From Chalara sp. BL73 (Eukaryota; Ascomycota; Leotiomycetes; Helotiales): a stretch of 64,000 nt of DNA. Position 1 is the stretch's first letter. Each line of letters begins with the position of its first letter. Below are positions 1 through 64,000 of this stretch, piece after piece. Position numbers and translations under genes: made by a program. The DNA lies in NCBI GenBank assembly GCA_918026815.1, contig CAKJVC010000010.1:2110501-2174500 (forward strand), given 5' to 3'. The notes under the pieces are model-generated. The model had not been told where the DNA came from, did no database searches, and saw only the letters and a program-made list of their open reading frames with translations.

Positions 1-1
1 A

Positions 2-472
2 GAATCATGGGCCGAGCTACAGGCTTCCGGCCTCCAGCTTTTGATCGTTGATAGCAACTTACCAGAAGTCTCAGAAGATGCAATAGGTGATGAGTGTGCC
101 GTACTGAGTAGGCTGTTAGCCACAGCTGATTTGAGCCCAGCTTCTGTCGCCATATCTCAACGAGAGGTTGGGCGTCTCCAGCAGTTATTCAATTTGACGA
201 GGGAGACAAATGCCACTAACATAAAGTTGGACTTAGTGGTCACCTGGCCAATACTGCTGTCCCCGGAGTTTACAGACCTTCTTCGGCTTCGTAGAGCTGA
301 AGCCTTGGCTATCTTGGCCCACTTCGCTGTGCTACTACATTACGGTCGTGACTTATGGGTCCTTCAGGATGGTGGCAGGTTTCTTATAGAGAGTATTACC
401 AAATACCTTGGATCTCCGTGGATGCACTGGCTGGAATGGCCGAACCACATCCTAGACATGACTCATACTTGA
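2..472 (+). CDS. C-terminal part of a fungal transcription factor (5' end outside window)
   Basis: The frame is open from the left edge to the stop at 470-472, and there is no start codon at the proper N-terminus, so this is the 3' end of a larger gene. The 156 visible residues are a helical, leucine-rich segment ending in LGSPWMHWLEWP. That ending is typical of fungal Zn2Cys6 regulators of the UPC2/sterol-uptake-control type, whose DNA-binding cluster lies at the other end and would be off the window. The family assignment is recognition by eye of this C-terminal pattern; the zinc cluster is not visible. If the family is right, the product is a nuclear transcription regulator of unknown targets. 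Confidence 0.55.
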   Translation, partial: ESWAELQASGLQLLIVDSNLPEVSEDAIGDECAVLSRLLATADLSPASVAISQREVGRLQQLFNLTRETNATNIKLDLVVTWPILLSPEFTDLLRLRRAEALAILAHFAVLLHYGRDLWVLQDGGRFLIESITKYLGSPWMHWLEWPNHILDMTHT

Positions 473-1549
473 AGGATATAAGCCGAATGGGGTCCCTACT
501 CCATACAATAATCATTAATTCTAGCAGATGGCGGTTCCAGAATAGATCATCCCTTGGTGAGGGATATCGACGTAGGTTTTTGGCGAAATATCTATATATT
601 CATGATTTTTGTGCGTGCAATCATTAGGCCATTCACCCATCTAACATAAATACAAAGCTCGGCCCACTAACTCTTCTGCATCAACTACCTTCCGGGGTGA
701 CTTAGAGCAGATACCACGATATGATGTTTCAATTCCCTTTTGTTCGTAATGGCGACGGAGCCTTTCGATCCCTTTTCCTGCTCAAGAAGCTGTGACAAAT
801 CATGGATTCACATTCCACAAATGGAAGATCCTACAGTCTACATACGTGCGCAAGCTCTCATGTGGGGATGTAATATAAACCACAATCCATTAACCATTTC
901 TCTATTGGTTGTTAGGTGATCAACTCCTGCTCTTGGCAATGTTGCAGGAGAAATGACAACGCGAATATGAGGACTTGTTCGAATGACTAGATTGCTCTGA
1001 GGATGCAGAAATAGATCACAACGCCTTCTGAGGCAGGACCTGGTGGTGAGACCAGGTTCTTGGCCGTTTTGGTAGCAGACGCCGCAGGCGTAGACGACTA
1101 CTCAGTTCCTCGGCTAAAAGGGCGGCCATGTATCGTGTCGGAGATATTTCAGAGGAGAATTGTGCAGGATCAGAGGGCATGTCTCGTACTACCTTCAGAC
1201 TGTATTAGACCACCGAGAGGATATATAACATGTATGTGTTTTCTTGGCTTAACCTCAAAGTGTACCTTGCCAGTACATAAAGACATATTATTGCAGGTAA
1301 GATGATTTCCTGATATGACCACGCTTTGTTGCAAGGAGACTTTCTCACTGCGAAGCAAGAGGGAAGGCGAAGGCGTTCTCGGCCCTTTCGCCCTCATCGC
1401 CATCCAAGGAGCAGAGAAATTAAGCTTAAGCGAACGTAAGTGGTAGATGTAGTCGCGAGTGCCTAACTCTGGCAGTGAAATTGTCATTATGAACTATATA
1501 CAAGTTGTCCATTCCAGATGAGACCGGTGGCGAGGCTGTTTCAGTAATT
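473..1549. other. Intergenic, no gene seen
   Basis: Only short frames without recognisable domains occur. No tRNA, repeat or clear promoter element was found. Confidence 0.5.
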
Positions 1550-3180
1550 TTACTGACAATAAAAGCTAGACGAAGAGTTTGATGAACCCATACCGTCAAA
1601 GTACTGCTTCTTTGGGTAAGGACATAGAGGTCGCCTCAATATCGGTGTACCACTAAGAGTGGGAGTTGTTGCATTGAGAACTGATGGGGTGATACCGTCC
1701 TCAACCCAAGCACGTAGAGCCTCGAAAGTCGTATCAGGGTATGCGCCTGGTCCTCCAAAACAGTGAGCTACTCCAGGAACAAGGAACAGGCGATAGAAAT
1801 CGGCGACTTTGGGGTCGAGAGCAGCTACGGCATCGCAATACTTCTGCGTTCCGGCAGCTGGAATTATTGCATCGACCTGGAGCACCTGTTAGTTCTGAAA
1901 GTGAGTGGCGCAAGAACAATACTTACCAGGCCGTGCCATGTAAGCATCTTCCCGGACCTTTCACGGAATCTGCTCAGATCCGGATCATTGGTGCCCATTA
2001 TAGACGCGTATTCTGAAACGGAGGAGCGAAAAAGATTATCAAAGTCCTTGCGTCGCATGGTGGTGAGATCCGCGCTTGCGTTCTTCAGAACGAATAGTTT
2101 GACCCAGTCATCAACAAGGCCAAATGGCGCTCTAGTACAAGTGCCATTTGCAGAACATGTTGGATTAAGAAGCCCCGAGCCTGAGGGCCCTGTCAGAACA
2201 GAATCTGCACTGACACCGTACCAGAGAGATGTGGTGTCAGATTTCTCTGCTCCAGACCAAACGGCAGATACAGCGACCGCCGCGCCTTGCGAAATCTTTA
2301 CGAAATTGTTTGTATCAGTGCAGTTGATCGATTGCCCAACGAGGCGAAACGGGTCGAATCGGCAAAGAGTTGGGTCAGATATAACCCCATCTCGAACTCC
2401 ATCGAGCGCATCGCATGCGGCGATGGCTGCTCTTGTAATGGCGTTGATTTCACAGGGATTAGGATAGCTGTTATTATTAAGGTCCATTGCCAATGTACCC
2501 CAGTAGTCCCCGACGACGAATTCCGGAAAGTTAATAGCAGGAGCGGCAGCAGCGATGCCGTCGTACGCGTCAGGGTAACGCTGCGCTAGCATATATCCTT
2601 GACGACCACCCTGAGAACAGCCGTTCCAATAAGAGTATTTCGGAGACTATGAGTAGTAATTGTTGATAAAACTTTTGGCGATCACGGTGGCGTCGTTCAA
2701 GGAGACGGAAGCAAGATTTTGTAGGAGATATAGGTTGATGTTTCCCGGACTGACTTGAGCCCATTCTTTCATTCCGTCTTGTCGACTTGGAATCCCAGCA
2801 TCAGTGGCGAGAGATGCGTATTCCTGGCTAACGGCAGCAGTCATTGCTCCAAAACCGATGTCAAACAAACCCGCGATTTCACCACTTCCTCCATGACCCA
2901 TCATACGTCCGTTCCACTGTGTTGGCATCCAGACCTGTACATGCACTGTATCGTTCTGACCAGGGTGGGTGTAGGTCGCAGTGACGTTGCAGAATGTAGT
3001 GTTGACCACATCTACATCGCCACTATTGGGATAGAAAGCAGCAGGAATAAAGGTCGACACATTAGCGACAAGTTCAGCCTCAACCGACAAGAATTCCGCC
3101 CCAAAGAGCTTGGGGTTCTGAAATGTAGTAGGCAAGCAAGCCAGCGCAGCTATCGAGTTGTTATAGAAGGATTGGAGCAT
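1550..3180 (-). pseudogene. Tannase/feruloyl esterase family gene with one in-frame stop
   Basis: The product belongs to the tannase/feruloyl esterase family, secreted serine esterases that cleave phenolic esters of plant polymers. Visible landmarks in order are VWMPTQWNGRMMGHGGSG near the N-terminus, the nucleophile motif SYWNGCSQGGRQG, the calcium-site region DGVRDGVISDP, the acid region DPDLSRFRERSGKMLTWHG, and the catalytic histidine motif PGVAHCFGGPG. A 41-nt intron at 1886-1926 (GTAAGT...ACAG) falls on a codon boundary and joins the last two pieces. A TAG at 2647-2649 interrupts the frame 8 codons before SYWNGC; both sides stay in one frame, so this is a nonsense change (CAG to TAG is the simplest origin). 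The ATG at 3178-3180 gives no signal peptide. A TTGCAG acceptor near 3200 suggests an unresolved upstream exon with the secretion signal. Confidence 0.8.
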
Positions 3181-3656
3181 GATCGAGGAGTAAACCCTGC
3201 AAGTTAAATTGGCCGAAAGACGAAAGACGAAAGACAAGCTGGACCTGGACCTGGGGCTTGAAAGGTGAAAGGAAGGGGGGACCGAGTATCTTTATAATGA
3301 CGCCTAGTACCAAGCTTTGCCTCATAATATGAAATCCAAAATAAATACCGGTCTGATATCCGTACCATGTTGCGGGGAATGGTTTTCCAATACCTGTATG
3401 ATTTGTTCCATTGTTCCATTGTATGACGAAATCTCGGGTTTCTTAGCAACACCGCTCGGACGACGCTCATTTCTTTCTTTGAAAGTTGACTTTCGTATTT
3501 GCACGTGTTTGCTGGTCATCTGAATACGTGTATAGCAGCTATCATGCAAGATTAAGGAGTTGCCAAAAATAGTCACAGGAAGCGTATAACATTCAAGGAT
3601 ATATAAAGGTCGTTCATGCACTTGCCTGTATTCACCGTGAGTAATTAAATTTGCGG
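3181..3656. other. Intergenic upstream of the tannase gene
   Basis: No gene is recognised. It probably holds the missing first exon and promoter of the tannase gene, but no signal-peptide frame could be joined with confidence. Confidence 0.35.
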
Positions 3657-4501
3657 CAAATGACTAGAATAGCATCATTTTTTGCCCAAAACCTTAGTGT
3701 CGGATCACTCTACCCGTGGCAACACCACGTAATAACTACGTAGTTGCCTGTTGGGTTGAATGTGATCTGATTGTTGAGGGTTGAATCAATGGATGAGGAT
3801 ATGCCTCACCCCAGAATCATGTAACAGAGTCACATGACCCATCCCCCATTCAGTAACTAAACTATACTAGAAGTATTGGTACAAACACCTAGATCACCAT
3901 ACTTTTTTTTTGGAATGCGACTCGAACACCATAGTTTTGTCTTGGCAATGGAATCATGGTATTTCAGCCAGAAGCATACAAAATAATAGTAATCTAGTCA
4001 TGCAGGCGGTTTACTGTAACAGCCAGGATCCGTTCAAGACTTTGGATACAGAATAAGTTTTATTACGAAAAGAATCAAGGTTTTCACTGCAGTGCCTTCA
4101 GGGTTGCAAATAGCGTACCCCGCCTATGGCCAGCTACAGGCTTGCAACTACAGCAGCTACAGGCTTCAGCTGCTACTGCGAAAGCGTATAGCCTAAACTG
4201 CACATTACTATTACTTCTGCATTTGCCAGTTATTTGTTTATACTACATGCGTGTTGTTATTTGCTATGTTGCAATCTTTCCTGCTGCTTTTTGTTTGCTA
4301 CAATAACGTGAGTTAAGATAAATTAGAGTACTTCGATTTTATACTACAGGCTGTTTAGTAGTTGTACTACTCTCCCTAAATTACCATCGTTAATTTGGCA
4401 ATTTCCTAAAATACCATTAAAGTGGTATTTGAGTCCTATTCCAAATAAAAGTGTGGTAATCTGGGGGTTTGGGCAAAAAATGATGGTATTCTAGTCATTT
4501 G
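3657..4501. mobile_element. 845-bp element with 34-bp terminal inverted repeats (MITE-like)
   Basis: Positions 3657-3690 and the reverse complement of 4468-4501 agree at 33 of 34 bases. Each begins CAAATGACTAGAATA and ends TTTTTTGCCCAAA. The interior has no transposase frame, so the segment looks like a non-autonomous DNA transposon. Similarity of the flanks continues weakly for about 10 bp outside the repeats, and no convincing target-site duplication was found, so the exact ends are uncertain. It sits between the tannase gene and the 3' side of the regulator gene. Confidence 0.7.
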
Positions 4502-5126
4502 TCGTTAAGTTTGTGGCACTAACATGCATGTTGCTCTGAACCAAAGAGTCGAGTTCCCGCGTCAGAGCTTCTAAATTGAAGGTATGTCACTGTTATCTGG
4601 TTTTAGGAGAGGAGTCTTCGTGTACACGCCGAAGGTGTAGGTTGTAGTCATCACGATGGATCAGGATAGTATTGACGGGGCAAGACGTGCGTGTGCAATG
4701 TCTTTGATGGACGGCATTTCGAGGTTTGTCTACCAGGACACGGAGCGATTGTGCGGTTTACTAGGGAGACAAACTTCTCGTTCTCGGCGCACCAAAAAGT
4801 TATCAGAAAGTGCATACATTATCACTGAAGCCACCAGAATCTTCTCACAAGATTGCATTAAAATAGGAGCTAGGTAAACAATTAGCTGCGATACTAGATA
4901 ATCTGTAGAAATTACATCTCACTTAGTAACCATATCTAGCCTGACCCATACTTTTTTCTTCCATCCTCATCAAGTGTTATCTTCTCCAAACTATTCTTGA
5001 TGGGGTTCTTCGACTCAAAGACGTCAGGCACTTCCTGAGTACTGTGAAGTTTGGGACCAGAACAAACGGTTCCATTAAACCCCGCAACGCTACGCCGAAT
5101 TAGCAGTGCCCGAAGCCAAATTCCAA
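4502..5126. other. Intergenic, no gene seen
   Basis: A 73-codon frame at 4656-4877 shows no recognisable domain and is not called as a gene. Confidence 0.4.
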
Positions 5127-6926
5127 CTACCTGGTTAGTTCCTCGGAGGCTTTCGAGTTCAGCTTCGCTAAAATATCAAGGAGCCGCCTGAAATAAGAAT
5201 TCACGCGAGACTTGATGGCCTCATTGTCGACGTTCTGGATCATCTCGAGCAGGATCATTCCTACAAGGCGGATTCGTTCGACCTATCCTAGGTAAGCATG
5301 AAGGCGTCAATCTATATTTGGATTGAGTTGACTGACGCTAGGCTCGCCCTTGATCTGGTGATAAATAAATGGGATATCCTCCATAGCCTCAATGAAATCT
5401 TGTATCCACTCTGCTTTCTTCATTGCCACTCTGAGAGGCTGCTCATCGAGTCCTATGAGCTCCAAGAAACCTTTTTCAATACACTCTTGCAAAACGATGA
5501 GTCTCAAGCAATGAAACGTCATAGTTATGGTGCATCTCTGAACCCAGAAAGATTTCTTTTGAAAGACTTCGGCACCGCCATCCTCCGGCAAGGCTATGAG
5601 ACTCGAGATTTTTAGCCAATGAGGCAGTCCATCCATTATTTCAATGAAGTTGTAATACACAGTAGTTAGCCGCTTCATAAGAGGTTCTTTGGCATCTTCT
5701 GTAGCCTCATATACCCCCATGCTGATGACAAGTCTTGCGGCTGATGACCAGAGGCGTTCCATCAAGTGGAAGCCAACCAACAGGCGTTCCTCAAAGGATT
5801 TTCTGTACCATGGTTTGCTAGAGTCCAAAAGAGGGACAAACGGCTCTCCGCTGGAGTGCAGGTTGAGCTTACCACTGAACGAGGATTCATGAAGAACACC
5901 TCCCCGGTTCTTGAGACAAGCAGACGCTTTGTCCGAGAGATGCAGATGCCAAAAGGTTAAACGGAGAAGTTGGGACTCAATAGGGTCGTTCCTGCTAATG
6001 GACTGTTCACGGTAGAGATGTAGAGACTGGGCTATGAGACTCGCTTGCCCAATGACATGAAATGCCAATCCGCTTCTTCCCGTGATGTGTTGCGCGGCAG
6101 TATAGTGTAAATCCCTAATGCTCAATGAAGACGAATCCGGATATTCAACATCGTACTCTTCATAGCTCTTGAGCATTTGCCGTGATGTTCGGAAAAAGGG
6201 TACCGCAACAATCCGCCCATAGGATAAGAGTGATTCGGGCATGACTGATGCCATAGAGGCACACACTGCAGTAACAAGGGTAAACGCTCTCATGCGATCC
6301 ACTCTCTGGCGTACTTCATGGGAGCTGAAAAGCTCTATAGAAGGAGTGTCGGAAAAGTAAATCGAAGCGTTCGCTCGGACCGTCGCCTCGTGTATTATGG
6401 GGGACGTCGGAAATGTGTACTGCATGAATAGGTTGATGCAGTCATTGACCATATTCACCAACGGTATGGAAGGCAGAACAGCCTGGATGGACAGCAGCAA
6501 GTCGTCTCGAATTGTCTCTATCGATCCGAAGGAGTTCTCCACCATGGATACCCAGACAACAGACGTAGGTGGATGCAACGACCGGGGCGAGCGGAGCTCA
6601 TCTTGCCCTGACCCAGGGTCACTTTCGACGAACGTCGCCGGGCTTCCGTGGAGTTGATGGGCTTCTGTAGGCAGATAATTCCGCAGGCTCTCATGCCCTG
6701 ATAGGTCTGCATTCTGGCTACGTTCTGTGGAGGTGCTCTGGATTCGGGCGATCCTTCGTGGCCCCCGAGGTCCACGCTTCTGTCGCCGTGCCGTGTACTG
6801 GCAGACAAAATTGGAGATGCGGCAGTTGGCACATGGCTCCTCCGAATCACATTTTACCTTCCTTCTCCTGCACTTATCGCAGGAGCGGTATGACATTGAC
6901 GATCGTGGGATGGGCGGCGTCGCCAT
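5127..6926 (-). CDS. Zn2Cys6 transcription factor of the saponin/glucoside cluster
   Basis: This is a nuclear regulator of 581 residues. The zinc cluster is at residues 16-42 (cysteines 16, 19, 26, 32, 35, 42; CX2CX6CX5CX2CX6C), followed by a basic linker and a fungal-specific transcription factor middle region. A 54-nt intron at 5283-5336 (GTCAGT...ATAG, CTTAC branch site) joins exon 1 (6926-5337) to exon 2 (5282-5127) on a codon boundary. Exon 2 adds 51 residues ending KLNSKASEELTR. The gene is intact. It is divergent from the saponin hydrolase gene and shares a 653-bp promoter region with it, so it is the likely local activator. The first ATG was chosen because it stands just before the zinc cluster; a second in-frame Met lies 10 codons on. 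Confidence 0.9.
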
Positions 6927-6946
6927 GGCAGGGCTGGGTTGGTTCT

Positions 6947-6994
6947 CCGCGGACAGAAATTCCTACTCAACCGTGAATGCATCAGATTCCGCGG
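6947..6994. promoter_or_regulatory. Two CCGCGG sites in the shared regulator/saponin-hydrolase promoter
   Basis: CCGCGG occurs at 6947-6952 and 6989-6994, about 20 and 60 bp upstream of the regulator ATG. CCG-CGG is a zero-spaced pair of the triplets bound by Zn2Cys6 factors. The same hexamer recurs in the transporter/beta-glucosidase promoter. A role as operator of the adjacent regulator is inference. Confidence 0.35.
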
Positions 6995-7492
6995 GGTCGT
7001 CGATCCTTCTACTTCAGCATATATATCTACGGCGCAATTTCCTAGTCTGACTCCGTAGTTCGGCAAAGGATGGGGCAAGAATGGGTTGAGCCGACCCACT
7101 CCGAATGCGTGAGGTGTTTTGATTGGCTCAAGCAATACGGAAATACAATTAGCCGATCCCAGGAAAACCAACCACATTTCCCAAGCACTGAGATATTTTT
7201 GCGCCCCGCCCAATGTTTAAAATCCGTGGGCTCAGAGACTAAGTCCGTGCACCCCCATTCCCCGATTCTGCTTTTACCCCACGGGGACCAGAATGCCGGG
7301 GGCAGCACGAGGGCATCTTGTTGGAGCACCCAGCCGAACAACTACTATATCTCAGGGGCAGGCAGGCGACAGCCTATCGGCTAAAAATGGACTTATTAGG
7401 TTGCTGTGAAACATTTGCACAGAACTGTACTGAACTTCCCTTTCGTGGTATACGAGGCTAGGCGAAGACAAGATCTTAGAGAGGAAGAGGAG

Positions 7493-7499
7493 TATATAA
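7493..7499 (+). promoter_or_regulatory. TATA box of the saponin hydrolase gene
   Basis: TATATAA lies 81 bp upstream of the ATG at 7580, at the right distance and orientation for a fungal core promoter. Confidence 0.5.
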
Positions 7500-7579
7500 G
7501 AACCCCACATAGACAGCTACAAGTACTTGGGTATCTCACAACATCTGTAGACCAATTCTTCAAAGATCTCACACCAATC

Positions 7580-9460
7580 ATGTTGCTCCCCCCAATCAGT
7601 GCTTTCGCCGCCCTGGGAATCATCGCCAAAGCCGGTGCAGAGGACGTCGTTCCACCGCCGCCATCACCAGAGCCGATCGTCATCACCGAACTGCCACTTC
7701 CACCTATTACGCCTAGCAATAACACCGGTGCCTGCACGTTGGAAATCAACCCTTCACGCACCGGATGTCTTGCTAATGGCGTCTTCGAAACTTTCCAATC
7801 TGGCGATTTCCTACCGGACGGCAAGCATGTCATTGCCTCAGTCATTTATCAAGGAGCCCCCGCTGCCCCGGACCCGGCCAGTATATATACTGGCCGCCAG
7901 GTTATCATCGTCAAGACAAACGGCACCCTCTTCCCCAACGGCGACCCGTGGAAATGTGTGACCTGCGGCGTGCCAGCTGAAAATGCCGTCGATATTGACA
8001 CCACCTTGTTCGACTACCCTCAGGCTTTTAAGGACGGTACTCGCTTACTCATTGGCCTAAACGTCCTTGACTGTGGTAGCAACCAGCTCACCTCGGAAGA
8101 GTGTACTCCCGAAAAGACATTTATCTATCCGCTGCGATGGAATACAGGCGCGGGTGATGGCGCTATGCGGGAGCCACGCCTCCATCCGGACCAGGTGCAC
8201 ATCCAATTCAACTCCTATACCTTCTCAGGCGGCTCCATAGGCCAAAATGGCTACTTTGGACGTATCTTATTCAACCCTTCGCCCACTCAGGGAATCCTTC
8301 CAGCCCCACAATACGACGTGATTAACGTGACGCTACTGGTTAATCCAAATAATTCCGCGGCAATTTATACCGAGGGAGATCAACTCTTCCTAAATCCTCA
8401 AGCAGTCACAATTGGCGAGGCTCGTGGATTTACTGGTGATGGCACTGAGATTACCTACGTTGGATATCCAGCTGAAAGCTGCAACTTTGACATTTTCGCC
8501 GCCCACTTGACCACAGGTGCTGTGCGTCGGCTCACTAGCCATCCCGAGTACTGTGACCCTGTATCCTTCTCGCCGGATAATAAGTGGATGGCCATTATGG
8601 ATACTCGCGGTAGCGGACGCAATATGTTCCTTGCAGGCATGCGCGGCATTCCGCCACTCGTCGATATGATAGCCTCTGCCTTTCCGGCTTCGACAAGAAA
8701 TAACCGGTTACGCCGCTTCTTCGAGCCGTATTTACTTGACTTTTACGGAGACCGGCAAAGTTATTTTGGCCAGAAGATTAACGGAGATAATAATGGCATT
8801 CCTGGTAGCGGCGTAATCAATGATCCGGAGTGGAACGGTATGGCCGACCCTCGTTGGTCGCCCGACAGCACTCAGCTTGTTTTCTGGCAGACCCATACTA
8901 TCTCTCCCAGTTGTGGCGGCGATAACCCGCTACCGTGCTACAACTCTACGGAGCCTGGCGGCCGTAACTACCGCATGCACCTCGCGACATTTACAAGTCG
9001 CTGCCCTAGCAACCCGGCCTTTGTTACTGAGCATTCTGATATCATTCCGTGGGGCGTGCCCTACAGCCCTGAAAATACCCCGCCAACCTCTTCACGCATC
9101 TCCGCAGGCGTCTACACTCTAACCGGCAAGATGTCTGGATCTGCAGAGGTGAGTATTGCGTGGCTGACAGCGCCTCAAGTCGGGAATGTGTCGGTTGTTT
9201 ATACTAACTACTCGGATGACGGTTTGAGCTTCCTCGATGGAAGCGAGAGTGTGACGGTGACACAACTCTCTGTGACGGCATCTACTTACGATTGGTACTC
9301 GGATATTACACAGTCTGGTCTCGTGACTGGTACGAAGAGGACTAGCCAAGGCGGATATCACGCACGTATGGATGTACAGATAAACCTCCTAACTTCGACA
9401 GGCTCTTTGATTACAACTTTAGATGGCTTAGAGTGGAAGAACCCGATTAGTGGTACGTGA
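7580..9460 (+). CDS. Secreted saponin hydrolase (soyasaponin/glycyrrhizin hydrolase type)
   Basis: The 626-residue product starts with a signal peptide (MLLPPISAFAALGIIAKAGA) and has a six- or seven-bladed propeller-like body with PD40-type motifs such as FSPDNKWMAIMDTRGSG and WSPDSTQLVFWQ. The sequence resembles the fungal saponin hydrolases described from Neocosmospora and Aspergillus, which remove the glucuronic-acid-linked sugar chain from triterpenoid saponins. The conserved stretches YTGRQVIIVK, DPWKCVTCGVPAENAV, GYFGRILFNP and RSWSP-like blades are seen. The frame is open further upstream to 7406, but the ATG at 7580 is chosen because it begins the signal peptide and follows a TATA box. 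No intron is needed. The product would act outside the cell on plant saponins, releasing sugars and detoxifying the aglycone donor. The family is assigned from memory of those sequences, not from a search. Confidence 0.78.
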   Translation: MLLPPISAFAALGIIAKAGAEDVVPPPPSPEPIVITELPLPPITPSNNTGACTLEINPSRTGCLANGVFETFQSGDFLPDGKHVIASVIYQGAPAAPDPASIYTGRQVIIVKTNGTLFPNGDPWKCVTCGVPAENAVDIDTTLFDYPQAFKDGTRLLIGLNVLDCGSNQLTSEECTPEKTFIYPLRWNTGAGDGAMREPRLHPDQVHIQFNSYTFSGGSIGQNGYFGRILFNPSPTQGILPAPQYDVINVTLLVNPNNSAAIYTEGDQLFLNPQAVTIGEARGFTGDGTEITYVGYPAESCNFDIFAAHLTTGAVRRLTSHPEYCDPVSFSPDNKWMAIMDTRGSGRNMFLAGMRGIPPLVDMIASAFPASTRNNRLRRFFEPYLLDFYGDRQSYFGQKINGDNNGIPGSGVINDPEWNGMADPRWSPDSTQLVFWQTHTISPSCGGDNPLPCYNSTEPGGRNYRMHLATFTSRCPSNPAFVTEHSDIIPWGVPYSPENTPPTSSRISAGVYTLTGKMSGSAEVSIAWLTAPQVGNVSVVYTNYSDDGLSFLDGSESVTVTQLSVTASTYDWYSDITQSGLVTGTKRTSQGGYHARMDVQINLLTSTGSLITTLDGLEWKNPISGT

Positions 9461-10867
9461 TGCAAGCTTACGCTAGGCAATGAGGAATACAGCGTGTGAT
9501 GATCACATTAAGATAGTAGGACTTCTAGTTAATAAGATATGCTAACGCTTAGCTCCCTGTAGCCCCTTTATTTAGAATATCTTGGAACCGTGGAAGAAAT
9601 GGGCTGCATATAACATACCAACTTGTGAAACCCACAAGTTTCGTATTCCAAACTTGACTCGGCAAGTGTAAACATTGTCGCCTGGCAAAATCCCGTCACT
9701 TGTTGCAGCACACACAGATTTGTCGCTATGCTAATAGCAGCGGCTTCCAGCTTTCCAGATTCCCAATCTGATTATATCCCCCATTCTGGTGTCACTCCTA
9801 ACTATTTTGTTGCTATTGCTGGAGAGGGGGGTTAGGAGCTGGGGTTCGGGACTTGTTGCGCATTTCGCCATCCCATTGCACTTTTAACTCATTTCTAACC
9901 TTATAATCACTGTAGCCCTAGCCTCACTATTACTATGTATACACTTCCAGTTAATGATACCTTCACCTCAATGACAGCGGCCAAGCTATTAATTACAGCC
10001 GCCCTTAAAGATGATCGGCAGTCATATTGGACCTCTAGGTCTAAACCAGCATTATTCGTCTCAACATGCCGGACAATTGTAAATCCAATACAAGGAGAGG
10101 CGCTAGGAGAAAGGCCACATCAAAAGAGCCCGCCAAACTGTTGAAGCGCAAGATGGTGCAGTTGAAGACCGTGGCCAAGAGGACTCCGCAGACGGTTCAA
10201 ATGAGCAAGGATCTGGTTCCTACGCTGGTGGTGCAAAGGACCCAGCGGTTGGAAGGCTAAAGTGGATTCACCTAGACCGAGCAAAACGAGCAATGGCAAA
10301 AAGACGGCGACAGCGAGCACTTGTACGAAGAGAGGTAGTTCCACGTGGAAGGAGGAAGAAGGGCCCGTTGAAAGTGATAAAGCTCAGGCTTAAGTTCAGC
10401 GCCATTGACTAATGATAGTGATACGCCTACTCTATCAGAAATAGAGGCAGATATAGGAGAAGGTGAGAATAATAGTAGAGCCTGAGCAATAAGGAAAGCA
10501 AGGACCATTCCCGATATCGTCTTAAAAACAGGGCCAAGTATGATATTATATTTACAAAGTCGGCCACTGCCGGGATACCTATCACGTAGCAAAAGGCGTA
10601 GTAGCTGTAACTACGCTCTCGCTGGTGTGATTATAGTTCCTTGTTATTAGGTTCTAGGTTGCGGCCTATTGCCAGGTAAGTGTAGGTGATAGAAAACCCA
10701 CAGTTCCCGTGATCCGGTGGATCGCGCGGAACTATTTACATGCATTCCAACAGCCGCTTATGATGTTAGCTGTTACAACCAGCTATAACTAGAGCTATTT
10801 AAATAACTATCACTAGCTCTCTTGTTCATTTCCAGCTTGTTAATTAGTTATGCTATTTTGAACTACC
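9461..10867. other. Intergenic, no gene recognised
   Basis: A 64-codon Lys/Arg-rich frame at 10066-10260 has no recognisable domain. Near 10705-10735 there is an imperfect palindrome around a GTGATCCGGTGGATCGCGC core. Nothing else is supported. Confidence 0.4.
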
Positions 10868-12744
10868 TTAAGGAATCTCCTGCGCAGTTGGTTTAGCCTC
10901 TTGCTCGTTGTTAATCTTCTTAGCCTGCAGTAAGTCCTCGCCATCGAACACTAAGATGAAATTAGGCAGGTCCAAGGAATTCGGGAGAGGATGTCACGAA
11001 CCTTTAGCAATTTCCTCGAGAGTTGGACCCTTGGTCTCAGGATAGAGGAAGTAGACGATAGTTGTCTCGCAGACCAGCCAGACCTATACGTGTTAGGAAC
11101 CTAGGCTGCCAAAAGACTGAAGAGGGGAGTGGGCATACCACGTAGACTAGGTAATACTTCCAATGGAGGGCATCGAGACCAATAGGGTTTACAAAAGTAT
11201 TGAACGCGGTACTGCCTCGGTTGAAGAACTGTAATATGGCGACACCCTTGGCACGATGGATAAAGGGAAATACTTCAGTAGTGTAGACATACAACAAGGG
11301 CTGCATGATGTTGAAGAAGCCGTTGTAAATGAAGATGAAGACGATGACGGTGGTAGCGGCAGCACTTCCTCCGCTTTGAGCGTACTTGGCACTTACAGCA
11401 GTCCATATGGTAAAGCAGATGGTAATGCTAACAAAGGACGTAAGGTATTGGACGCGGCGGCGGAGGAAGCCGGTGGCAAAGGCTGCGGTGGCGGCAGTCA
11501 AGAAGGACCAGCACTGTAGGAAGAGTTAGTCGCGTCTCAACCTGCTGCCGCACACTGTCGTAGCTACTCACCGAGAGAGACAGGTTAATGATATTTTGGG
11601 TTCGCCTATCCTTCACGCCAACCGTCTGCAACACCTTGGCTAAGTAGTAGCTAATGCGGCTAGGGTTAGAGAAGTAAATATGCAAAGAGTTGTAGACATA
11701 CGAGATTAAGCCATTGCCGGACCACTGGGCGAACACACCAAGACAAACGGCAATTAGGACTCTTTTTCGGTTGCCGGGAGTCTGTAGCAGCTCGATCCAC
11801 CGTCTCTTGGAGTTCACTTTTTCCAGCCTCAGCCGGTTCTGGATCTCAACAAATTCGGCATTGACGAAAGGGTCGGATCGGTCGCCCTCCGCATGGTACT
11901 TGACTAAGATCTCGAAGGCTTCATCATCTCTGTCTCGTGATAGAAGCCAACGCGGTGACTCGGGAATAAACCAGATAAAAGTAAGCTGTAACAAGGAAGG
12001 GGCAGCTTGGAGGATGGATGGGATGCGCCACGCCCAGTTGTTGGGAATTGAATAGGTTCCAAGAGTGATGCCGGCTGCTAGGATGGCGCCAATAAACCAG
12101 GATACGTTGAACAGGCCGGTGATGACGGCTCGCTCGCGCGGATGTGTCAACTCAGCGAGGAGTTGTGCTGCGCCAGACACGGCAAAGGGAATACCAGTGC
12201 CTAGGACGAAGCGCGAGGCCATGAACATGCCAACTATGAAAGCAGATAAGGTCCCGCTCACTCAGAGGAAATTCAAGAGTGGAACCTACAGTTCTGCGAT
12301 GTGGCCTGTAGGACAACCCCAATGCAAAGGACAATGGAACCCAGAGTGATGCTGTGCTTTCTTCCAAGCGTATCGTTCACCCAAGGGACGATAGGTAGTG
12401 TAATCAGGCCACCTAGGTTGTATGACGCATTCAAAACGCCCAGACGCGCGCCTGAAGGATGCCCAAAATCTACATAGTCCGTTAACCTGGTCCTGAAATC
12501 GCTGCCGTTTCTTTACATATCTGGAATACTCACACGTCTGCCAGTGAGGCACGGCCTGGAGTCCGTTAAGGACCGAACCATCGTAGCCCGTCGTCATCTC
12601 AACACCAAGAGCGGCAGGAATAAGACACAGGTACAATGTACGGAGGTTTGGTTTTTGGTACCAGGGCGTCCTGTCCTGCTCGAGCAGCCGAACGACTTCG
12701 GACTGCTCCTTGACAGTCGTAGCATCCAATGGTTGTTTCGACAT
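10868..12744 (-). CDS. MFS sugar transporter, 7 exons
   Basis: This is a plasma-membrane major facilitator of the fungal hexose/disaccharide transporter family, 513 residues. Landmarks are TGYDGSVLNGLQ in TM1, the GRK loop (NDTLGRKHS), PESPRWLLS after TM6, and PETKGPTLEEI after TM12. Exons on the minus strand are 12744-12534, 12469-12290, 12233-11702, 11650-11572, 11513-11139, 11083-11002 and 10950-10868. Six introns of 50-64 nt all keep frame, and the spliced length is divisible by three. The last intron uses a GTTCGT donor. The gene is divergent from the GH1 beta-glucosidase and both share 771 bp of upstream DNA, so it probably imports the glycoside or sugar released outside. The substrate cannot be read from sequence alone. 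Confidence 0.9.
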
Positions 12745-12857
12745 GACAACGGCTATTGCGTTGGATGAAGTGTTAAACTGTGACGATCTTCGACGTACGG
12801 TGGATACGAATATCTTCCGACGAGGCTATCGAACTATTTATTATTTACATATCATCC

Positions 12858-12976
12858 CCGCGGCTTCTTGACCTCACATAGACTAGCTGGGATCTGCTGT
12901 GGAGGCGATCCGTTCATATTTACGCTCCGCGTTGGTTGGCTACTATTTCCGTGGAGTTTGACAAATTTCTCCGCGG
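12858..12976. promoter_or_regulatory. Two CCGCGG sites in the transporter/beta-glucosidase promoter
   Basis: CCGCGG is at 12858-12863 and 12971-12976, between the divergent starts at 12744 and 13516. It matches the hexamer in the promoter shared by the regulator and saponin hydrolase. Co-regulation by the cluster's Zn2Cys6 protein is inferred. Confidence 0.35.
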
Positions 12977-13515
12977 GAATATTAATAGGCGATGCGGTGC
13001 AGACCATACCGTTTGCTACCCCACCTTTGCGGCAGCATATTCTTGTCTACACCTTTCCTACGGGGGCCAAGACCTAATACGGCCATTGAGTCAAACACAC
13101 AACTTTTCCATGGCAAAAGTCGGAAAGAATACTGGCCACGACTCTTGCAACCCTAGCCTCAGCTAGCTTCGACGGGATGTGAGAAGCCTCAACTCGAACT
13201 AACTCGAGTACATAAGGGACAATGCACTCTACTCCAAGCGTTACATTTAGCCCGTTAACCTTCTCGTCTTCCTTCTTCATGCTGTCATTCAAACGAGCAA
13301 CTGGTTGATCCCAACGACCAAAAAATTGCATGAACTCGCGCTCTTGACTATTTCCCCCTGCCCTACACATCACCTCGATCTGGTTTCTCTCTCTCTCACA
13401 CTCAACTGTTGGTTAATCAACTGCGTTCGCCGTAAATTGTCCTTTTATTTGTGTGTCTCCCGTCTTTCCTCTCACGTTCAAACTAATATTAACGCTCCCT
13501 TGTCAAGGTCACATC

Positions 13516-15113
13516 ATGGCCACTGAGGCGTCCATGTTTCTCGCCACCGACGTGGTGAAGGCTTATAGCAAGTCGACAAGCCACGACCTCGTTGAGGAGC
13601 TGAAGCTCCCAGCCGATTTCAAATGGGGAACTGCCACGGCAGCATTACAAATCGAAGGCGGCTTCGACCAGGACGGCAAGGGCAAGTCGATTTGGGACAC
13701 ATTTTCCCACTGGGAGCCCTCTCGTACAAACAACGAGAATCCGGATATCGCATGTGACCACTATAACCGATGGGAGGACGACGTTGAGCTTATGGCCAAC
13801 CTTGGCGCAGAAGTATACCGCTTTTCAATTGCCTGGTCGCGTATCATCCCTTTAGGAGGCCGCCATGACTATGTCAACGAGAAGGGCATTGAGTTCTACA
13901 ATAAACTTATTGATAGACTTTTAGCTAAAGGTATTGAGCCAGTCGTCACGCTCTATCATTGGGATGTCCCTCAGGAACTATATTCTCGCTACAAGGCTTT
14001 CCTTAACACGGAGGAGTTTAGAGCTGATTTTGAAAACTATGCCAGGTTGTGCTTCTCCCGCTTTGGTGACCGGGTCAAGAAATGGGTGACCTTCAACGAA
14101 CCCTACATCATTTCCATCTTTGGTCATCATAGCGGGGTCTTAGCCCCAGGTCATAACAAGGAGAACGGCTTCGATACCAAAACGGAGCCTTGGTTAGTCG
14201 GTCATACACTTATCTTATCGCATGCATCTGTCGTCAAGATCTACCACGAGGAGTTCAAGCCGGCTCAGGACGGCAGTATTTCAATAGTTCTCAACGGCCA
14301 CTTCTATGAGCCTTATGATGCAAACAAGCAAGCTGATATTGATGCAGCTCAGCGCCGACTTGAGTTTTATATCGGCTGGTGGGGCGACCCTATTTTCCTC
14401 GGCCGGGACTACCCGGCCTGCATGCGGAAGCAGCTGGGTTCCCGTCTCCCTGAATTCACCTCGGAGGATCGCAGGCTTCTCCGCAAGACAGCTCCGTTGA
14501 ATGCCTTCTACGGCATGAACCACTACTCAACGAAGTATGCCCGCGCACTCCAGGATCCTCCTGCTGACGATGACTGGACTGGGAACATTGCGGAGTCTTC
14601 GGAAAATAGCGAGGGGGTTGAAGTTGGTCCTGCATCTGGTGTCCTATGGCTTCGGGTTGCCCCAAAGGGCTTCCGAAGGCTATTAAACTGGGTATGGGAT
14701 CGATATCATCTTCCTATTATTGTCACTGAAAATGGATGCCCATGCCCCAATGAGGAGGATGTGAATGTGGCAATAAATGACGATTTCCGGCAGAGGTATA
14801 TTGGACTGTATCTGGATGCCATATCCCGGGCAGTCTATGATGACAAGGTTCGGGTGCTAGGCTACTACGCCTGGAGTCTGATGGACAACTTCGGTACGTT
14901 TGATATATGCTTCTCGACCTTCTAGTCCTTACCATAACGTGAAGAGATTCGCCAGAATGTAACTGACAGTACTGGCAAGAATGGTCCGCGGGTTACGGCC
15001 CGAGGTTTGGCATCGTTCACACTGACTTCACGACGATGAATCGGACGCCGAAGGGATCGGCCTACTATTTGAGAGACTCTATTCCAAGGCGGAGGAAGGC
15101 TTCCTCGCAGTGA
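13516..15113 (+). CDS. GH1 beta-glucosidase, intracellular
   Basis: This 503-residue retaining glycosidase of family 1 hydrolyses beta-glucosides. Two catalytic glutamates are visible: acid/base E195 in TFNEP and nucleophile E405 in VTENG. Other family marks are FKWGTATAALQIEG at the N-terminus, FSIAWSRI, VTLYHWDVPQ and the C-terminal WSLMDNFEW. The last is created only by splicing an 86-nt intron at 14894-14979 (GTACGT...CAAG). The exons are 13516-14893 and 14980-15113. There is no signal peptide, so it should work in the cytosol on imported glucosides. The upstream in-frame Met-like codon at 13453 is ignored because the ATG at 13516 begins the normal family N-terminus. Its position next to the transporter supports an import-then-cleave pathway. 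Confidence 0.93.
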
Positions 15114-15538
15114 CCGCGGCGCGGTTACGAGAGGTAAGGCCCGAAAGAAAGATGCAAAGGGAAGAATTGCTCCTTTTGAAATTTTGGTTAAGTAGAAGAT
15201 CAATAACGTCGTGAAGAAGAGCTGGGAAGTTAGATCATCAATCCGGCATCTATTCAGTGGCCCTAAGAAATGCGACGAGTATATCTATTTAGCGGCAGTC
15301 GAGTTTGCTAAACGACATCAGGAATGGTTAAGAACAATTGCTTTATGAGAGTCTAAAGGAAGTATCTAATAAACATTACTTACTACTTGTAGTGGACAAT
15401 ATCTGTATTGAATCATACTACACATACTACTGGAAAATCAAATAGAAAATCATCTCGTGTTTAGAATGGACGATGAAATTAATGATATGGATAACAACTG
15501 TAAGGAGAATAAAATCGAAGTATAAATAGCTCGTCAGC
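15114..15538. other. Intergenic, no gene seen
   Basis: AT-rich spacer following the GH1 gene. It holds no recognisable frame. Confidence 0.4.
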
Positions 15539-16119
15539 TGTAACGGAAAGAGGGCAGCAGGAGGGATTGCAATATAACAGGTAATAACACGTGACTGGCG
15601 ATGTAGTAGCGATGTATTGAGATCAAAAGTATGCTTCCGAATCTAGAAGAATCTCAAGCTTGCCTTCCTCAAGGGAACTCTAGCCTTTCCTTATATCCCT
15701 TAACCGTGCTGTATCCTTGACTTACGAAACCACCGAGCCCTAGGGGTCGGTATCCCCGAAAAGCATTCTATCAGTTCGAGCCTACGATAGTCTAGATAAT
15801 GTGGAAGAGTGAATGTTCAAGGAGCAAAAAGCTGGTTTGGTATTGAAGTCCCAAAAGGAGTTTATATACAACTGTACAAGTCATGTGCCAGCCTAACACC
15901 TGACAAAGCCACCACCTGACAAAGCCACCACCTGACAAAGCCACCACCTGACAAAGCCACCACCTGACAAAGCCACTATTTGACACCCTGACATAACCCC
16001 ACTACAATAATACGTTCCCATAGTAACTGTAAGCCTTTGGCTGGCTGTCGGCTAGCCTTCGTTATTCTGATGGTTCGCTTACAGCCTGTAACCGTCCCTA
16101 ACCGACCCTGGCTGTTACA
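15539..16119. repeat. Solo-LTR-like repeat, longer relative of the copy at 49.5 kb
   Basis: It begins TGTAAC and ends TGTTACA. Positions 15545-15720 align with 49526-49700 (shared strings include GGGATTGCAATATAACAGGTA and AAAAGTATGCTT), and the last 40 bp around ACCCTGGCTGTTACA also match. The middle is longer than in the other copy and includes a minisatellite. No target-site duplication was seen. Confidence 0.55.
15896..15976. repeat. Five tandem copies of a 16-bp unit
   Basis: The unit ACCTGACAAAGCCACC is repeated five times with almost no divergence, followed by a degenerate copy. It lies inside the LTR-like repeat. There is no spacer structure, so this is a minisatellite, not a CRISPR. 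Confidence 0.85.
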
Positions 16120-16725
16120 GAATCCTAACGAAGGATACCTGTTCAACCATGTTAACCAATCCGTTGGCCAACGCTCATAAATACCGGCCAGTGTTCATTA
16201 AAAAAATTCCGATTAATCTAACTGCCGGTATGCACACAGCAAGGCTACGTGGATACCATACGACGCTTGGTCCACAAGCTTTCTATACGTAGCAATAGCG
16301 AAGAATCATACAAGAACAAGTCAACCGCCTACAGCGAGCATACTAGCACTGCGCAGAGATGGCGGTGCTACGTACCCCGTGGGTAACCGACTTGAGCAAT
16401 TGCAAGTTATCAGAAACCAAGAAGTATCACTCAACAGAGTGATACAAACACTCAGGAAGTGTTGAAAATCGTAAAAATAGTTGACAAGAGTTTCAGAACA
16501 CAGAAAAGTCGAGTTGTAAGATATTTCGTGGGTTTGAGGAGCGAGAAGCATAATTATATACAATATCAGAGTTTTAGCAAGCACTTTTTCAGGATCATAA
16601 AGTACTAGACCAGCTCCTTTTAACCCGGAATTAACATTAGTATCTGTAAAGCCTCCAAGCGTCGAGTCAGTCTTGTACCACCCTTGCAAGGTGAACTGTC
16701 ACCTAGTGCCTATCCTTGGCTCCTC
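16120..16725. other. Intergenic, one unrecognised frame
   Basis: A 122-codon minus frame at 16321-16689 has a hydrophobic middle but no family I recognise. It may be part of the repeat or simply chance. Confidence 0.3.
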
Positions 16726-17748
16726 TCATCCCTCACTGGGTGACATTGGATTATCCTTCATATCATGTCTTGCGCGTTTTATTGTATGGGTTCCATTGCG
16801 ATCTCTACTCGTTAGATCGCCAAGAGCTTTTCTCTTTGGACCTGTGTTTACACTGCGCAGCCCTGAAGCATTCCTAACCGCATAGTATATGGCTCTTGGT
16901 TGCTCGATGGGCAGCGATGTCTGGTACACGTCTAGAGTACCACCATGGTAATGGTATGGGTCGTCCAGCTTTTGCAGATACTCTTGCGAGACAACGGTAG
17001 TGTATTGCGTTAACTTTGTCATTGAACGAGCACCATCTAACTTGCCTTGCTTTTCGGCGACATTGAGGGTTGGCACGTTGTGTGTAGGGACGAAGACGGG
17101 CACCTAAGCACACTAGATTAGTAATAGGCATTGAGGGATAAATTGCGTAAATACCTTCTGCGACATTCCTGCTCCGTGTCGTCTAGCGCTCTGCGCTAGT
17201 GCAATCAAGATCGCAATGTAGAGAGGGTCAATCGGGAGATCTCTCATCTGTTGAATAGCTCGCGTGGCATACCAATATGGCCGCTTTTGATCTTGATGGA
17301 ACTTCCGTCGACAACTCGATGACCAAGTCTCATCTAAATATGCCCAAATCCGACGCCCGGGCTCTTTCTGATCGTAGAAGACAATAGGAAGTGGAATTTC
17401 TGCCACGGCACGGTCGTTGTAGCGTATGGAGAAGTGTTTACTACTCAGTCAGCTAAATTACTCTGCGCAGAGGGGGAAGACCAACCGGTCTACTCTTAAT
17501 CCTGCCATGCACGATAATTGCTGAACCAGACACCTCATCTGCGCATCCTTGCCTTGCTTTTTCCTGCAGCCATCGATATTCGCCACGGCTCCCAGAACCT
17601 CCTGCCAGCCAATACCGTCTACAATTTCAATGTCCGAGTCGTCTCTGGGGTCGTGATCAAGAACATGGAGTTTGGAGCCGAGATGTTTGGGGTGGTCTGT
17701 TGTCCACTCCAAAGGATGGACATAAAGTCGTGCTCCCGGGTTCTGCAA
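16726..17748 (-). CDS. Conserved fungal hypothetical protein, several exons
   Basis: Three minus-strand pieces follow each other: 17748-17458, 17406-17113 and 17103-16726. They read in order like an uncharacterised fungal family that I have seen near HET genes: an N-terminal part with ARLYVHPLEW, then HFSIRYNDR, a central DPLYIAILIALAQ helix, and a strand region with TQYTTVVSQEYLQKLDDP. An intron ending in GTGCTTAG (donor GTATTT near 17154, acceptor near 17105) joins the second and third pieces at SQK/VPVFVP. The junction between the first two pieces is not resolved, because only a 21-nt GTAATT...GTAG stretch is available. The 5' end is also uncertain, since another frame with PKSQRAFPTPPGE precedes it. 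Function unknown. It may be slightly damaged. Confidence 0.5.
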
Positions 17749-18182
17749 AAGCGTTGCGCGTAGAGAATCCTTCTCCGGGGGGGGTAGGAAATGCTCTTTG
17801 GCTCTTTGGAACCATCACATTGAAGGACTGTCGTCTGGACGAGTATGAGCAACGCGCGCGAGGCTGTGAGAAGGACTGCCCAGTAGCATGCTGTCTCGTA
17901 TTGTGCGGAGCTGCAGGTGTTCCTCTGAACTGTAATTGGGGTACAGAGCGTTGTTGTGTCACATGTTTGGTGGTGGTGCTGCTGTGTAGTTTTCAAGCAG
18001 CGGACCAGTAATGAAAGCATTCGTGCCTAAGGCACTACTCTAGTGAACCCCCGACTCCCAAACTCATACCCGCTGGCACCATCTGGTGCGAAAGTACGTG
18101 ATCTGTTCTCGTAAACCTAAGTGCGAAGAATGGAAGGTATTGTATAGAGGCTTATGAGGGGCGTTACGGATGATGATATTAT

Positions 18183-18242
18183 CTACAAGGATGGCCGTAA
18201 TGTGTGTGCGCTTGAGTTTCTCTAGCTCCTTGGCATACTTAC
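18183..18242 (-). repeat. 60-nt intron-like block, copy A
   Basis: On the minus strand this block begins GTAAGTATGCC and ends CCTTGTAG. It is about 80 percent identical, with the same length of exactly 60 nt, to 46475-46534. Both copies start with a consensus donor and end with a consensus acceptor. Similarity continues about 15 bp past the acceptor. It may be a dispersed intron-like (introner-type) element or the remains of a duplicated gene segment. Confidence 0.4.
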
Positions 18243-18303
18243 AGTAGAGCCAAGAGTGCGGGTATATGTGTGGCCGTTTGACCAGCTTCGTCATTACCGC
18301 CAT

Positions 18304-20258
18304 CCAGAAACTATGCTATATAGTGTGTACCTGCGTTTTGTTGTTTGAAGAATTTGTATCAGCAAGAGCTGTTTTGCAATCGTTTCCTGTTGAGAGTGAT
18401 TACCAATTTCTTACGGCGGGAGCGGAAGAGTCTGGAGTGTTTACAAGTCTTGGGGTTCTCAATCGTTGACACAAGTTGAGATTATGACACATTCACGTTT
18501 TGAGCTAAGTGGGCGAATGAAGAGTTTGGGATTACAAGAAGCCCTTGGATAGGTCTGGTGGTGGTGAGTTGGGCCACTATCGTAGTGTGCATTTTACATG
18601 AACTTTTTGATGCCAGCTTGGTTCGAATAACACTTCGTGAAGCAACTGCTGCGTTACATGTGCAGAAGCACATGTTTAAATAACGACTTTATCGGTTCGT
18701 CTACTAGATGTAGCTTTGCGGAGTCTTAAACTTCGGACTGGGTTGGTTTGGCTTTTCGACCCAACCCCAATGGGGCCTCAGCGGGTTCAGTGGGGTTCGA
18801 CCCATCCCACCGGGTTATCGTATCAACCCGACCCAGTGCGTTGGGTTCCCAGTGGGTTGGCCGCAGTCTATTGCTGACAGTCCATTCAACATCAGCACAA
18901 TTAATCCAATGATGATCGCTGTAAAAATCAATGACTTAATCAGACAGGTCCAAAGGAACTTTCAGCTGTTCGCCCATCTTTTTATCAGAGGTTCTTTCGG
19001 TATGTTGAGCAAAGCACGTTTATAGCTCCCCATTGCCCTGCAGATATCAACCCCACTTCACATAGCGCCGGGACGCCTGCAAACATACATAATCTAGTTC
19101 TTATTCTTAAGCCCGCCTCTCTAAAAAAGCGAAAACAAAACAAAAAGCTCCGGAATCCAAGTGATCAATATTTCCGCTGGGATCCACGAAACCTCTCCGC
19201 ACGAACCAGCAAGTCCGCTCGGGGTTTTTAGCCTGTTGCCGCAAAACCCAACAATCAATATGCATTTCTTCTTGCGCAACTTGCTTATATATGCTTTCTC
19301 AGAAAGTGCTTATTTAAAAAAGCCCGGGTTTGTATACAAGGCAACTTTTTTACACAATGTTAAAAAATGATTCCCAAAGCAAACGAAGCATTTTGTCGGC
19401 TTCTTCTTTTTTTTAATCGAATCGTATCTGTGATGGGTTGAACTAGTAAGGATTACTGGGCTGGCTCTCCGCCCCAAGGCACGAGCCAGCCCTCGTTGTA
19501 AGCATGTGATAGCGCGTAACCCCCGGTGAACCTTCCGTGGAGCCGCCGACTCATTATGGACCCAGCTGTAAGGCCCCTTTCTCTTCTCATGTTGATCTCT
19601 TGTAATATAACGTCCCTCCCTGCACAGCGAGAAACCCACCGAGCCGAGAAGAATGACGTGTACTCTGGATTTCAAGCAATTCAAACTCTATTCACGCATT
19701 CGTATTTCCTATAATTCTATACAAGCCATGCACTATGACCACTTATAAACATCGTGATCCCTTTCACTTAGAAAATTACGTTCACATTGTCGCGTTCGCG
19801 CCTGATTTACGTGGAGCCTCCTTTAGTGGGTAATAAAACTTCTTCACCACAGCCTCACCACTAAGCTTATACTACTATTAGAACTTATTACAGGCAAATA
19901 TCTGACCCTCAGAATGCTATAGTAATACTAGCTGGTGTAGTGCGCAAGGTCACCAAGTGGATAACTACCGCAAAATATTTCTCTCGGCTATATTTGCCAC
20001 TTTTTCTAATTTGAACCTATGCTCCTAGAGCAACCATGACGTCTATGAGTAATATTTCTGCCTCAGGCCGTAAAATAGGTATTGCGCATCTATATACGTA
20101 ATAAAAAGCCGAGCTTGCAATATCACTAATCCTTAAAGCTTCTAGAATATTCGCCGTAGGAGGTCACTTTACTATAGATTCACGCTCAACCCAGACTCCT
20201 CTATAAAATAGAGAAGGAAAAAAAAAAAACTTGTGTGGACTTATCTTTGACCAGAATT
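18304..20258. other. Long gene-free stretch with a GGGTT-rich patch
   Basis: No gene is recognised. Positions 18735-18860 are rich in GGGTT/AACCC in both orientations (for example GACCCAACCCC and CCAGTGGGTTGG), possibly a degenerate simple repeat. The remainder is AT-rich. The A-run at 20217-20229 lies just past the STAND gene. Confidence 0.35.
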
Positions 20259-23200
20259 TCAGTCTTTCTCAAAATTGAAGCTACATATCCATACCTTTCC
20301 AGATCTAGCGCCAATGCCCATAACTTTCGCGGACACGGATGAACATGATGGCCGATATTCTGAGGGTAGCCACAAAACGTTCTCAGAATTATATGTTATC
20401 CATCTTCCATTTGAACTAAATCCTCCGTCTTTATATTGGGGGCTTTGAGAATTTGTTACAGTCACGTTTGTAAAAGAAGTAAACGGCGCATTGATAGCGA
20501 CAGTACCATGTTCAGTTTGAAGATAACAATCGGTGGTATCAAACCATATTTTATCGAGTATTTTTCCAAACTCAAACGTCTGGAGGCAGGCGCCGCTACT
20601 GACGTCCCAGAGCTTGACGGTGTTGTCGTACGATGCTGAAGCAAGCCGGGTCGAGTCGTGCGAGAAAGCTACTGAATTGACCCAACTGCTATGGCCTTCG
20701 AGCGTCTGGAGGTAGGCGCCGCTACTAGCGTCCCAGAGCTTGACGGTGTTGTCGTTTGCTGCTGAAGCAAGCCGGGTCGAGTCGTGCGAGAAAGCTATTG
20801 AATTGACCGAATTGCTATGGCTTTCGAGCGTCTGGAGGCAAGTGCTGCTACCGACGTCCCAGAGCTTGACGGTGTTGTTTGCTGCTGAAGCGATCCGGGT
20901 CGAGTTGTACGAGAAAGCTACTGAATTGACTGAATCGCTATAGCATTCGAGCGTCTGGAGGCAGGCGCCGCTACTAGAGTCCCAGAGCTTGACAGTGTTG
21001 TTGTTTGCTGCTGAAGCGAGCCGGGTCAAGTCGTGCGAGAAAGCTATTGAATTGACACAACTGCTATGGCCTTCGAGCGTCTGGAGGCAAGTGCTGCTAC
21101 CGACATCCCAGAGCTTGACAGTGTTGTCGTTTGCTGCTGAAGCGAGCCGGGTCGAGTCGTGCGAGAAAGCTATTGAATTGACCCAACTGCTATGACCTTC
21201 GAGCGTCTGGAGGCAAGCGCTGCTACCGACGTCCCAGAGCTTGACGGTGTTGTCGTCTGCTGCTGAAGCAAGCCGGGTCGAGTCGTGCGAGAAAGTTACT
21301 GAATTGACCGAATTGCTATGACCTTCGAGCGTCTGGAGGCAGGCGCCGCTACTAGCGTCCCAGAGCTTGACGGTGTTGTCGTTTGCTGCTGAAGCGATCC
21401 GGGTCGAGTTGTACGAGAAAGTTACTGAATTGACCGAATTGCTATGACCTTCGAGCGTCTGGAGGCAGGCACTCCATTCTCTCGATACCGGGCGTACAAC
21501 TAACCATTTTGGCTCTTCATATCTAAAAAGGCATCTTATCAGGCTTCGCGCTGGGCTAAATAGGAGTGCAGACGCATATGTCTGAAGAGGATTGTTTTCT
21601 ATTGCCAGCTTGTGAGACATGATAAATCGGCGCGCATCTCGAACTAGTTCTATTAACGCGGATGCTTTTCTTCTTCCCTGGTTTCTGTTAGTATAAAGCA
21701 CACTAAGAGAGCGTTGTTACTTTTTCTATTACCTGGATTAAAGCCTCGAGCTTTGCCATTGACACTACCCCCTCTGACATGCTTTTGCAAAGGCTTAGAG
21801 CCTCCAGCCAGTAAAGATATTTCTTTTTTATGAATTCATGGACAACGCCTCCATCTTGCAGATCGACCATGTGATCCACAGAAAAGCCAGGATTCCATTC
21901 ATAAAGGTGAGCAATCCAGGAGATACATGAGTAGCGTAACGCTGCCAGTGGATCTGGGTCCGGCTGTTCAACCCGCTCGGTAGGATATCCTAACTTACGT
22001 AGGCTGTACATGTCTCGCCGGAGTGTCTTTGACATAATCTGAAGAGATCTTGAGAAAACTGTATAGTGGGCCTCCTTTACTCCAGATGGAAAGATATCCT
22101 TAAAAGCTTCTGTAAATAGAAAGTCTTTTGCAGATTGATGTACAAAATAGACAGTATCTCCTCGAATAATAAGGAAAGAGCCACACAGGCTAATAATTTC
22201 TCGTACTGACTCAAGATCGTTACTTATATCCTCAGGCATCTCAGTAAGAGATACGAGCTCTTTAAGTGTAATAGGTCGGTAAACGATCGTAATTAAGGCT
22301 AGTATCCGCTTGCAAAGAGTAGCGTCGTCCGCATCATCCAAATTGCATATCTGCTGCATCATCCGCTTGTAAAAAGAGTTTAGTCCAGGTGGGAAAGCGT
22401 TTAGCTTCGTAAGAGTTTTCCGTCGGGGGATCTTTTCGAGATTTTGACAGACTAAAGCCACCCAGAGAAAAGTGCCATTTGCATATAAGGAAAGATAGCT
22501 AAGCATAGCATCTCGCGTCTTGTCGTCGTACTTCTTTGTTTCTGATAGCTCATGTGCTTTGTGTCGGATGTAGATGCCAACAGCTGTAGATATAGACTCT
22601 GCATTCAGCTCGAGGCTCAGCTTTACCTTCTGTCCCACTCTCTCAATCTGTTCCTCGATTTCGGGCCAGTTGCGGCTGGAGATGATCCACTTGACGCGAG
22701 GACATATAGATGAGAGCTGAACGATAAGGTTCAATAGTTTTGGCAAGTCAGCGATGCACTCGTCAAGCGCATCGACAATTAAGCATATAGCGTTCAGGTT
22801 AGGGTCTTGCAGAATACCTGTCAAGATCTCAGACAAGGCAACCCGGGCATTCGCATCCTCGAAAAGCTTTTTGCCGGCTTGATCGTATCTCGCCCGTACA
22901 TGCGAAATAAGTGATGGCTGCTGACTGATAAGCATGTATATCAGACCTCGCAGCACGGCTGTGGCATTGTTGATTCGCGAATCGGTAGCCTGGCAGAAAA
23001 AGTAGGAAAGAAGAACCGTCCCGACCGTTTGTTTATTCAGCTCGTCAACTATGCCACAGAGTAACATTGTCTTTCCTTTACCTGGATCTCCCTTGATCCA
23101 TAGCAGCTGGCTCTGCTTGTCGTAACGCCATTGTTGGAAGTAGGAATTTTCAAGGATCCAGCGATATGAGGCGGCTAGCAGGCCACCCTTGGTGTCCTCA

Positions 23201-23991
23201 ATACGCTTCTTGTCATCGCGGGGATCAGTAAGGCGTAGGTCTTGGAGACATTTGTTAAGCTTGTCGATCTCCTCCTCGAGCCGGTTGAATGCATTTACCA
23301 TCCCCTCACCATAACGAAGAGGTATATGGACGTCAAAAATGCCGAGTAACGAGTACGCTTTGTCTTCTTCGAGCTTAGTCTGGCGAGGCTGAATCCATGA
23401 AAATCGCTCTTTATCGCTAAACTGCGACAAACAAGCCCCTTGAAGTGCCGACTTAGGAATGCCTGTTATCTCGTGGATTTGTTGCTCCAGAGAACTTTTA
23501 TTGCCAACTTTCTGGAATTCGCTAGAGAAAAATTCGACCGAAGAAGGGGCAAGCAGCTCTTGAAGCGTCCAACCCCGAGTGAACCACGTACTTTTTCGGA
23601 AATCCGATTCCCATAACTGCGGATTGTATTCATCGTTACTATCAAAAGTAGGAATAAGCAGATCCGATAAATAAACGTAGCATCGAGTCGCGTTGCGATA
23701 CCAACGAAACATAGAATTGACAGAGTGCGAGAGTTCGACGTAGTTTTCTTTATCAATACAACATGTATCCACCCAGAAGTATTGTAAGCCATCTCGTCGC
23801 GCTTGTTCTCCACAGAAGCGGATCTTTTTATTGCCATGCTTTTCCTTGCCAGTGCCAGCTATCAGGTTTTCGAAAGTAACCTCTTGGCCTTCTACCCAAG
23901 TGTGTGAAAGTATCGCATAAGGCGGAGTAATATCGTTTTGGAAGTCTCTAAAGCAGAACTCGCCATCGTCGCAGCATTCCAAAAGCCGCAT
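20259..23991 (-). CDS. HET-NACHT-WD40 (HNWD-type) STAND protein
   Basis: This 1225-residue fungal NLR-like protein has the architecture of Podospora HET-E/HET-D, which trigger heterokaryon incompatibility cell death. The HET domain is at about residues 1-230 (PYAILSHTWVEGQEVTF, YFWVDTCCIDK, SMFRWYRNATRCYVYLSD, TRGWTLQELLAPSSV). The NACHT NTPase has Walker A GDPGKGKT at 301-308 and Walker B LIVDALDE near 404-411. The last third is a WD40 propeller. A 55-nt intron at 21678-21732 (GTAATA...TACTAACAGAAACCAG) joins exon 1 (23991-21733, 753 codons) to exon 2 (21677-20259) on a codon boundary. Choosing the second CAG as acceptor is what brings the WD40 frame into line. The gene appears intact. Confidence 0.92.
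20600..21470 (-). repeat. Seven near-identical 126-bp WD40 repeats
   Basis: Each unit encodes about 42 residues with the core CLQTLEGHS, NSVAFSHDSTRLASA and NTVKLWD. Units differ mainly at a few positions, such as the residues after EGHS (NS, SW, SC, DS) and before NTVK. One unit lacks a codon (AANNTV instead of AANDNTV). High internal identity with variation at few sites is the known hallmark of repeats in fungal incompatibility STAND genes. Confidence 0.9.
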
Positions 23992-24520
23992 CTTGTTAGC
24001 AGAGTTGTAAAACCTTGGGAAAGGGCTTCTTTATTACTATAAAATCCAGAGTAGGTATTCATACGAGGTTGCAGATCCAACCTAGGCTACATATCGATCG
24101 GGCTGAACACAGCCTCGTAGGAATAGATTGTGCGGGTACAATTGAAACGTTAATATTACCGCCTTGGCAAATACCAACCTTAAATTTAAGCGACCCAATT
24201 ATTTAGAATATAATCGGATCCTTTTCACGTGAGACCCACTCATCGAGCGACGAGCCAACCAAAGCTTTATTTCTGTCAGATGCCATGATATCACGTGCTA
24301 ATTGACAATGAGGGGCTGTGTAAAGGCTCTGATACTTGGCATGTATGGGGTATAGGTAGGGGACTCGGAACGTAGTAGAGAAGGTAGAGATTAGACTTTG
24401 CATCAATTTGAGTTGATTTGTGCCACACTACTCCAGCACCTACAGCAGACCTGGGTGGGGAAAGATCGCTTGAAGCCAGAACAAGCACGACATACAATAG
24501 AAGACTGAGAAGCAAGAATC

Positions 24521-25028
24521 ATGGAATCGGAGGAACAGGCATCAGATCTAGCTGTTGCTATAGCTAATAAAGAAGCTGTTATTGCATATCTGGAGCATAT
24601 TATGGCCTCGTTAGCTACGGGCTACGCTGGCTCCTGAACGGCTTGCAAAATCAAGCAAAATTCCTGATCCTGAGCCATTGGTAGATGGTAAAGCCATTCT
24701 TTTTGAAAATTGGAAAATTCAAATCGAAGACAAGTTCGAAGTCAATGCCGATCACTCTGCTACAGAACGAGCTAAAATGGCTTATTTATTTGGCCGCACA
24801 GCTGGAGATGCTCAAAAGCATTTACAGGCCTGTTACAAATCAACCAGTGCAGACCGATTTGCTACAGCCCAAGAAATAATTCAGCATTTGTTAAACATTT
24901 ACGTCGACCCTTATAAAGTCCGGAACGCTCGCAGGGAATACCGCAAGCTTGTTATGAAAGTCCCAAAACCCTTTTCCGAATTCTATACCCAATTTTTGCA
25001 TTTTGCTGGCGTTGCCAAGGTCCCCTAA
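24521..25028 (+). pseudogene. Ty3-type retrotransposon gag fragment, broken
   Basis: The main frame (24678-25028) carries the gag-like pattern KFEVNADHSATERAKMAYLFG, GDAQKHL and FSEFYTQFLHFAG seen in fungal Ty3/gypsy elements. It continues from a plausible ATG at 24521 (MESEEQAS), but one base is out of frame near 24615-24630. A TAA at 25026-25028 stops it, and similar residues (NDLKPDLYN) continue after the stop. No protease, reverse transcriptase or integrase follows. It is a decayed remnant. Confidence 0.75.
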
Positions 25029-27220
25029 AATGACTTGAAGCCTGACCTGTATAATAATCTTACTCTTTGTATCGCTTTCGCGAGTGATACTTCTTGATTC
25101 TGATAACTTGTGATTGCTCGAGTCGGTACCCACGGGGCACGTAGCACCGCGATATGCGCAGTGCTAGTATGCTCGTTAGGTGGTGACTCGTTCTTCATGA
25201 TAGTTCTAATCTACGTACAAAATCTATAAGATATCCATGTGGCCCAAGCGCCGCGCGGTGCGCTACGCACTCGTACCAACAGTATACATCAGTATACCCA
25301 AATATCGATAAAACTGATGTACGACGGCTTTTCAACGCCATCCGCGAGGATCTTCTTTTCATTGAACAAGCCAGAACCTGCTCAAGGATGATCTTCCAGC
25401 CTATGAGGTTCAAAAAGGGGAAGGAGAGTATTTTGCCCACTCCGTTTCGCGAGCTGAAGCGCTGGCAAGAAAATCACAGAAGAAGCGGAGTCGGACGGGG
25501 GATTTGATGCAGATGGCAGATTATGGGAACGGATCGAAAAGCTGCTTCAATAAGCAGCTAGGTTTCTTCGGTCTCTCAACACACGACAGCGGGAAGATAT
25601 AGGCGGTAGCAAATAAGTCGAATTGCTATACTATTTATTGTAGACTGCCTAAACATATGGATTGATGGACGGGATGGGTCGAAGTGGAAGTGCTTCCGCT
25701 TCCGGTTAGGTGAATTCCATAACACGCTCAGTAGCAGCACATCGCAATGCTCCACCCCGTAACCCAACATCTTTGTAGCAGCCCTACCTCGTTTCCGCAG
25801 CTAAAATCCCGTCATATGGCTAACACCAAGTCCTTGCGTGCCTGCCCGCTTACCCATAACCATTCTAACCCCCAACACCTAGAAAATAAGGACGGACGAG
25901 AGAGATGTTCCCAGCGTAGACTGGTATAAGCTCCCCTTGGACTTCGTCCAAGTGTTGGCAAACTAAACGTTCGCGCTTCGACTTTGCTTTGAATGTAACC
26001 TCAGTCCCTTTGGCATGCTTTGACAAGAACCACAACGCACTATGCGTGCTCGGTTGACTTCATTGGCCCTTGACCGACCATGGGCTCGGGGCTTGGTGAC
26101 TCGGCTCGGCACTAAGCTGCCTATCTATCCATACAACATCCAACAAATCCTGCGTTTGGCATCCCAGCGGCAAAACTAAACTCTCCCTCTCTCTGCTTCA
26201 GCGGCCCTGCCGCGCCGAGTACGCTGTCATACGAGGATCTAGCACTGGGAGACCCATACTAATCATAGCGGTTCAGGATCCACAGAACACGCGATAAAGG
26301 GGGTTGGGAGGTCAAGCTGGAGATTCATGCATCGGTGGTGCCGTGCTAAGGAGTAACACCAAGGGCTGGGTAGCGCTGGGTGATTCATGAAGAGCGGGGC
26401 GGAGAATCAGCTGGGTAGGGTCAAGCAGAGGTGGAAATCTCATGCAAAAGGAGACAGGGAATCAGCTGGGGTGATGCTGCGTCCAGAAAAGTGTCAAACC
26501 AAGGTCTAACGGGTCTGGCAAGTAATGCAAATCCTTGTAAGGCGGAATTAATTGCATCTGCTGTTGGAACCAAACTGACCTGCCAAAAGGGGGTAGAGGA
26601 TCAGCTGGGTATGACTCAAAAGGTAGACTCAGGGCAGATTGAGGCCGGGGATTATGCCAGCGAGAAGCCTGTCTTCCCCCGAGCACAGTGTTAATCCGGC
26701 AGCTCGTGTTGTCACCCAGCAAAATGTTAGTCAAGCTGCGTAGGAAGTTGCCGTGGTGAGAGAGGGTGTAACTCAGTGTGACGTGAGTCGACGTACAGGG
26801 GCAAGGCCCCTAGGGGACTGGGTTGGATAGTTTGATCTGTGAAGGGATAGCACGGAAAGAAGGGTAATACGTCAGCTCACAATGCCTCCGAGGTCATGTG
26901 GTGAACTAGGATATGCATGACAATGCGAAGTGTTGGAATAGAAGGGAGTTTATCGCGATTCCCCTTGGCTCACATGATTCTGTTGGGCTCTGACCAACCG
27001 TGGATAGATTCATGGCACAACCGCTCAACACAAGAGGGACTGACGAGAAAAGTGTCTTTCAAACCAGGGGGAGTAGGGTATTTAGGGATGAAGTGCATAG
27101 GGCGAAAGATCAAGCGAAATGGTAAGGAACAGTTACGTTTTCATTTACTTCGATGGCATCATTGTATCGTACAGCTTTCTAGAAACGCTTTGTAGCAAAC
27201 AAGATATATGACTAGAGAGG
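25029..27220. other. Intergenic with an unrecognised short frame
   Basis: A plus-strand frame at about 25250-25507 (containing DVRRLFNAIREDLLFIEQA) looks protein-like but matches no family I know. Around 26400-26620 the phrase GATCAGCTGGG or AATCAGCTGGG recurs three times. No complete gene is supported. Confidence 0.35.
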
Positions 27221-28990
27221 CTATTCAGTGTTGCATTCTACGGCCCGCTCCCTTTTCTTTGGTTTCTTGAATGCTCTCTCTTCGATTCTTTGAGATACGG
27301 ACGAGTCTAAGGTGACTTCTCGTGAAGGAACACGGCCTGGTTGACTATCGGTATCATCCAGCGGAGATGCAGCACCATGGCTTGATTGGTCAGAAAGATA
27401 GTGGATTTCCAGCCCCTGTGAAAGTCCGGATTCCCCTTGCTCAGATTGCTCCGAGACCTTAAAATTTATATCCGACGGCAACGCATCGATAACTGAACAG
27501 ATTCTTTTGAGGTGAGTCGGCATCCATATATCGTAGACATTTTTGGTGAATTTGTATGCCGTCCACTTTTCTTTGCCATCCAATGCCGTGAAGCTGAACG
27601 CATGGATCGGGTGGCGGTAGAAAGTAGGTTTTTTTCCGTCAATTATAGGGTAGTGGCCATAGATTCTTACCATCCGGTGATCGTGCGAAATTGAGAAAGC
27701 GAGAATTTCTTGATGGAGCTCTTTTCCACGCTTTACCAGCCTGAAAAGTTCCACAACACCCCTCACGGCAAGAGTCATGCTATGAGCATTTTGTCGGTCT
27801 GCAACATCAAGTGCCACAGCACCGCACTTTACTTCGCAGGTTAAGAAAGGGAAGTACATCTGCCAGGTGGCCATGAAATAAGACGTAAAATTATCTGTAA
27901 TCTCGCCAACGAAAGGCTTAAGCTTTTCGAGTTGACCGTCCGTGAAAGCAGATCGCCCGAACCCCACAGAATAATCAGGTTGTGGGCGAGGACCGTACAA
28001 AGATATAGCGCTATCCCAGCCTTCATTGACACTTTCGTTCAAAAGCTTCAAAGGTTTGGCACCATAGATTCTTAAAACTTGAGCCGATGGACATATCAGT
28101 GGGGAAATGTCCCGAACAACCATGGCTTTATTTCTCGCTTGCACTCTTTCGCAAGTTTTCTCGAACAGGTCGTCACGAAACAGACTATTTTGAGGGACTG
28201 ATTGTTCGCTCGTTAAGAAAGTTTGGCAGAGCCTCTTGCTTTCATCTGTGATACCCAGTTCGAACTTGTCCATAAAGCTACCTTTGGTTGCAAGGATAGT
28301 CTCATAGCTTAGGCGCGTATAAAAAGTGCTCTTGGTTTCTCTCGGCCTTTGATTGCTAGGTGTAGCAGAACTGGGTGCGGCAGAGCCAGTTTCCGAGTAT
28401 TTTTCACGAAGAGGTGAAGAAGATTTCGTTCTCGCAAGCAGGTGATTCATGTTGCTTTCCGGCTCAAAGTATTCCTTCGGCCAACGGAGTTCCTTCCTCC
28501 AGTATTCAAGTGGGTTGATCGCCCTCCCGCTGACACTGACCGCTGTATTCTCGCCAATTGTGTGCTCCATAGGAGATCGTGGAGGGGACGCCCGCGGCCG
28601 CTTTTGAGTGACGGTAGAGAGGAGGGGGGTCTCGTCCTCTTGCGATCGTTTTCGTTTTCGATCCTTAGCCTGTGGAAACTTGACTTGAGTTAGCTTTATA
28701 GCATAGCAGGAGGAGAGTGACAAGCCTTTTTTCTGGGAGTGTTGCCAGTTGGAGAGGGAAGCGGGTGCTTTGGTTCGGTATTCCTATCTTTGGATACAGT
28801 TCGTCCTAAGCGTGCGCTCTTACGAGAAGATAGCTGTGGTCGTTATTCCTCGATACCCTGATGCCGCTTCTCTATTAATTATCAGTCAAAATAGGCAGTA
28901 ACGGGAATGGATTGGCTTACCTTGGTCTTTTGGCAGTGAGGGTTGCCGCCCAACCTTTCGAGTGTTTGGTTTTGCTTGATGAGGGGCCAT
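27221..28990 (-). CDS. DUF7924-like protein with PD-(D/E)XK nuclease signature
   Basis: The main exon (27221 to about 28690) encodes a fungal protein of the expanded DUF7924 type. A basic N-terminal region (RKRKRSQE) is followed by YWRKELRWPKEYFEPE and a conserved core. In the core, PD at 249-250 and E297-V-K299 (numbered in the 500-codon frame) give the spacing of a PD-(D/E)XK nuclease. FSISHDHRMVRIYGHYP and KFTKNVYDIWMPTHLKRI follow. Exon 1 is probably 28990-28921 (MAPHQAKPNTRKVG), ending at a GTAAGC donor in phase 1. The ACTCAAG acceptor near 28690 would restore frame, leaving an intron of about 230 nt that may hide a small exon. Function is undescribed; nuclease activity is inferred from the motif only. 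Confidence 0.72.
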
Positions 28991-30676
28991 GTATCTGGAA
29001 AGAAGAGGGCTAATAAATGAATTTATACTGCCGCTTGGTTTGAAACGGCCAAAGATAGACGGAAGAACAAAGCGATGCGGGAAAAGATAGGACAAGGGTG
29101 ATGGGAATAAAGGCGCTAAAGTATCCTAGCAGCAACCATTGCTATTGTTGTTATTTGGTGGACACAGCGTATAGTAGAAGGCGAATTGAGTGTCGCTTAA
29201 TTTTTAGTTAACTTTTTTAAAGGCTGCGGGGTCTACTTGTGGCTTGTGTGGCTCTGCTGGATATACGAAGCAGCGAGGTACCCAAGAGACCAAGGCACCA
29301 GAAGCACTCTCGCTTGCAACTTTCTGACCTCTGGCGGCTCTGCGACAGGCCAAAACGGGCTTGAAATTCTTTGACATGTCCACAACTGACACCACAATCA
29401 CCGCAGATGCTAGGTTGCGTTTCTGCCATACTACAGCACCTTCTGCTCAGCTCAGCCTCGATGCGCCAACTCCCACGCCAGTGTGGCAATTTGGTCGAAA
29501 AAAGGGTACCAAGACTTTTTGAACATATCTGCGATGGTCGGAGAGGAGCCTATCTCAACAGCATTATAATATGACAACCTTGGGGAAGACGAAGCATGTC
29601 CGTGCCCTGATGGCGCTACCACTGCTTCCTATAGGCTGTTCGCAGCCAGCCGTGCGATACATCTTTCAGCCTTGACGCCGCGACAACCATGCAGTTAGCC
29701 TTCTCCTCATCGACACCGCTACTGCGATAGCATTTTCTGCTCTCAACAAGAGCCCCTGTCGAAGCCACGTTTGCGAAATCCTTTGAAATTGGCTGAAGAG
29801 GCGAAGGAAGAACGATTTGGGAGATCATGGCACATCGCAAACGCTCCCACAATCCCCTATATGCTGAGACTAGAAGCCTGATATTTATACCTAGTTAAGC
29901 CCCCTCCCATGACACGCCTTTTACTTCTATCTGGTTGCTTCGTGACTCATTTAGAAGCTTTGCAGTTCTGCTGACCGAGCATGCCGTATGCTGAAAACAG
30001 TTGTTACTATTAGTAAGATTTGGCTCTCTCGACTTGCGGAAGGCCCCTACCGACACATTATATTTAATTCAGCAGCTCTAATATCTTTCTTAGCGTGTTA
30101 TCTTCCTTAGCGTGTAGAATCCCGAACACGGGCTTTACATCTTATACACCGTATATGTAACGACGCTAGAACACTACAGGCTGAGTAGAGGTATATGGGA
30201 GTACGTATCTTAGGCTAATAGTAGCATTCTAAGAGGTCTACTACGAAGGATATAAAAAACATAGAGAAGAAATAATCTTGTAGACAAAAGAAACACTTTT
30301 TATATCCCTCTCCATATCCTTCCGGAGTCCGTGTCGTACCTAGGTCCGTAAGGGATACGAGTGCCATGTCCGAAGGGGGTCCGTATGGGCTCTCCCCCAT
30401 CTTGGGTCCGTCCCTTGCCACGTGATCAGGAGTCCATATGCCTTCGATTGTTACAGTATACGGGCATCCAATGTCTATAAGAAATATAAGTTACGGCAAC
30501 AGATTACGCTAGACCTCGTTGCCTATAGCCCGCGTTGAATAAACTTCATTGAAAACATCATACAAAGGACACGGAGTATTTTAAAATCAAGGGAGAGAGT
30601 TTATTCAAGAGAAAGGGTTAGAGTTTACTATATATTTTTACTTTAAAAATGAAGTTGGTTTCCAGCATATTCTTCT
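28991..30676. other. Intergenic, possible repeat remnants
   Basis: No gene is recognised. Positions 29180-29260 resemble 33985-34060 (GAATTG, GTGTCGCT/GCGTCGCT, a T-rich block, then GCGGGGTC and CTTGTGGCT/TTTGTGGCT). This suggests two diverged copies of one short repeat on either side of the HET-ankyrin gene. Confidence 0.35.
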
Positions 30677-33218
30677 TTACTCAACGCTTTTTTCCAGTAG
30701 CAGCATCAATATCATCTCCTTGACTTCGCCTCCACCTATTGATGCTGCAATTCTAGGATCAGCCCCCTTCTGTAGTAATAGCTTTGCTGTCGCGTCGTGG
30801 CCCCTTTCCATGGCTCCATATAGCCCCCAATTAGGATCAGCCCCTTTCTCTAGCAATAGCTTCACTATCCCTTCGCGGTCATTACTTGCGGCTCCCTCTA
30901 ATCCCTTATCAGGATCAGCCCCCTTCTCTAACAGTAGCTTCACTACTGACTCGTGGCTATTCTCTGCGGCTCTATATACCCCCTTGTTAGGATCAGCCCC
31001 TTTCTCTAGCAATAGCTTCACTACTGCCTCGTGGCCATTCACTGCGGCTCTATATATCCCCCCTATTAGGATCAGCCCCTTTCTCTAGCAATAGCTTCAC
31101 TATCCCCTCGTGGCCATTACTTGCAGCCCCCAGCAATCCCTGACTAGGATCAGCCCCCTTCTCCAGCAATAGCTTCACTATTCCTTCGTGGTCATTACTT
31201 GCGGCTCCCTCCAATCCCTTATCAGGATCAGCCCCTTTCTCTAGCAAATACCTCACTATCCCTTTGTGGCCATTCTTTACAGCTCCCAGCAATCCCTGAC
31301 TAGGATCAGCCCCTTTCTCTAGCGATAGCTTCACTATCCCTTCGTGGCCATTACTTGCGGCTCCCTCTAATCCCTTATCAGGATCAGCCCCCTTCTCTAA
31401 CAACAGCTTCACTACTGCCTCGTGGCTATTCTCTGCGGCTCTATATATCCCCCTATTAGGATCAGCCCCTTTCTCTAGCAATAGCTTCACTACTACCTCA
31501 TGGCCATTCACTGCGGCTCTATATATCCCCCTATTAGGATCAGCCCCTTTCTCTAGCAATAGCTTCACTATCCCCTCGTGGCCATTACTTGCGGCTCCCT
31601 CTAATCCCTTATCAGGATCAGCCCCCTTCTCTAACAGTAGCTTCACTACTGCCTCGTGGCTATTCTCTGCGGCTCTATATATCCCCCTATTAGGATCAGC
31701 CCCTTTCTCTAGCAATAGCTTCACTACTGCCTCGTGACCGTTCTCTGCAGCTACTTGCAAAGCATATTGGCTAATATTAGCTCCCTTGTCGAGTAATAAC
31801 TTTACTACTCTCTCGAACCCACTCTGAATGCTCGCCTGTACTAGTTGCTGATCCACCTTGGCCCCTTTATCCAATAACAACTCCACTATTGTCTCGTGAC
31901 CGCTTTCTACAGCTGCTTGTAAGGCACCTTGACCAAGGTCAAGGTCTGCCACTCTTTCCAGTAACAGGCTCACTGTTCCCTGATGCCCACTCGCTGCAGC
32001 TGCTTTCAAGGCCCCCTGAATAGACCGAACCCCCTTTCCTAATAATTGCCTTACCATCACTTCGTTTCCATTTAGTGCAGCCTTTTTTAATGGCAACTGG
32101 TAGTTGCTTGAGCGACGCTCTCGTTTGACACATAAGCGTTTTCGTATAAATTTTGACCGTTTATAATTCCTGAGTTTGATTAGTTCGAGTGTCCCGCCCT
32201 TTGCCCTAGTCCAATGGTCTCTTGTATCCGATGAGGCTTTCAAATATATTCCAACTCCTGTCTCTGGACTCCCTTCTACCTCGCAAGGAAGAATGACAAG
32301 TAAAACTCGCTGGGAAGCCGGTCTTTCAAAATCCAGGAAGCTGAGTTCCAGATGAATTCCTTTGTTATTCACGGTTATGGCTCCACTTGAAGTGTCGGAA
32401 GAGACGTTTGGAATGATCTTGGTTGAATCTGAGAAAGCAGCAGGGCTAGGGGCCAGAAGGCCACCATCGTGGACTACCGATCCCCAGGCGAAAAGGCTGT
32501 GATCATCAGAGACCTTCATGATCTCTTCCTGGAGTCTAGTGAACGCCTTCTCTCCTTCGCCGTACAACATAGGCATGTTAACATCAAATATGCCCATTAG
32601 ACAATATGCAACATCCTCGACGCGCGTTGTCTTTCTCTTTGAAGCCCACGACATTCTTTGTGCAATGCTTGCACTCCAGAGATCGGCGCCTTGGAGGATT
32701 TCGCCGGGTATGCCGGTGACTCCGGATATTCTTGCTTGTAGGCTTATCTTAGTACCGATTTCTTGCCATTTTTGGTTGAAAAAAATCACCCCTGAGGGAG
32801 CGATAAGTTCTTGAAGTGTCCATCCTCTAGTAAACCACGTGCTCTTTTCGAAGTCCGGGTAAGGAGTCTTGGTCTGGGGACTCAAATCATCGGATGGCAG
32901 ATCGGAAATATAGGCATAGCATAAGCCGGATTCCCGGTACCAACGAAACATGGAGTTGATCGCTTCAGAAAGTTCCGCGCTGCTTGTTTTATCAATGCAG
33001 CAAGTATCAACCCACGCATAGTCAAATCCGTGAGCATTGGCAATGGAGCAAGTCTTCCTGATCTTGTCATATCCTTCCCCAATTCCATCTTGTATGTGCC
33101 CAACATCTTGGAATGAAATTTCATTGCTCCCCCACCTATGCGAAAGGATTGCGTATAGAGGGACCTGGTCGCCTGCGAAACTTTCAAGCTTGTAGGTCTT
33201 TACATTGAGGAGACGCAT
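30677..33218 (-). pseudogene. HET-ankyrin gene with a one-base frameshift in a C run
   Basis: The HET domain fills roughly residues 1-240 (PLYAILSHRWGSNEISFQ, FDYAWVDTCCIDK, YCLMGIFDVNMPMLYGEG, HSLFAWGS). After a linker, about 17 ankyrin-like repeats run to the C-terminus. There is no NACHT domain. The first frame stops at 31050, and a second frame continues the same repeats to 30677. The break lies in a run of six C at 31058-31063; sister units have five at this point, and the spacing between neighbouring repeat landmarks is 79 bp instead of 78. It is therefore a single-base insertion: a true frameshift, a slippage allele or an assembly error. Without it the product would be about 840 residues, a likely allorecognition or defence factor. 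Confidence 0.85.
30700..31800 (-). repeat. 78-bp tandem array coding 26-residue ankyrin-like repeats
   Basis: Units are nearly identical and encode patterns such as GHEAVVKLLLEKGADP with a variable half reading GIYRAAENS, GLEGAASNG or GLLGAASNG. The landmark ATCAGCCCC recurs every 78 bp (30914, 30992, 31071, 31149, 31227). Standard ankyrin repeats have 33 residues; these lack the loop/TPLH segment. Confidence 0.88.
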
Positions 33219-34853
33219 CTTCTCGGCCCGACGCAGAGCTAGAAATTGGATTGACTCGTTTTGTGTGGATGTTCTTGACCGGGGTTCGGTTAATTCAAAA
33301 GATAGGAGCTACTTCGTAGACATCGGCTGGGCATCAGGTGCTTAAAACCTGAGCCTCGATGGTGTGAAGCAGCAATTACCACAACCGCCACACGCAAAGC
33401 CAGCTGTCGCCCAGTTTTGTCGGCTTTGCTTCTCATTCGAGATTTTGCTTAGGGTTAATTACTGTATAATCTGCGTTTCATCCGTCGGCAAGTGGAGCTG
33501 ACCGAACTCTACTATAGTCTCTAACTGCGAACTAAGCGCGGACATGGAAGTGGGCCAAAATTAGCTGTGCATGAACGCTTACTGTTTCGGGGAAAGCACC
33601 ACACGTGATCTCGCGCTTGAAATTTTCAGGGCCGCGGTTCTTCTTTTCCGTCAATCACTGCAATATTTCTATGCAACTTCGCCGAACTATTCAACCTAAA
33701 GTCATTGCGGTCGGCACTACATGCTACGTGATGGGAATCTGGTTTTTTGATTACGGTGTTACGTGCGAAGAGCGCCTGGCTCGGGCAGCTACAATCTATG
33801 AGCATCTCGGCAAACATCCTCAAATCTTGATGTGCTTCGGCCTTTAATATATGGATCCTGGTGTCCTCGCACCGTCTGGATATGGCTCCTTTAGGGTGCA
33901 TCCGCGCGTACATACAGAAGAACGCCAGGAACACACCTCCTATCCAGCACCGCCTGCGGATGGCCCTTGATGTGTAGCAAAAGGTGAATTGTGCGTCGCT
34001 AGTTTTTTAATTAATTATTTTAAGCGGGGTCCCGTTTCCAAACATTTGTGGCTGTGCACCCCAGCCCATTCTGCTCCACAGCCCGTTATACCCCAGAGAC
34101 ACCATTGATGGTCGGTCATCACAGAGCGGAGCCAATCCCTGGTCATTCTACGGTCCCTGGCTTTCAATGATTTTTTTGACCCCGCAGGATTCGAAATTGG
34201 CTTCACAGTTTACAAACTCCGGCCGCCAGATTTAGCCCCGCATTAGAGCCTGATAAGTGAGTCCTGCCACGCAGTTAATCCCTTCTCTAGTGGAGGTAAC
34301 GCAGCGAGCCATGACTTGCCGATGAGTGATGCAATTCAGGCTCTCTATGTTGTGTGTTGAGCCTACAGATCTGTCGTAATTTGTGTTCGAAAAGTCTTCC
34401 GCACTAGCGGGGTTTCAATAATGTCAGCTACCTGGATCCTCAAATCCTAACATCATTGATCCGCGCCCACTAAATATCATCACGTGGCCTAATATGCCAA
34501 CAGTTGGACCTCCGCTAGGTGGCCTTCTATACCTAGTTATTAGTAGTAGATTGGCTGTCTAATCGTGTCGCTGTTAGGATGTGATTCTTGTGGCCAGCAT
34601 TCATGGTCAATTATTGAGGTTAGCCGCAAAGCTCGTACTATTCAAACGTATTTGTAAATTTGTTGCAAGTTATGCGCAATCACAGGAGACGGCATTCAAG
34701 AGGATTACATACTAATCATAGCGTGATAGCCATGCAAGAGAATAATATTGCACTCAAGTGGTAGTTGTAAAAGCTGGCTGGGAAATATCCTCGCCTTTAG
34801 TGAGAGACCAAAATAACGGCTTGCCTTTCACAACGGCTGCTTCTTAGTATCAT
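33219..34853. other. Intergenic, no gene recognised
   Basis: An 80-codon plus frame at 33605-33847 has no domain. The region includes the second copy (33985-34060) of the short repeat also seen near 29200. Confidence 0.35.
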
Positions 34854-37800
34854 TTAACTCCCGAGTTTAAAGAGACTCGCCCGGACAATGTACTCCATCC
34901 CGAGAAGCCCGAATCCCAAAAGCAAGGCAAGCAACGCACCGCTCGATAACAAAAACCGCTGCATTAATGTCAAAGCATATCGCGCCCGAAGTAAGAACAT
35001 GGAGAGCACATTCCGTAGACGGGAAGCCGTCAAGTCGCTGGAGAATGTCACCTTGAACGGCGAGCGGAAGCGCGCCACCAGAGACCCATCATATCCCCAT
35101 GTTGGTGGACCTTGAGAGTATTTGAATGTCTCGTGTTTGGAAACTTGTTCTCCCGTTGACGAGAATTTGGCATCAGCAACGACCGACTTCATCCAGTGAT
35201 TGACGATGCTGAAGTGGACAAGTCCTACGGCACTACTTGCCGTTTGCTGGGTGTGCAGGTCCACTCCACCCTCTACAAGGTTGGCAGTGATTTCGACGTG
35301 ACCACGCTCCGATGACTTGAGCATCGCCATACGCTTTTCTACGAGTGGTATATTGGGCCTTGAGTTGATGAGCATCTTCACGATATCCAGGTGACCCTCC
35401 TCGGCCGCCCTCTCAAGTGGACTAATCATTTTCTTGGATGGATTGCTGGCTCGAGCACCATACTTGAGAAGTACCGAAACAATGCCTAGGTGACCGTTCT
35501 CACAGGCTCTTGATAGAGGTGTGTTCCCATCGGCTTCTATCATATTTAGATCGGCACCTTCCCGCAAGAGGCGTAAGAGGATCTCTTCGTTGTTGTAGAT
35601 GGCAGCCTTTATTAATGCTTTGGATGGACCGTCCTTTCTTTCGCGAACATCATCCGCTGATTGAGCGCCTGCTTGTCGAAGTCTCTTTACGATCCTTGAG
35701 TGTCCTTGACGTAGTGATCTGACCATTGCCGTGTCTCCACCGATTTCGGGTAAGTCAGGAGATGCTCCAGCATTTAGAAGACAGTCGACGACTTCAAGGA
35801 AATCATTGTATGAGGCCCGTACGAGAGCTGAGTAGCCGAACCAGCCATGTTGGTTTGGATCCGCTCCGGCTTTCAAGAGTCTCTCGACGACGTCCAAGTG
35901 GCCATACCGCGACGCTCTGACTATGGCAGTGTCACCGTTAGCACCATGCCGCGTAGGATGAATGCCTCGATCAAGGAACACGTTAACCACATCCAAGTGG
36001 CCGTTCTCAGCGCCGCGAACCAACGCTCTATACCAGCAGTGCTGTGGGGCGTATGGCATAAGTAACTCGACTAGTTCCGTGTGACCGTATCTGGAAGCAG
36101 CAACAAGAGCTTTTGACCCTACAGCTTTTTCGTAGAAATCGGGCTCGGTAATAGAAAGAAGATGAAGCAAGATTTCTCGATGTCCGGCTGCTGCAGCGCG
36201 TGTGATTGATAAAGCGAGATCGTCATCAGGTGCTGAGGCATGCTTTCCTGACTCGACAAGTTCGTCCACTTTACGTATATCTTCCTTGTAGACCAACCGA
36301 ACCAAAGCGCGATACCCATACTCATTTTTCCGATAGGGATCTACGCCCGCCTCTTGCAGTTTACTCACTACTGCCCAGTAACCTTGATGGGCAGCCTGCC
36401 ATATCTCAGACCCTCTGAGTTGATCCTGATTTTGCAGTTGGGAGCAGGTTCGTATAATTTGATTCACCACATCCGATGGTCCTGGTATACCTGGTTCGCA
36501 TTGCAGCTGTACTGGCCGATATGGCTCCACGGCGGTGTCTTTTTTACTGGGAAGCGTCAATTGCTGAACAACATCCAAGTATCCTCGGCTGGCGGCTTGC
36601 ATGAGAGCAGTAGATCCATCATTTTCAATAATGCTTGCATCTGCTCCGGTATCAATTAGAAGCTTGACAGCTTCCAACGCGCCTTTGGCCGCTGCTCGAT
36701 GCAGCGGGGTGGCGCCATCATACGCACGGAAGTTCACCTCTGCGTTGCAATCAATAAGGAGCTTCACTCCGTCTGGGTGATGCTCTGCGAACCAACCCAG
36801 CATTGAATTGCCCTGATAGTCGAGACCATTGACGCTGACGACGAAGTGCTCTTGCTGAAGTATCCATTTAATGATGGCAGTCTTCAGATTGTGGTCCGAG
36901 ATAAACGGGGAGTGAAGAACTTCAAACATGGCGTTGAAGCCATGCTGGTTGTAGGTCTCTGGATCACCTTCATGCTCCACAAGGATCTTGATGACATCTA
37001 AATGACCGTAAGCCGCAGCCAGATGGAGAGGTGTGAGCCCAATACGGCCATGGCTTGTGACGTCTGCGCCATGTGCTAGAAGATATTTGCAGGTGTCTAG
37101 CTGCCCTGTAGCAGCTGCAACGTGCAGCGGTGTCCATCCGCCATCTAACCGGTCTGTGACGGACGCCTTGCAATCATTGAAGAGCACCCTCAATCCCGCG
37201 ACGTCCCCCGAAGCGGCACAGCTCATGACTTCTGCCGTTGCTGGGACTGTGACAGGAAATGAAATATTGGGGGAAAATGTTGGTGAGTAACGCTGATCCC
37301 GGACAAGCTTCCAGCCGCCAACAATAGCCCGATTAGAAAGCCACGGTGCTGGGACTATCTCGATGTTGGCTGCAAACCCATGGGGTTGAGCCGCTAAGTC
37401 GGATTCATGGTCAAATTCCTCATCGAACTCATTAAGAATTCTCTTGCGCTTTTTGGATCGAAGAGGACCCTATGAGATGACCACAGATCCAAAACGGAAA
37501 TCGAAGTCGAGTTGCTTGAAAGACTTGAAACGAACCTCTGGGCTGCCCCATGCGTAGCCTGCCTCTTGTGTACTGCTCCGAGCCAATTCTACCATCATGC
37601 TATCCATGGCGGCAAGCTGAGAAGCGAATGCCTCGTAGTGCGCTTGCTGTTGTAATCGGAGATTCTGGATATTGACATTCAATTTGTCGACAAATGAACT
37701 GGCGTGTGCCCGGGAATCGCAGGTTACGTAGTATTGGGGCAACGAACCGCGCTTGTCGACTCGACGTTCAAGCGCGACGGCTTCAAAAGTCGAGGCTGTT

Positions 37801-38385
37801 ATGGACTCCACACGAGCCACTGCCGAAAACGTTCTGGTCAAGAGGTCGTGTCGGTGAGGTAAAGAGTATTGACTGTGGAATGTTTCTTAGCATGGAACAG
37901 CCTCGAAAGTCAGAACAGGACAAGTGGTACGAATGCCGGACGGCTTCAACGGATGGCTGAGATTAGGCTATGGCTCACCTTTGCAGAAGGAGAAGAAGGG
38001 TGTTGAGCGAGTCTCGATATGTGCTGAGTCGCTGCCCCAATTGCCTGTATTCTCCTGATTTGAAGAGGAATTTGATCTTTCCCCAGCCGCGAGACCGGCC
38101 GCTCCTCGTTTTGTCGAGTAGTGTCTGCAGAGCCGCGATATCCTGACGAAGCGGAAGCACTAAATCAACTAACGCATCACTTAGCTTGTGATTGAAGACG
38201 TCTGGTGGGGTTGTTTCCTGGAGGCGCTCCAACTCGCTAATCACGAAGCGGAGAGAACCCAGCTGGTTGTGGAAGAATTGCAACTCGCGGGGAGCGCTCT
38301 CTATCGTGGAGCATGCTGCGTATAAAGGCTGGATGACTCTTGCCAGCGCCACGAAAGCGAGAACCGTCGCACCGAGTTCTGCCAT
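34854..38385 (-). CDS. STAND-type N-terminal domain plus ankyrin repeats, C-terminal membrane segment; possible in-frame stop
   Basis: Exon 1 (38385-37979) encodes an N-terminal helical domain like those of fungal STAND proteins (HeLo-like): MAELGATVLAFVALARVI, then FVISELERLQ. A 145-nt intron (37834-37978, GTGAGC...GACCAG) joins it in frame to exon 2. Exon 2 carries many 33-residue ankyrin repeats (GGWTPLHVAAATGQLDTCKY and similar) and ends with a hydrophobic segment near LLSSGALLALLLGFGL. There is no NACHT domain. A TAG at 37470-37472 lies in frame. It could be a nonsense mutation, or the end of a 66-nt phase-0 intron (37470-37535, GTTCGT...CATAG), and the transporter gene here also uses a GTTCGT donor. 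An in-frame upstream ATG exists at 38409. It probably belongs to the same recognition-gene repertoire as its HET neighbours. Confidence 0.75.
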
Positions 38386-38409
38386 TCGCCTCGATCCTGG
38401 TGACGTCAA

Positions 38410-39135
38410 CGAAATATGAATGGATCACGTGAGTCTGGACAGTTCTATCCCAGCATTGTTTTTCCTACTTGAGCACTTTACTTGTATCTGTATATACCAA
38501 GAGTCGAGAGACCACACCCTACTAGAGGCATATCCTCTAGCATCTTTTCTTCGGGTTCGGAGCCCAAGGGGGGCCATGTAGCACTTGCAACATACCCCCT
38601 GCCAAGCCGTAAAGTAGAAAGCAACTAAACAAACATACTTGAGCACTTGTGTTCTACTGTGTACCTAGATTTGCTAGAATCTTATCGTGTCAATCTAACA
38701 AAAATGAATGTTGTGGATTTTATATGTATCACCGCATCCACTGTCTTCTCTCCCCGAGCCTAATTCCAGTGTGCCAAGGCATTCTTTTTCGTGGGTGCAC
38801 TTTTGTTGACTTGTTTGTGTCTAAGGGAACACTGATCTCACCCAATCCAGCCCTGTCCTACCCCATTACTGGGACCAACTCCAATCATCGATGGCCACGT
38901 CGGTGCTGCAGTACCACCCATCACCACCTTGCGTATATCCTCAAGTGATGGCGTACTTGCGTTGTATAACTCGGTGATTCGGCAAGCCGGTTGCACGTAC
39001 TGAATTCACCCATCTTCGTATTACAGGAGTCAAGCTCAGATTAGATTTGAGGCTCGGTAATTTATCTTCAGCTTTGCCATGCGCTTGTAGCCACTTTCTG
39101 TTCTTTTCTTTTTGTTCATTCATTCTTATGAAGTC
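38410..39135. other. Divergent intergenic region
   Basis: Lies between the divergent STAND-ankyrin and methyltransferase genes. No separate gene is seen. Confidence 0.4.
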
Positions 39136-40157
39136 ATGGAGCATCAGGCGAGATTGAATTCATATTCCAACATCGCGGAAACTGGCTTTACAATACCATT
39201 CTTATATGACCAGTACCGACCATCTTACGCCGATGCCGCTGTTGACAGCCTAATCTCCAGCCTTCGGATACCTGAGCATGCGTGCATACTGGAGCTCGGA
39301 GCTGGGACAGGAAAATTGACACAGTTGCTATCGTCTCATATCTACAACTTTCGCATCATTGCCATCGAGCCTCACAACGATATGAGGGCATTTCTCCGCG
39401 AAAAGGAGCTGCGGAATGTCATTGTCATGGACGGGCTAGCTGAGAATATCCCTTTAAAGAATGAGGCTGTGGACTGTGTTCTGGTCGCCCAGGTGAGTTT
39501 TAACCCCCAGTGAGGCTTCGTCAAGGGCTACCTATGACGCACTCGTTGGTTTTCCGGATTGTTTTTGAATTTAAATGTCACTACATGGCCGCTAATCCTT
39601 CGTTTGATTTTTTCGTATTCCATAGGCTTTTCATTGGTAATTGCACCTCAACACACAAAGCTTTCATGTTTAAGAGTAGGGCTCTAACTTCAATATGTAG
39701 GTTTGCCAACGCTACAAGTTTGGAGGAAATTCACCGCGTATTAGTTCCCAATGGAGGTTTTGGCATGATTTGGAATGTTGAAGACTACAACTCCCCTCGG
39801 TCGTTACAGTTACGGACTGTGTGAAAAGCTGAACTTCGCGACCTCATATGGAGCCTTGATGATGGCCAGCCGAGATTTAAATCCGAGAGCTGGCAGGCGG
39901 CCTTCACAGATTCTGCATCAGACGCCCTTTTTCTCTTACCTTTGGGAATGGATACCTCTAGGCTGAGCCAGGTTGTTGATGTGGCCGAAATAGAAAATCG
40001 GATTTTCACTTACTGCATGCTCCAGAATGCTTCTGAGGAGAAACGTGAAGATTACAGGCAGCGCATAAGACTCATCTTACAAGAGGCTCGAGATGTTAAT
40101 AGGGGCGTGCTTCAGATGAGCACATCGGTGATCACAGCCTGGACACACAAGGCATAG
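39136..40157 (+). pseudogene. SAM-dependent methyltransferase with an 11-nt micro-exon and one premature stop
   Basis: Class I methyltransferase of the UbiE/Methyltransf_11 type. The SAM-binding motif I is ILELGAGTGKLTQLL, followed by IIAIEPHNDMRAFL and AVDCVLVAQ. Exon 1 is 39136-39492. Exon 2 is only 11 nt (39626-39636), and exon 3 starts at 39701. Joined, they create VAQAFHWFANATSLEEIHRV, the family's usual sequence, which supports the micro-exon. In exon 3 a TGA at 39822-39824 interrupts TV-stop-KAELRDLIWSLDD; a Trp codon (TGG) would fit. The frame then continues to 40157. It is probably a recently inactivated gene of unknown substrate. Confidence 0.8.
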
Positions 40158-41454
40158 TTTGCACACGGATAGGCAAGGAATTGTCAGAATATCATTGCTG
40201 GGACTTAGTATGGGCCGACGAATAGAATAGAAGTGTGAATCTAAAAAACTATAAATGACAGGACAGAGATTAACTCTTGGCAGTATCGCTCGTCTCAATC
40301 ACCCCAGGCCTGGTTAGGCGCCTTCGGCACCTGTGTGCTACATAGCCTGGTATGTGTGACTTTGAATCAAAATATATCACTGTTTAAGCGCTGGAATTTC
40401 AAAGTGGTCATGTCGTTTCTTATTGGACTAAATGTGCCCCGCGCCGCGTCATTGTACGACAAGATGTTTGGATCGAGGCAAAGCGGGTTGTGGCCATTGA
40501 CTCAAGGAGAATCTGCACCAGCCCAGAACTAGCATCGAATCCTTCTCGCTTGTACGGAATGTATATTAACCACACCTTCGCACTGAAAAGGTTTTGTAAA
40601 TAGGAATCCACTTCCTGCACTTTGTAATATTTACTTATTTACTTGGCCCGATTCAATGTAAATTTTTTGGTTTGGTTCTAGAGAATCTACAGTGAGCATT
40701 TGTGGGTGACTAGATTGTATCCAAGTAGCCGAGGAATAAGTAAGTGGCAAGCATGCAGCCGGTGCTTCATGAGCTAATTCACGAAGATTCACGGTTATGC
40801 ACTTTGGTCGCCAGCCACGGAGCTTACTTCTTATGCCACATTGTATTTTCTGTACGCTGGAATGAAGATAGAAAAGCTTTTGAAATAAAAAAATTGAACT
40901 GGTCGAGTCAACAGCCACCAATGTTTGATCAATCCGGCGACGAAAATGATATTTGTGCCACCAAACAGGGTGAAGAGCTACAGAGGCAGAGGTATTGTTT
41001 GGTGCAAGAACAACAACCAATGCTTTGCGATTATATTCGTAAGCTTGGATCCGGCAGATCGGAATAGTTACTCTCGTTAGCCACAGAAGGATTGAGTGTA
41101 GATGCTTCGCGTAAAGCTTATCTAGTTGGAGCAAGGCGGACTAATGAACTTAGGAAAGAACTTTTAGACGCATTCGACAAACTCAAGCGAGCAATACATT
41201 GCTTGTATATCGCCCTAGCCGTGGCGGCTTTCGCCATTCCAGAAGGTGGTACTTTTTCACTTATCCTCGATCTAGCAGCTAGCGGTGGCGGTTTAGACCG
41301 CTTCATGAGACTATACCGCAGCCATGGCCAGGCTTATCCGATTCCCAAAGTTTCCCGAGTTTGACTCCAAAAGACGTACTTTGATCAATAAGAATAATCC
41401 AGCGATCAGAAAAAGATTTAAAAAAATCACTAAACTTATTATCAATATAAGAAC
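40158..41454. other. Intergenic with decayed coding pieces
   Basis: Plus-strand frames at 40744-41067 and 41092-41364 look protein-like (for example ARRTNELRKELLDAFDKLKRA) and may be damaged 5' parts of the kinase-like gene that follows. They match no family with confidence. Confidence 0.35.
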
Positions 41455-42207
41455 TTGCTTAGCTCTTTCAGCAGTCTCGCAACTGCCTCGGCAGACTTTT
41501 ATAAAGTAGCCATCCGCCACAGAGATATCAAGCCGAGTAATTGCCTGGTTCACCGAGGACAGGTGCTATTGAGTGACTTTAGCTTCACAAAGCTGTATAA
41601 CGGGGCTGAAAAATTCCAGATAGAATCGCCCGGTTATCTAGGTATCAAGAACTACCGATACAGGGCTCCAGAGGTCTTCCAGCAACAACACCGAGGTAAA
41701 GCAACAAATGTTTTCTCTCTGGGTTGCACAATTTTAGAGATTGTGGCTACTCTGATAGGTGATCAGTGCCGAATGGGCCCTTGGCCGGAGGAGGGGAGAA
41801 TGTCAAATGTTCCGCGGATTGTAATTACACACTATGCCGAATATCTTGATGCTATCAACGAAGAGATAATGTGACTTGTTGGCCTCAAAGGCCATTACAA
41901 AGAGATGTTCCTGAAGCTCCTTGGACTTGTTCCTGCTCTGCTAGATCGGGATCCAACGAGGCGGATTGCATCAGACGCATTGAGTTGGGAGTTTTGTTTG
42001 CAGGAAGTGAGACAGATTGGAACCAAGTTGACTAAGTGGGTCGGGCCACCACATAGAGCTGCTTTTTACTCTGATGAGGAGAACGAGGAGAACGGGGAGG
42101 ATGATGATAATGAGGAAGAGAGGGAGGAAGAAGAGGAAGAAGAAGAGGAAGAAGAAGAGGAAGAAGAAGAGGAAGAAGAAGAGGAAGAAGAAGAGGGGGA
42201 GGAGTGA
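41455..42207 (+). pseudogene. Protein kinase remnant (C-lobe only) with acidic tail
   Basis: The catalytic loop HRDIKPSN, a DFS in place of DFG, the YRAPEV motif and a following NVFSLGCTILEIV helix show a Ser/Thr kinase C-lobe. The ATP-binding N-lobe cannot be found upstream. A TGA at 41872-41874 interrupts the frame (IM-stop-LVGLKG), which continues in the same frame to DRDPTRRIASDAL, a typical kinase C-terminal motif, and a poly-Glu tail. The missing N-lobe, the DFS and the stop indicate decay. Confidence 0.75.
42118..42200. repeat. GAG/GAA trinucleotide-rich tract
   Basis: About 80 bp of mixed GAG and GAA triplets encode the poly-glutamate tail of the kinase remnant. Confidence 0.9.
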
Positions 42208-43564
42208 TAGATACCACCTAAAGTGAGAATAGGTTCGTGTCTGGAGATATTGTTGGCGCGGTTGTTTTGCCTACCGCTTCCACCCATAGTCATCTTTACA
42301 TTGTCCACTTAATAGAGGAAGCGTATATAGAATAGATCTCATGCTCTTAACGGCAGCCATCATGAAATAAAGCAAGGAGTGAGAAAATCAGTATAAGAAT
42401 GTGCGAAATAGTCAGTGAGAGGAATTGGGCAGCTTAAGTGGTCATCCGCGAAGGCCTACTGCTTGTTGTGGGGAAAATCTCATCCAAGGTGTTAGCAAAG
42501 CTGGGCATTTTCGAGGGCAATTAAGCTAACTCCACTACTCTAACATCAAGCGCGTCGCAGATTCTTGGAGCATAGTGCCACAGAGACATGATATATGCTT
42601 CCATTTCATCTCTGTGAACCCTCTGTCACCATTAAACCATGAATCCCCTCACCGCGCGATCCCCACCCTTCTCAGCTTCACCAAGAATCGAAAATCAGAC
42701 CTGTGATTAGCCCGATCCTGCTTAAAACAGAATCTGTTACTTAAACAACCTTCCTTTCTAGATATAAGACCGCGCAGTGCAGATCGTGTCGCACCTAAAA
42801 TTGCCCTCGCTAGCCGTGTCCATCCTCTCAATATACAACAGGAGCAGCACTAGCTCCTTTCGGCGCTACAAGGTCTGACTCCTCAAGGTCATCTATCTCT
42901 TACTGCCCAGTTATGATCCACTCTCTCACTAGTAGGTTTCGTATTCAGTGCATAGGATGCTCAGGATGTTTAGTCGAAGCTTTATAATGCGATCTGCAAT
43001 CTGTCATAGCCAAGTAGGCAGACATTGGCCTTCACGTCACAGATTAGCCTTGCCCAGATCAAGGCAGATAGGACCTGTCATCTCTACTACAGGGGAACTT
43101 ACCGATATCTGTTCCTACACGTAAGCCCGCAGACACAGCCAGGTAGCAGCCGGCCATGTCACTATGTGGCACCTCTTCCATTGACCAGCTCGCAACGCAT
43201 TGAAGGCTACTTACAGCAGGACGGCACGGTCCACCAGTACGGCCTTATTGGAGAGTTGGCGATAGTGCGACGGTAAGGGAGTTCGTGCTCGTACCTCAAC
43301 GGACTCTGCGGACTTGAGGAAGGTCCACATGACGACCATCGTGAGGATCGAGTCCTGAGTGAGAGGCCGTAATTCTAACTAGATTCTAAGCGTCACCAAG
43401 GATTTCCTAGCAGCGTCGAGGTTGAAAATAGGAGCCTTCGCATGATAAGCCCGAGCGATCAAGCGAGGGGAGTTGAGGAAAAACTTAGAAGACGAAGATA
43501 GCTGTAAAAGGGGGAGGGCAGCTTTTATAAACGTTGAAGCGGCGGTAGGCCCTCGCACGCGTGT
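42208..43564. other. Intergenic, no gene recognised
   Basis: Only short frames without domains occur. Confidence 0.4.
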
Positions 43565-43630
43565 GACGTCTGGTGGGGTTGTTCCTTGAGGCTCTCCAGC
43601 TCGCTAACCACAAAGTGTGGCTCTGGGAGA
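43565..43630 (-). pseudogene. Fragment of a STAND N-terminal domain
   Basis: This segment is about 75-80 percent identical in DNA to 38199-38265 of the STAND-ankyrin gene. It translates FVVSELESLKEQPHQTS against FVISELERLQETTPPD. It is an isolated piece of a second, lost gene of the same type. Confidence 0.6.
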
Positions 43631-44273
43631 ATCTCGGCTGGATAGGAGCCAAAACAAGCCCTCTGGGAGCTAAAATGGCCACTCAGTGCATGCTCACGCT
43701 GACTATACCGTGTGCTTAGTTTTCTCAGGGTTAAAAACGAAAGAATATAGCCCCAAGTTTTAAAAACACTCGGAAAGGAAATAATGCAGTCCGGGGTTAC
43801 TCCGTGCGAGGAGAGAGGCATAAACGCCACATGGTTTGCTTCGGGATTTAGTGCTTACTAATGTGCATAAGCCGAGTTATATACCGTATTCAAGCTCGAG
43901 CTCGCCATGTGTTGGACCGCATGTAAGTAGAATTACGTGAACGCGAAGTTGTGGTCCTTTCAGGACCTACAACCTCGCGATACCGTAGCTTAGACCAATA
44001 ATCATCAATCAACCAGAACCACAATCATACCAGCAAGAGCGTAGTCAAAAGCTACTACGCTTTTTGCTACGTGATAGGTATTCCGACACTGTAGGCAACG
44101 GACACCATGTTTTACTCAGCCACTATTCTCAAACCGGTCATGTGTGTGGTGTTACTTCCCCGCTAAGTCTTCTTTGTGGTGCTAACACAACACCTTTATA
44201 GCAGCAGCATTAGTGTTTGGATGATGTTCAATATGACGTTGCGGGGCAAGGCACAAATCCCGACCACACCACG
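43631..44273. other. Intergenic, no gene recognised
   Basis: No coding or RNA feature is supported here. Confidence 0.4.
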
Positions 44274-45278
44274 TCAAACTTTAATCTTATCTAATAGCTC
44301 CTTAACGACTTCTTCTACATTCATATTGTAGTCAGGTCGGAAAAAGGTCTCGTCGCTTTGATCAACCAGTACCATCATTGCAAACAGCTTGTCTCGCCGG
44401 TCTGTAGCTTTCCGATGGCGAGTACTATATGCGATATCCAAGATGTCTGGCGCCGGAAGCAAAATCTCTCCGCGCTGTCGTTCAATGTGTTGCATCTGAA
44501 GGTCTAGCATCTGCAGGAAGATGTCCATGTTTACTTGCGATAGGCCAGCCCGTTCCTATTGTGGAGAAATGGCTGCGTATTTGATCCGTCGCATGAATTT
44601 CATTACTTGACTAGGATTATTCTCCCATTGGAAGCTGTCATTCCTGCATATCATGACAGCCTTTCGGGAGACACATGCTTCCTGGATTACCCACATGCGT
44701 TGGAAATACTCTCGTTGAAGAATTCCGCTGAGTGCCGGAAAGAAAGTAACGCCTGACATTTGGTCCCACGGTGCTGGCTCGTGTAGAGTGTTTTGAGCGA
44801 GGTATTCTAGGACTTCCATTCCTATAGTGCTATCTATACTCGCAGCGCCAAGCCAGATTTGGACGTTCTCTGCTCGAGCATACACATCTAGCATAAGAGC
44901 TATTTGGGTATTCTTCTCCTTAACAGATTGTTGATTGATACAAAGCGCATCCACCCAAGGAGTTCTCAGAACAATCGGAGAGCGTAAGCGTCTAACCGCA
45001 ACGTCGAGATTTGGCAGGATTCTGAGGGCGTATTGATCGTCCAATATTATATAAGACATATCGTCCCAACCGGAGCCGCCCCAAACATATGACAATGCGT
45101 CGTATTGCACCATCCAACCTAGTATACCATACTCTGTGGTGCTTGGGGTGTGGGGATTGTGAATAATTCGGGCCCGTAGTGGATGGTCAGGCGTACCCGG
45201 GGCTAATTCTAATACTCGAATATCCTTTGGGTGCTCTAGCTGACGATACTGGTACTCGCGGTATTGGCCAAGCCACTA
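44274..45278 (-). pseudogene. HET-domain gene, one in-frame stop and truncated C-terminus
   Basis: The HET domain is recognisable from RVLELAPGTPDHPLRARI, YDALSYVWGGSGWDD, TPWVDALCINQQSVKEKNTQ and REYFQRMWVIQEACV. The frame is open upstream of the first ATG (45113) to about 45278 and reads YREYQYRQLEHPKDIRVLEL, so the real start lies further up, probably behind an intron ending TGATAG. A TAG at 44556-44558 interrupts the frame (ISPQ-stop-ERAGLSQ). The frame then continues to 44274, where the protein ends shortly after the domain, although relatives continue for several hundred residues. A 520-bp element lies directly upstream. Confidence 0.8.
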
Positions 45279-45292
45279 TCAGTGTCAACTTT

Positions 45293-45812
45293 GTCACGGT
45301 GCCGACCCTGGTCGGGCACGTGCCCTGCTGCCGAGCTCCCCGAGCTCCCTCGTGTATATATAGCCTGCTCTCCTCGAGCTCCTTCTTCCTTCCTCAGCTA
45401 TAGATTCTCGTATAGTACCACAGCTGCCCTCTGTATCTGTAGATCCACAGCTCGTGCCGTGACAGTTAAGGTCGGATAGAAATCGACAAGGAAGCGGCGC
45501 ATAGTTATAAGCAAAGGATACTTTGTGTAACAACTCAAGCCGAACAGGGATCTCGATCCGTAGATCTAGGTAGAAGGACTCAGAGGTGTGAACAACTATC
45601 AATTGTTATAACTAAAAGAACAAACTACAGGCAGAAGAAGGGAAGGAGAGCAGTGCTTTATATACAGGAGGCTGGCCAGGGGCCAGTGTAAGCGAGCCCT
45701 GTAGCGTCGGTTGCCAAGCTCTGGGGTGCCGAGCCCTGTGGTAACAGGGGCCAAGCTCTACCGAGCTCTGCAGTGCTTGGCGCCAAGCTCGAGATAGGGC
45801 CAGGGCCGTGAC
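45293..45812. mobile_element. 520-bp insertion bracketed by ACTTT duplications
   Basis: GTCACGG at 45293-45299 and CCGTGAC at 45806-45812 are perfect inverted ends. ACTTT directly flanks both sides (45288-45292 and 45813-45817). The interior has a TATATATAG box and repeated GAGCTC/GAGCCCTG words but no transposase. It looks like a small non-autonomous element or an LTR derivative, inserted upstream of or within the first intron of the HET pseudogene. Confidence 0.55.
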
Positions 45813-45958
45813 ACTTTGTTTGAAGGAGGTGGCTAAGCTAGAAGTAGTAAGGCTAAACCTAAAGTAGGAGCGCCAAACCTAAATAGAGCCAGCCCTGCGA
45901 TGCCTTAGCAGGTAGGCGGTGACGGTAAGCGAGACAAGCCCTCGATTTAAGTTCCGAT

Positions 45959-46297
45959 TTATACGCGAGCTACGAATTGGCCGACCCAGTTCTTCCCCAC
46001 ACTCTCTCCTGTTAGCTCTTCCGTAAGGTTCCTGGCTATTCTACTAGTAGGAGGCATTTGCCTTTCACTCAAATAGTTAATCCTACGAATGAGCTCTCGT
46101 TCCTGAAGGTCTGTAAGGCATTGTCGGCCAACAGAGTCTGCATGGGCTTTATGACAGGTTTGACCCTTCAGCCTTTTGCTAATCGACGTAGGATCACATC
46201 CAAAGTGTGCCGCTGCTTGGGAAGCATTTAGAAACTCCCCTGATCGAATTGAATTAACAGATTTGTCAATAACGTCTGATTTGGCGTAGTTATTCAT
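45959..46297 (-). pseudogene. Pogo/Fot1-type transposase N-terminal fragment
   Basis: The 112 residues contain a psq-like helix-turn-helix (NASQAAAHFGCDPTSISKRL) and the CENP-B-type region (LTDLQERELIRRINYLSERQMPPT, VGKNWVGQFV) of fungal pogo transposases. The DDE catalytic domain is absent; the frame ends right after the DNA-binding part. Confidence 0.8.
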
Positions 46298-46474
46298 ATT
46301 TGAAGATTTAGTATTTTTGAATGGGATTTGATGCGGGACGGGATTTGTTACGGGATCTCGGTTATGGCGCTGTTTGTGTCAGAAATAGGAGGTATTAGGC
46401 AAGAGGAATCAATTAGAGGATGTCACGGCGATGGGATACGAGCTTGTAAGGGGGTTATATGGTAATAATATTAT

Positions 46475-46534
46475 CTACAATTACGGCTGTAATCTGTGTG
46501 TGCGTGAGGTGCTCTAGCTCCTTGGCATACTCAC
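46475..46534 (-). repeat. 60-nt intron-like block, copy B
   Basis: Minus strand, begins GTGAGTATGCC and ends AATTGTAG. It has the same length and about 80 percent identity to 18183-18242. Confidence 0.4.
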
Positions 46535-47439
46535 GTAAGCCGATTCCTGACAGGTTGCGTGTCAGCCAGTCTACCTACCAGCCTTAGAATTGCCAGCATG
46601 TTTGATCGACTCGTAGCTCGTTCCTTTTTTGCCCATAGCCGCCTTCACACAGACTGCTTGAATGTAGCTAGATGACGTGCTGCAGTTCTGGGGATTTGAT
46701 TGGTGTTTACGTTAGAATCTATGCCACTGTCACGCCATGTTGCTTGGTGATCGGCGTTGATGAGGCTGGTAAAACTATTGAATATCGGCAGTGGAGGCAG
46801 CCGTTCTGCGCAATACTTGCATCGGATCAACTCCCATTCGCGGAATTGTACCGCACCATGGTCTGGCCACAACCAGGGGAGTGGTCAGTTGGGGATGCAG
46901 GCATTCGAATGCGCTAGCCGTTAGCCCAACCTCGCCCTTTTTCCTTTTGTTTAACCCATAGATGGCCAATCATACTCCCTAATCATCGCTGAACAAGAGA
47001 TAAGGAAGTACAAATGTGCGGTAGCGAGAGAAGGGTAATTTGTAAACTGGACTGGTACAGCTTCTTGCCGAATTGATCAGATTACAGGCACTCCCACCCT
47101 ATCACCACAATGGCGTCTGACCACTGTTGTCGATCAATGATATAGCATCCAGTGTCTTATTCCGATTAATCCGATGGCGATTTTCCGAGTACCGAAACAT
47201 GCTTACTTTGGCGGCGCCTTGGAGATGATGTGGCCAAAAATGATTCGCTCACTTACCGATCGAATGGACAGAGCACATCTTATAAACAGCCTGTCTCCTA
47301 CATTACTCTTTTACAATATTAGCCAATTCTCTAGACGACTGTATTGCGAGTACTGTCTTAAAATTAGCAGTGCCAAAGCAAGGACCGCACGGCGTGCATG
47401 CACGCACCTCCTAATTTGCGCAAAGTTTAAAACTCCAAA
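46535..47439. other. Intergenic, upstream region of the micro-exon HET gene
   Basis: A 91-codon plus frame at 47174-47449 has no domain. Its frame is incompatible with the downstream gene, because splicing at 47446 from this frame would be in the wrong phase. The promoter of the next gene should lie here. Confidence 0.4.
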
Positions 47440-50400
47440 ATGGAGGTAAGCCGACAGGCTGTGAAGTGTTATATTTTGAACTGATAGCGGTTTCTAAAAT
47501 TCTATAGGAGGAGGTAAGAAAGTTCGTCGGAGTTTGGATAGCTAGAGTTAATAGCTGACCGCATCTTCTTGATAATCACAGCGTGTAAGTGAACCTTCCT
47601 ATAGAATAATGTATTGAATTGCCAGCTAAGTACGTGATTTTAACGGCTACAGCGTGTAAGTGGACCCCGTTACGAAAGAGCGTACTAAATAGATAACTAA
47701 CCGCGTATTCTTGAGAATTATAGTATGTAAGTGGACCTGGCCAGAGAGTAATACTAGATTGCCAGCTAAGTACGTCCTCTTGACGGCTGTAGCATGTAGG
47801 TAGATCGCACTAAGAAAGGGTATACTGAATAAGTAGCTGACCGCGTATTCTTGACGGTTGTAGTGGGTAAGTAGACTCTGCTTGAGGATAGTGTGCTAAA
47901 AAAATAGCTGACTACGTGTTTTTAATGGGTGTAGCATGTAAGTAGACTTTGTTCGAGAATAGTATACTAAATAAATAGCTGATTACGTGTTTTTAATAAC
48001 TGTAGGGTGTAAGTAAACTATGTTCACAAATAGTATACTAGATAAATAGCTGATTACGTGTTTTTAATGGCTGTAGGAAGTAAGTAAACTCTGCTCGAAA
48101 TAGTATGCTTAATAAATAGCTGACTACGCGTTTTTGGCGGTTGTAGTGGGCAAGTGAACTTTGCTTGAAAATAGTATATTGAATAAATAGCTGACTACGT
48201 GTTTTTAATGGCTGTAGGAAGTAAGTAGACTCTGCTCGAAATATTATGCCGAATAAATAGCTTACTACGTGTTTTTAATGGCTGTAGTATGTAAGTAGAC
48301 TTTGCTTAAAAATATTATGCTGAATAAATAGCTAACTACGTGTTTTTAATGAGTGTAGCTTGTAAGTATACTTTGCTTAAAAATGGTATACTAAATAAAT
48401 AGCTAACTACGTGTTTTTAATGGCTGTAGCCTGTAAGTAAACTCTGCTTGAGATATATGTTGAATAAATAGCTGACTATGTGTTTTTAATGGCTGTAGCG
48501 TGTAAGTAGACTCTGCTTGAGAATAGTATGCTGAATAAATATCTGACTACATGTTTTTAATGGATGTAGCTCGTAAATAAACTATATTCGAGAATAGTAT
48601 ACTAAATAAATAGCTGATTATGTGTTTTTAATGGTTGTAGGATGTAAGTAAACTCTGTTCAAAAATAGTATACTAGATAAATAGCTGATTACGTGTTTTT
48701 AATGGCTGTAGAAAGTAAGTAAACTCTGCTCGAGATAGTATGCTTAATAAATAGCTGAATACGTGTTCTTAACGGTTGTAGTGGGTAAGTAAACTCTGCT
48801 TGAGAATAGTATGCTTAATAAATAGCTGACTACATGTTTCCAATGGCTGTAGGAAGTAAGTAAACTCTATTCAAGATAGTATATTAAATAAATAACTGAC
48901 TACGTGTTTTTAATGGCTGTAGCGTGTAAGTAAACTTTGCTTGAAAATATTATGCTAAATAAATAGCTAATTACGTGTTTTTAATGGCTGTAGCCTGTAA
49001 GTAAACTATGTTCGAAAATAGTATACTAGATAAATAGCTGACTACGTGTTTTCAATGGCTGTAGCGTGTAAGTAGACTATGTTCGAAAATAGTATACTAA
49101 ATAAATAGCTGACTACGTGTTTTTAATGGCTGTAGCCTGTAAGTAAACTCTGCTTGAGATATATGTTGAATAAATAGCTGACTATGTGTTTCTTATGGCT
49201 GTAGCGTGTAAGTAGACTTTGTTTGAGAATAGTATGCTGAATAAATATCTGACTACATGTTTTTAATGGCTGTAGCTCGTAAGTAAACTATATTCGAGAA
49301 TAGTATACTGGATATATAGCTGACTACGTGTTTTTAATGGCTGTAGCCTGTAAGTAGACTACGTTCGAAAATAGTATACTAGATAAATAGCTGACTACGT
49401 GTTTTTAATGGCTGTAGGAAGTAAGTAAACTTTGCTTGAAAATAGTATACTGGATAAATAGCTGACTGCCTGTTTTTAATGGCTGTAGCGTGTAAGTGGA
49501 TTTTGTTCGAGAATAGTTGTAACAACAGAGGGCAACAGGAGGGATTGCAATATAACAGGTAAGAACACGCGACTGCAATGTAATTGAAACAGTGATGTAT
49601 TGATATCAAAAGTATGCTTGTCAGTCTAGTAGAGAAACTCAAGCTTGCCTTCCTTCAGGAAGCTCTAGCTGTTCCTTATATCCTTTCAACTGTGCTGTAG
49701 CTGTATGCCTGTGGCTGCTGTAGCTGTTATGATATCCGTCTCTAACCGGCCCTGGCTGTTACACTGGCTGTTACAACAGTATGCTAAATAAATAGCTGAC
49801 TACGTGTTTTTAATGGCTGTAGCGTGTAAGTAGACTCTTCTTAAAATATTATGCTAAATGAATAGCTAACTATGTATTTTTAATGGCTGTAGCATGTAAG
49901 TAAACTCTGTTCGAGATAGCGTGCTTAATAAATAGCTGACCACGTGTTCTTGACGGTTGTAGCCTGTAAGTAGACTACGTTCGAAAATAGTATATTAAAT
50001 ACATAGCTGACTACGTGTTTTTAATGGCTGTAGTATGTAAGTAAACTCTGTTCAAAAATAGTATACTAGATAAATAGCTGATTACGTGTTTTTAATGGCT
50101 GTAGGAAGTAAGCAAACTTTGCTCGAAATAGTATGCTTAATAAATAGCTGACTACGTGCTTTTAATGGCTGTAGCGTGTAAGTAAACTTTGCTCGAAATA
50201 GTATGCTGAATAAATAGCTGATTACGTGTTTTTAATGGCTGTAGTATGTAAGTAGATTTTTGCTTGAAAATAGTATGCTGAATGAATAGCTGATTACGTG
50301 TTTTTAATGGCTGTAGAAAGTAAGTAGACTCTGCTTGAAAATAGTATGCTGAATAAATAGCTGACTACATGTTTTAACGGCTGTAGTATGTACGTAAACT

Positions 50401-53400
50401 TCGCTCTAGAATAGCATACTAGATAAGTAGCTGACTATATACTTTAACGGCTGTAGGGTGTAAGTAGGCCCTACTCGAAAGTATTATACTAAATGGATAG
50501 CTAATCTTGATTTTCTAATTATTATAGCTGGTTAGTAAGCCCTGCTAGAGAAACTTTAATGATAATAACTATGTTTCTTCTACCGTTATAGAATGTAAGT
50601 ATATGCTAATGTAGAGTGACTCGCTAGTTAAATGGCTAACTGTATCCTTTTATGGCTATAGGATGTAAATAAACCCACATGAACTATTATATCAGATGAA
50701 TAGCTAACTCCACCTTAACGGTAATAGAGGGTAAGTAAACTCGGCCAAAATGAAGCATGGATCTTTATTAGCTAATTATACCTTCCTTGCCTTTATATAG
50801 ATTGTAAGTGGAAAGTATTTTAGTGCTATAATTTTATACTTGCCTATTATCTAACTATAACTTCTAATGACGGATAGGAAGTAAGTTAAGTAATAACGAG
50901 ATTCCCGTTTAAATTAATGTATTTGAACCCTTTTAATTAGTCTAGGCTGTAAGTAAACCCTGTTTAAGCAATATATATTTATATCTAAATTACTAACACT
51001 GCCTTTTTTTAAATGTAGGTTGTAAGTAAAGCCGCTTCCAATATACCTTCCTATCGACTTTTAGCTGATATTGCCTCCTTACGATTAGAAAGTGAGTACC
51101 CCCAGCTAGGGCTGCCTCTCTATATATTGTTGCTAATTCTCGCCTTCCTACTATTATAGACTGTAAGCCATTTCTGATACAGTAGATCTTTCTCCTAAAA
51201 TTATCACTGACCGCGCCGCCTTAACTATTGCAGGGAGTAAGTGATTTCATCGGGGTGTATATATCAACTTCTTGAGATGGTAGCTGATTGTACCTATTTG
51301 GCGGCGGGTGCAGCTGGTAAGTTAAGGAAACCAGGCCAGAGCAATTCTCTTGTCGCACTAATTAATTGTGCCTCCTTATGATCGTAGGAAGTAAGTAAAC
51401 TCTGGAATCAGCCACATTCTTATCTGAAGCTTACCACACACTTCGGTAGCTGTATAGATTCGGAGACACGCCAACGGAAGATGAGGAAGTATCGGACTTG
51501 GCTATCCATTTTGCGAAGCAGCACCTCCATTCCCATTCGAGATCTGAAATGTCATTCAGGCTGTGCGACTTGTGCATTAGTATCCCTACTAAGTGGCTGC
51601 TCGAATCACCAAAAAACGGCTATACTCTTTTTAAGAATGGACGAGAGCTAAGGGAGTCTGAAAAAACATGCGACCTCTGCGGGTTGATCTGCGAGTTGAC
51701 ACTCCGATCCCACCGTAGTCTAGATTACGTGCAGAAAGTCAACATTGGTATTGAGCCACGATTCTTGATTATCGAAGCCGTAATTGGCGGTACGGTCAAA
51801 CACAGTTTTCTGAGACTCTGTGCAGATCCGGGTAGGTGGCATCTTTCAATGTCCTGATCTCCACGCATTCGCTTAGATTTATTCTAACTGTGATTAGACT
51901 CAGAAGCCGCAAGTATGGGTATTGGAGTGGGACTTCCACTCTTACTTGAAATGGGTACGGAACGGAATTTTTCCCTGCTTCGTGAATGGCTTCAAGACTG
52001 CGACAAGAGTCACAGCGATCATAGATATGATTCTGCCAACAAAAAATTGCCGACAAGACTACTCGACGTTGGAGATTCGAAAAACTCGGAGAGGCTACTT
52101 CTTTACGATACCAATGAGAAACGAGGAGAGGACATTGAATGGAAAAATTACATTGCCTTGTCTCATTGCTGGGGGGGCGCCACGCCGCTTTGTACCGAGA
52201 AAAGCACTATTGAGGCTCACCGCAAAGCAATGAAGTTCGAGGACTTACCGAAATTGTTTCAAGATGCTGTGACGGTTACTCGAAATCTTGGAATGCAGTT
52301 TCTCTGGATCGATTCACTTTGCATAATTCAGGACGATGAAGACGATTGGCAACGTGAAGCAAAACGCATGCAGGATATTTTTGCTTCTGCGTACTGCACC
52401 ATCGCCGCCTCCACTGCCAAGAACTCGAAGGAACACTTTCTCCCTCGGATTGGCAAAAGGGTTGTCAAGCTTGTGGACAATAGCACAGGCACTTCATTCA
52501 ACATCTACGCTTGTGAAGTCGGCGGAAGTTTTAATGACGATGTAGAAAAGGGAGAACTGAACAAACGCGGCTGGGTGTTACAAGAGCGAGCCTTATCACC
52601 TCGGACCATCCATTTCGCCGCAACCTACACGTACTGGGAGTGCGGATCTGTGATCCGTTGCGATAACCTGACTCAAATGGTTAAGTGAGTGTTGTTTCGT
52701 ATGGTCAGATCTCATAATTGTCCTTTGTTCATATATCCCCAATCCATTCGCGCCGATTTCATAATCTAACGTATTTTCTCAATGGAGCAAAGGCCTTCAA
52801 ACTTGCTTAGCAGTTCTCGGTTCCCAATGATGACTGCAGGGCCACCTTCAGGAGGTGCAGTCTTTGCATTCGAAGATATCTTTGCCAGATACTCGCAACG
52901 CGCCCTTACACGCAAAACAGACCGACCATATGCAATTGCCGGACTAGAACATAGACTGGAGCAATTCTACTGGACGAAAAGTTCGCATGGCATTATTCAC
53001 CGTTTCCTCGGCAAAAGCTTGCTTTGGCAACGGTCCGACAAGGCGTTGGAGGAAATAAAAGATTGCAAGATGGAGGTAGTCCCATCGTGGTCGTGGATGA
53101 GATATGAAGGGAAGATTTGTTATGGAAATATTCCCGCAATCAACACAAGCTGGGATCGAAGTATCGAGCTTATCCCTACCAGCTTGAACGGTCCAGCTCA
53201 GTACAAACTAGTGGGTTCAGTGGCGCAAATTTTGCCAAGTTGCAGCATTACACTGATGCCTGACACAACCTGCAAAATAAAATGCACCGAAGTTACCGTC
53301 GGATGCATTAGATTTGACAATGAAAACCAACTCGACGTTGGACATCTGGGATGCATTGTTCTCGCGCGGCATAAACCCAACGGCTGGAACGAAATTAGTC

Positions 53401-53597
53401 AAGAGAGTTGGAAAAAGTTTGCACGTGTTTCTTGGGATGAGCAGTTCGAATCAGGTATTCTTTTTTACGTCCTGGTTGTCTCATATGCCGCTCTCGGGCA
53501 GGCATGCGAAGTAGCGTCCCAAAGGCTGGGTGTGGCAGTTATCCAGGGTGAATATCTTTCATTCGGTGAGCCGCCGCGACGTCTGGAGATGTTCTAG
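47440..53597 (+). CDS. HET-domain protein whose N-terminus is encoded by 51 single-codon micro-exons
   Basis: Proposed model: ATG GAG (47440-47445), GAG GAG (47508-47513), 51 exons of 3 nt (47582 to 51390), then exons 51450-51831, 51904-52684 and 52793-53597. The sum is 2133 nt, exactly 710 codons plus stop. The HET core starts near residue 265 (YIALSHCWGG, FLWIDSLCIIQDDEDDW, FASAYCTIAAS, RGWVLQERALSPRTIHF). A Cys-rich stretch (LCDLC, TCDLCGLIC) precedes it, and a C-terminal region (DRPYAIAGLEHRL, VPSWSWMRYEG) completes a normal HET protein. A TAA lies just upstream of the ATG in the same frame. The final array acceptor at 51449 is the only one that enters the HET frame. The three large exons are secure; use of the array exons is inferred from signals and frame and needs RNA evidence. 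The likely role is non-self recognition or cell-death signalling in the cytoplasm. Confidence 0.72.
47582..51390 (+). repeat. Tandem array of about 70-bp units, each an intron plus one codon
   Basis: Triplet exons start at 47582, 47653, 47724, 47793, 47864, 47935, 48006, 48077, 48147, 48218, 48288, 48359, 48430, 48499, 48570, 48641, 48712, 48782, 48853, 48923, 48994, 49065, 49136, 49205, 49276, 49347, 49418, 49489, 49823, 49893, 49963, 50034, 50105, 50175, 50245, 50317, 50387, 50457, 50528, 50592, 50662, 50728, 50801, 50878, 50946, 51019, 51089, 51160, 51234, 51314 and 51388. Each is preceded by TAG or CAG and followed by GTAAGT or a tolerated variant. A typical intron reads GTAAGTAAACTCTGCT ... 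AATAGCTGACTACGTG TTTTTAATGGCTGTAG. Nineteen different triplets occur, none a stop. Encoded residues: 10 Arg, 7 Glu, 5 each of Pro, Tyr and Leu, 3 each of His, Trp, Gly and Lys, 2 Asp, and one each of Asn, Ile, Ala, Val and Thr. Confidence 0.93.
49518..49775. mobile_element. Solo LTR inside one intron of the array
   Basis: The segment begins TGTAACA and ends TGTTACA, is flanked by ATAGT on the left and ACAGT on the right, and interrupts an otherwise normal array intron (49492-49822). It matches the longer copy at 15539-16119. The donor, branch-site region and acceptor of the host intron remain on either side. Confidence 0.75.
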
Positions 53598-53924
53598 GGA
53601 ACTAAACAAGAAGCTAAAATGTTCCAAACCATATGATCTTCTGAATGCAAGGTGGGGGCTATTCCTTGATAACTCAATTGTTTGGAGATATAATAAAGCC
53701 TATGTTTGCAATATCCTGTTCCGACTTCCGTCCAACCTCCAAGTTATCTCTCTCCGCATTCTTGCTCAGACCAGAATCATTCCATGATTCTGTATCAATT
53801 GCTCTTAATGAGGAACTTACTAGAGATATCACTTCTGGCCCTTTTGCGACGTCTTCAATGACTAATAGTGAGCCGGAGGAAGAACGTCAATAGCAACATC
53901 TTTTCTTAGCTCTCAGTCAGCTTC
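53598..53924. other. Spacer with transposon-like coding traces
   Basis: Frames here (for example NEELTRDITSGPF) may be the upstream part of the hAT-like fragment that follows. No gene is supported. Confidence 0.3.
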
Positions 53925-54177
53925 TACTACCGAAGAGTGTGATTTTGATAAGAACCGCGGTTCTGATGTGTATAATCACCAAGTTAACCCATATCCCCAG
54001 TTCGTACACCGCGATAGTAAAGGTAATAAGGTGTGGTCGTATATGCATTGCAAAAAGGCGTACAGAGTGGCAGGCGGAACTAAAATCGTTCGGTTATATA
54101 GTAGGTCTAAGCGCAGCGGTTTGAAGTTCACAGTTTGGGCCCTTAATTGCCTTTGTCTAAGGAACAAAGCTGCGTAA
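53925..54177 (+). pseudogene. hAT-type transposase BED-finger fragment
   Basis: The frame reads VWSYMHCKKAYRVAGGTKIVR after an acidic stretch, resembling the BED zinc-finger start of fungal hAT transposases. One expected cysteine is missing (YMHCKK) and no catalytic domain follows. Confidence 0.4.
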
Positions 54178-54505
54178 ATCTTGATTTCTCAGAACTGCGA
54201 TGGGTTTCTTGTAATTAATTTATAGACGTTGAAACATTTCGACTATAAATGTTGGTATCACGGGCTTACCTTCCACGGGGCAAAAGGCGCAGCTCTACTT
54301 TGTAGGCCACGCTCTTGCTCTTGATGGATATGGTAATGATTGTTGTTGTATTAGGTTCTACTTTAGATTCTACAAAATGGGGGTTGTGCGGACCACGTGA
54401 CCCGGTGGGTCGTGTGTGGATCCGTAAAACCCCTACTTCCTACAGTAAGTGTAAAGTATAATGTCTATTTCTTGCCTGGATATATAGAGGTTGACTCGGG
54501 GCAGC

Positions 54506-55739
54506 TACCGACTCGGCGTAACTGGATTTCTCACCTCCGGGGAAATTGGTCAAAGCGGGGTATAAACCGAACAACGGGTTGCGGGATCAGAAAGTAGCTT
54601 TAAGTTGGATCAAGAAGCATATCTCAGGATTTGGCGGTGATGGTTCGAATGTCACCTGGATTGGCGAGAGTGCTGGCGCCGGTAAGTTTCTCTCCTGGAC
54701 AGTAGCCCTGCACTGACCCGGCTGCAAGTTTCTGCAACCTTTCATCTGCAGTCCAAGGAGCCACTTTTCAAACGATTCATTGCTATGAGTGGTACTTCGT
54801 TGATGCTCAAGGCACTACCGCCTCCAGTCACCGAGCTTGCGTATAACTCTGTGCTTGAAGCACTTGGTGTTCAAGAACTTGGCCCAGAGGAAAGGATCAA
54901 AAAGCTTCTGGAAATGCCGATGGATGAGATTGTGGGCAAACTTGGACCTCAGATTCCCTTGGGGCCCTCCACTGATGGCGATATTATACCCAGCCGACTT
55001 TCTTTTGAAGAGGCGGGCTCGAAGGCTTCCGCCGCATTGCCGGGCAACGCTTCTGTTGAATTGCTGATTGGCGATGTTGAATTCGATGTGAGTTGCTTGA
55101 CTATGAGAGGGAGGCGGATGTATCAAGAACCACAGCTTATCATGAGAACAGGGAAGCATATTCGGCTTCATACTTCACTCCAGAAAAGCTGGTTGCGGAG
55201 CAGCATTCACCGCCTCAATCCGAAAGTCCCTCCCCGACGCGGCAGACTCGGTTTTACAAGCATACAACATCCGCTCCGACATATCCGACGACGAAGCCTT
55301 CCTAGGAATCCTCAATTTCGCCAACGATATCGCACTGCACGCCCCCACCTTGACATTTGCCAAAGGCTGGCCGGGAAAGAAGTTCGTGTACTATTTCGAT
55401 GAGCCGAATCCCTGGGACGGTCCATGGAAAGGGAGAGCTACACATGTTCTTGATGTCGCCTATCTTTTTCAGAATTACAATGATTTTTTGGGCGATGAGC
55501 AAAAGGCTGTTGCGGAGGAGTTTGCAGAGAGTTTTATTGCGTTTATTAATGGTAAGATGCCGTGGGCTGAATATGACGAGGGGAAGGCGCAAGTGATGGT
55601 TTTCGGGCCATCGAGCGAGAGGGTCGCGGACTTGAAAGTTGCGACAAGAGGGAGAAGACAGAATATTTTTGAGATTGGAAAGGTTGTTGGTTTGGATAAG
55701 TTGGCTGCTGCATGGGATGCATTTATGATGGACATGTAG
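54506..55739 (+). pseudogene. Carboxylesterase type B, N-terminally truncated and frameshifted
   Basis: The esterase body is recognisable. YRLGVTGFLTSGEIG appears first, then after a one-base shift GYKPNNGLRDQKVALSW and the nucleophile elbow GESAG. An intron (donor GTAAGT near 54683, acceptor GCAAG) leads to FHLQSKEPLFKRFIAMSGTS. A second frameshift or unresolved intron lies near 55090-55205. Then SIRKSLPDAADSVLQAYNI continues to an intact C-terminal exon (FVYYFDEPNPW, HVLDVAYLFQNYND) ending at 55739. The first 100-150 residues are absent and repeat-like sequence stands in their place. It is a dead alpha/beta-hydrolase gene. Confidence 0.8.
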
Positions 55740-55799
55740 AGAATTTTTGTGGCTAGCTATTGAAGATGACTCAAGTTTGAAATCAATCCCGAACCCTAT

Positions 55800-57057
55800 C
55801 TACAGCCCAGGAGTCTCCGCCATCCTCCAAACAACTTTCTCCCCCGAAATTTGATTCGACCTCATCATACCAAAAGCATCAAAAGCATCATGCATACCCC
55901 TCCCACCCATCCGCTTAACTCGCGGTGGCTTGTATTTCTTCCCCGCCTCCGCCAGCGTCCATTCCATAATCTTCATCAACCTTGTGGCTCCATCGCTATC
56001 TTTCGTTGCGACCCCGTCTGCAAATTTGAAGCTTGGTGCTTGCTCTGCCACAAGATTACCGTAGATAACTCCTGCAACTACCATCCTAACGTGATGATCT
56101 AGACTCTGTTTTGTTGGAGGTTGGGCCAGGGAAATAGTCCCTCCTTTTGCGACTACGGTTTCCAGAAGTGAGATATCTGTGCCGCCGACACAGTCGAATG
56201 CGTGTCTGAGCTGTTTTCCCTCCGGGATCGAGTTTTGGATCTTTGTAGCGACGTGTTGGTCTCTGTAGTCAAAACAATGGTCTGCTCCGAGAGCCTTGAG
56301 ATATTCATGTTGCTGGAAAAATCTGATTAATTATGACACAATTGCAGGTTGGAAAGAGTCTCACCTTTGGGGATGCCGTTACAATAATCGGACTACACCC
56401 ACTCAACTTCGCAAACTGAATCGCCTGGATCCCAACCTGGCTAGATCCACCACACAGCAAAATCGGCCAATCACACACTCTTCCTTCCCATGGAAGCGGG
56501 AGACTTGGACGCATTCGATTATACAACCCATCGCACGCTGTACAGACCGTCAATGGTAGAGTTGCTGCTTGCTCTTCGGTGATTGAGCTCTCGTCGAAGG
56601 ACCATGAAGTGGAAGCTTGGGCGAGAAAATACTCTTGAGAAGCGCCATATTTCGCTGGGGTGTTCTCAATTAACACATTCAAATAAAATTGTGAGATTGC
56701 CTCAGTACCTGGTCCAATTCCTCTTGCAAAGGTGACGACTTTTTGGCCTTTCTTAAATCCTGTCACGCTACTTCCGATTTCAACGATCTCGCCAACGGCG
56801 TCGAAACCCTCGATTGTATTGACTGCCCCAAATACTTCGGGATGTCTATGATTTCAATTATTAGCCTAGTATATAGAGGCTACTTTGAAAAACCGATATC
56901 GAATTTTGGAGAGAAATTGAATACTTGTAGTCTCCAGGATTCACCGCAACGCAGATGGTTTTCAACAAAAGATCCCCAGCCTCAACCTCATAATCCCCTG
57001 GCACCTCCTTAATTTCTTGGGTCGCATCTCCATTCACCAAATGGCCTTGTGAGGCAT
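55800..57057 (-). CDS. MDR-family zinc-type alcohol dehydrogenase/enoyl reductase, start possibly frameshifted
   Basis: NAD(P)H-dependent medium-chain reductase. The substrate half reads VAVNPGDYKHPEVFGAVNTIEGFDAVGEIVEIG. The nucleotide-binding half has GGSSQVGIQAIQFAKLSG and ALGADHCFDYRD, and it ends with MAETPGL. Introns are at 56846-56924 and 56313-56363/56364, both in frame. The natural start seems to be the ATG at 57055-57057 (MPHKAI), but it is one base out of frame with LVNGDATQEIKEVPGDY. This suggests a single-base deletion near 57040 or an undetected first exon; the in-frame alternative upstream has only GTG. It is convergent with the esterase relic. Confidence 0.75.
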
Positions 57058-57112
57058 GATTAAGGGGTACAGTCAAAGGCTTGAAATATATGAGAAGGGT
57101 TTCAAGAAACAC

Positions 57113-57741
57113 GTCTTGCTTGGATGGAGGGAAGAGTGCAGTACCTTTTATTTAAATAGAATAGTGTCATCCCTCAAGCATTCCCCACACCCCGCATATA
57201 AATGGAGAATGTAGCACTCGCCTAGTTCCTGTGCGGTACAGCTTCAAGGTGTCTATATGACCTAGTTTCCGAAACTTAGGCTGCTCCCTGTAACAAGACT
57301 ACAAATGTTTTAGCTCAAAATGTTCCTGCCTTTGCAGAGTACGTCCCAGGGAAAAGAAAAATCCTGCTTTTCTCTTCTTTTTAGATCACTTCGAAGCTTA
57401 TGAATCATGCCATTTTCTGGGTATACTTACAGCCCGTTTTCTGGATGTACGATTCCCAGAGTTTCACTTAGTCATCAAAGTCTTTTCAAAAGTCACCTGC
57501 TGGAGTGAGTTCCAGCATCTATGCCAGACCACTCTCTTGCTCAGCTGCAAGTGAATGCCGAATCACCCTGTTACTCTCAGACTCGCTGCTCAGGAATTGC
57601 AATAACGACGTCTCCCTCTAAATAAGGGGACTCGTCTCAACATAAGACCAAGAGTCTTCCACGCGAGCATCCCTGGACTGTTTAATCACTACCTCAACCC
57701 TTACAGTATACAGTAAGATAAGTGTAAAGCTCGCTGAAAGT
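57113..57741. other. Intergenic, no gene seen
   Basis: Spacer between the MDR gene and the 3' end of the C2H2 regulator. No supported feature. Confidence 0.4.
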
Positions 57742-60649
57742 TTAAAAGCTTACGGGACCCTGTGGGTTCCCCAGTGGAAAGGCAGCATTCCACTCTCTCG
57801 AGTACACAGATGAAAGTTTCCGCAATACATGACCCATTCGTGGGGTTACTATTGTAGAGGTTAGCCTTGAGGATTTCCTTGGCGAGCAGCTTTTACTTGC
57901 CTCCCCATACCCACGTATCATCGAAGAATGTAGCCCAAATTTTTGCCACCTGCGCGGCCAATGAACCTTTCTCGTAAACATCCCCATCAACCTCAGCCAC
58001 AAGATCTCTGAAGTTAAGGAGAGTTTGCATTTCCTCTTCATCTGGGGGTTGGCCTCTTTGCTGGATCTCGAGAGAGTGGATCCACTTTGTGACAAATAGC
58101 GCTGCATAACAGTTAGTTCGAGCCACAAATCGCCGAACATCGTTGCTTACAGCAATCCCAACCTGAAACCGCATGTTCTATGCTCCAGTTGAGCGCTGCA
58201 GTCTTTCTAATGAGAAGGTAGCCTGCCCTGATAGGAGTAAGGAACGCTCCATAAGCTTTGCCAACCGCTTTCGTCAAAAACGCGTCCCTCTCCTGACTTT
58301 CTCGAACAAAGGCTCCAACGGCGTTCGTAATCTGGTCATCATCAGAGCGCAAGAGAATGATGCGATCAAAGGCTCCCGCACCCGTGAAGACACGAACATA
58401 AGCACTTCTCAGCAAAGCTAGGCAATTGAAAATCAACGGCCCCTCGACATCATCGGAAGAGAACTCTCGTTCGGACGAACCATTCGTCAGCAAACTATGA
58501 CACCTTCCCAGCGCGGTATCTATCTGAGCAATGAGTGGTCGCTTCAGTTCGGTGTTCATGTAGCCGTCCACGGCAAAGATGTTGAAAGACTGAGTGCACT
58601 GCATCACATTCCACATATGGATATTTACGGCGTGCATGACCACGCTGGTGGCGAATGCTGACCAATTGGCGTGGTCGCTCTGAGGGCCGCCTACAACTTC
58701 CTTGCCAAATAGGAGCTGTTGCATTGCGCTCCGGACTGTTATTAACGGGCCTTTCCGTTGCTCCACCAACTCTTTCCATTGCTCGGCTGTTGCTGCTTCC
58801 CAAACATTCTCGTGCTCTGGCATTTCGATTTCGATATCTTGGGTAACTGAACAGATAGGAGGTACACCATATGTCACGGTCATAAGACTGCTCATGATGT
58901 ATATTCCAAAGAGGAGCCTGATTCTGTCAGCTATAGCCTCAGACTGTTTTCCATGCTCGGCTCAGCCCACCTCTTAGATGCCTCCACCGCAGACCAATCA
59001 TGCCAAGTGAGTGTCTCCTGCGTAGGACTGTGGGACATGAAGGCCGTCCTCCGAAGTCGATACTCCTGAGGGAAAGTCAGTTGAAACCTTCAGAAGGAGG
59101 CAACACAAGCCAGACTCACTGTGGTCCAGAAGCCGATTTTGGACATGGCGTCTGCTGTCAAATCCCCACTGAATATTGCAAACATTGTAAGCATCAGCCG
59201 GCATTGAAGATATCCGACCGTCTCTGCTTTCGTATCCTCTGGGGGAGTCGGTTCCTGTAAATTTTAGTTGATATTTCGGGAAGAACTGAGCACGAAACCA
59301 TACAAGCTCAACCATCACACCTGCCCAGAACCAAAGATGCCTAGCCATCTGTCTCTCAAGTCGGTAAAGTGCCCCAATTGCACACATGCAGATAATATAT
59401 GGGCTCGGCGTATCAGCGAAAACAAGGTGAGGAATATGTATAATTGGGAAATGTCGATGGAATGACCTGAGGTAACTCGTAATATAGTTGTCAATACTCT
59501 TCGCACTTGGCATCTTGAATCTTTGAAATTGTTCTGAGGATAGTCTTCTTTGAATATCTTTCTTGAGAAGGCTGTGCGTATGAACGTCGACGGACATGAT
59601 AGGCCACTTTCTAGGAATGTGATTTGCCAAGTTCGGAAGCCGACTGGACGTCATCGAAGAATTAGGGGAAGGTCCATTCCCGATCGATAATTGGGGAGAT
59701 ATTCCAGTTGTCTCAATTGAGCTCGCGGCCTCTGCAGCATCCCACTGTCCAGCAAATATGTCATTTCCAAAGTTCACACCGAATTCAGATTCAAAGGTAT
59801 AGGTCATCTCCCCAGAACCCAAATCTGGGTTGCCTGTATCATATGACAACATCGAGAAAAAGTCAACAGCTCGAAGATTTGCATCTGATGTATTGATAAA
59901 TGGCTTTGGTGGTTGTTCACTTAGACCCATGTCTTCGCACGAGATCTGGAGGTCGCTGTTGTCGATGTTGTCATTGTTAAGCCCGTTGGCAAATTCATCC
60001 TCGGCCACTTCATATGTCCTGCGGGAGCTGTCAAGTTGGCTTGGCGACTGACCAGTAGGCCTTCCAGGATCCGCCAGAGAGCACCGGTGACTTTGATTGA
60101 CAGCAATCACGCCGGGCGTTGTCTCGACGGTTCCGCCATTTGAGTCTGGCTCTGTACGCAGGGTCAGTAGCAAAGCTGCCGCAGGATCTGTTGGAGCTTG
60201 CTGTCGCGCTTTTTCGAGCTCGAGTGGGTGAAAGGACTTCTGATGCCTGCTAATGAGGTCCCTGGAATCAGGTTAGAAGGTTCGATTGACAGAACAAATT
60301 CAAATTCAGGATTATATGGAATCGCGGGGCTTCCAAGCTAGAGACGGAGATACGCACTGACGAGCAAATGGGCGACCACAAAAATTACACCGGTAAGGCC
60401 GCTCCTTTCTATCTGGATTGCTACCAATTCAGCACGATCACAAGTCTGCAGTTTGCAGGGTCACGTACGCCCTTGTTCATGTCGCGAACAGTGTTCTCTT
60501 CTTCGGAACACTTTCCCACAATGCTGACATGAATGAATTGGTTTTGGTCGACTTCGGGGACCTCGGTGTGAGGTTTTTTCAGCACACTGAGTCCGAGCTA
60601 CAACTACTGTTTCCATTTCACTCAAATCATGCAACTGCAGCGTCGTCAT
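57742..60649 (-). CDS. C2H2 zinc-finger transcription factor with fungal-specific domain, 8 exons
   Basis: This nuclear regulator has 828 residues. Two C2H2 fingers lie at the N-terminus: SCQHCGKVFRRREHCSRHEQ, and CNFCGRPFARQDLISRHQKSFH, which is created by splicing. A fungal-specific transcription factor region follows (KSIDNYITSYLRSFHRHFPI, GIYIMSSLMTVTYGVPP, LFVTKWIHSLE, WATFFDDTWVWG). Exons on the minus strand: 60649-60469, 60412-60358, 60261-59304, 59254-59120, 59065-58971, 58917-58163, 58101-57901, 57848-57742. All junctions keep frame and the total is 2487 nt. The last intron has a GC donor (GCAAGT), which restores WGVTPRMGHVLRKL. The gene appears intact and could regulate the adjacent oxidoreductase genes. 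Confidence 0.9.
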
Positions 60650-61119
60650 TACCGCTTCCCACCAATACTGTGCGCACTCATAAATGGGGCTTGAGTTGTC
60701 GAATTACTTGGTTGTTTCTGGTGAGTTGGGGAAAATAGAAGACGGTGCGCGAGACGATTCATGCTGATTACAGATAGCTTGCACATGTGGTTAGAGTGCG
60801 GGGTCTGGGGTTCTGAGGCGCTGTTACAGTACGCCGGACAGAGCCGAGCAAGGCCAGGTCGACCGTGGTAGTGGGCTGTCACGGGTCTCCACTGAAGTAA
60901 AATAGCCGAAGGCTAGGGATTCGCAGCAGCTCTTATATCGTCGGCTTATCTTGAAGTTTTTCGCGCCAAATTCACGGTACATAATATTGCACACGATATA
61001 ACACATCTCAAACAATGGATCTCAATTCAAGCGTGGCTTGACCTTAAACCTGCAGATTTGTCTATTACGGGAAACCCCTAAGCGATTTCAACCCAATGAT
61101 TTCTTGGTCTTCCTCTTTC
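60650..61119. other. Intergenic, regulator promoter side
   Basis: Spacer between the C2H2 regulator start and the 3' end of the monooxygenase. No gene seen. Confidence 0.4.
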
Positions 61120-62575
61120 TCAAACAGCAACCAAGTTTTCGTTCACCGCAGCATCCTGGAAGTAATGCTGTGTGAAATCATACCTCACGATATTTATGCC
61201 CTAAGAAAGCATAAGCACTTTGAAGGCAAGTTCTCAGGTATATGAAATAATTAAAGAACTTACCGACTGGAACTCTTTCGAAAAGACAGGATCAGTTTCC
61301 GTCTTCTTGCATAATTTCAAAAATTCGTCGTTCTCCATCGCCGTATCCGGATTTTGCCCAAACAACCTCTTGATATTCTCCGTTGAAATGGGATCGATAA
61401 CTTCAGAGTACTTCTGTCTCCTAATCTCGTCGTATTTGTCAAGAATTGAGGCATCGGCCATGCCTTTATGAATACCTATGAGGCAGTCGAACAGTCCACC
61501 AACATCTACAATCCCACCTGTGAGTCCAAGCCCGCCACTTTTGTCATTAGTATGGCGCAGTAACATCGAGATCAGAAAATACTGACAATGGGTTACACAG
61601 ATGTGCAGCATCAGCAGCAAGAAGGAAGCGACCAACTCTCATCTTCTTAGCTAAGCGTTGATGCACTTTGTATGGACTGAAGTTTGCGAGTTTGTACTTA
61701 TCTGGCTTGGGATGGCCAGGGAAGATTCTCTCGAATTTTGCGGGCAGCCTTGCTCGAAGTTCTTCATTCGAGAGGCCCCCAATTTCTCCATAAGTCACTC
61801 TCCATAGGCCATCTTGGGTGATTCGGGATGCCATGTGCCAATGCTCCTTGTCGATAATGAAGTTGGCATCTTCGTAGCCGTATTTGTGGAAGTCGTAGTA
61901 CGTCTAGAAACACGCAGTTAGTGAATGAATCCCTCAGGATCTGGGAAGGACGGCTTACATTAGTTGCGACAATTTGCTTATCCCACGTGAAGCCGGGAAA
62001 CTCCCAGTCACCGAACAGCGACCGGCGTACCTGACTGTTGGCTCCATCGCATCCGACGATATATTCTGCCTCCAACTTTTTGATTCCCTCAGGTGTTTCA
62101 ACCTCCACCCAAGCTTTGCTCTCATCCTGCCCAATAGACTTAACAGTGTGCTTCCACTTGACCATAGCCGATGGCTGGACCTGGATATGCTTGTATAGAA
62201 TCTTTCCCAGGTCATTCAGAGGAAGGCAGACCATCCTATCAGGATCGCCATCACACAAAAAACCATCAAGGCCCGCAAGATAGGTGCCGTCAAGCTTTCT
62301 CCAGCATACAGTCTTTGGAATAAATCCTTGCTCCTTCATTTCATCGAGGACCCCTGCCCGCCGAAGCTCATATACGGCTGGTGGACCATAGTGAGTTGCT
62401 CGTGGTTGGTTATCCAATTCGTCTGCCGCATCTAGAAGCTGTACGGAGACTCCCTGCTGCGATAGAAGCAGCCCTAGAAGCAGTCCAGCTGGGCCGGCGC
62501 CAACAATTATAACCTAGCAAATTAACATCGGGATACTGGGGGAGGATGGGAACAACTCACTGAATCGAGACCCAT
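61120..62575 (-). CDS. FAD-dependent monooxygenase (PHBH fold), 5 exons
   Basis: Flavoprotein hydroxylase of the phenol/para-hydroxybenzoate hydroxylase fold, 413 residues. The FAD-binding VIIVGAGPAGLLLGLLL motif follows a 5-codon first exon (MGLDS). The YIVGCDGANSQVRRSL motif and the second FAD motif DAAHLCNPFGGLGLTGGI, restored by splicing, are both present. Exons: 62575-62561, 62513-61959, 61903-61587, 61537-61264, 61200-61120; all phases agree and the sum is 1242 nt. The gene is intact and has no signal peptide, so it is cytosolic. Its neighbours (SDR, MDR reductase, hydrolase relic, regulator) suggest oxidation of an aromatic or polyketide-like substrate, which cannot be named from sequence. 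Confidence 0.92.
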
Positions 62576-62969
62576 TGTTTATCACAATTTAATTCTTTTG
62601 ACAAAATTACCTGAAGATTTCGCGTCGAATATCTGCCGGAGAAGTTGAATTTGATGGAACTACTAAGAGTATTAAAGCTAGTGGGACTACTCACTCCAAA
62701 CCCCACATTTTAGATGAGGCGGGATACAGCCCACAAGTCCCACTTGAAGACATGCAGGGACAAGTTTCGGCGAATTTAAAATGAAACTCAGTGTAGATAC
62801 CATTTGTGTGTTGCTGAAGTAAAAACTAGAAAATACGTCGAGTACTTTCGTTCGAACAAATGGTCAAAGAGTTGGAGCATGAGCACGAAAGCAAAGTTAT
62901 AATCAGCTTCGGATCACTTGGAGATAGCGGAAAACAGTTACGTGTAACCGCGAAGGCCTATGGAATTCC

Positions 62970-63305
62970 GAAGATATTCACATATCGATCATTGCTCAAA
63001 CGGTCTCCCGTCCGCACTACTCCAAACCGTCGCATACCCGCCAAGCCTTGAACCGTCGAAACGGCCACTTGGTCGATCCGCCATTCAACATATTCTTTAT
63101 CAGGCATCGAAAGCGTCCCCGGCGCGCGCTCGCTACAGCTTCCGGCCAACCCCTTGATCCCAACTCCGGACACGCATTTGGCCAGCTCGGACGGCCAAAT
63201 GCGAACATCTTGAGCGCTGCAGGTGGCAGATACGTCGGTGAAGCACAAATTGTCAATGAAAGCAATCGGTGAGGACACCTCGCCGCCAGCGCTTCTCCTA
63301 CCATC
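62970..63305 (-). pseudogene. Alpha/beta-hydrolase fragment, frameshifted
   Basis: The minus-strand frame reads ALAARCPHRLLSLTICASPTY and FAFGRPSWPNACPELGSRGW. It then needs a one-base shift near 63125 to continue APGTLSMPDKEYVEWRIDQ in another frame. This is the middle of an enol-lactonase-type alpha/beta hydrolase. Start, nucleophile elbow and C-terminus are missing. Confidence 0.6.
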
Positions 63306-63481
63306 CACTCGTTGACTCTCCCAAGATCGCCGAGCTTTGGCGCTCACTCGGAGTTTTTTTTCTGGCCTGGTTGTGGTAGATCATTCACTGGCACAGCCAT
63401 ATAATTCTATTCACATACGAGATGGAATTCAAGGCTTGAAATCGGTGGTTCATTGCTATTACTGCGCACCCTAAGCTCAAT

Positions 63482-64000
63482 CTAAGGTATAAGTCTCCGT
63501 TGTCCCTCGTCAATCTGCGCGCTCAAGTCCATCCCAATCCACAGCGGCTGCGTTTCATGGATCTTGTCCTCCAACTCCACAATTTTGTGACCAGCTACGA
63601 AGAACGACTTCCCATTCACCTCAGGCCTCACAATGGGCATCAAGAGGGCAAGTGCTACTCCCTCTGGCTCGTTGATGGGCAGCTCCCCCCACAATTTCAG
63701 AATCTCGGGAGTAATCATTGGTGTCACTGTACACCGGAACGTTAGCTTGAGTTTACCTTTCAGAGGAGGGGAGGCTCACTTGTCAACCAAGGGGAAACAC
63801 AATTGATCGTCACATTCTTCTTCACAACCTGCGTCCTCAGGGACCTCATCAATCCCAGAACTCCCGCCTTCCCAGCACAATAAAAGTGCAAAGGTGGAGT
63901 ATCGAAATAGCTAGCAGCAGAAGCCGTCATGACAATCTGGCACCTCGCCTCCGGCCATTTCGCAAAGTAATGCATGGCGCATTTTACCACGTACAACGAC
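63482..64000 (-). CDS. Short-chain dehydrogenase/reductase, 5' end beyond the window
   Basis: The visible C-terminal half carries the catalytic Ser region IVMTASAASYFDTPP, the YCAGK (YxxxK) motif, and the VTINCVSPWLT strand. An intron of about 52 nt (donor GTGAGC near 63780, acceptor GTACAG near 63729) joins it in frame to MTPMITPEILKLWGELP and a tail ending at 63482. It looks like an NAD(P)-dependent alcohol dehydrogenase of the 15-hydroxyprostaglandin dehydrogenase-like group. The Rossmann GxxxGxG motif is outside the window. Confidence 0.85.

Follow-up and report, generated by a model that had tools for sequence, protein, structure and literature searches.

In the 64,000-nt stretch of Chalara sp. 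BL73 DNA analysed here (the window), a HET gene is likely written one codon per exon at its 5′ end; removal of 53 introns would join 51 single codons, which would then encode the N-terminal segment of a protein of 711 residues (Table 1). Splicing and translation of this array are well-supported predictions. The match to the HET domain (PF06985) scored 112.6 bits, above the cut-off of 22.5 (E 2.7e-32). The predicted protein begins with MEEERRYHWH, a start in which no hydrophobic stretch is visible by eye, and includes the junction-spanning peptide LNDRIEAVKTGLELYR. Where the last intron begins and ends is ambiguous, as five of the choices tried keep the frame.

Table 1. Predicted features of the HET gene and its array of single-codon exons (positions in the window)
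Feature	Position	Strand	Details
HET gene	47440..53597	+	Predicted, sequence parse; 56 coding exons, 711 codons plus stop
Coding exon 1	47440..47445	+	Predicted from sequence; ATGGAG
Exon 2	47508..47513	+	Predicted from sequence; GAGGAG, 6 nt
28 single-codon exons with their introns	47582..49491	+	Sequence parse; triplet starts 47582 47653 47724 47793 47864 47935 48006 48077 48147 48218 48288 48359 48430 48499 48570 48641 48712 48782 48853 48923 48994 49065 49136 49205 49276 49347 49418 49489
Three-unit block CCT CGT CTC	48430..48572	+	Second copy at 49136-49278, codons included
Intron 30	49492..49822	+	331 nt; array intron with a dispersed repeat (about 49518-49775) inside
10 further homogenised single-codon exons	49823..50459	+	Starts 49823 49893 49963 50034 50105 50175 50245 50317 50387 50457
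Diverged array end	50460..51449	+	Introns 40-53 around 13 codons spelling LNDRIEAVKTGLE; codon starts 50528 50592 50662 50728 50801 50878 50946 51019 51089 51160 51234 51314 51388
First long exon	51450..51831	+	LYRFGDTPTEDEEVSDLA...; HET N-terminus CxxC motif
HET-domain exon	51898..52681	+	Pfam match inside 51915-52688
Last exon, through stop	52793..53597	+	Start chosen among several that keep the frame

An ordinary ORF across 47440-51449 is ruled out, since the three forward frames contain 142, 150, and 150 stops and the longest open stretch spans 46 codons. The region parses into 53 introns separated by ATGGAG, GAGGAG, and 51 triplets (47582-51390), in phase 0 and free of stops. All but one of the 52 internal exons between introns are 3 nt long, the exception being GAGGAG with 6 nt. 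The introns have a median length of 68 nt (range 59-77, one outlier of 331 nt, n=53). Their donors are exactly GTAAGT in 42 of 53 cases, with a single GC donor, and their acceptors are TAG in 49 and CAG in 4. A CTRAY branch motif lies 12-40 nt upstream of the acceptor in 46 of the 53 introns, against a mean of 6.1 and a maximum of 12 when intron interiors were shuffled (200 rounds). Introns 7-29 (from 47867) share 83-95% identity with the array consensus, and the CCT CGT CTC block matches its copy with a mean intron identity of 0.94. Introns 40-53 have diverged interiors, yet retain their spacing and splice sites; this stretch is probably the oldest part of the array. An earlier note had read the region as a chain of complete introns rather than a plain minisatellite, with 3-nt exons in phase 0 and no stop triplet, and the parse bears this out. 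Its statement that the splice leads in frame into the HET reading frame also stands, while the length that it gave, 710 codons plus stop, becomes 711 in our model. The additional arrays in the genome, the variability of the codons, and the intron traces in proteins of other genera go beyond that note.

The genome contains at least seven loci with arrays of 3-nt exons: this gene (C7) and six others of 7-42 exons (C3, C9, C22, C59, C67, and C127), of which five belong to HET genes and the sixth to an ankyrin gene. The HET genes at six loci are likely self/non-self recognition genes. Pooled, the seven arrays comprise 169 triplets and no stop, while shuffling bases within columns gave a mean of 8.5 stops, with zero stops in 1 of 20,000 rounds. 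Genome-wide, the 3-nt-exon pattern had 88 matches, against none for the reversed pattern and none for a 6-nt-exon version. When exon lengths 0-15 were tried in the seven loci, chains of more than two appeared at length 3 only. These exon-length controls and reversed patterns rule out chance or artefact as the source of the array. The exon counts of C59 and C127 (16 and 11) come from a loose parse, the strict parse giving 8 + 7 and 8, and both loci have stops within the HET body.

The peptide spelled by the joined codons is conserved in register in other fungal HET proteins, adding support to the earlier claim that the array is coding. In a register-anchored, ungapped comparison with the N-termini of HET homologues, the last 10 codons (RIEAVKTGLE) matched P0005 (Xylaria) at 8 of 10 positions, and P0007 and P0004 at 6 of 10. 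None of 200,000 permutations of codon order did as well as the observed order, either for the last 10 or for the last 20 codons, and the peptide spelled by the 13 codons of the diverged end is conserved in homologues. When the whole 55-residue peptide was compared with gaps allowed, the result for P0007 was weak (466 of 5000 shuffles); among 79 background N-termini the top score was 44, versus 48-50. A protein search with residues 1-92 returned 35 candidates, none at E <= 1. No relative was found among viral contigs, and a search of genome contigs gave three matches (30-32%) in contigs filed as bacterial bins, which are uninformative on exon structure. Judging from their annotation, P0004, P0005, and P0007 probably carry the segment within the protein as continuous coding sequence; the continuity in P0043, a near relative of P0004 and so not independent of it, is likewise read from annotation. 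Homologues carry conserved sequence upstream of the position matching 51450, and the sole in-frame ATG of that exon lies at 51549. For these reasons, a translation start downstream of 51450 is disfavoured by the sequence comparison.

The encoded segment is predicted to be fast-changing and hypervariable. In both C7 and C67, no column of the unit varies more than codon positions 1-2. In C67, their diversity is 0.63 and 0.73, compared with 0.18 at the third base and an intron mean of 0.126. Among the 255 C67 unit pairs whose introns differ by less than 10%, the amino acid differs in 227, and a synonymous-only difference occurs in none. Specific hypervariable codons in homogenised repeats are a feature of fungal NLR-type repeats, seen here in one genome from column diversity and unit-pair comparisons. 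Codon usage is also distinctive when set against HET body codons from C7, C9, and part of C67. The NAG:NAA ratio is 3:30 in array codons versus 115:167 in bodies (p = 2e-4), an avoidance that makes sense if newly arising AG dinucleotides interfere with splicing, and T-ending against C-ending codons number 97:10 versus 418:429. The loose C7 chain used for column diversity, unit pairs, family relatedness, and block copies includes one spurious unit at 47519, and the 334-nt C7 unit was excluded from the column-diversity alignment.

Concerning the origin of the array, mobile or templated intron copies might have been inserted between the codons of a pre-existing continuous segment, a scenario compatible with splicing. 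If such an insertion duplicated 3 bp of its target site, the gain would be exactly one codon, and introners with 3-9 bp duplications are described in PMC9860276. Codon identity in C67 and C9 is nearly independent of intron similarity, which is not what simple unit duplication predicts and fits insertion better. The flat mean intron divergence across lags 1-8 points the same way, as do the probably continuous segments of P0004, P0005, and P0007. The array families also look distantly related (z of 10.5 for C9-C59, 5.4 for C59-C67, 4.6 for C22-C127, 3.6 for C7-C22, and below 3.5 for most other pairs). However, no intron copy was found outside its own array at E <= 0.001 for the four arrays used as queries (C7, C22, C127, and C67); the reach of this search is limited, as the C67 query missed the related C59 and C9 and diverged copies would escape. 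Moreover, an ordinary coding segment would not show such a third-base bias, and the CCT CGT CTC block was copied together with its codons. We regard this origin as unlikely.

It also seems improbable that the micro-exons are spliced yet uninformative, the product of a runaway repeat that is harmless in a tolerant linker, each unit leaving one in-frame codon. The segment does sit in a linker whose length and sequence differ between homologues, and the paralogues C59, C9, and C67, which have their terminal introns and end codons in common, carry 16, 35, and 42 codons. Nevertheless, loosened constraint by itself should not make codons more variable than introns, as positions 1-2 are in C67, and the last codons are conserved across genera.

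Active HET proteins are toxic to their own cell, and a full message needs the removal of 53 introns. Slow or inefficient splicing of this long chain could limit the amount of a death-domain protein, the codons being a by-product. This explanation is very unlikely in our view, as it leaves the hypervariability of the codons and the conservation of the oldest ones unexplained. More doubtful still is the idea that the array is a minisatellite with no coding role, lying before the gene or excised as one large intron, and that translation starts further downstream, for example from ATG 51549 or from the Met in the public model of the nearest relative. TRF calls the region tandem repeats, that relative (P0001) has its annotated start at MGIGVG, and P0121 (Fusarium oxysporum), the closest C9 homologue, is annotated without residues between the flanking exons, as either an absent or a hidden array would leave it. 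The in-register conservation, the stop-free triplets, the NAG avoidance, the preserved architecture of introns 40-53, and the homology upstream of 51450 all argue against a non-coding array.

The reading favoured here is an array that is spliced and translated. Short fungal introns are presumably recognised as introns, so that with 5′ to 3′ splicing each 3-nt exon would already form the end of a long upstream exon by the time the following donor is engaged. With each unit consisting of one intron and one in-frame codon, the array could gain, lose, or skip units without a frameshift, and the amino acid of each unit would change fast. The product would be a HET protein with a hypervariable, charged and aromatic N-terminal segment, which by analogy may act as an allorecognition specificity segment.

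No series of one-codon exons appeared among the papers listed in searches of an open-access library, a scope that leaves out most subscription papers and preprints. Schistosome micro-exon genes, named in the earlier note as the nearest comparison, resemble the arrays in part. According to PMC10526429, they have 10-20 short exons, mostly of 15 bp (the abstract gives 3-81 bp, the results section 6-81 bp), introns between 100 and nearly 5000 bp in length, and secreted products. They share with our arrays serial symmetric micro-exons, difficult annotation, and variable proteins. In contrast, up to 51 exons here measure exactly 3 nt, the introns of about 68 nt are homogenised within the array, and the genes are HET and ankyrin genes; long introns flanking short exons of differing sizes are absent. 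Fungal NLR repeats (WD, ANK, TPR; HNWD), for which PMC4986451 reports concerted evolution, positive selection, and repeat-number polymorphism, are likewise homogenised and most variable at particular codon positions. As described there, the repeat is a structural motif of 33-43 residues in continuous coding sequence, whereas our unit is one codon plus an intron, with no WD, ANK, or TPR motif as the repeat. Introners are described as near-identical introns in many copies, Pezizomycotina included (PMC4457414, PMC9860276). They occupy many unrelated genes, while the copies searched for here sit side by side within one gene, and no such dispersal was detected for C7, C22, C127, and C67 at the threshold above.

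Stwintrons resemble the array in their closely packed splice sites but are nested, whereas here complete introns follow in succession, leaving one codon. Recursive splicing also involves splice sites packed adjacent to each other. In the seven loci, exon length 0 yielded no chain. In Trichoderma, Xlr2 provides another microexon of a filamentous ascomycete, a single 20-nt exon outside any array, and its report states that no functional microexon had previously been described in this group (PMC11121469).

If RNA confirms the prediction, one transcript would carry 51 consecutive one-codon exons. This would put to the test how the spliceosome copes with acceptor-donor pairs spaced by 3 nt, dozens of them in succession. 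The array would also represent a new route by which a gene extends and varies part of its protein, adding a single residue with every repeat and with no frameshift, in genes thought to discriminate self from non-self, and some N-termini of HET proteins would be misannotated publicly. With sister strains, the array would also make the old question of intron multiplication testable.

Micro-exon codons probably escape ordinary gene annotation. In Dactylonectria and Fusarium solani (P0117, P0130; Hypocreales), annotated proteins include segments that match array introns read as protein, suggesting that the single-codon-exon layout probably predates this genome and lies hidden in public gene models. 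More tentatively, and with doubt prevailing, we postulate a splicing diversity generator: a multiplying intron-plus-codon cassette, ancient enough to be common to Leotiomycetes and Hypocreales, that might write hypervariable recognition strings into allorecognition genes residue by residue, grow with the frame intact, be re-spelled by skipping any subset of its exons, and have been overlooked because annotation reads over it. When 190 N-termini were compared with array DNA, five matches fell below E 0.01 versus one in the reversed control, with E-values that are per query and not corrected for 190 queries; one of the five (P0121) reflects an ordinary exon, and two more also take in exon residues. 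Anchored tests of P0117, P0130, and P0002 were picked after these matches had been seen. P0002 fitted weakly (about 3% of shuffles), C59 had no match to P0117, and neither C9 nor C59 matched P0130. The intron-like stretch of P0130 agreed at 6 of 9 positions (19 of 100,000 shuffles), and P0117 agreed with the C67 terminal intron at 10 of 18, a fit reached in 0 of 100,000 shuffles.

The assembly scanned comprises 58.7 Mb in 199 contigs, and the window corresponds to C7:2110501-2174500. Upstream of the exon at 51450, the predicted HET gene of this window parses into ATGGAG, GAGGAG, and 51 triplets, with 53 introns between them, which bears out the chain of introns with 3-nt exons described in the earlier note. 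The joined codons run into the exon at 51450 and on to the HET domain with the frame kept, as had also been claimed. The top public-protein match to this gene was from Bisporella sp. PMI_857 (96% identity over 74% of the query), so that the sequence probably comes from a related leotiomycete. Intron lengths range from 59 to 77 nt, with the single exception of a 331-nt intron that contains a dispersed repeat. Among introns 7-39, 32 of 33 displayed 0.80-0.95 identity to a single consensus, the remaining one being the 331-nt intron. Introns 40-53 displayed 0.53-0.73 identity to this consensus (shuffled sequence 0.59). All 14 of them keep the GT donor, the AG acceptor, and the 3-nt spacing, and a CTRAY motif is present in 11.

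Homologues of the HET gene provided evidence that the triplets are spliced and translated. The final C7 codons, joined in order, read LNDRIEAVKTGLE, immediately N-terminal to LYRFGDTPTEDEEVSDLA. The Xylaria bambusicola homologue P0005 displayed LQRRIEAVRDGLE preceding LRPFGNTPTEDEEVSDFA, and the corresponding position holds LQERIKAIENGLE in homologue P0007 and VYHRIAAMKVALE in P0004. We permuted the 51 codons 200,000 times and scored them in register and ungapped against four homologues, the fourth being P0043, a relative of P0004. For the last 10 and the last 20 codons, the observed score was never reached with any homologue; for the last 13, it was reached three times each for P0004 and P0043 and never for P0005 or P0007. 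A gapped test of the whole 55-residue peptide was weaker, with the score reached in 0 (P0004), 0 (P0043), 2 (P0005), and 466 (P0007) of 5000 shuffles.

A plain genome-wide pattern of two consecutive 3-nt exons gave 88 matches (reversed pattern, 0), which group into seven loci carrying 51 (C7), 42 (C67), 35 (C9), 16 (C59), 11 (C127), 7 (C3), and 7 (C22) triplets. When exon lengths of 0-15 were tested at these loci, chains longer than two occurred at length 3 only. A second, partly looser pattern gave 87 matches (control, 0), missed C3, and revealed no additional arrays genome-wide; further, more degenerate arrays may exist. By eye, the downstream ordinary exon is in frame with the array in 7/7 loci, as is the upstream exon in the five inspected (C7, C9, C59, C67, and C22). 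Six of the seven arrays are hosted by HET genes, an assignment based on Pfam matches for C7, C9, C127, and C3 and on the presence of C7, C9, C67, C3, and C59 among the HET loci of the genome, which number at least 150 (best 150 of 766 candidates). The C22 array sits within an ankyrin domain, with Pfam ankyrin models matching either flank. The HET bodies of C59 and C127 contain in-frame stops, and these two genes may be pseudogenes.

Codon content is further evidence of splicing and translation. The absence of stops noted earlier for C7 extends to all seven arrays: 0 of 169 triplets, against a mean of 8.5 in column shuffles, of which 1 in 20,000 rounds gave zero. Taken alone, C7 is not significant (P 0.14), and C9 is (0.003). 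NAG codons, which would create a second acceptor, were rarer relative to NAA in the arrays (3:30) than in HET bodies (115:167; p = 2e-4).

Intron consensuses of C7, C9, C22, C59, C67, and C127 share weak similarity beyond the splice signals (z 3.3-5.4 in several pairs, 10.5 for C9-C59; none for C3), hinting at a common origin of the arrays.

Codon positions 1 and 2 are the two most variable unit columns in C7 (71 columns) and C67 (74 columns); in C9 they come second and fourth among 71, with position 3 first. In C67, variability was 0.63 and 0.73 at positions 1 and 2 and 0.18 at the third base, which varies nearly as the introns do (mean 0.126). Among unit pairs with intron differences below 10%, the amino acid differed in 227 of 255 in C67, 30 of 36 in C7, and 16 of 22 in C9, with 0, 0, and 2 synonymous-only differences. 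These comparisons between units of one genome match what is expected from strong diversifying selection on the residue. The pattern resembles the one that PMC4986451 reports for fungal NLRs in their WD, ANK, and TPR repeats. By analogy, the array segment may take part in recognition.

On average, introns one unit apart are as diverged as those further apart, up to a lag of 8. Either selection altered nearly every codon after the last duplications, or introns were copied without their codon. In C67 and C9, the similarity of two introns says almost nothing about whether their codons agree, which favours copying without the codon. The third base, fixed as T (97 T vs 10 C), favours selection instead, as does a search of four arrays, limited in reach, that found no intron copies outside their own array.

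A single unit comprises a complete intron plus one codon. The most likely mechanism builds on the fact that in fungi a short intron is normally recognised as such: with splicing running 5' to 3', each triplet would be joined to a long exon upstream, and so form its end, ahead of any use of the following donor. A change in unit number would leave the frame intact. C9, C59, and C67 have a first intron in common, and likewise their last introns and their end codons (GAA and TTT), despite their 35, 16, and 42 codons, and in C7 a three-unit block was copied with its codons included. Skipping of any exon would likewise hold the frame, so that one gene could yield many peptides.

Intron-like stretches in annotated proteins of other fungi are a further line of evidence for splicing and translation. 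Dactylonectria macrodidyma P0117 has YYYINPMTWLTLFVLICQ opposite the translated C67 terminal intron YCYVNLII*LTIFVLIC* (10/18 identical, 0/100,000 shuffles), and the F codon that comes next is also the same. In Fusarium solani, P0130 has NADIDDQIQ where the last C67 intron reads NANIDEQI* (6/9, 19/100,000 shuffles). P0117 also matched C9 (62, 0, and 3 per 100,000 shuffles at three lengths); the shuffle test gave no match of P0117 to C59, or of P0130 to C9 and C59. In C67 itself these stretches are stop-terminated and cannot be coding; the gene models of P0117 and P0130, both from Hypocreales, seem to read through them. The match of Pyrenochaeta P0002 was suggestive only (about 3% of shuffles).

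Among the papers listed in searches of an open-access collection, none showed a series of one-codon exons. The cases they do cover are schistosome MEGs, single 3-bp exons in animals, plant microexons, introners, stwintrons, and a 20-nt fungal microexon.

Features of the C7 array and its neighbourhood (window positions)
Feature	Position	Strand	Remark
NLR-type gene	20259-23991	minus	HET-NACHT ORF 21703-23991, then WD40 ORF 20259-21701
HET-ankyrin ORF	31050-33218	minus	within 30754-33218
185-residue ORF	44556-45113	minus	full HET model matched, E 5.9e-28
Codon array, C7	47440-51449	plus	parsed into triplets and introns
Three-unit block, copies	48430-48572 and 49136-49278		
Dispersed repeat	49512-49778		in intron 30

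The WD40 ORF carries 126-nt near-identical repeats, and the gene it belongs to is of NLR type with internally conserved repeats. The HET-ankyrin ORF has a 78-nt tandem period, and its repeats of 26 residues fall short of the usual 33. The 185-residue ORF may belong to a further HET gene, as an exon or a remnant. HET-like proteins (30-32% identity) were also observed on contigs filed under bacterial genomes (L038-L040; Hymenobacter, Deltaproteobacteria), representing either contamination or distant homologues. The dispersed repeat has at least 138 matches in the genome (best 40 of 232 candidates) and, by eye, apparent inverted ends, TTGTAACA and TGTTACAA.
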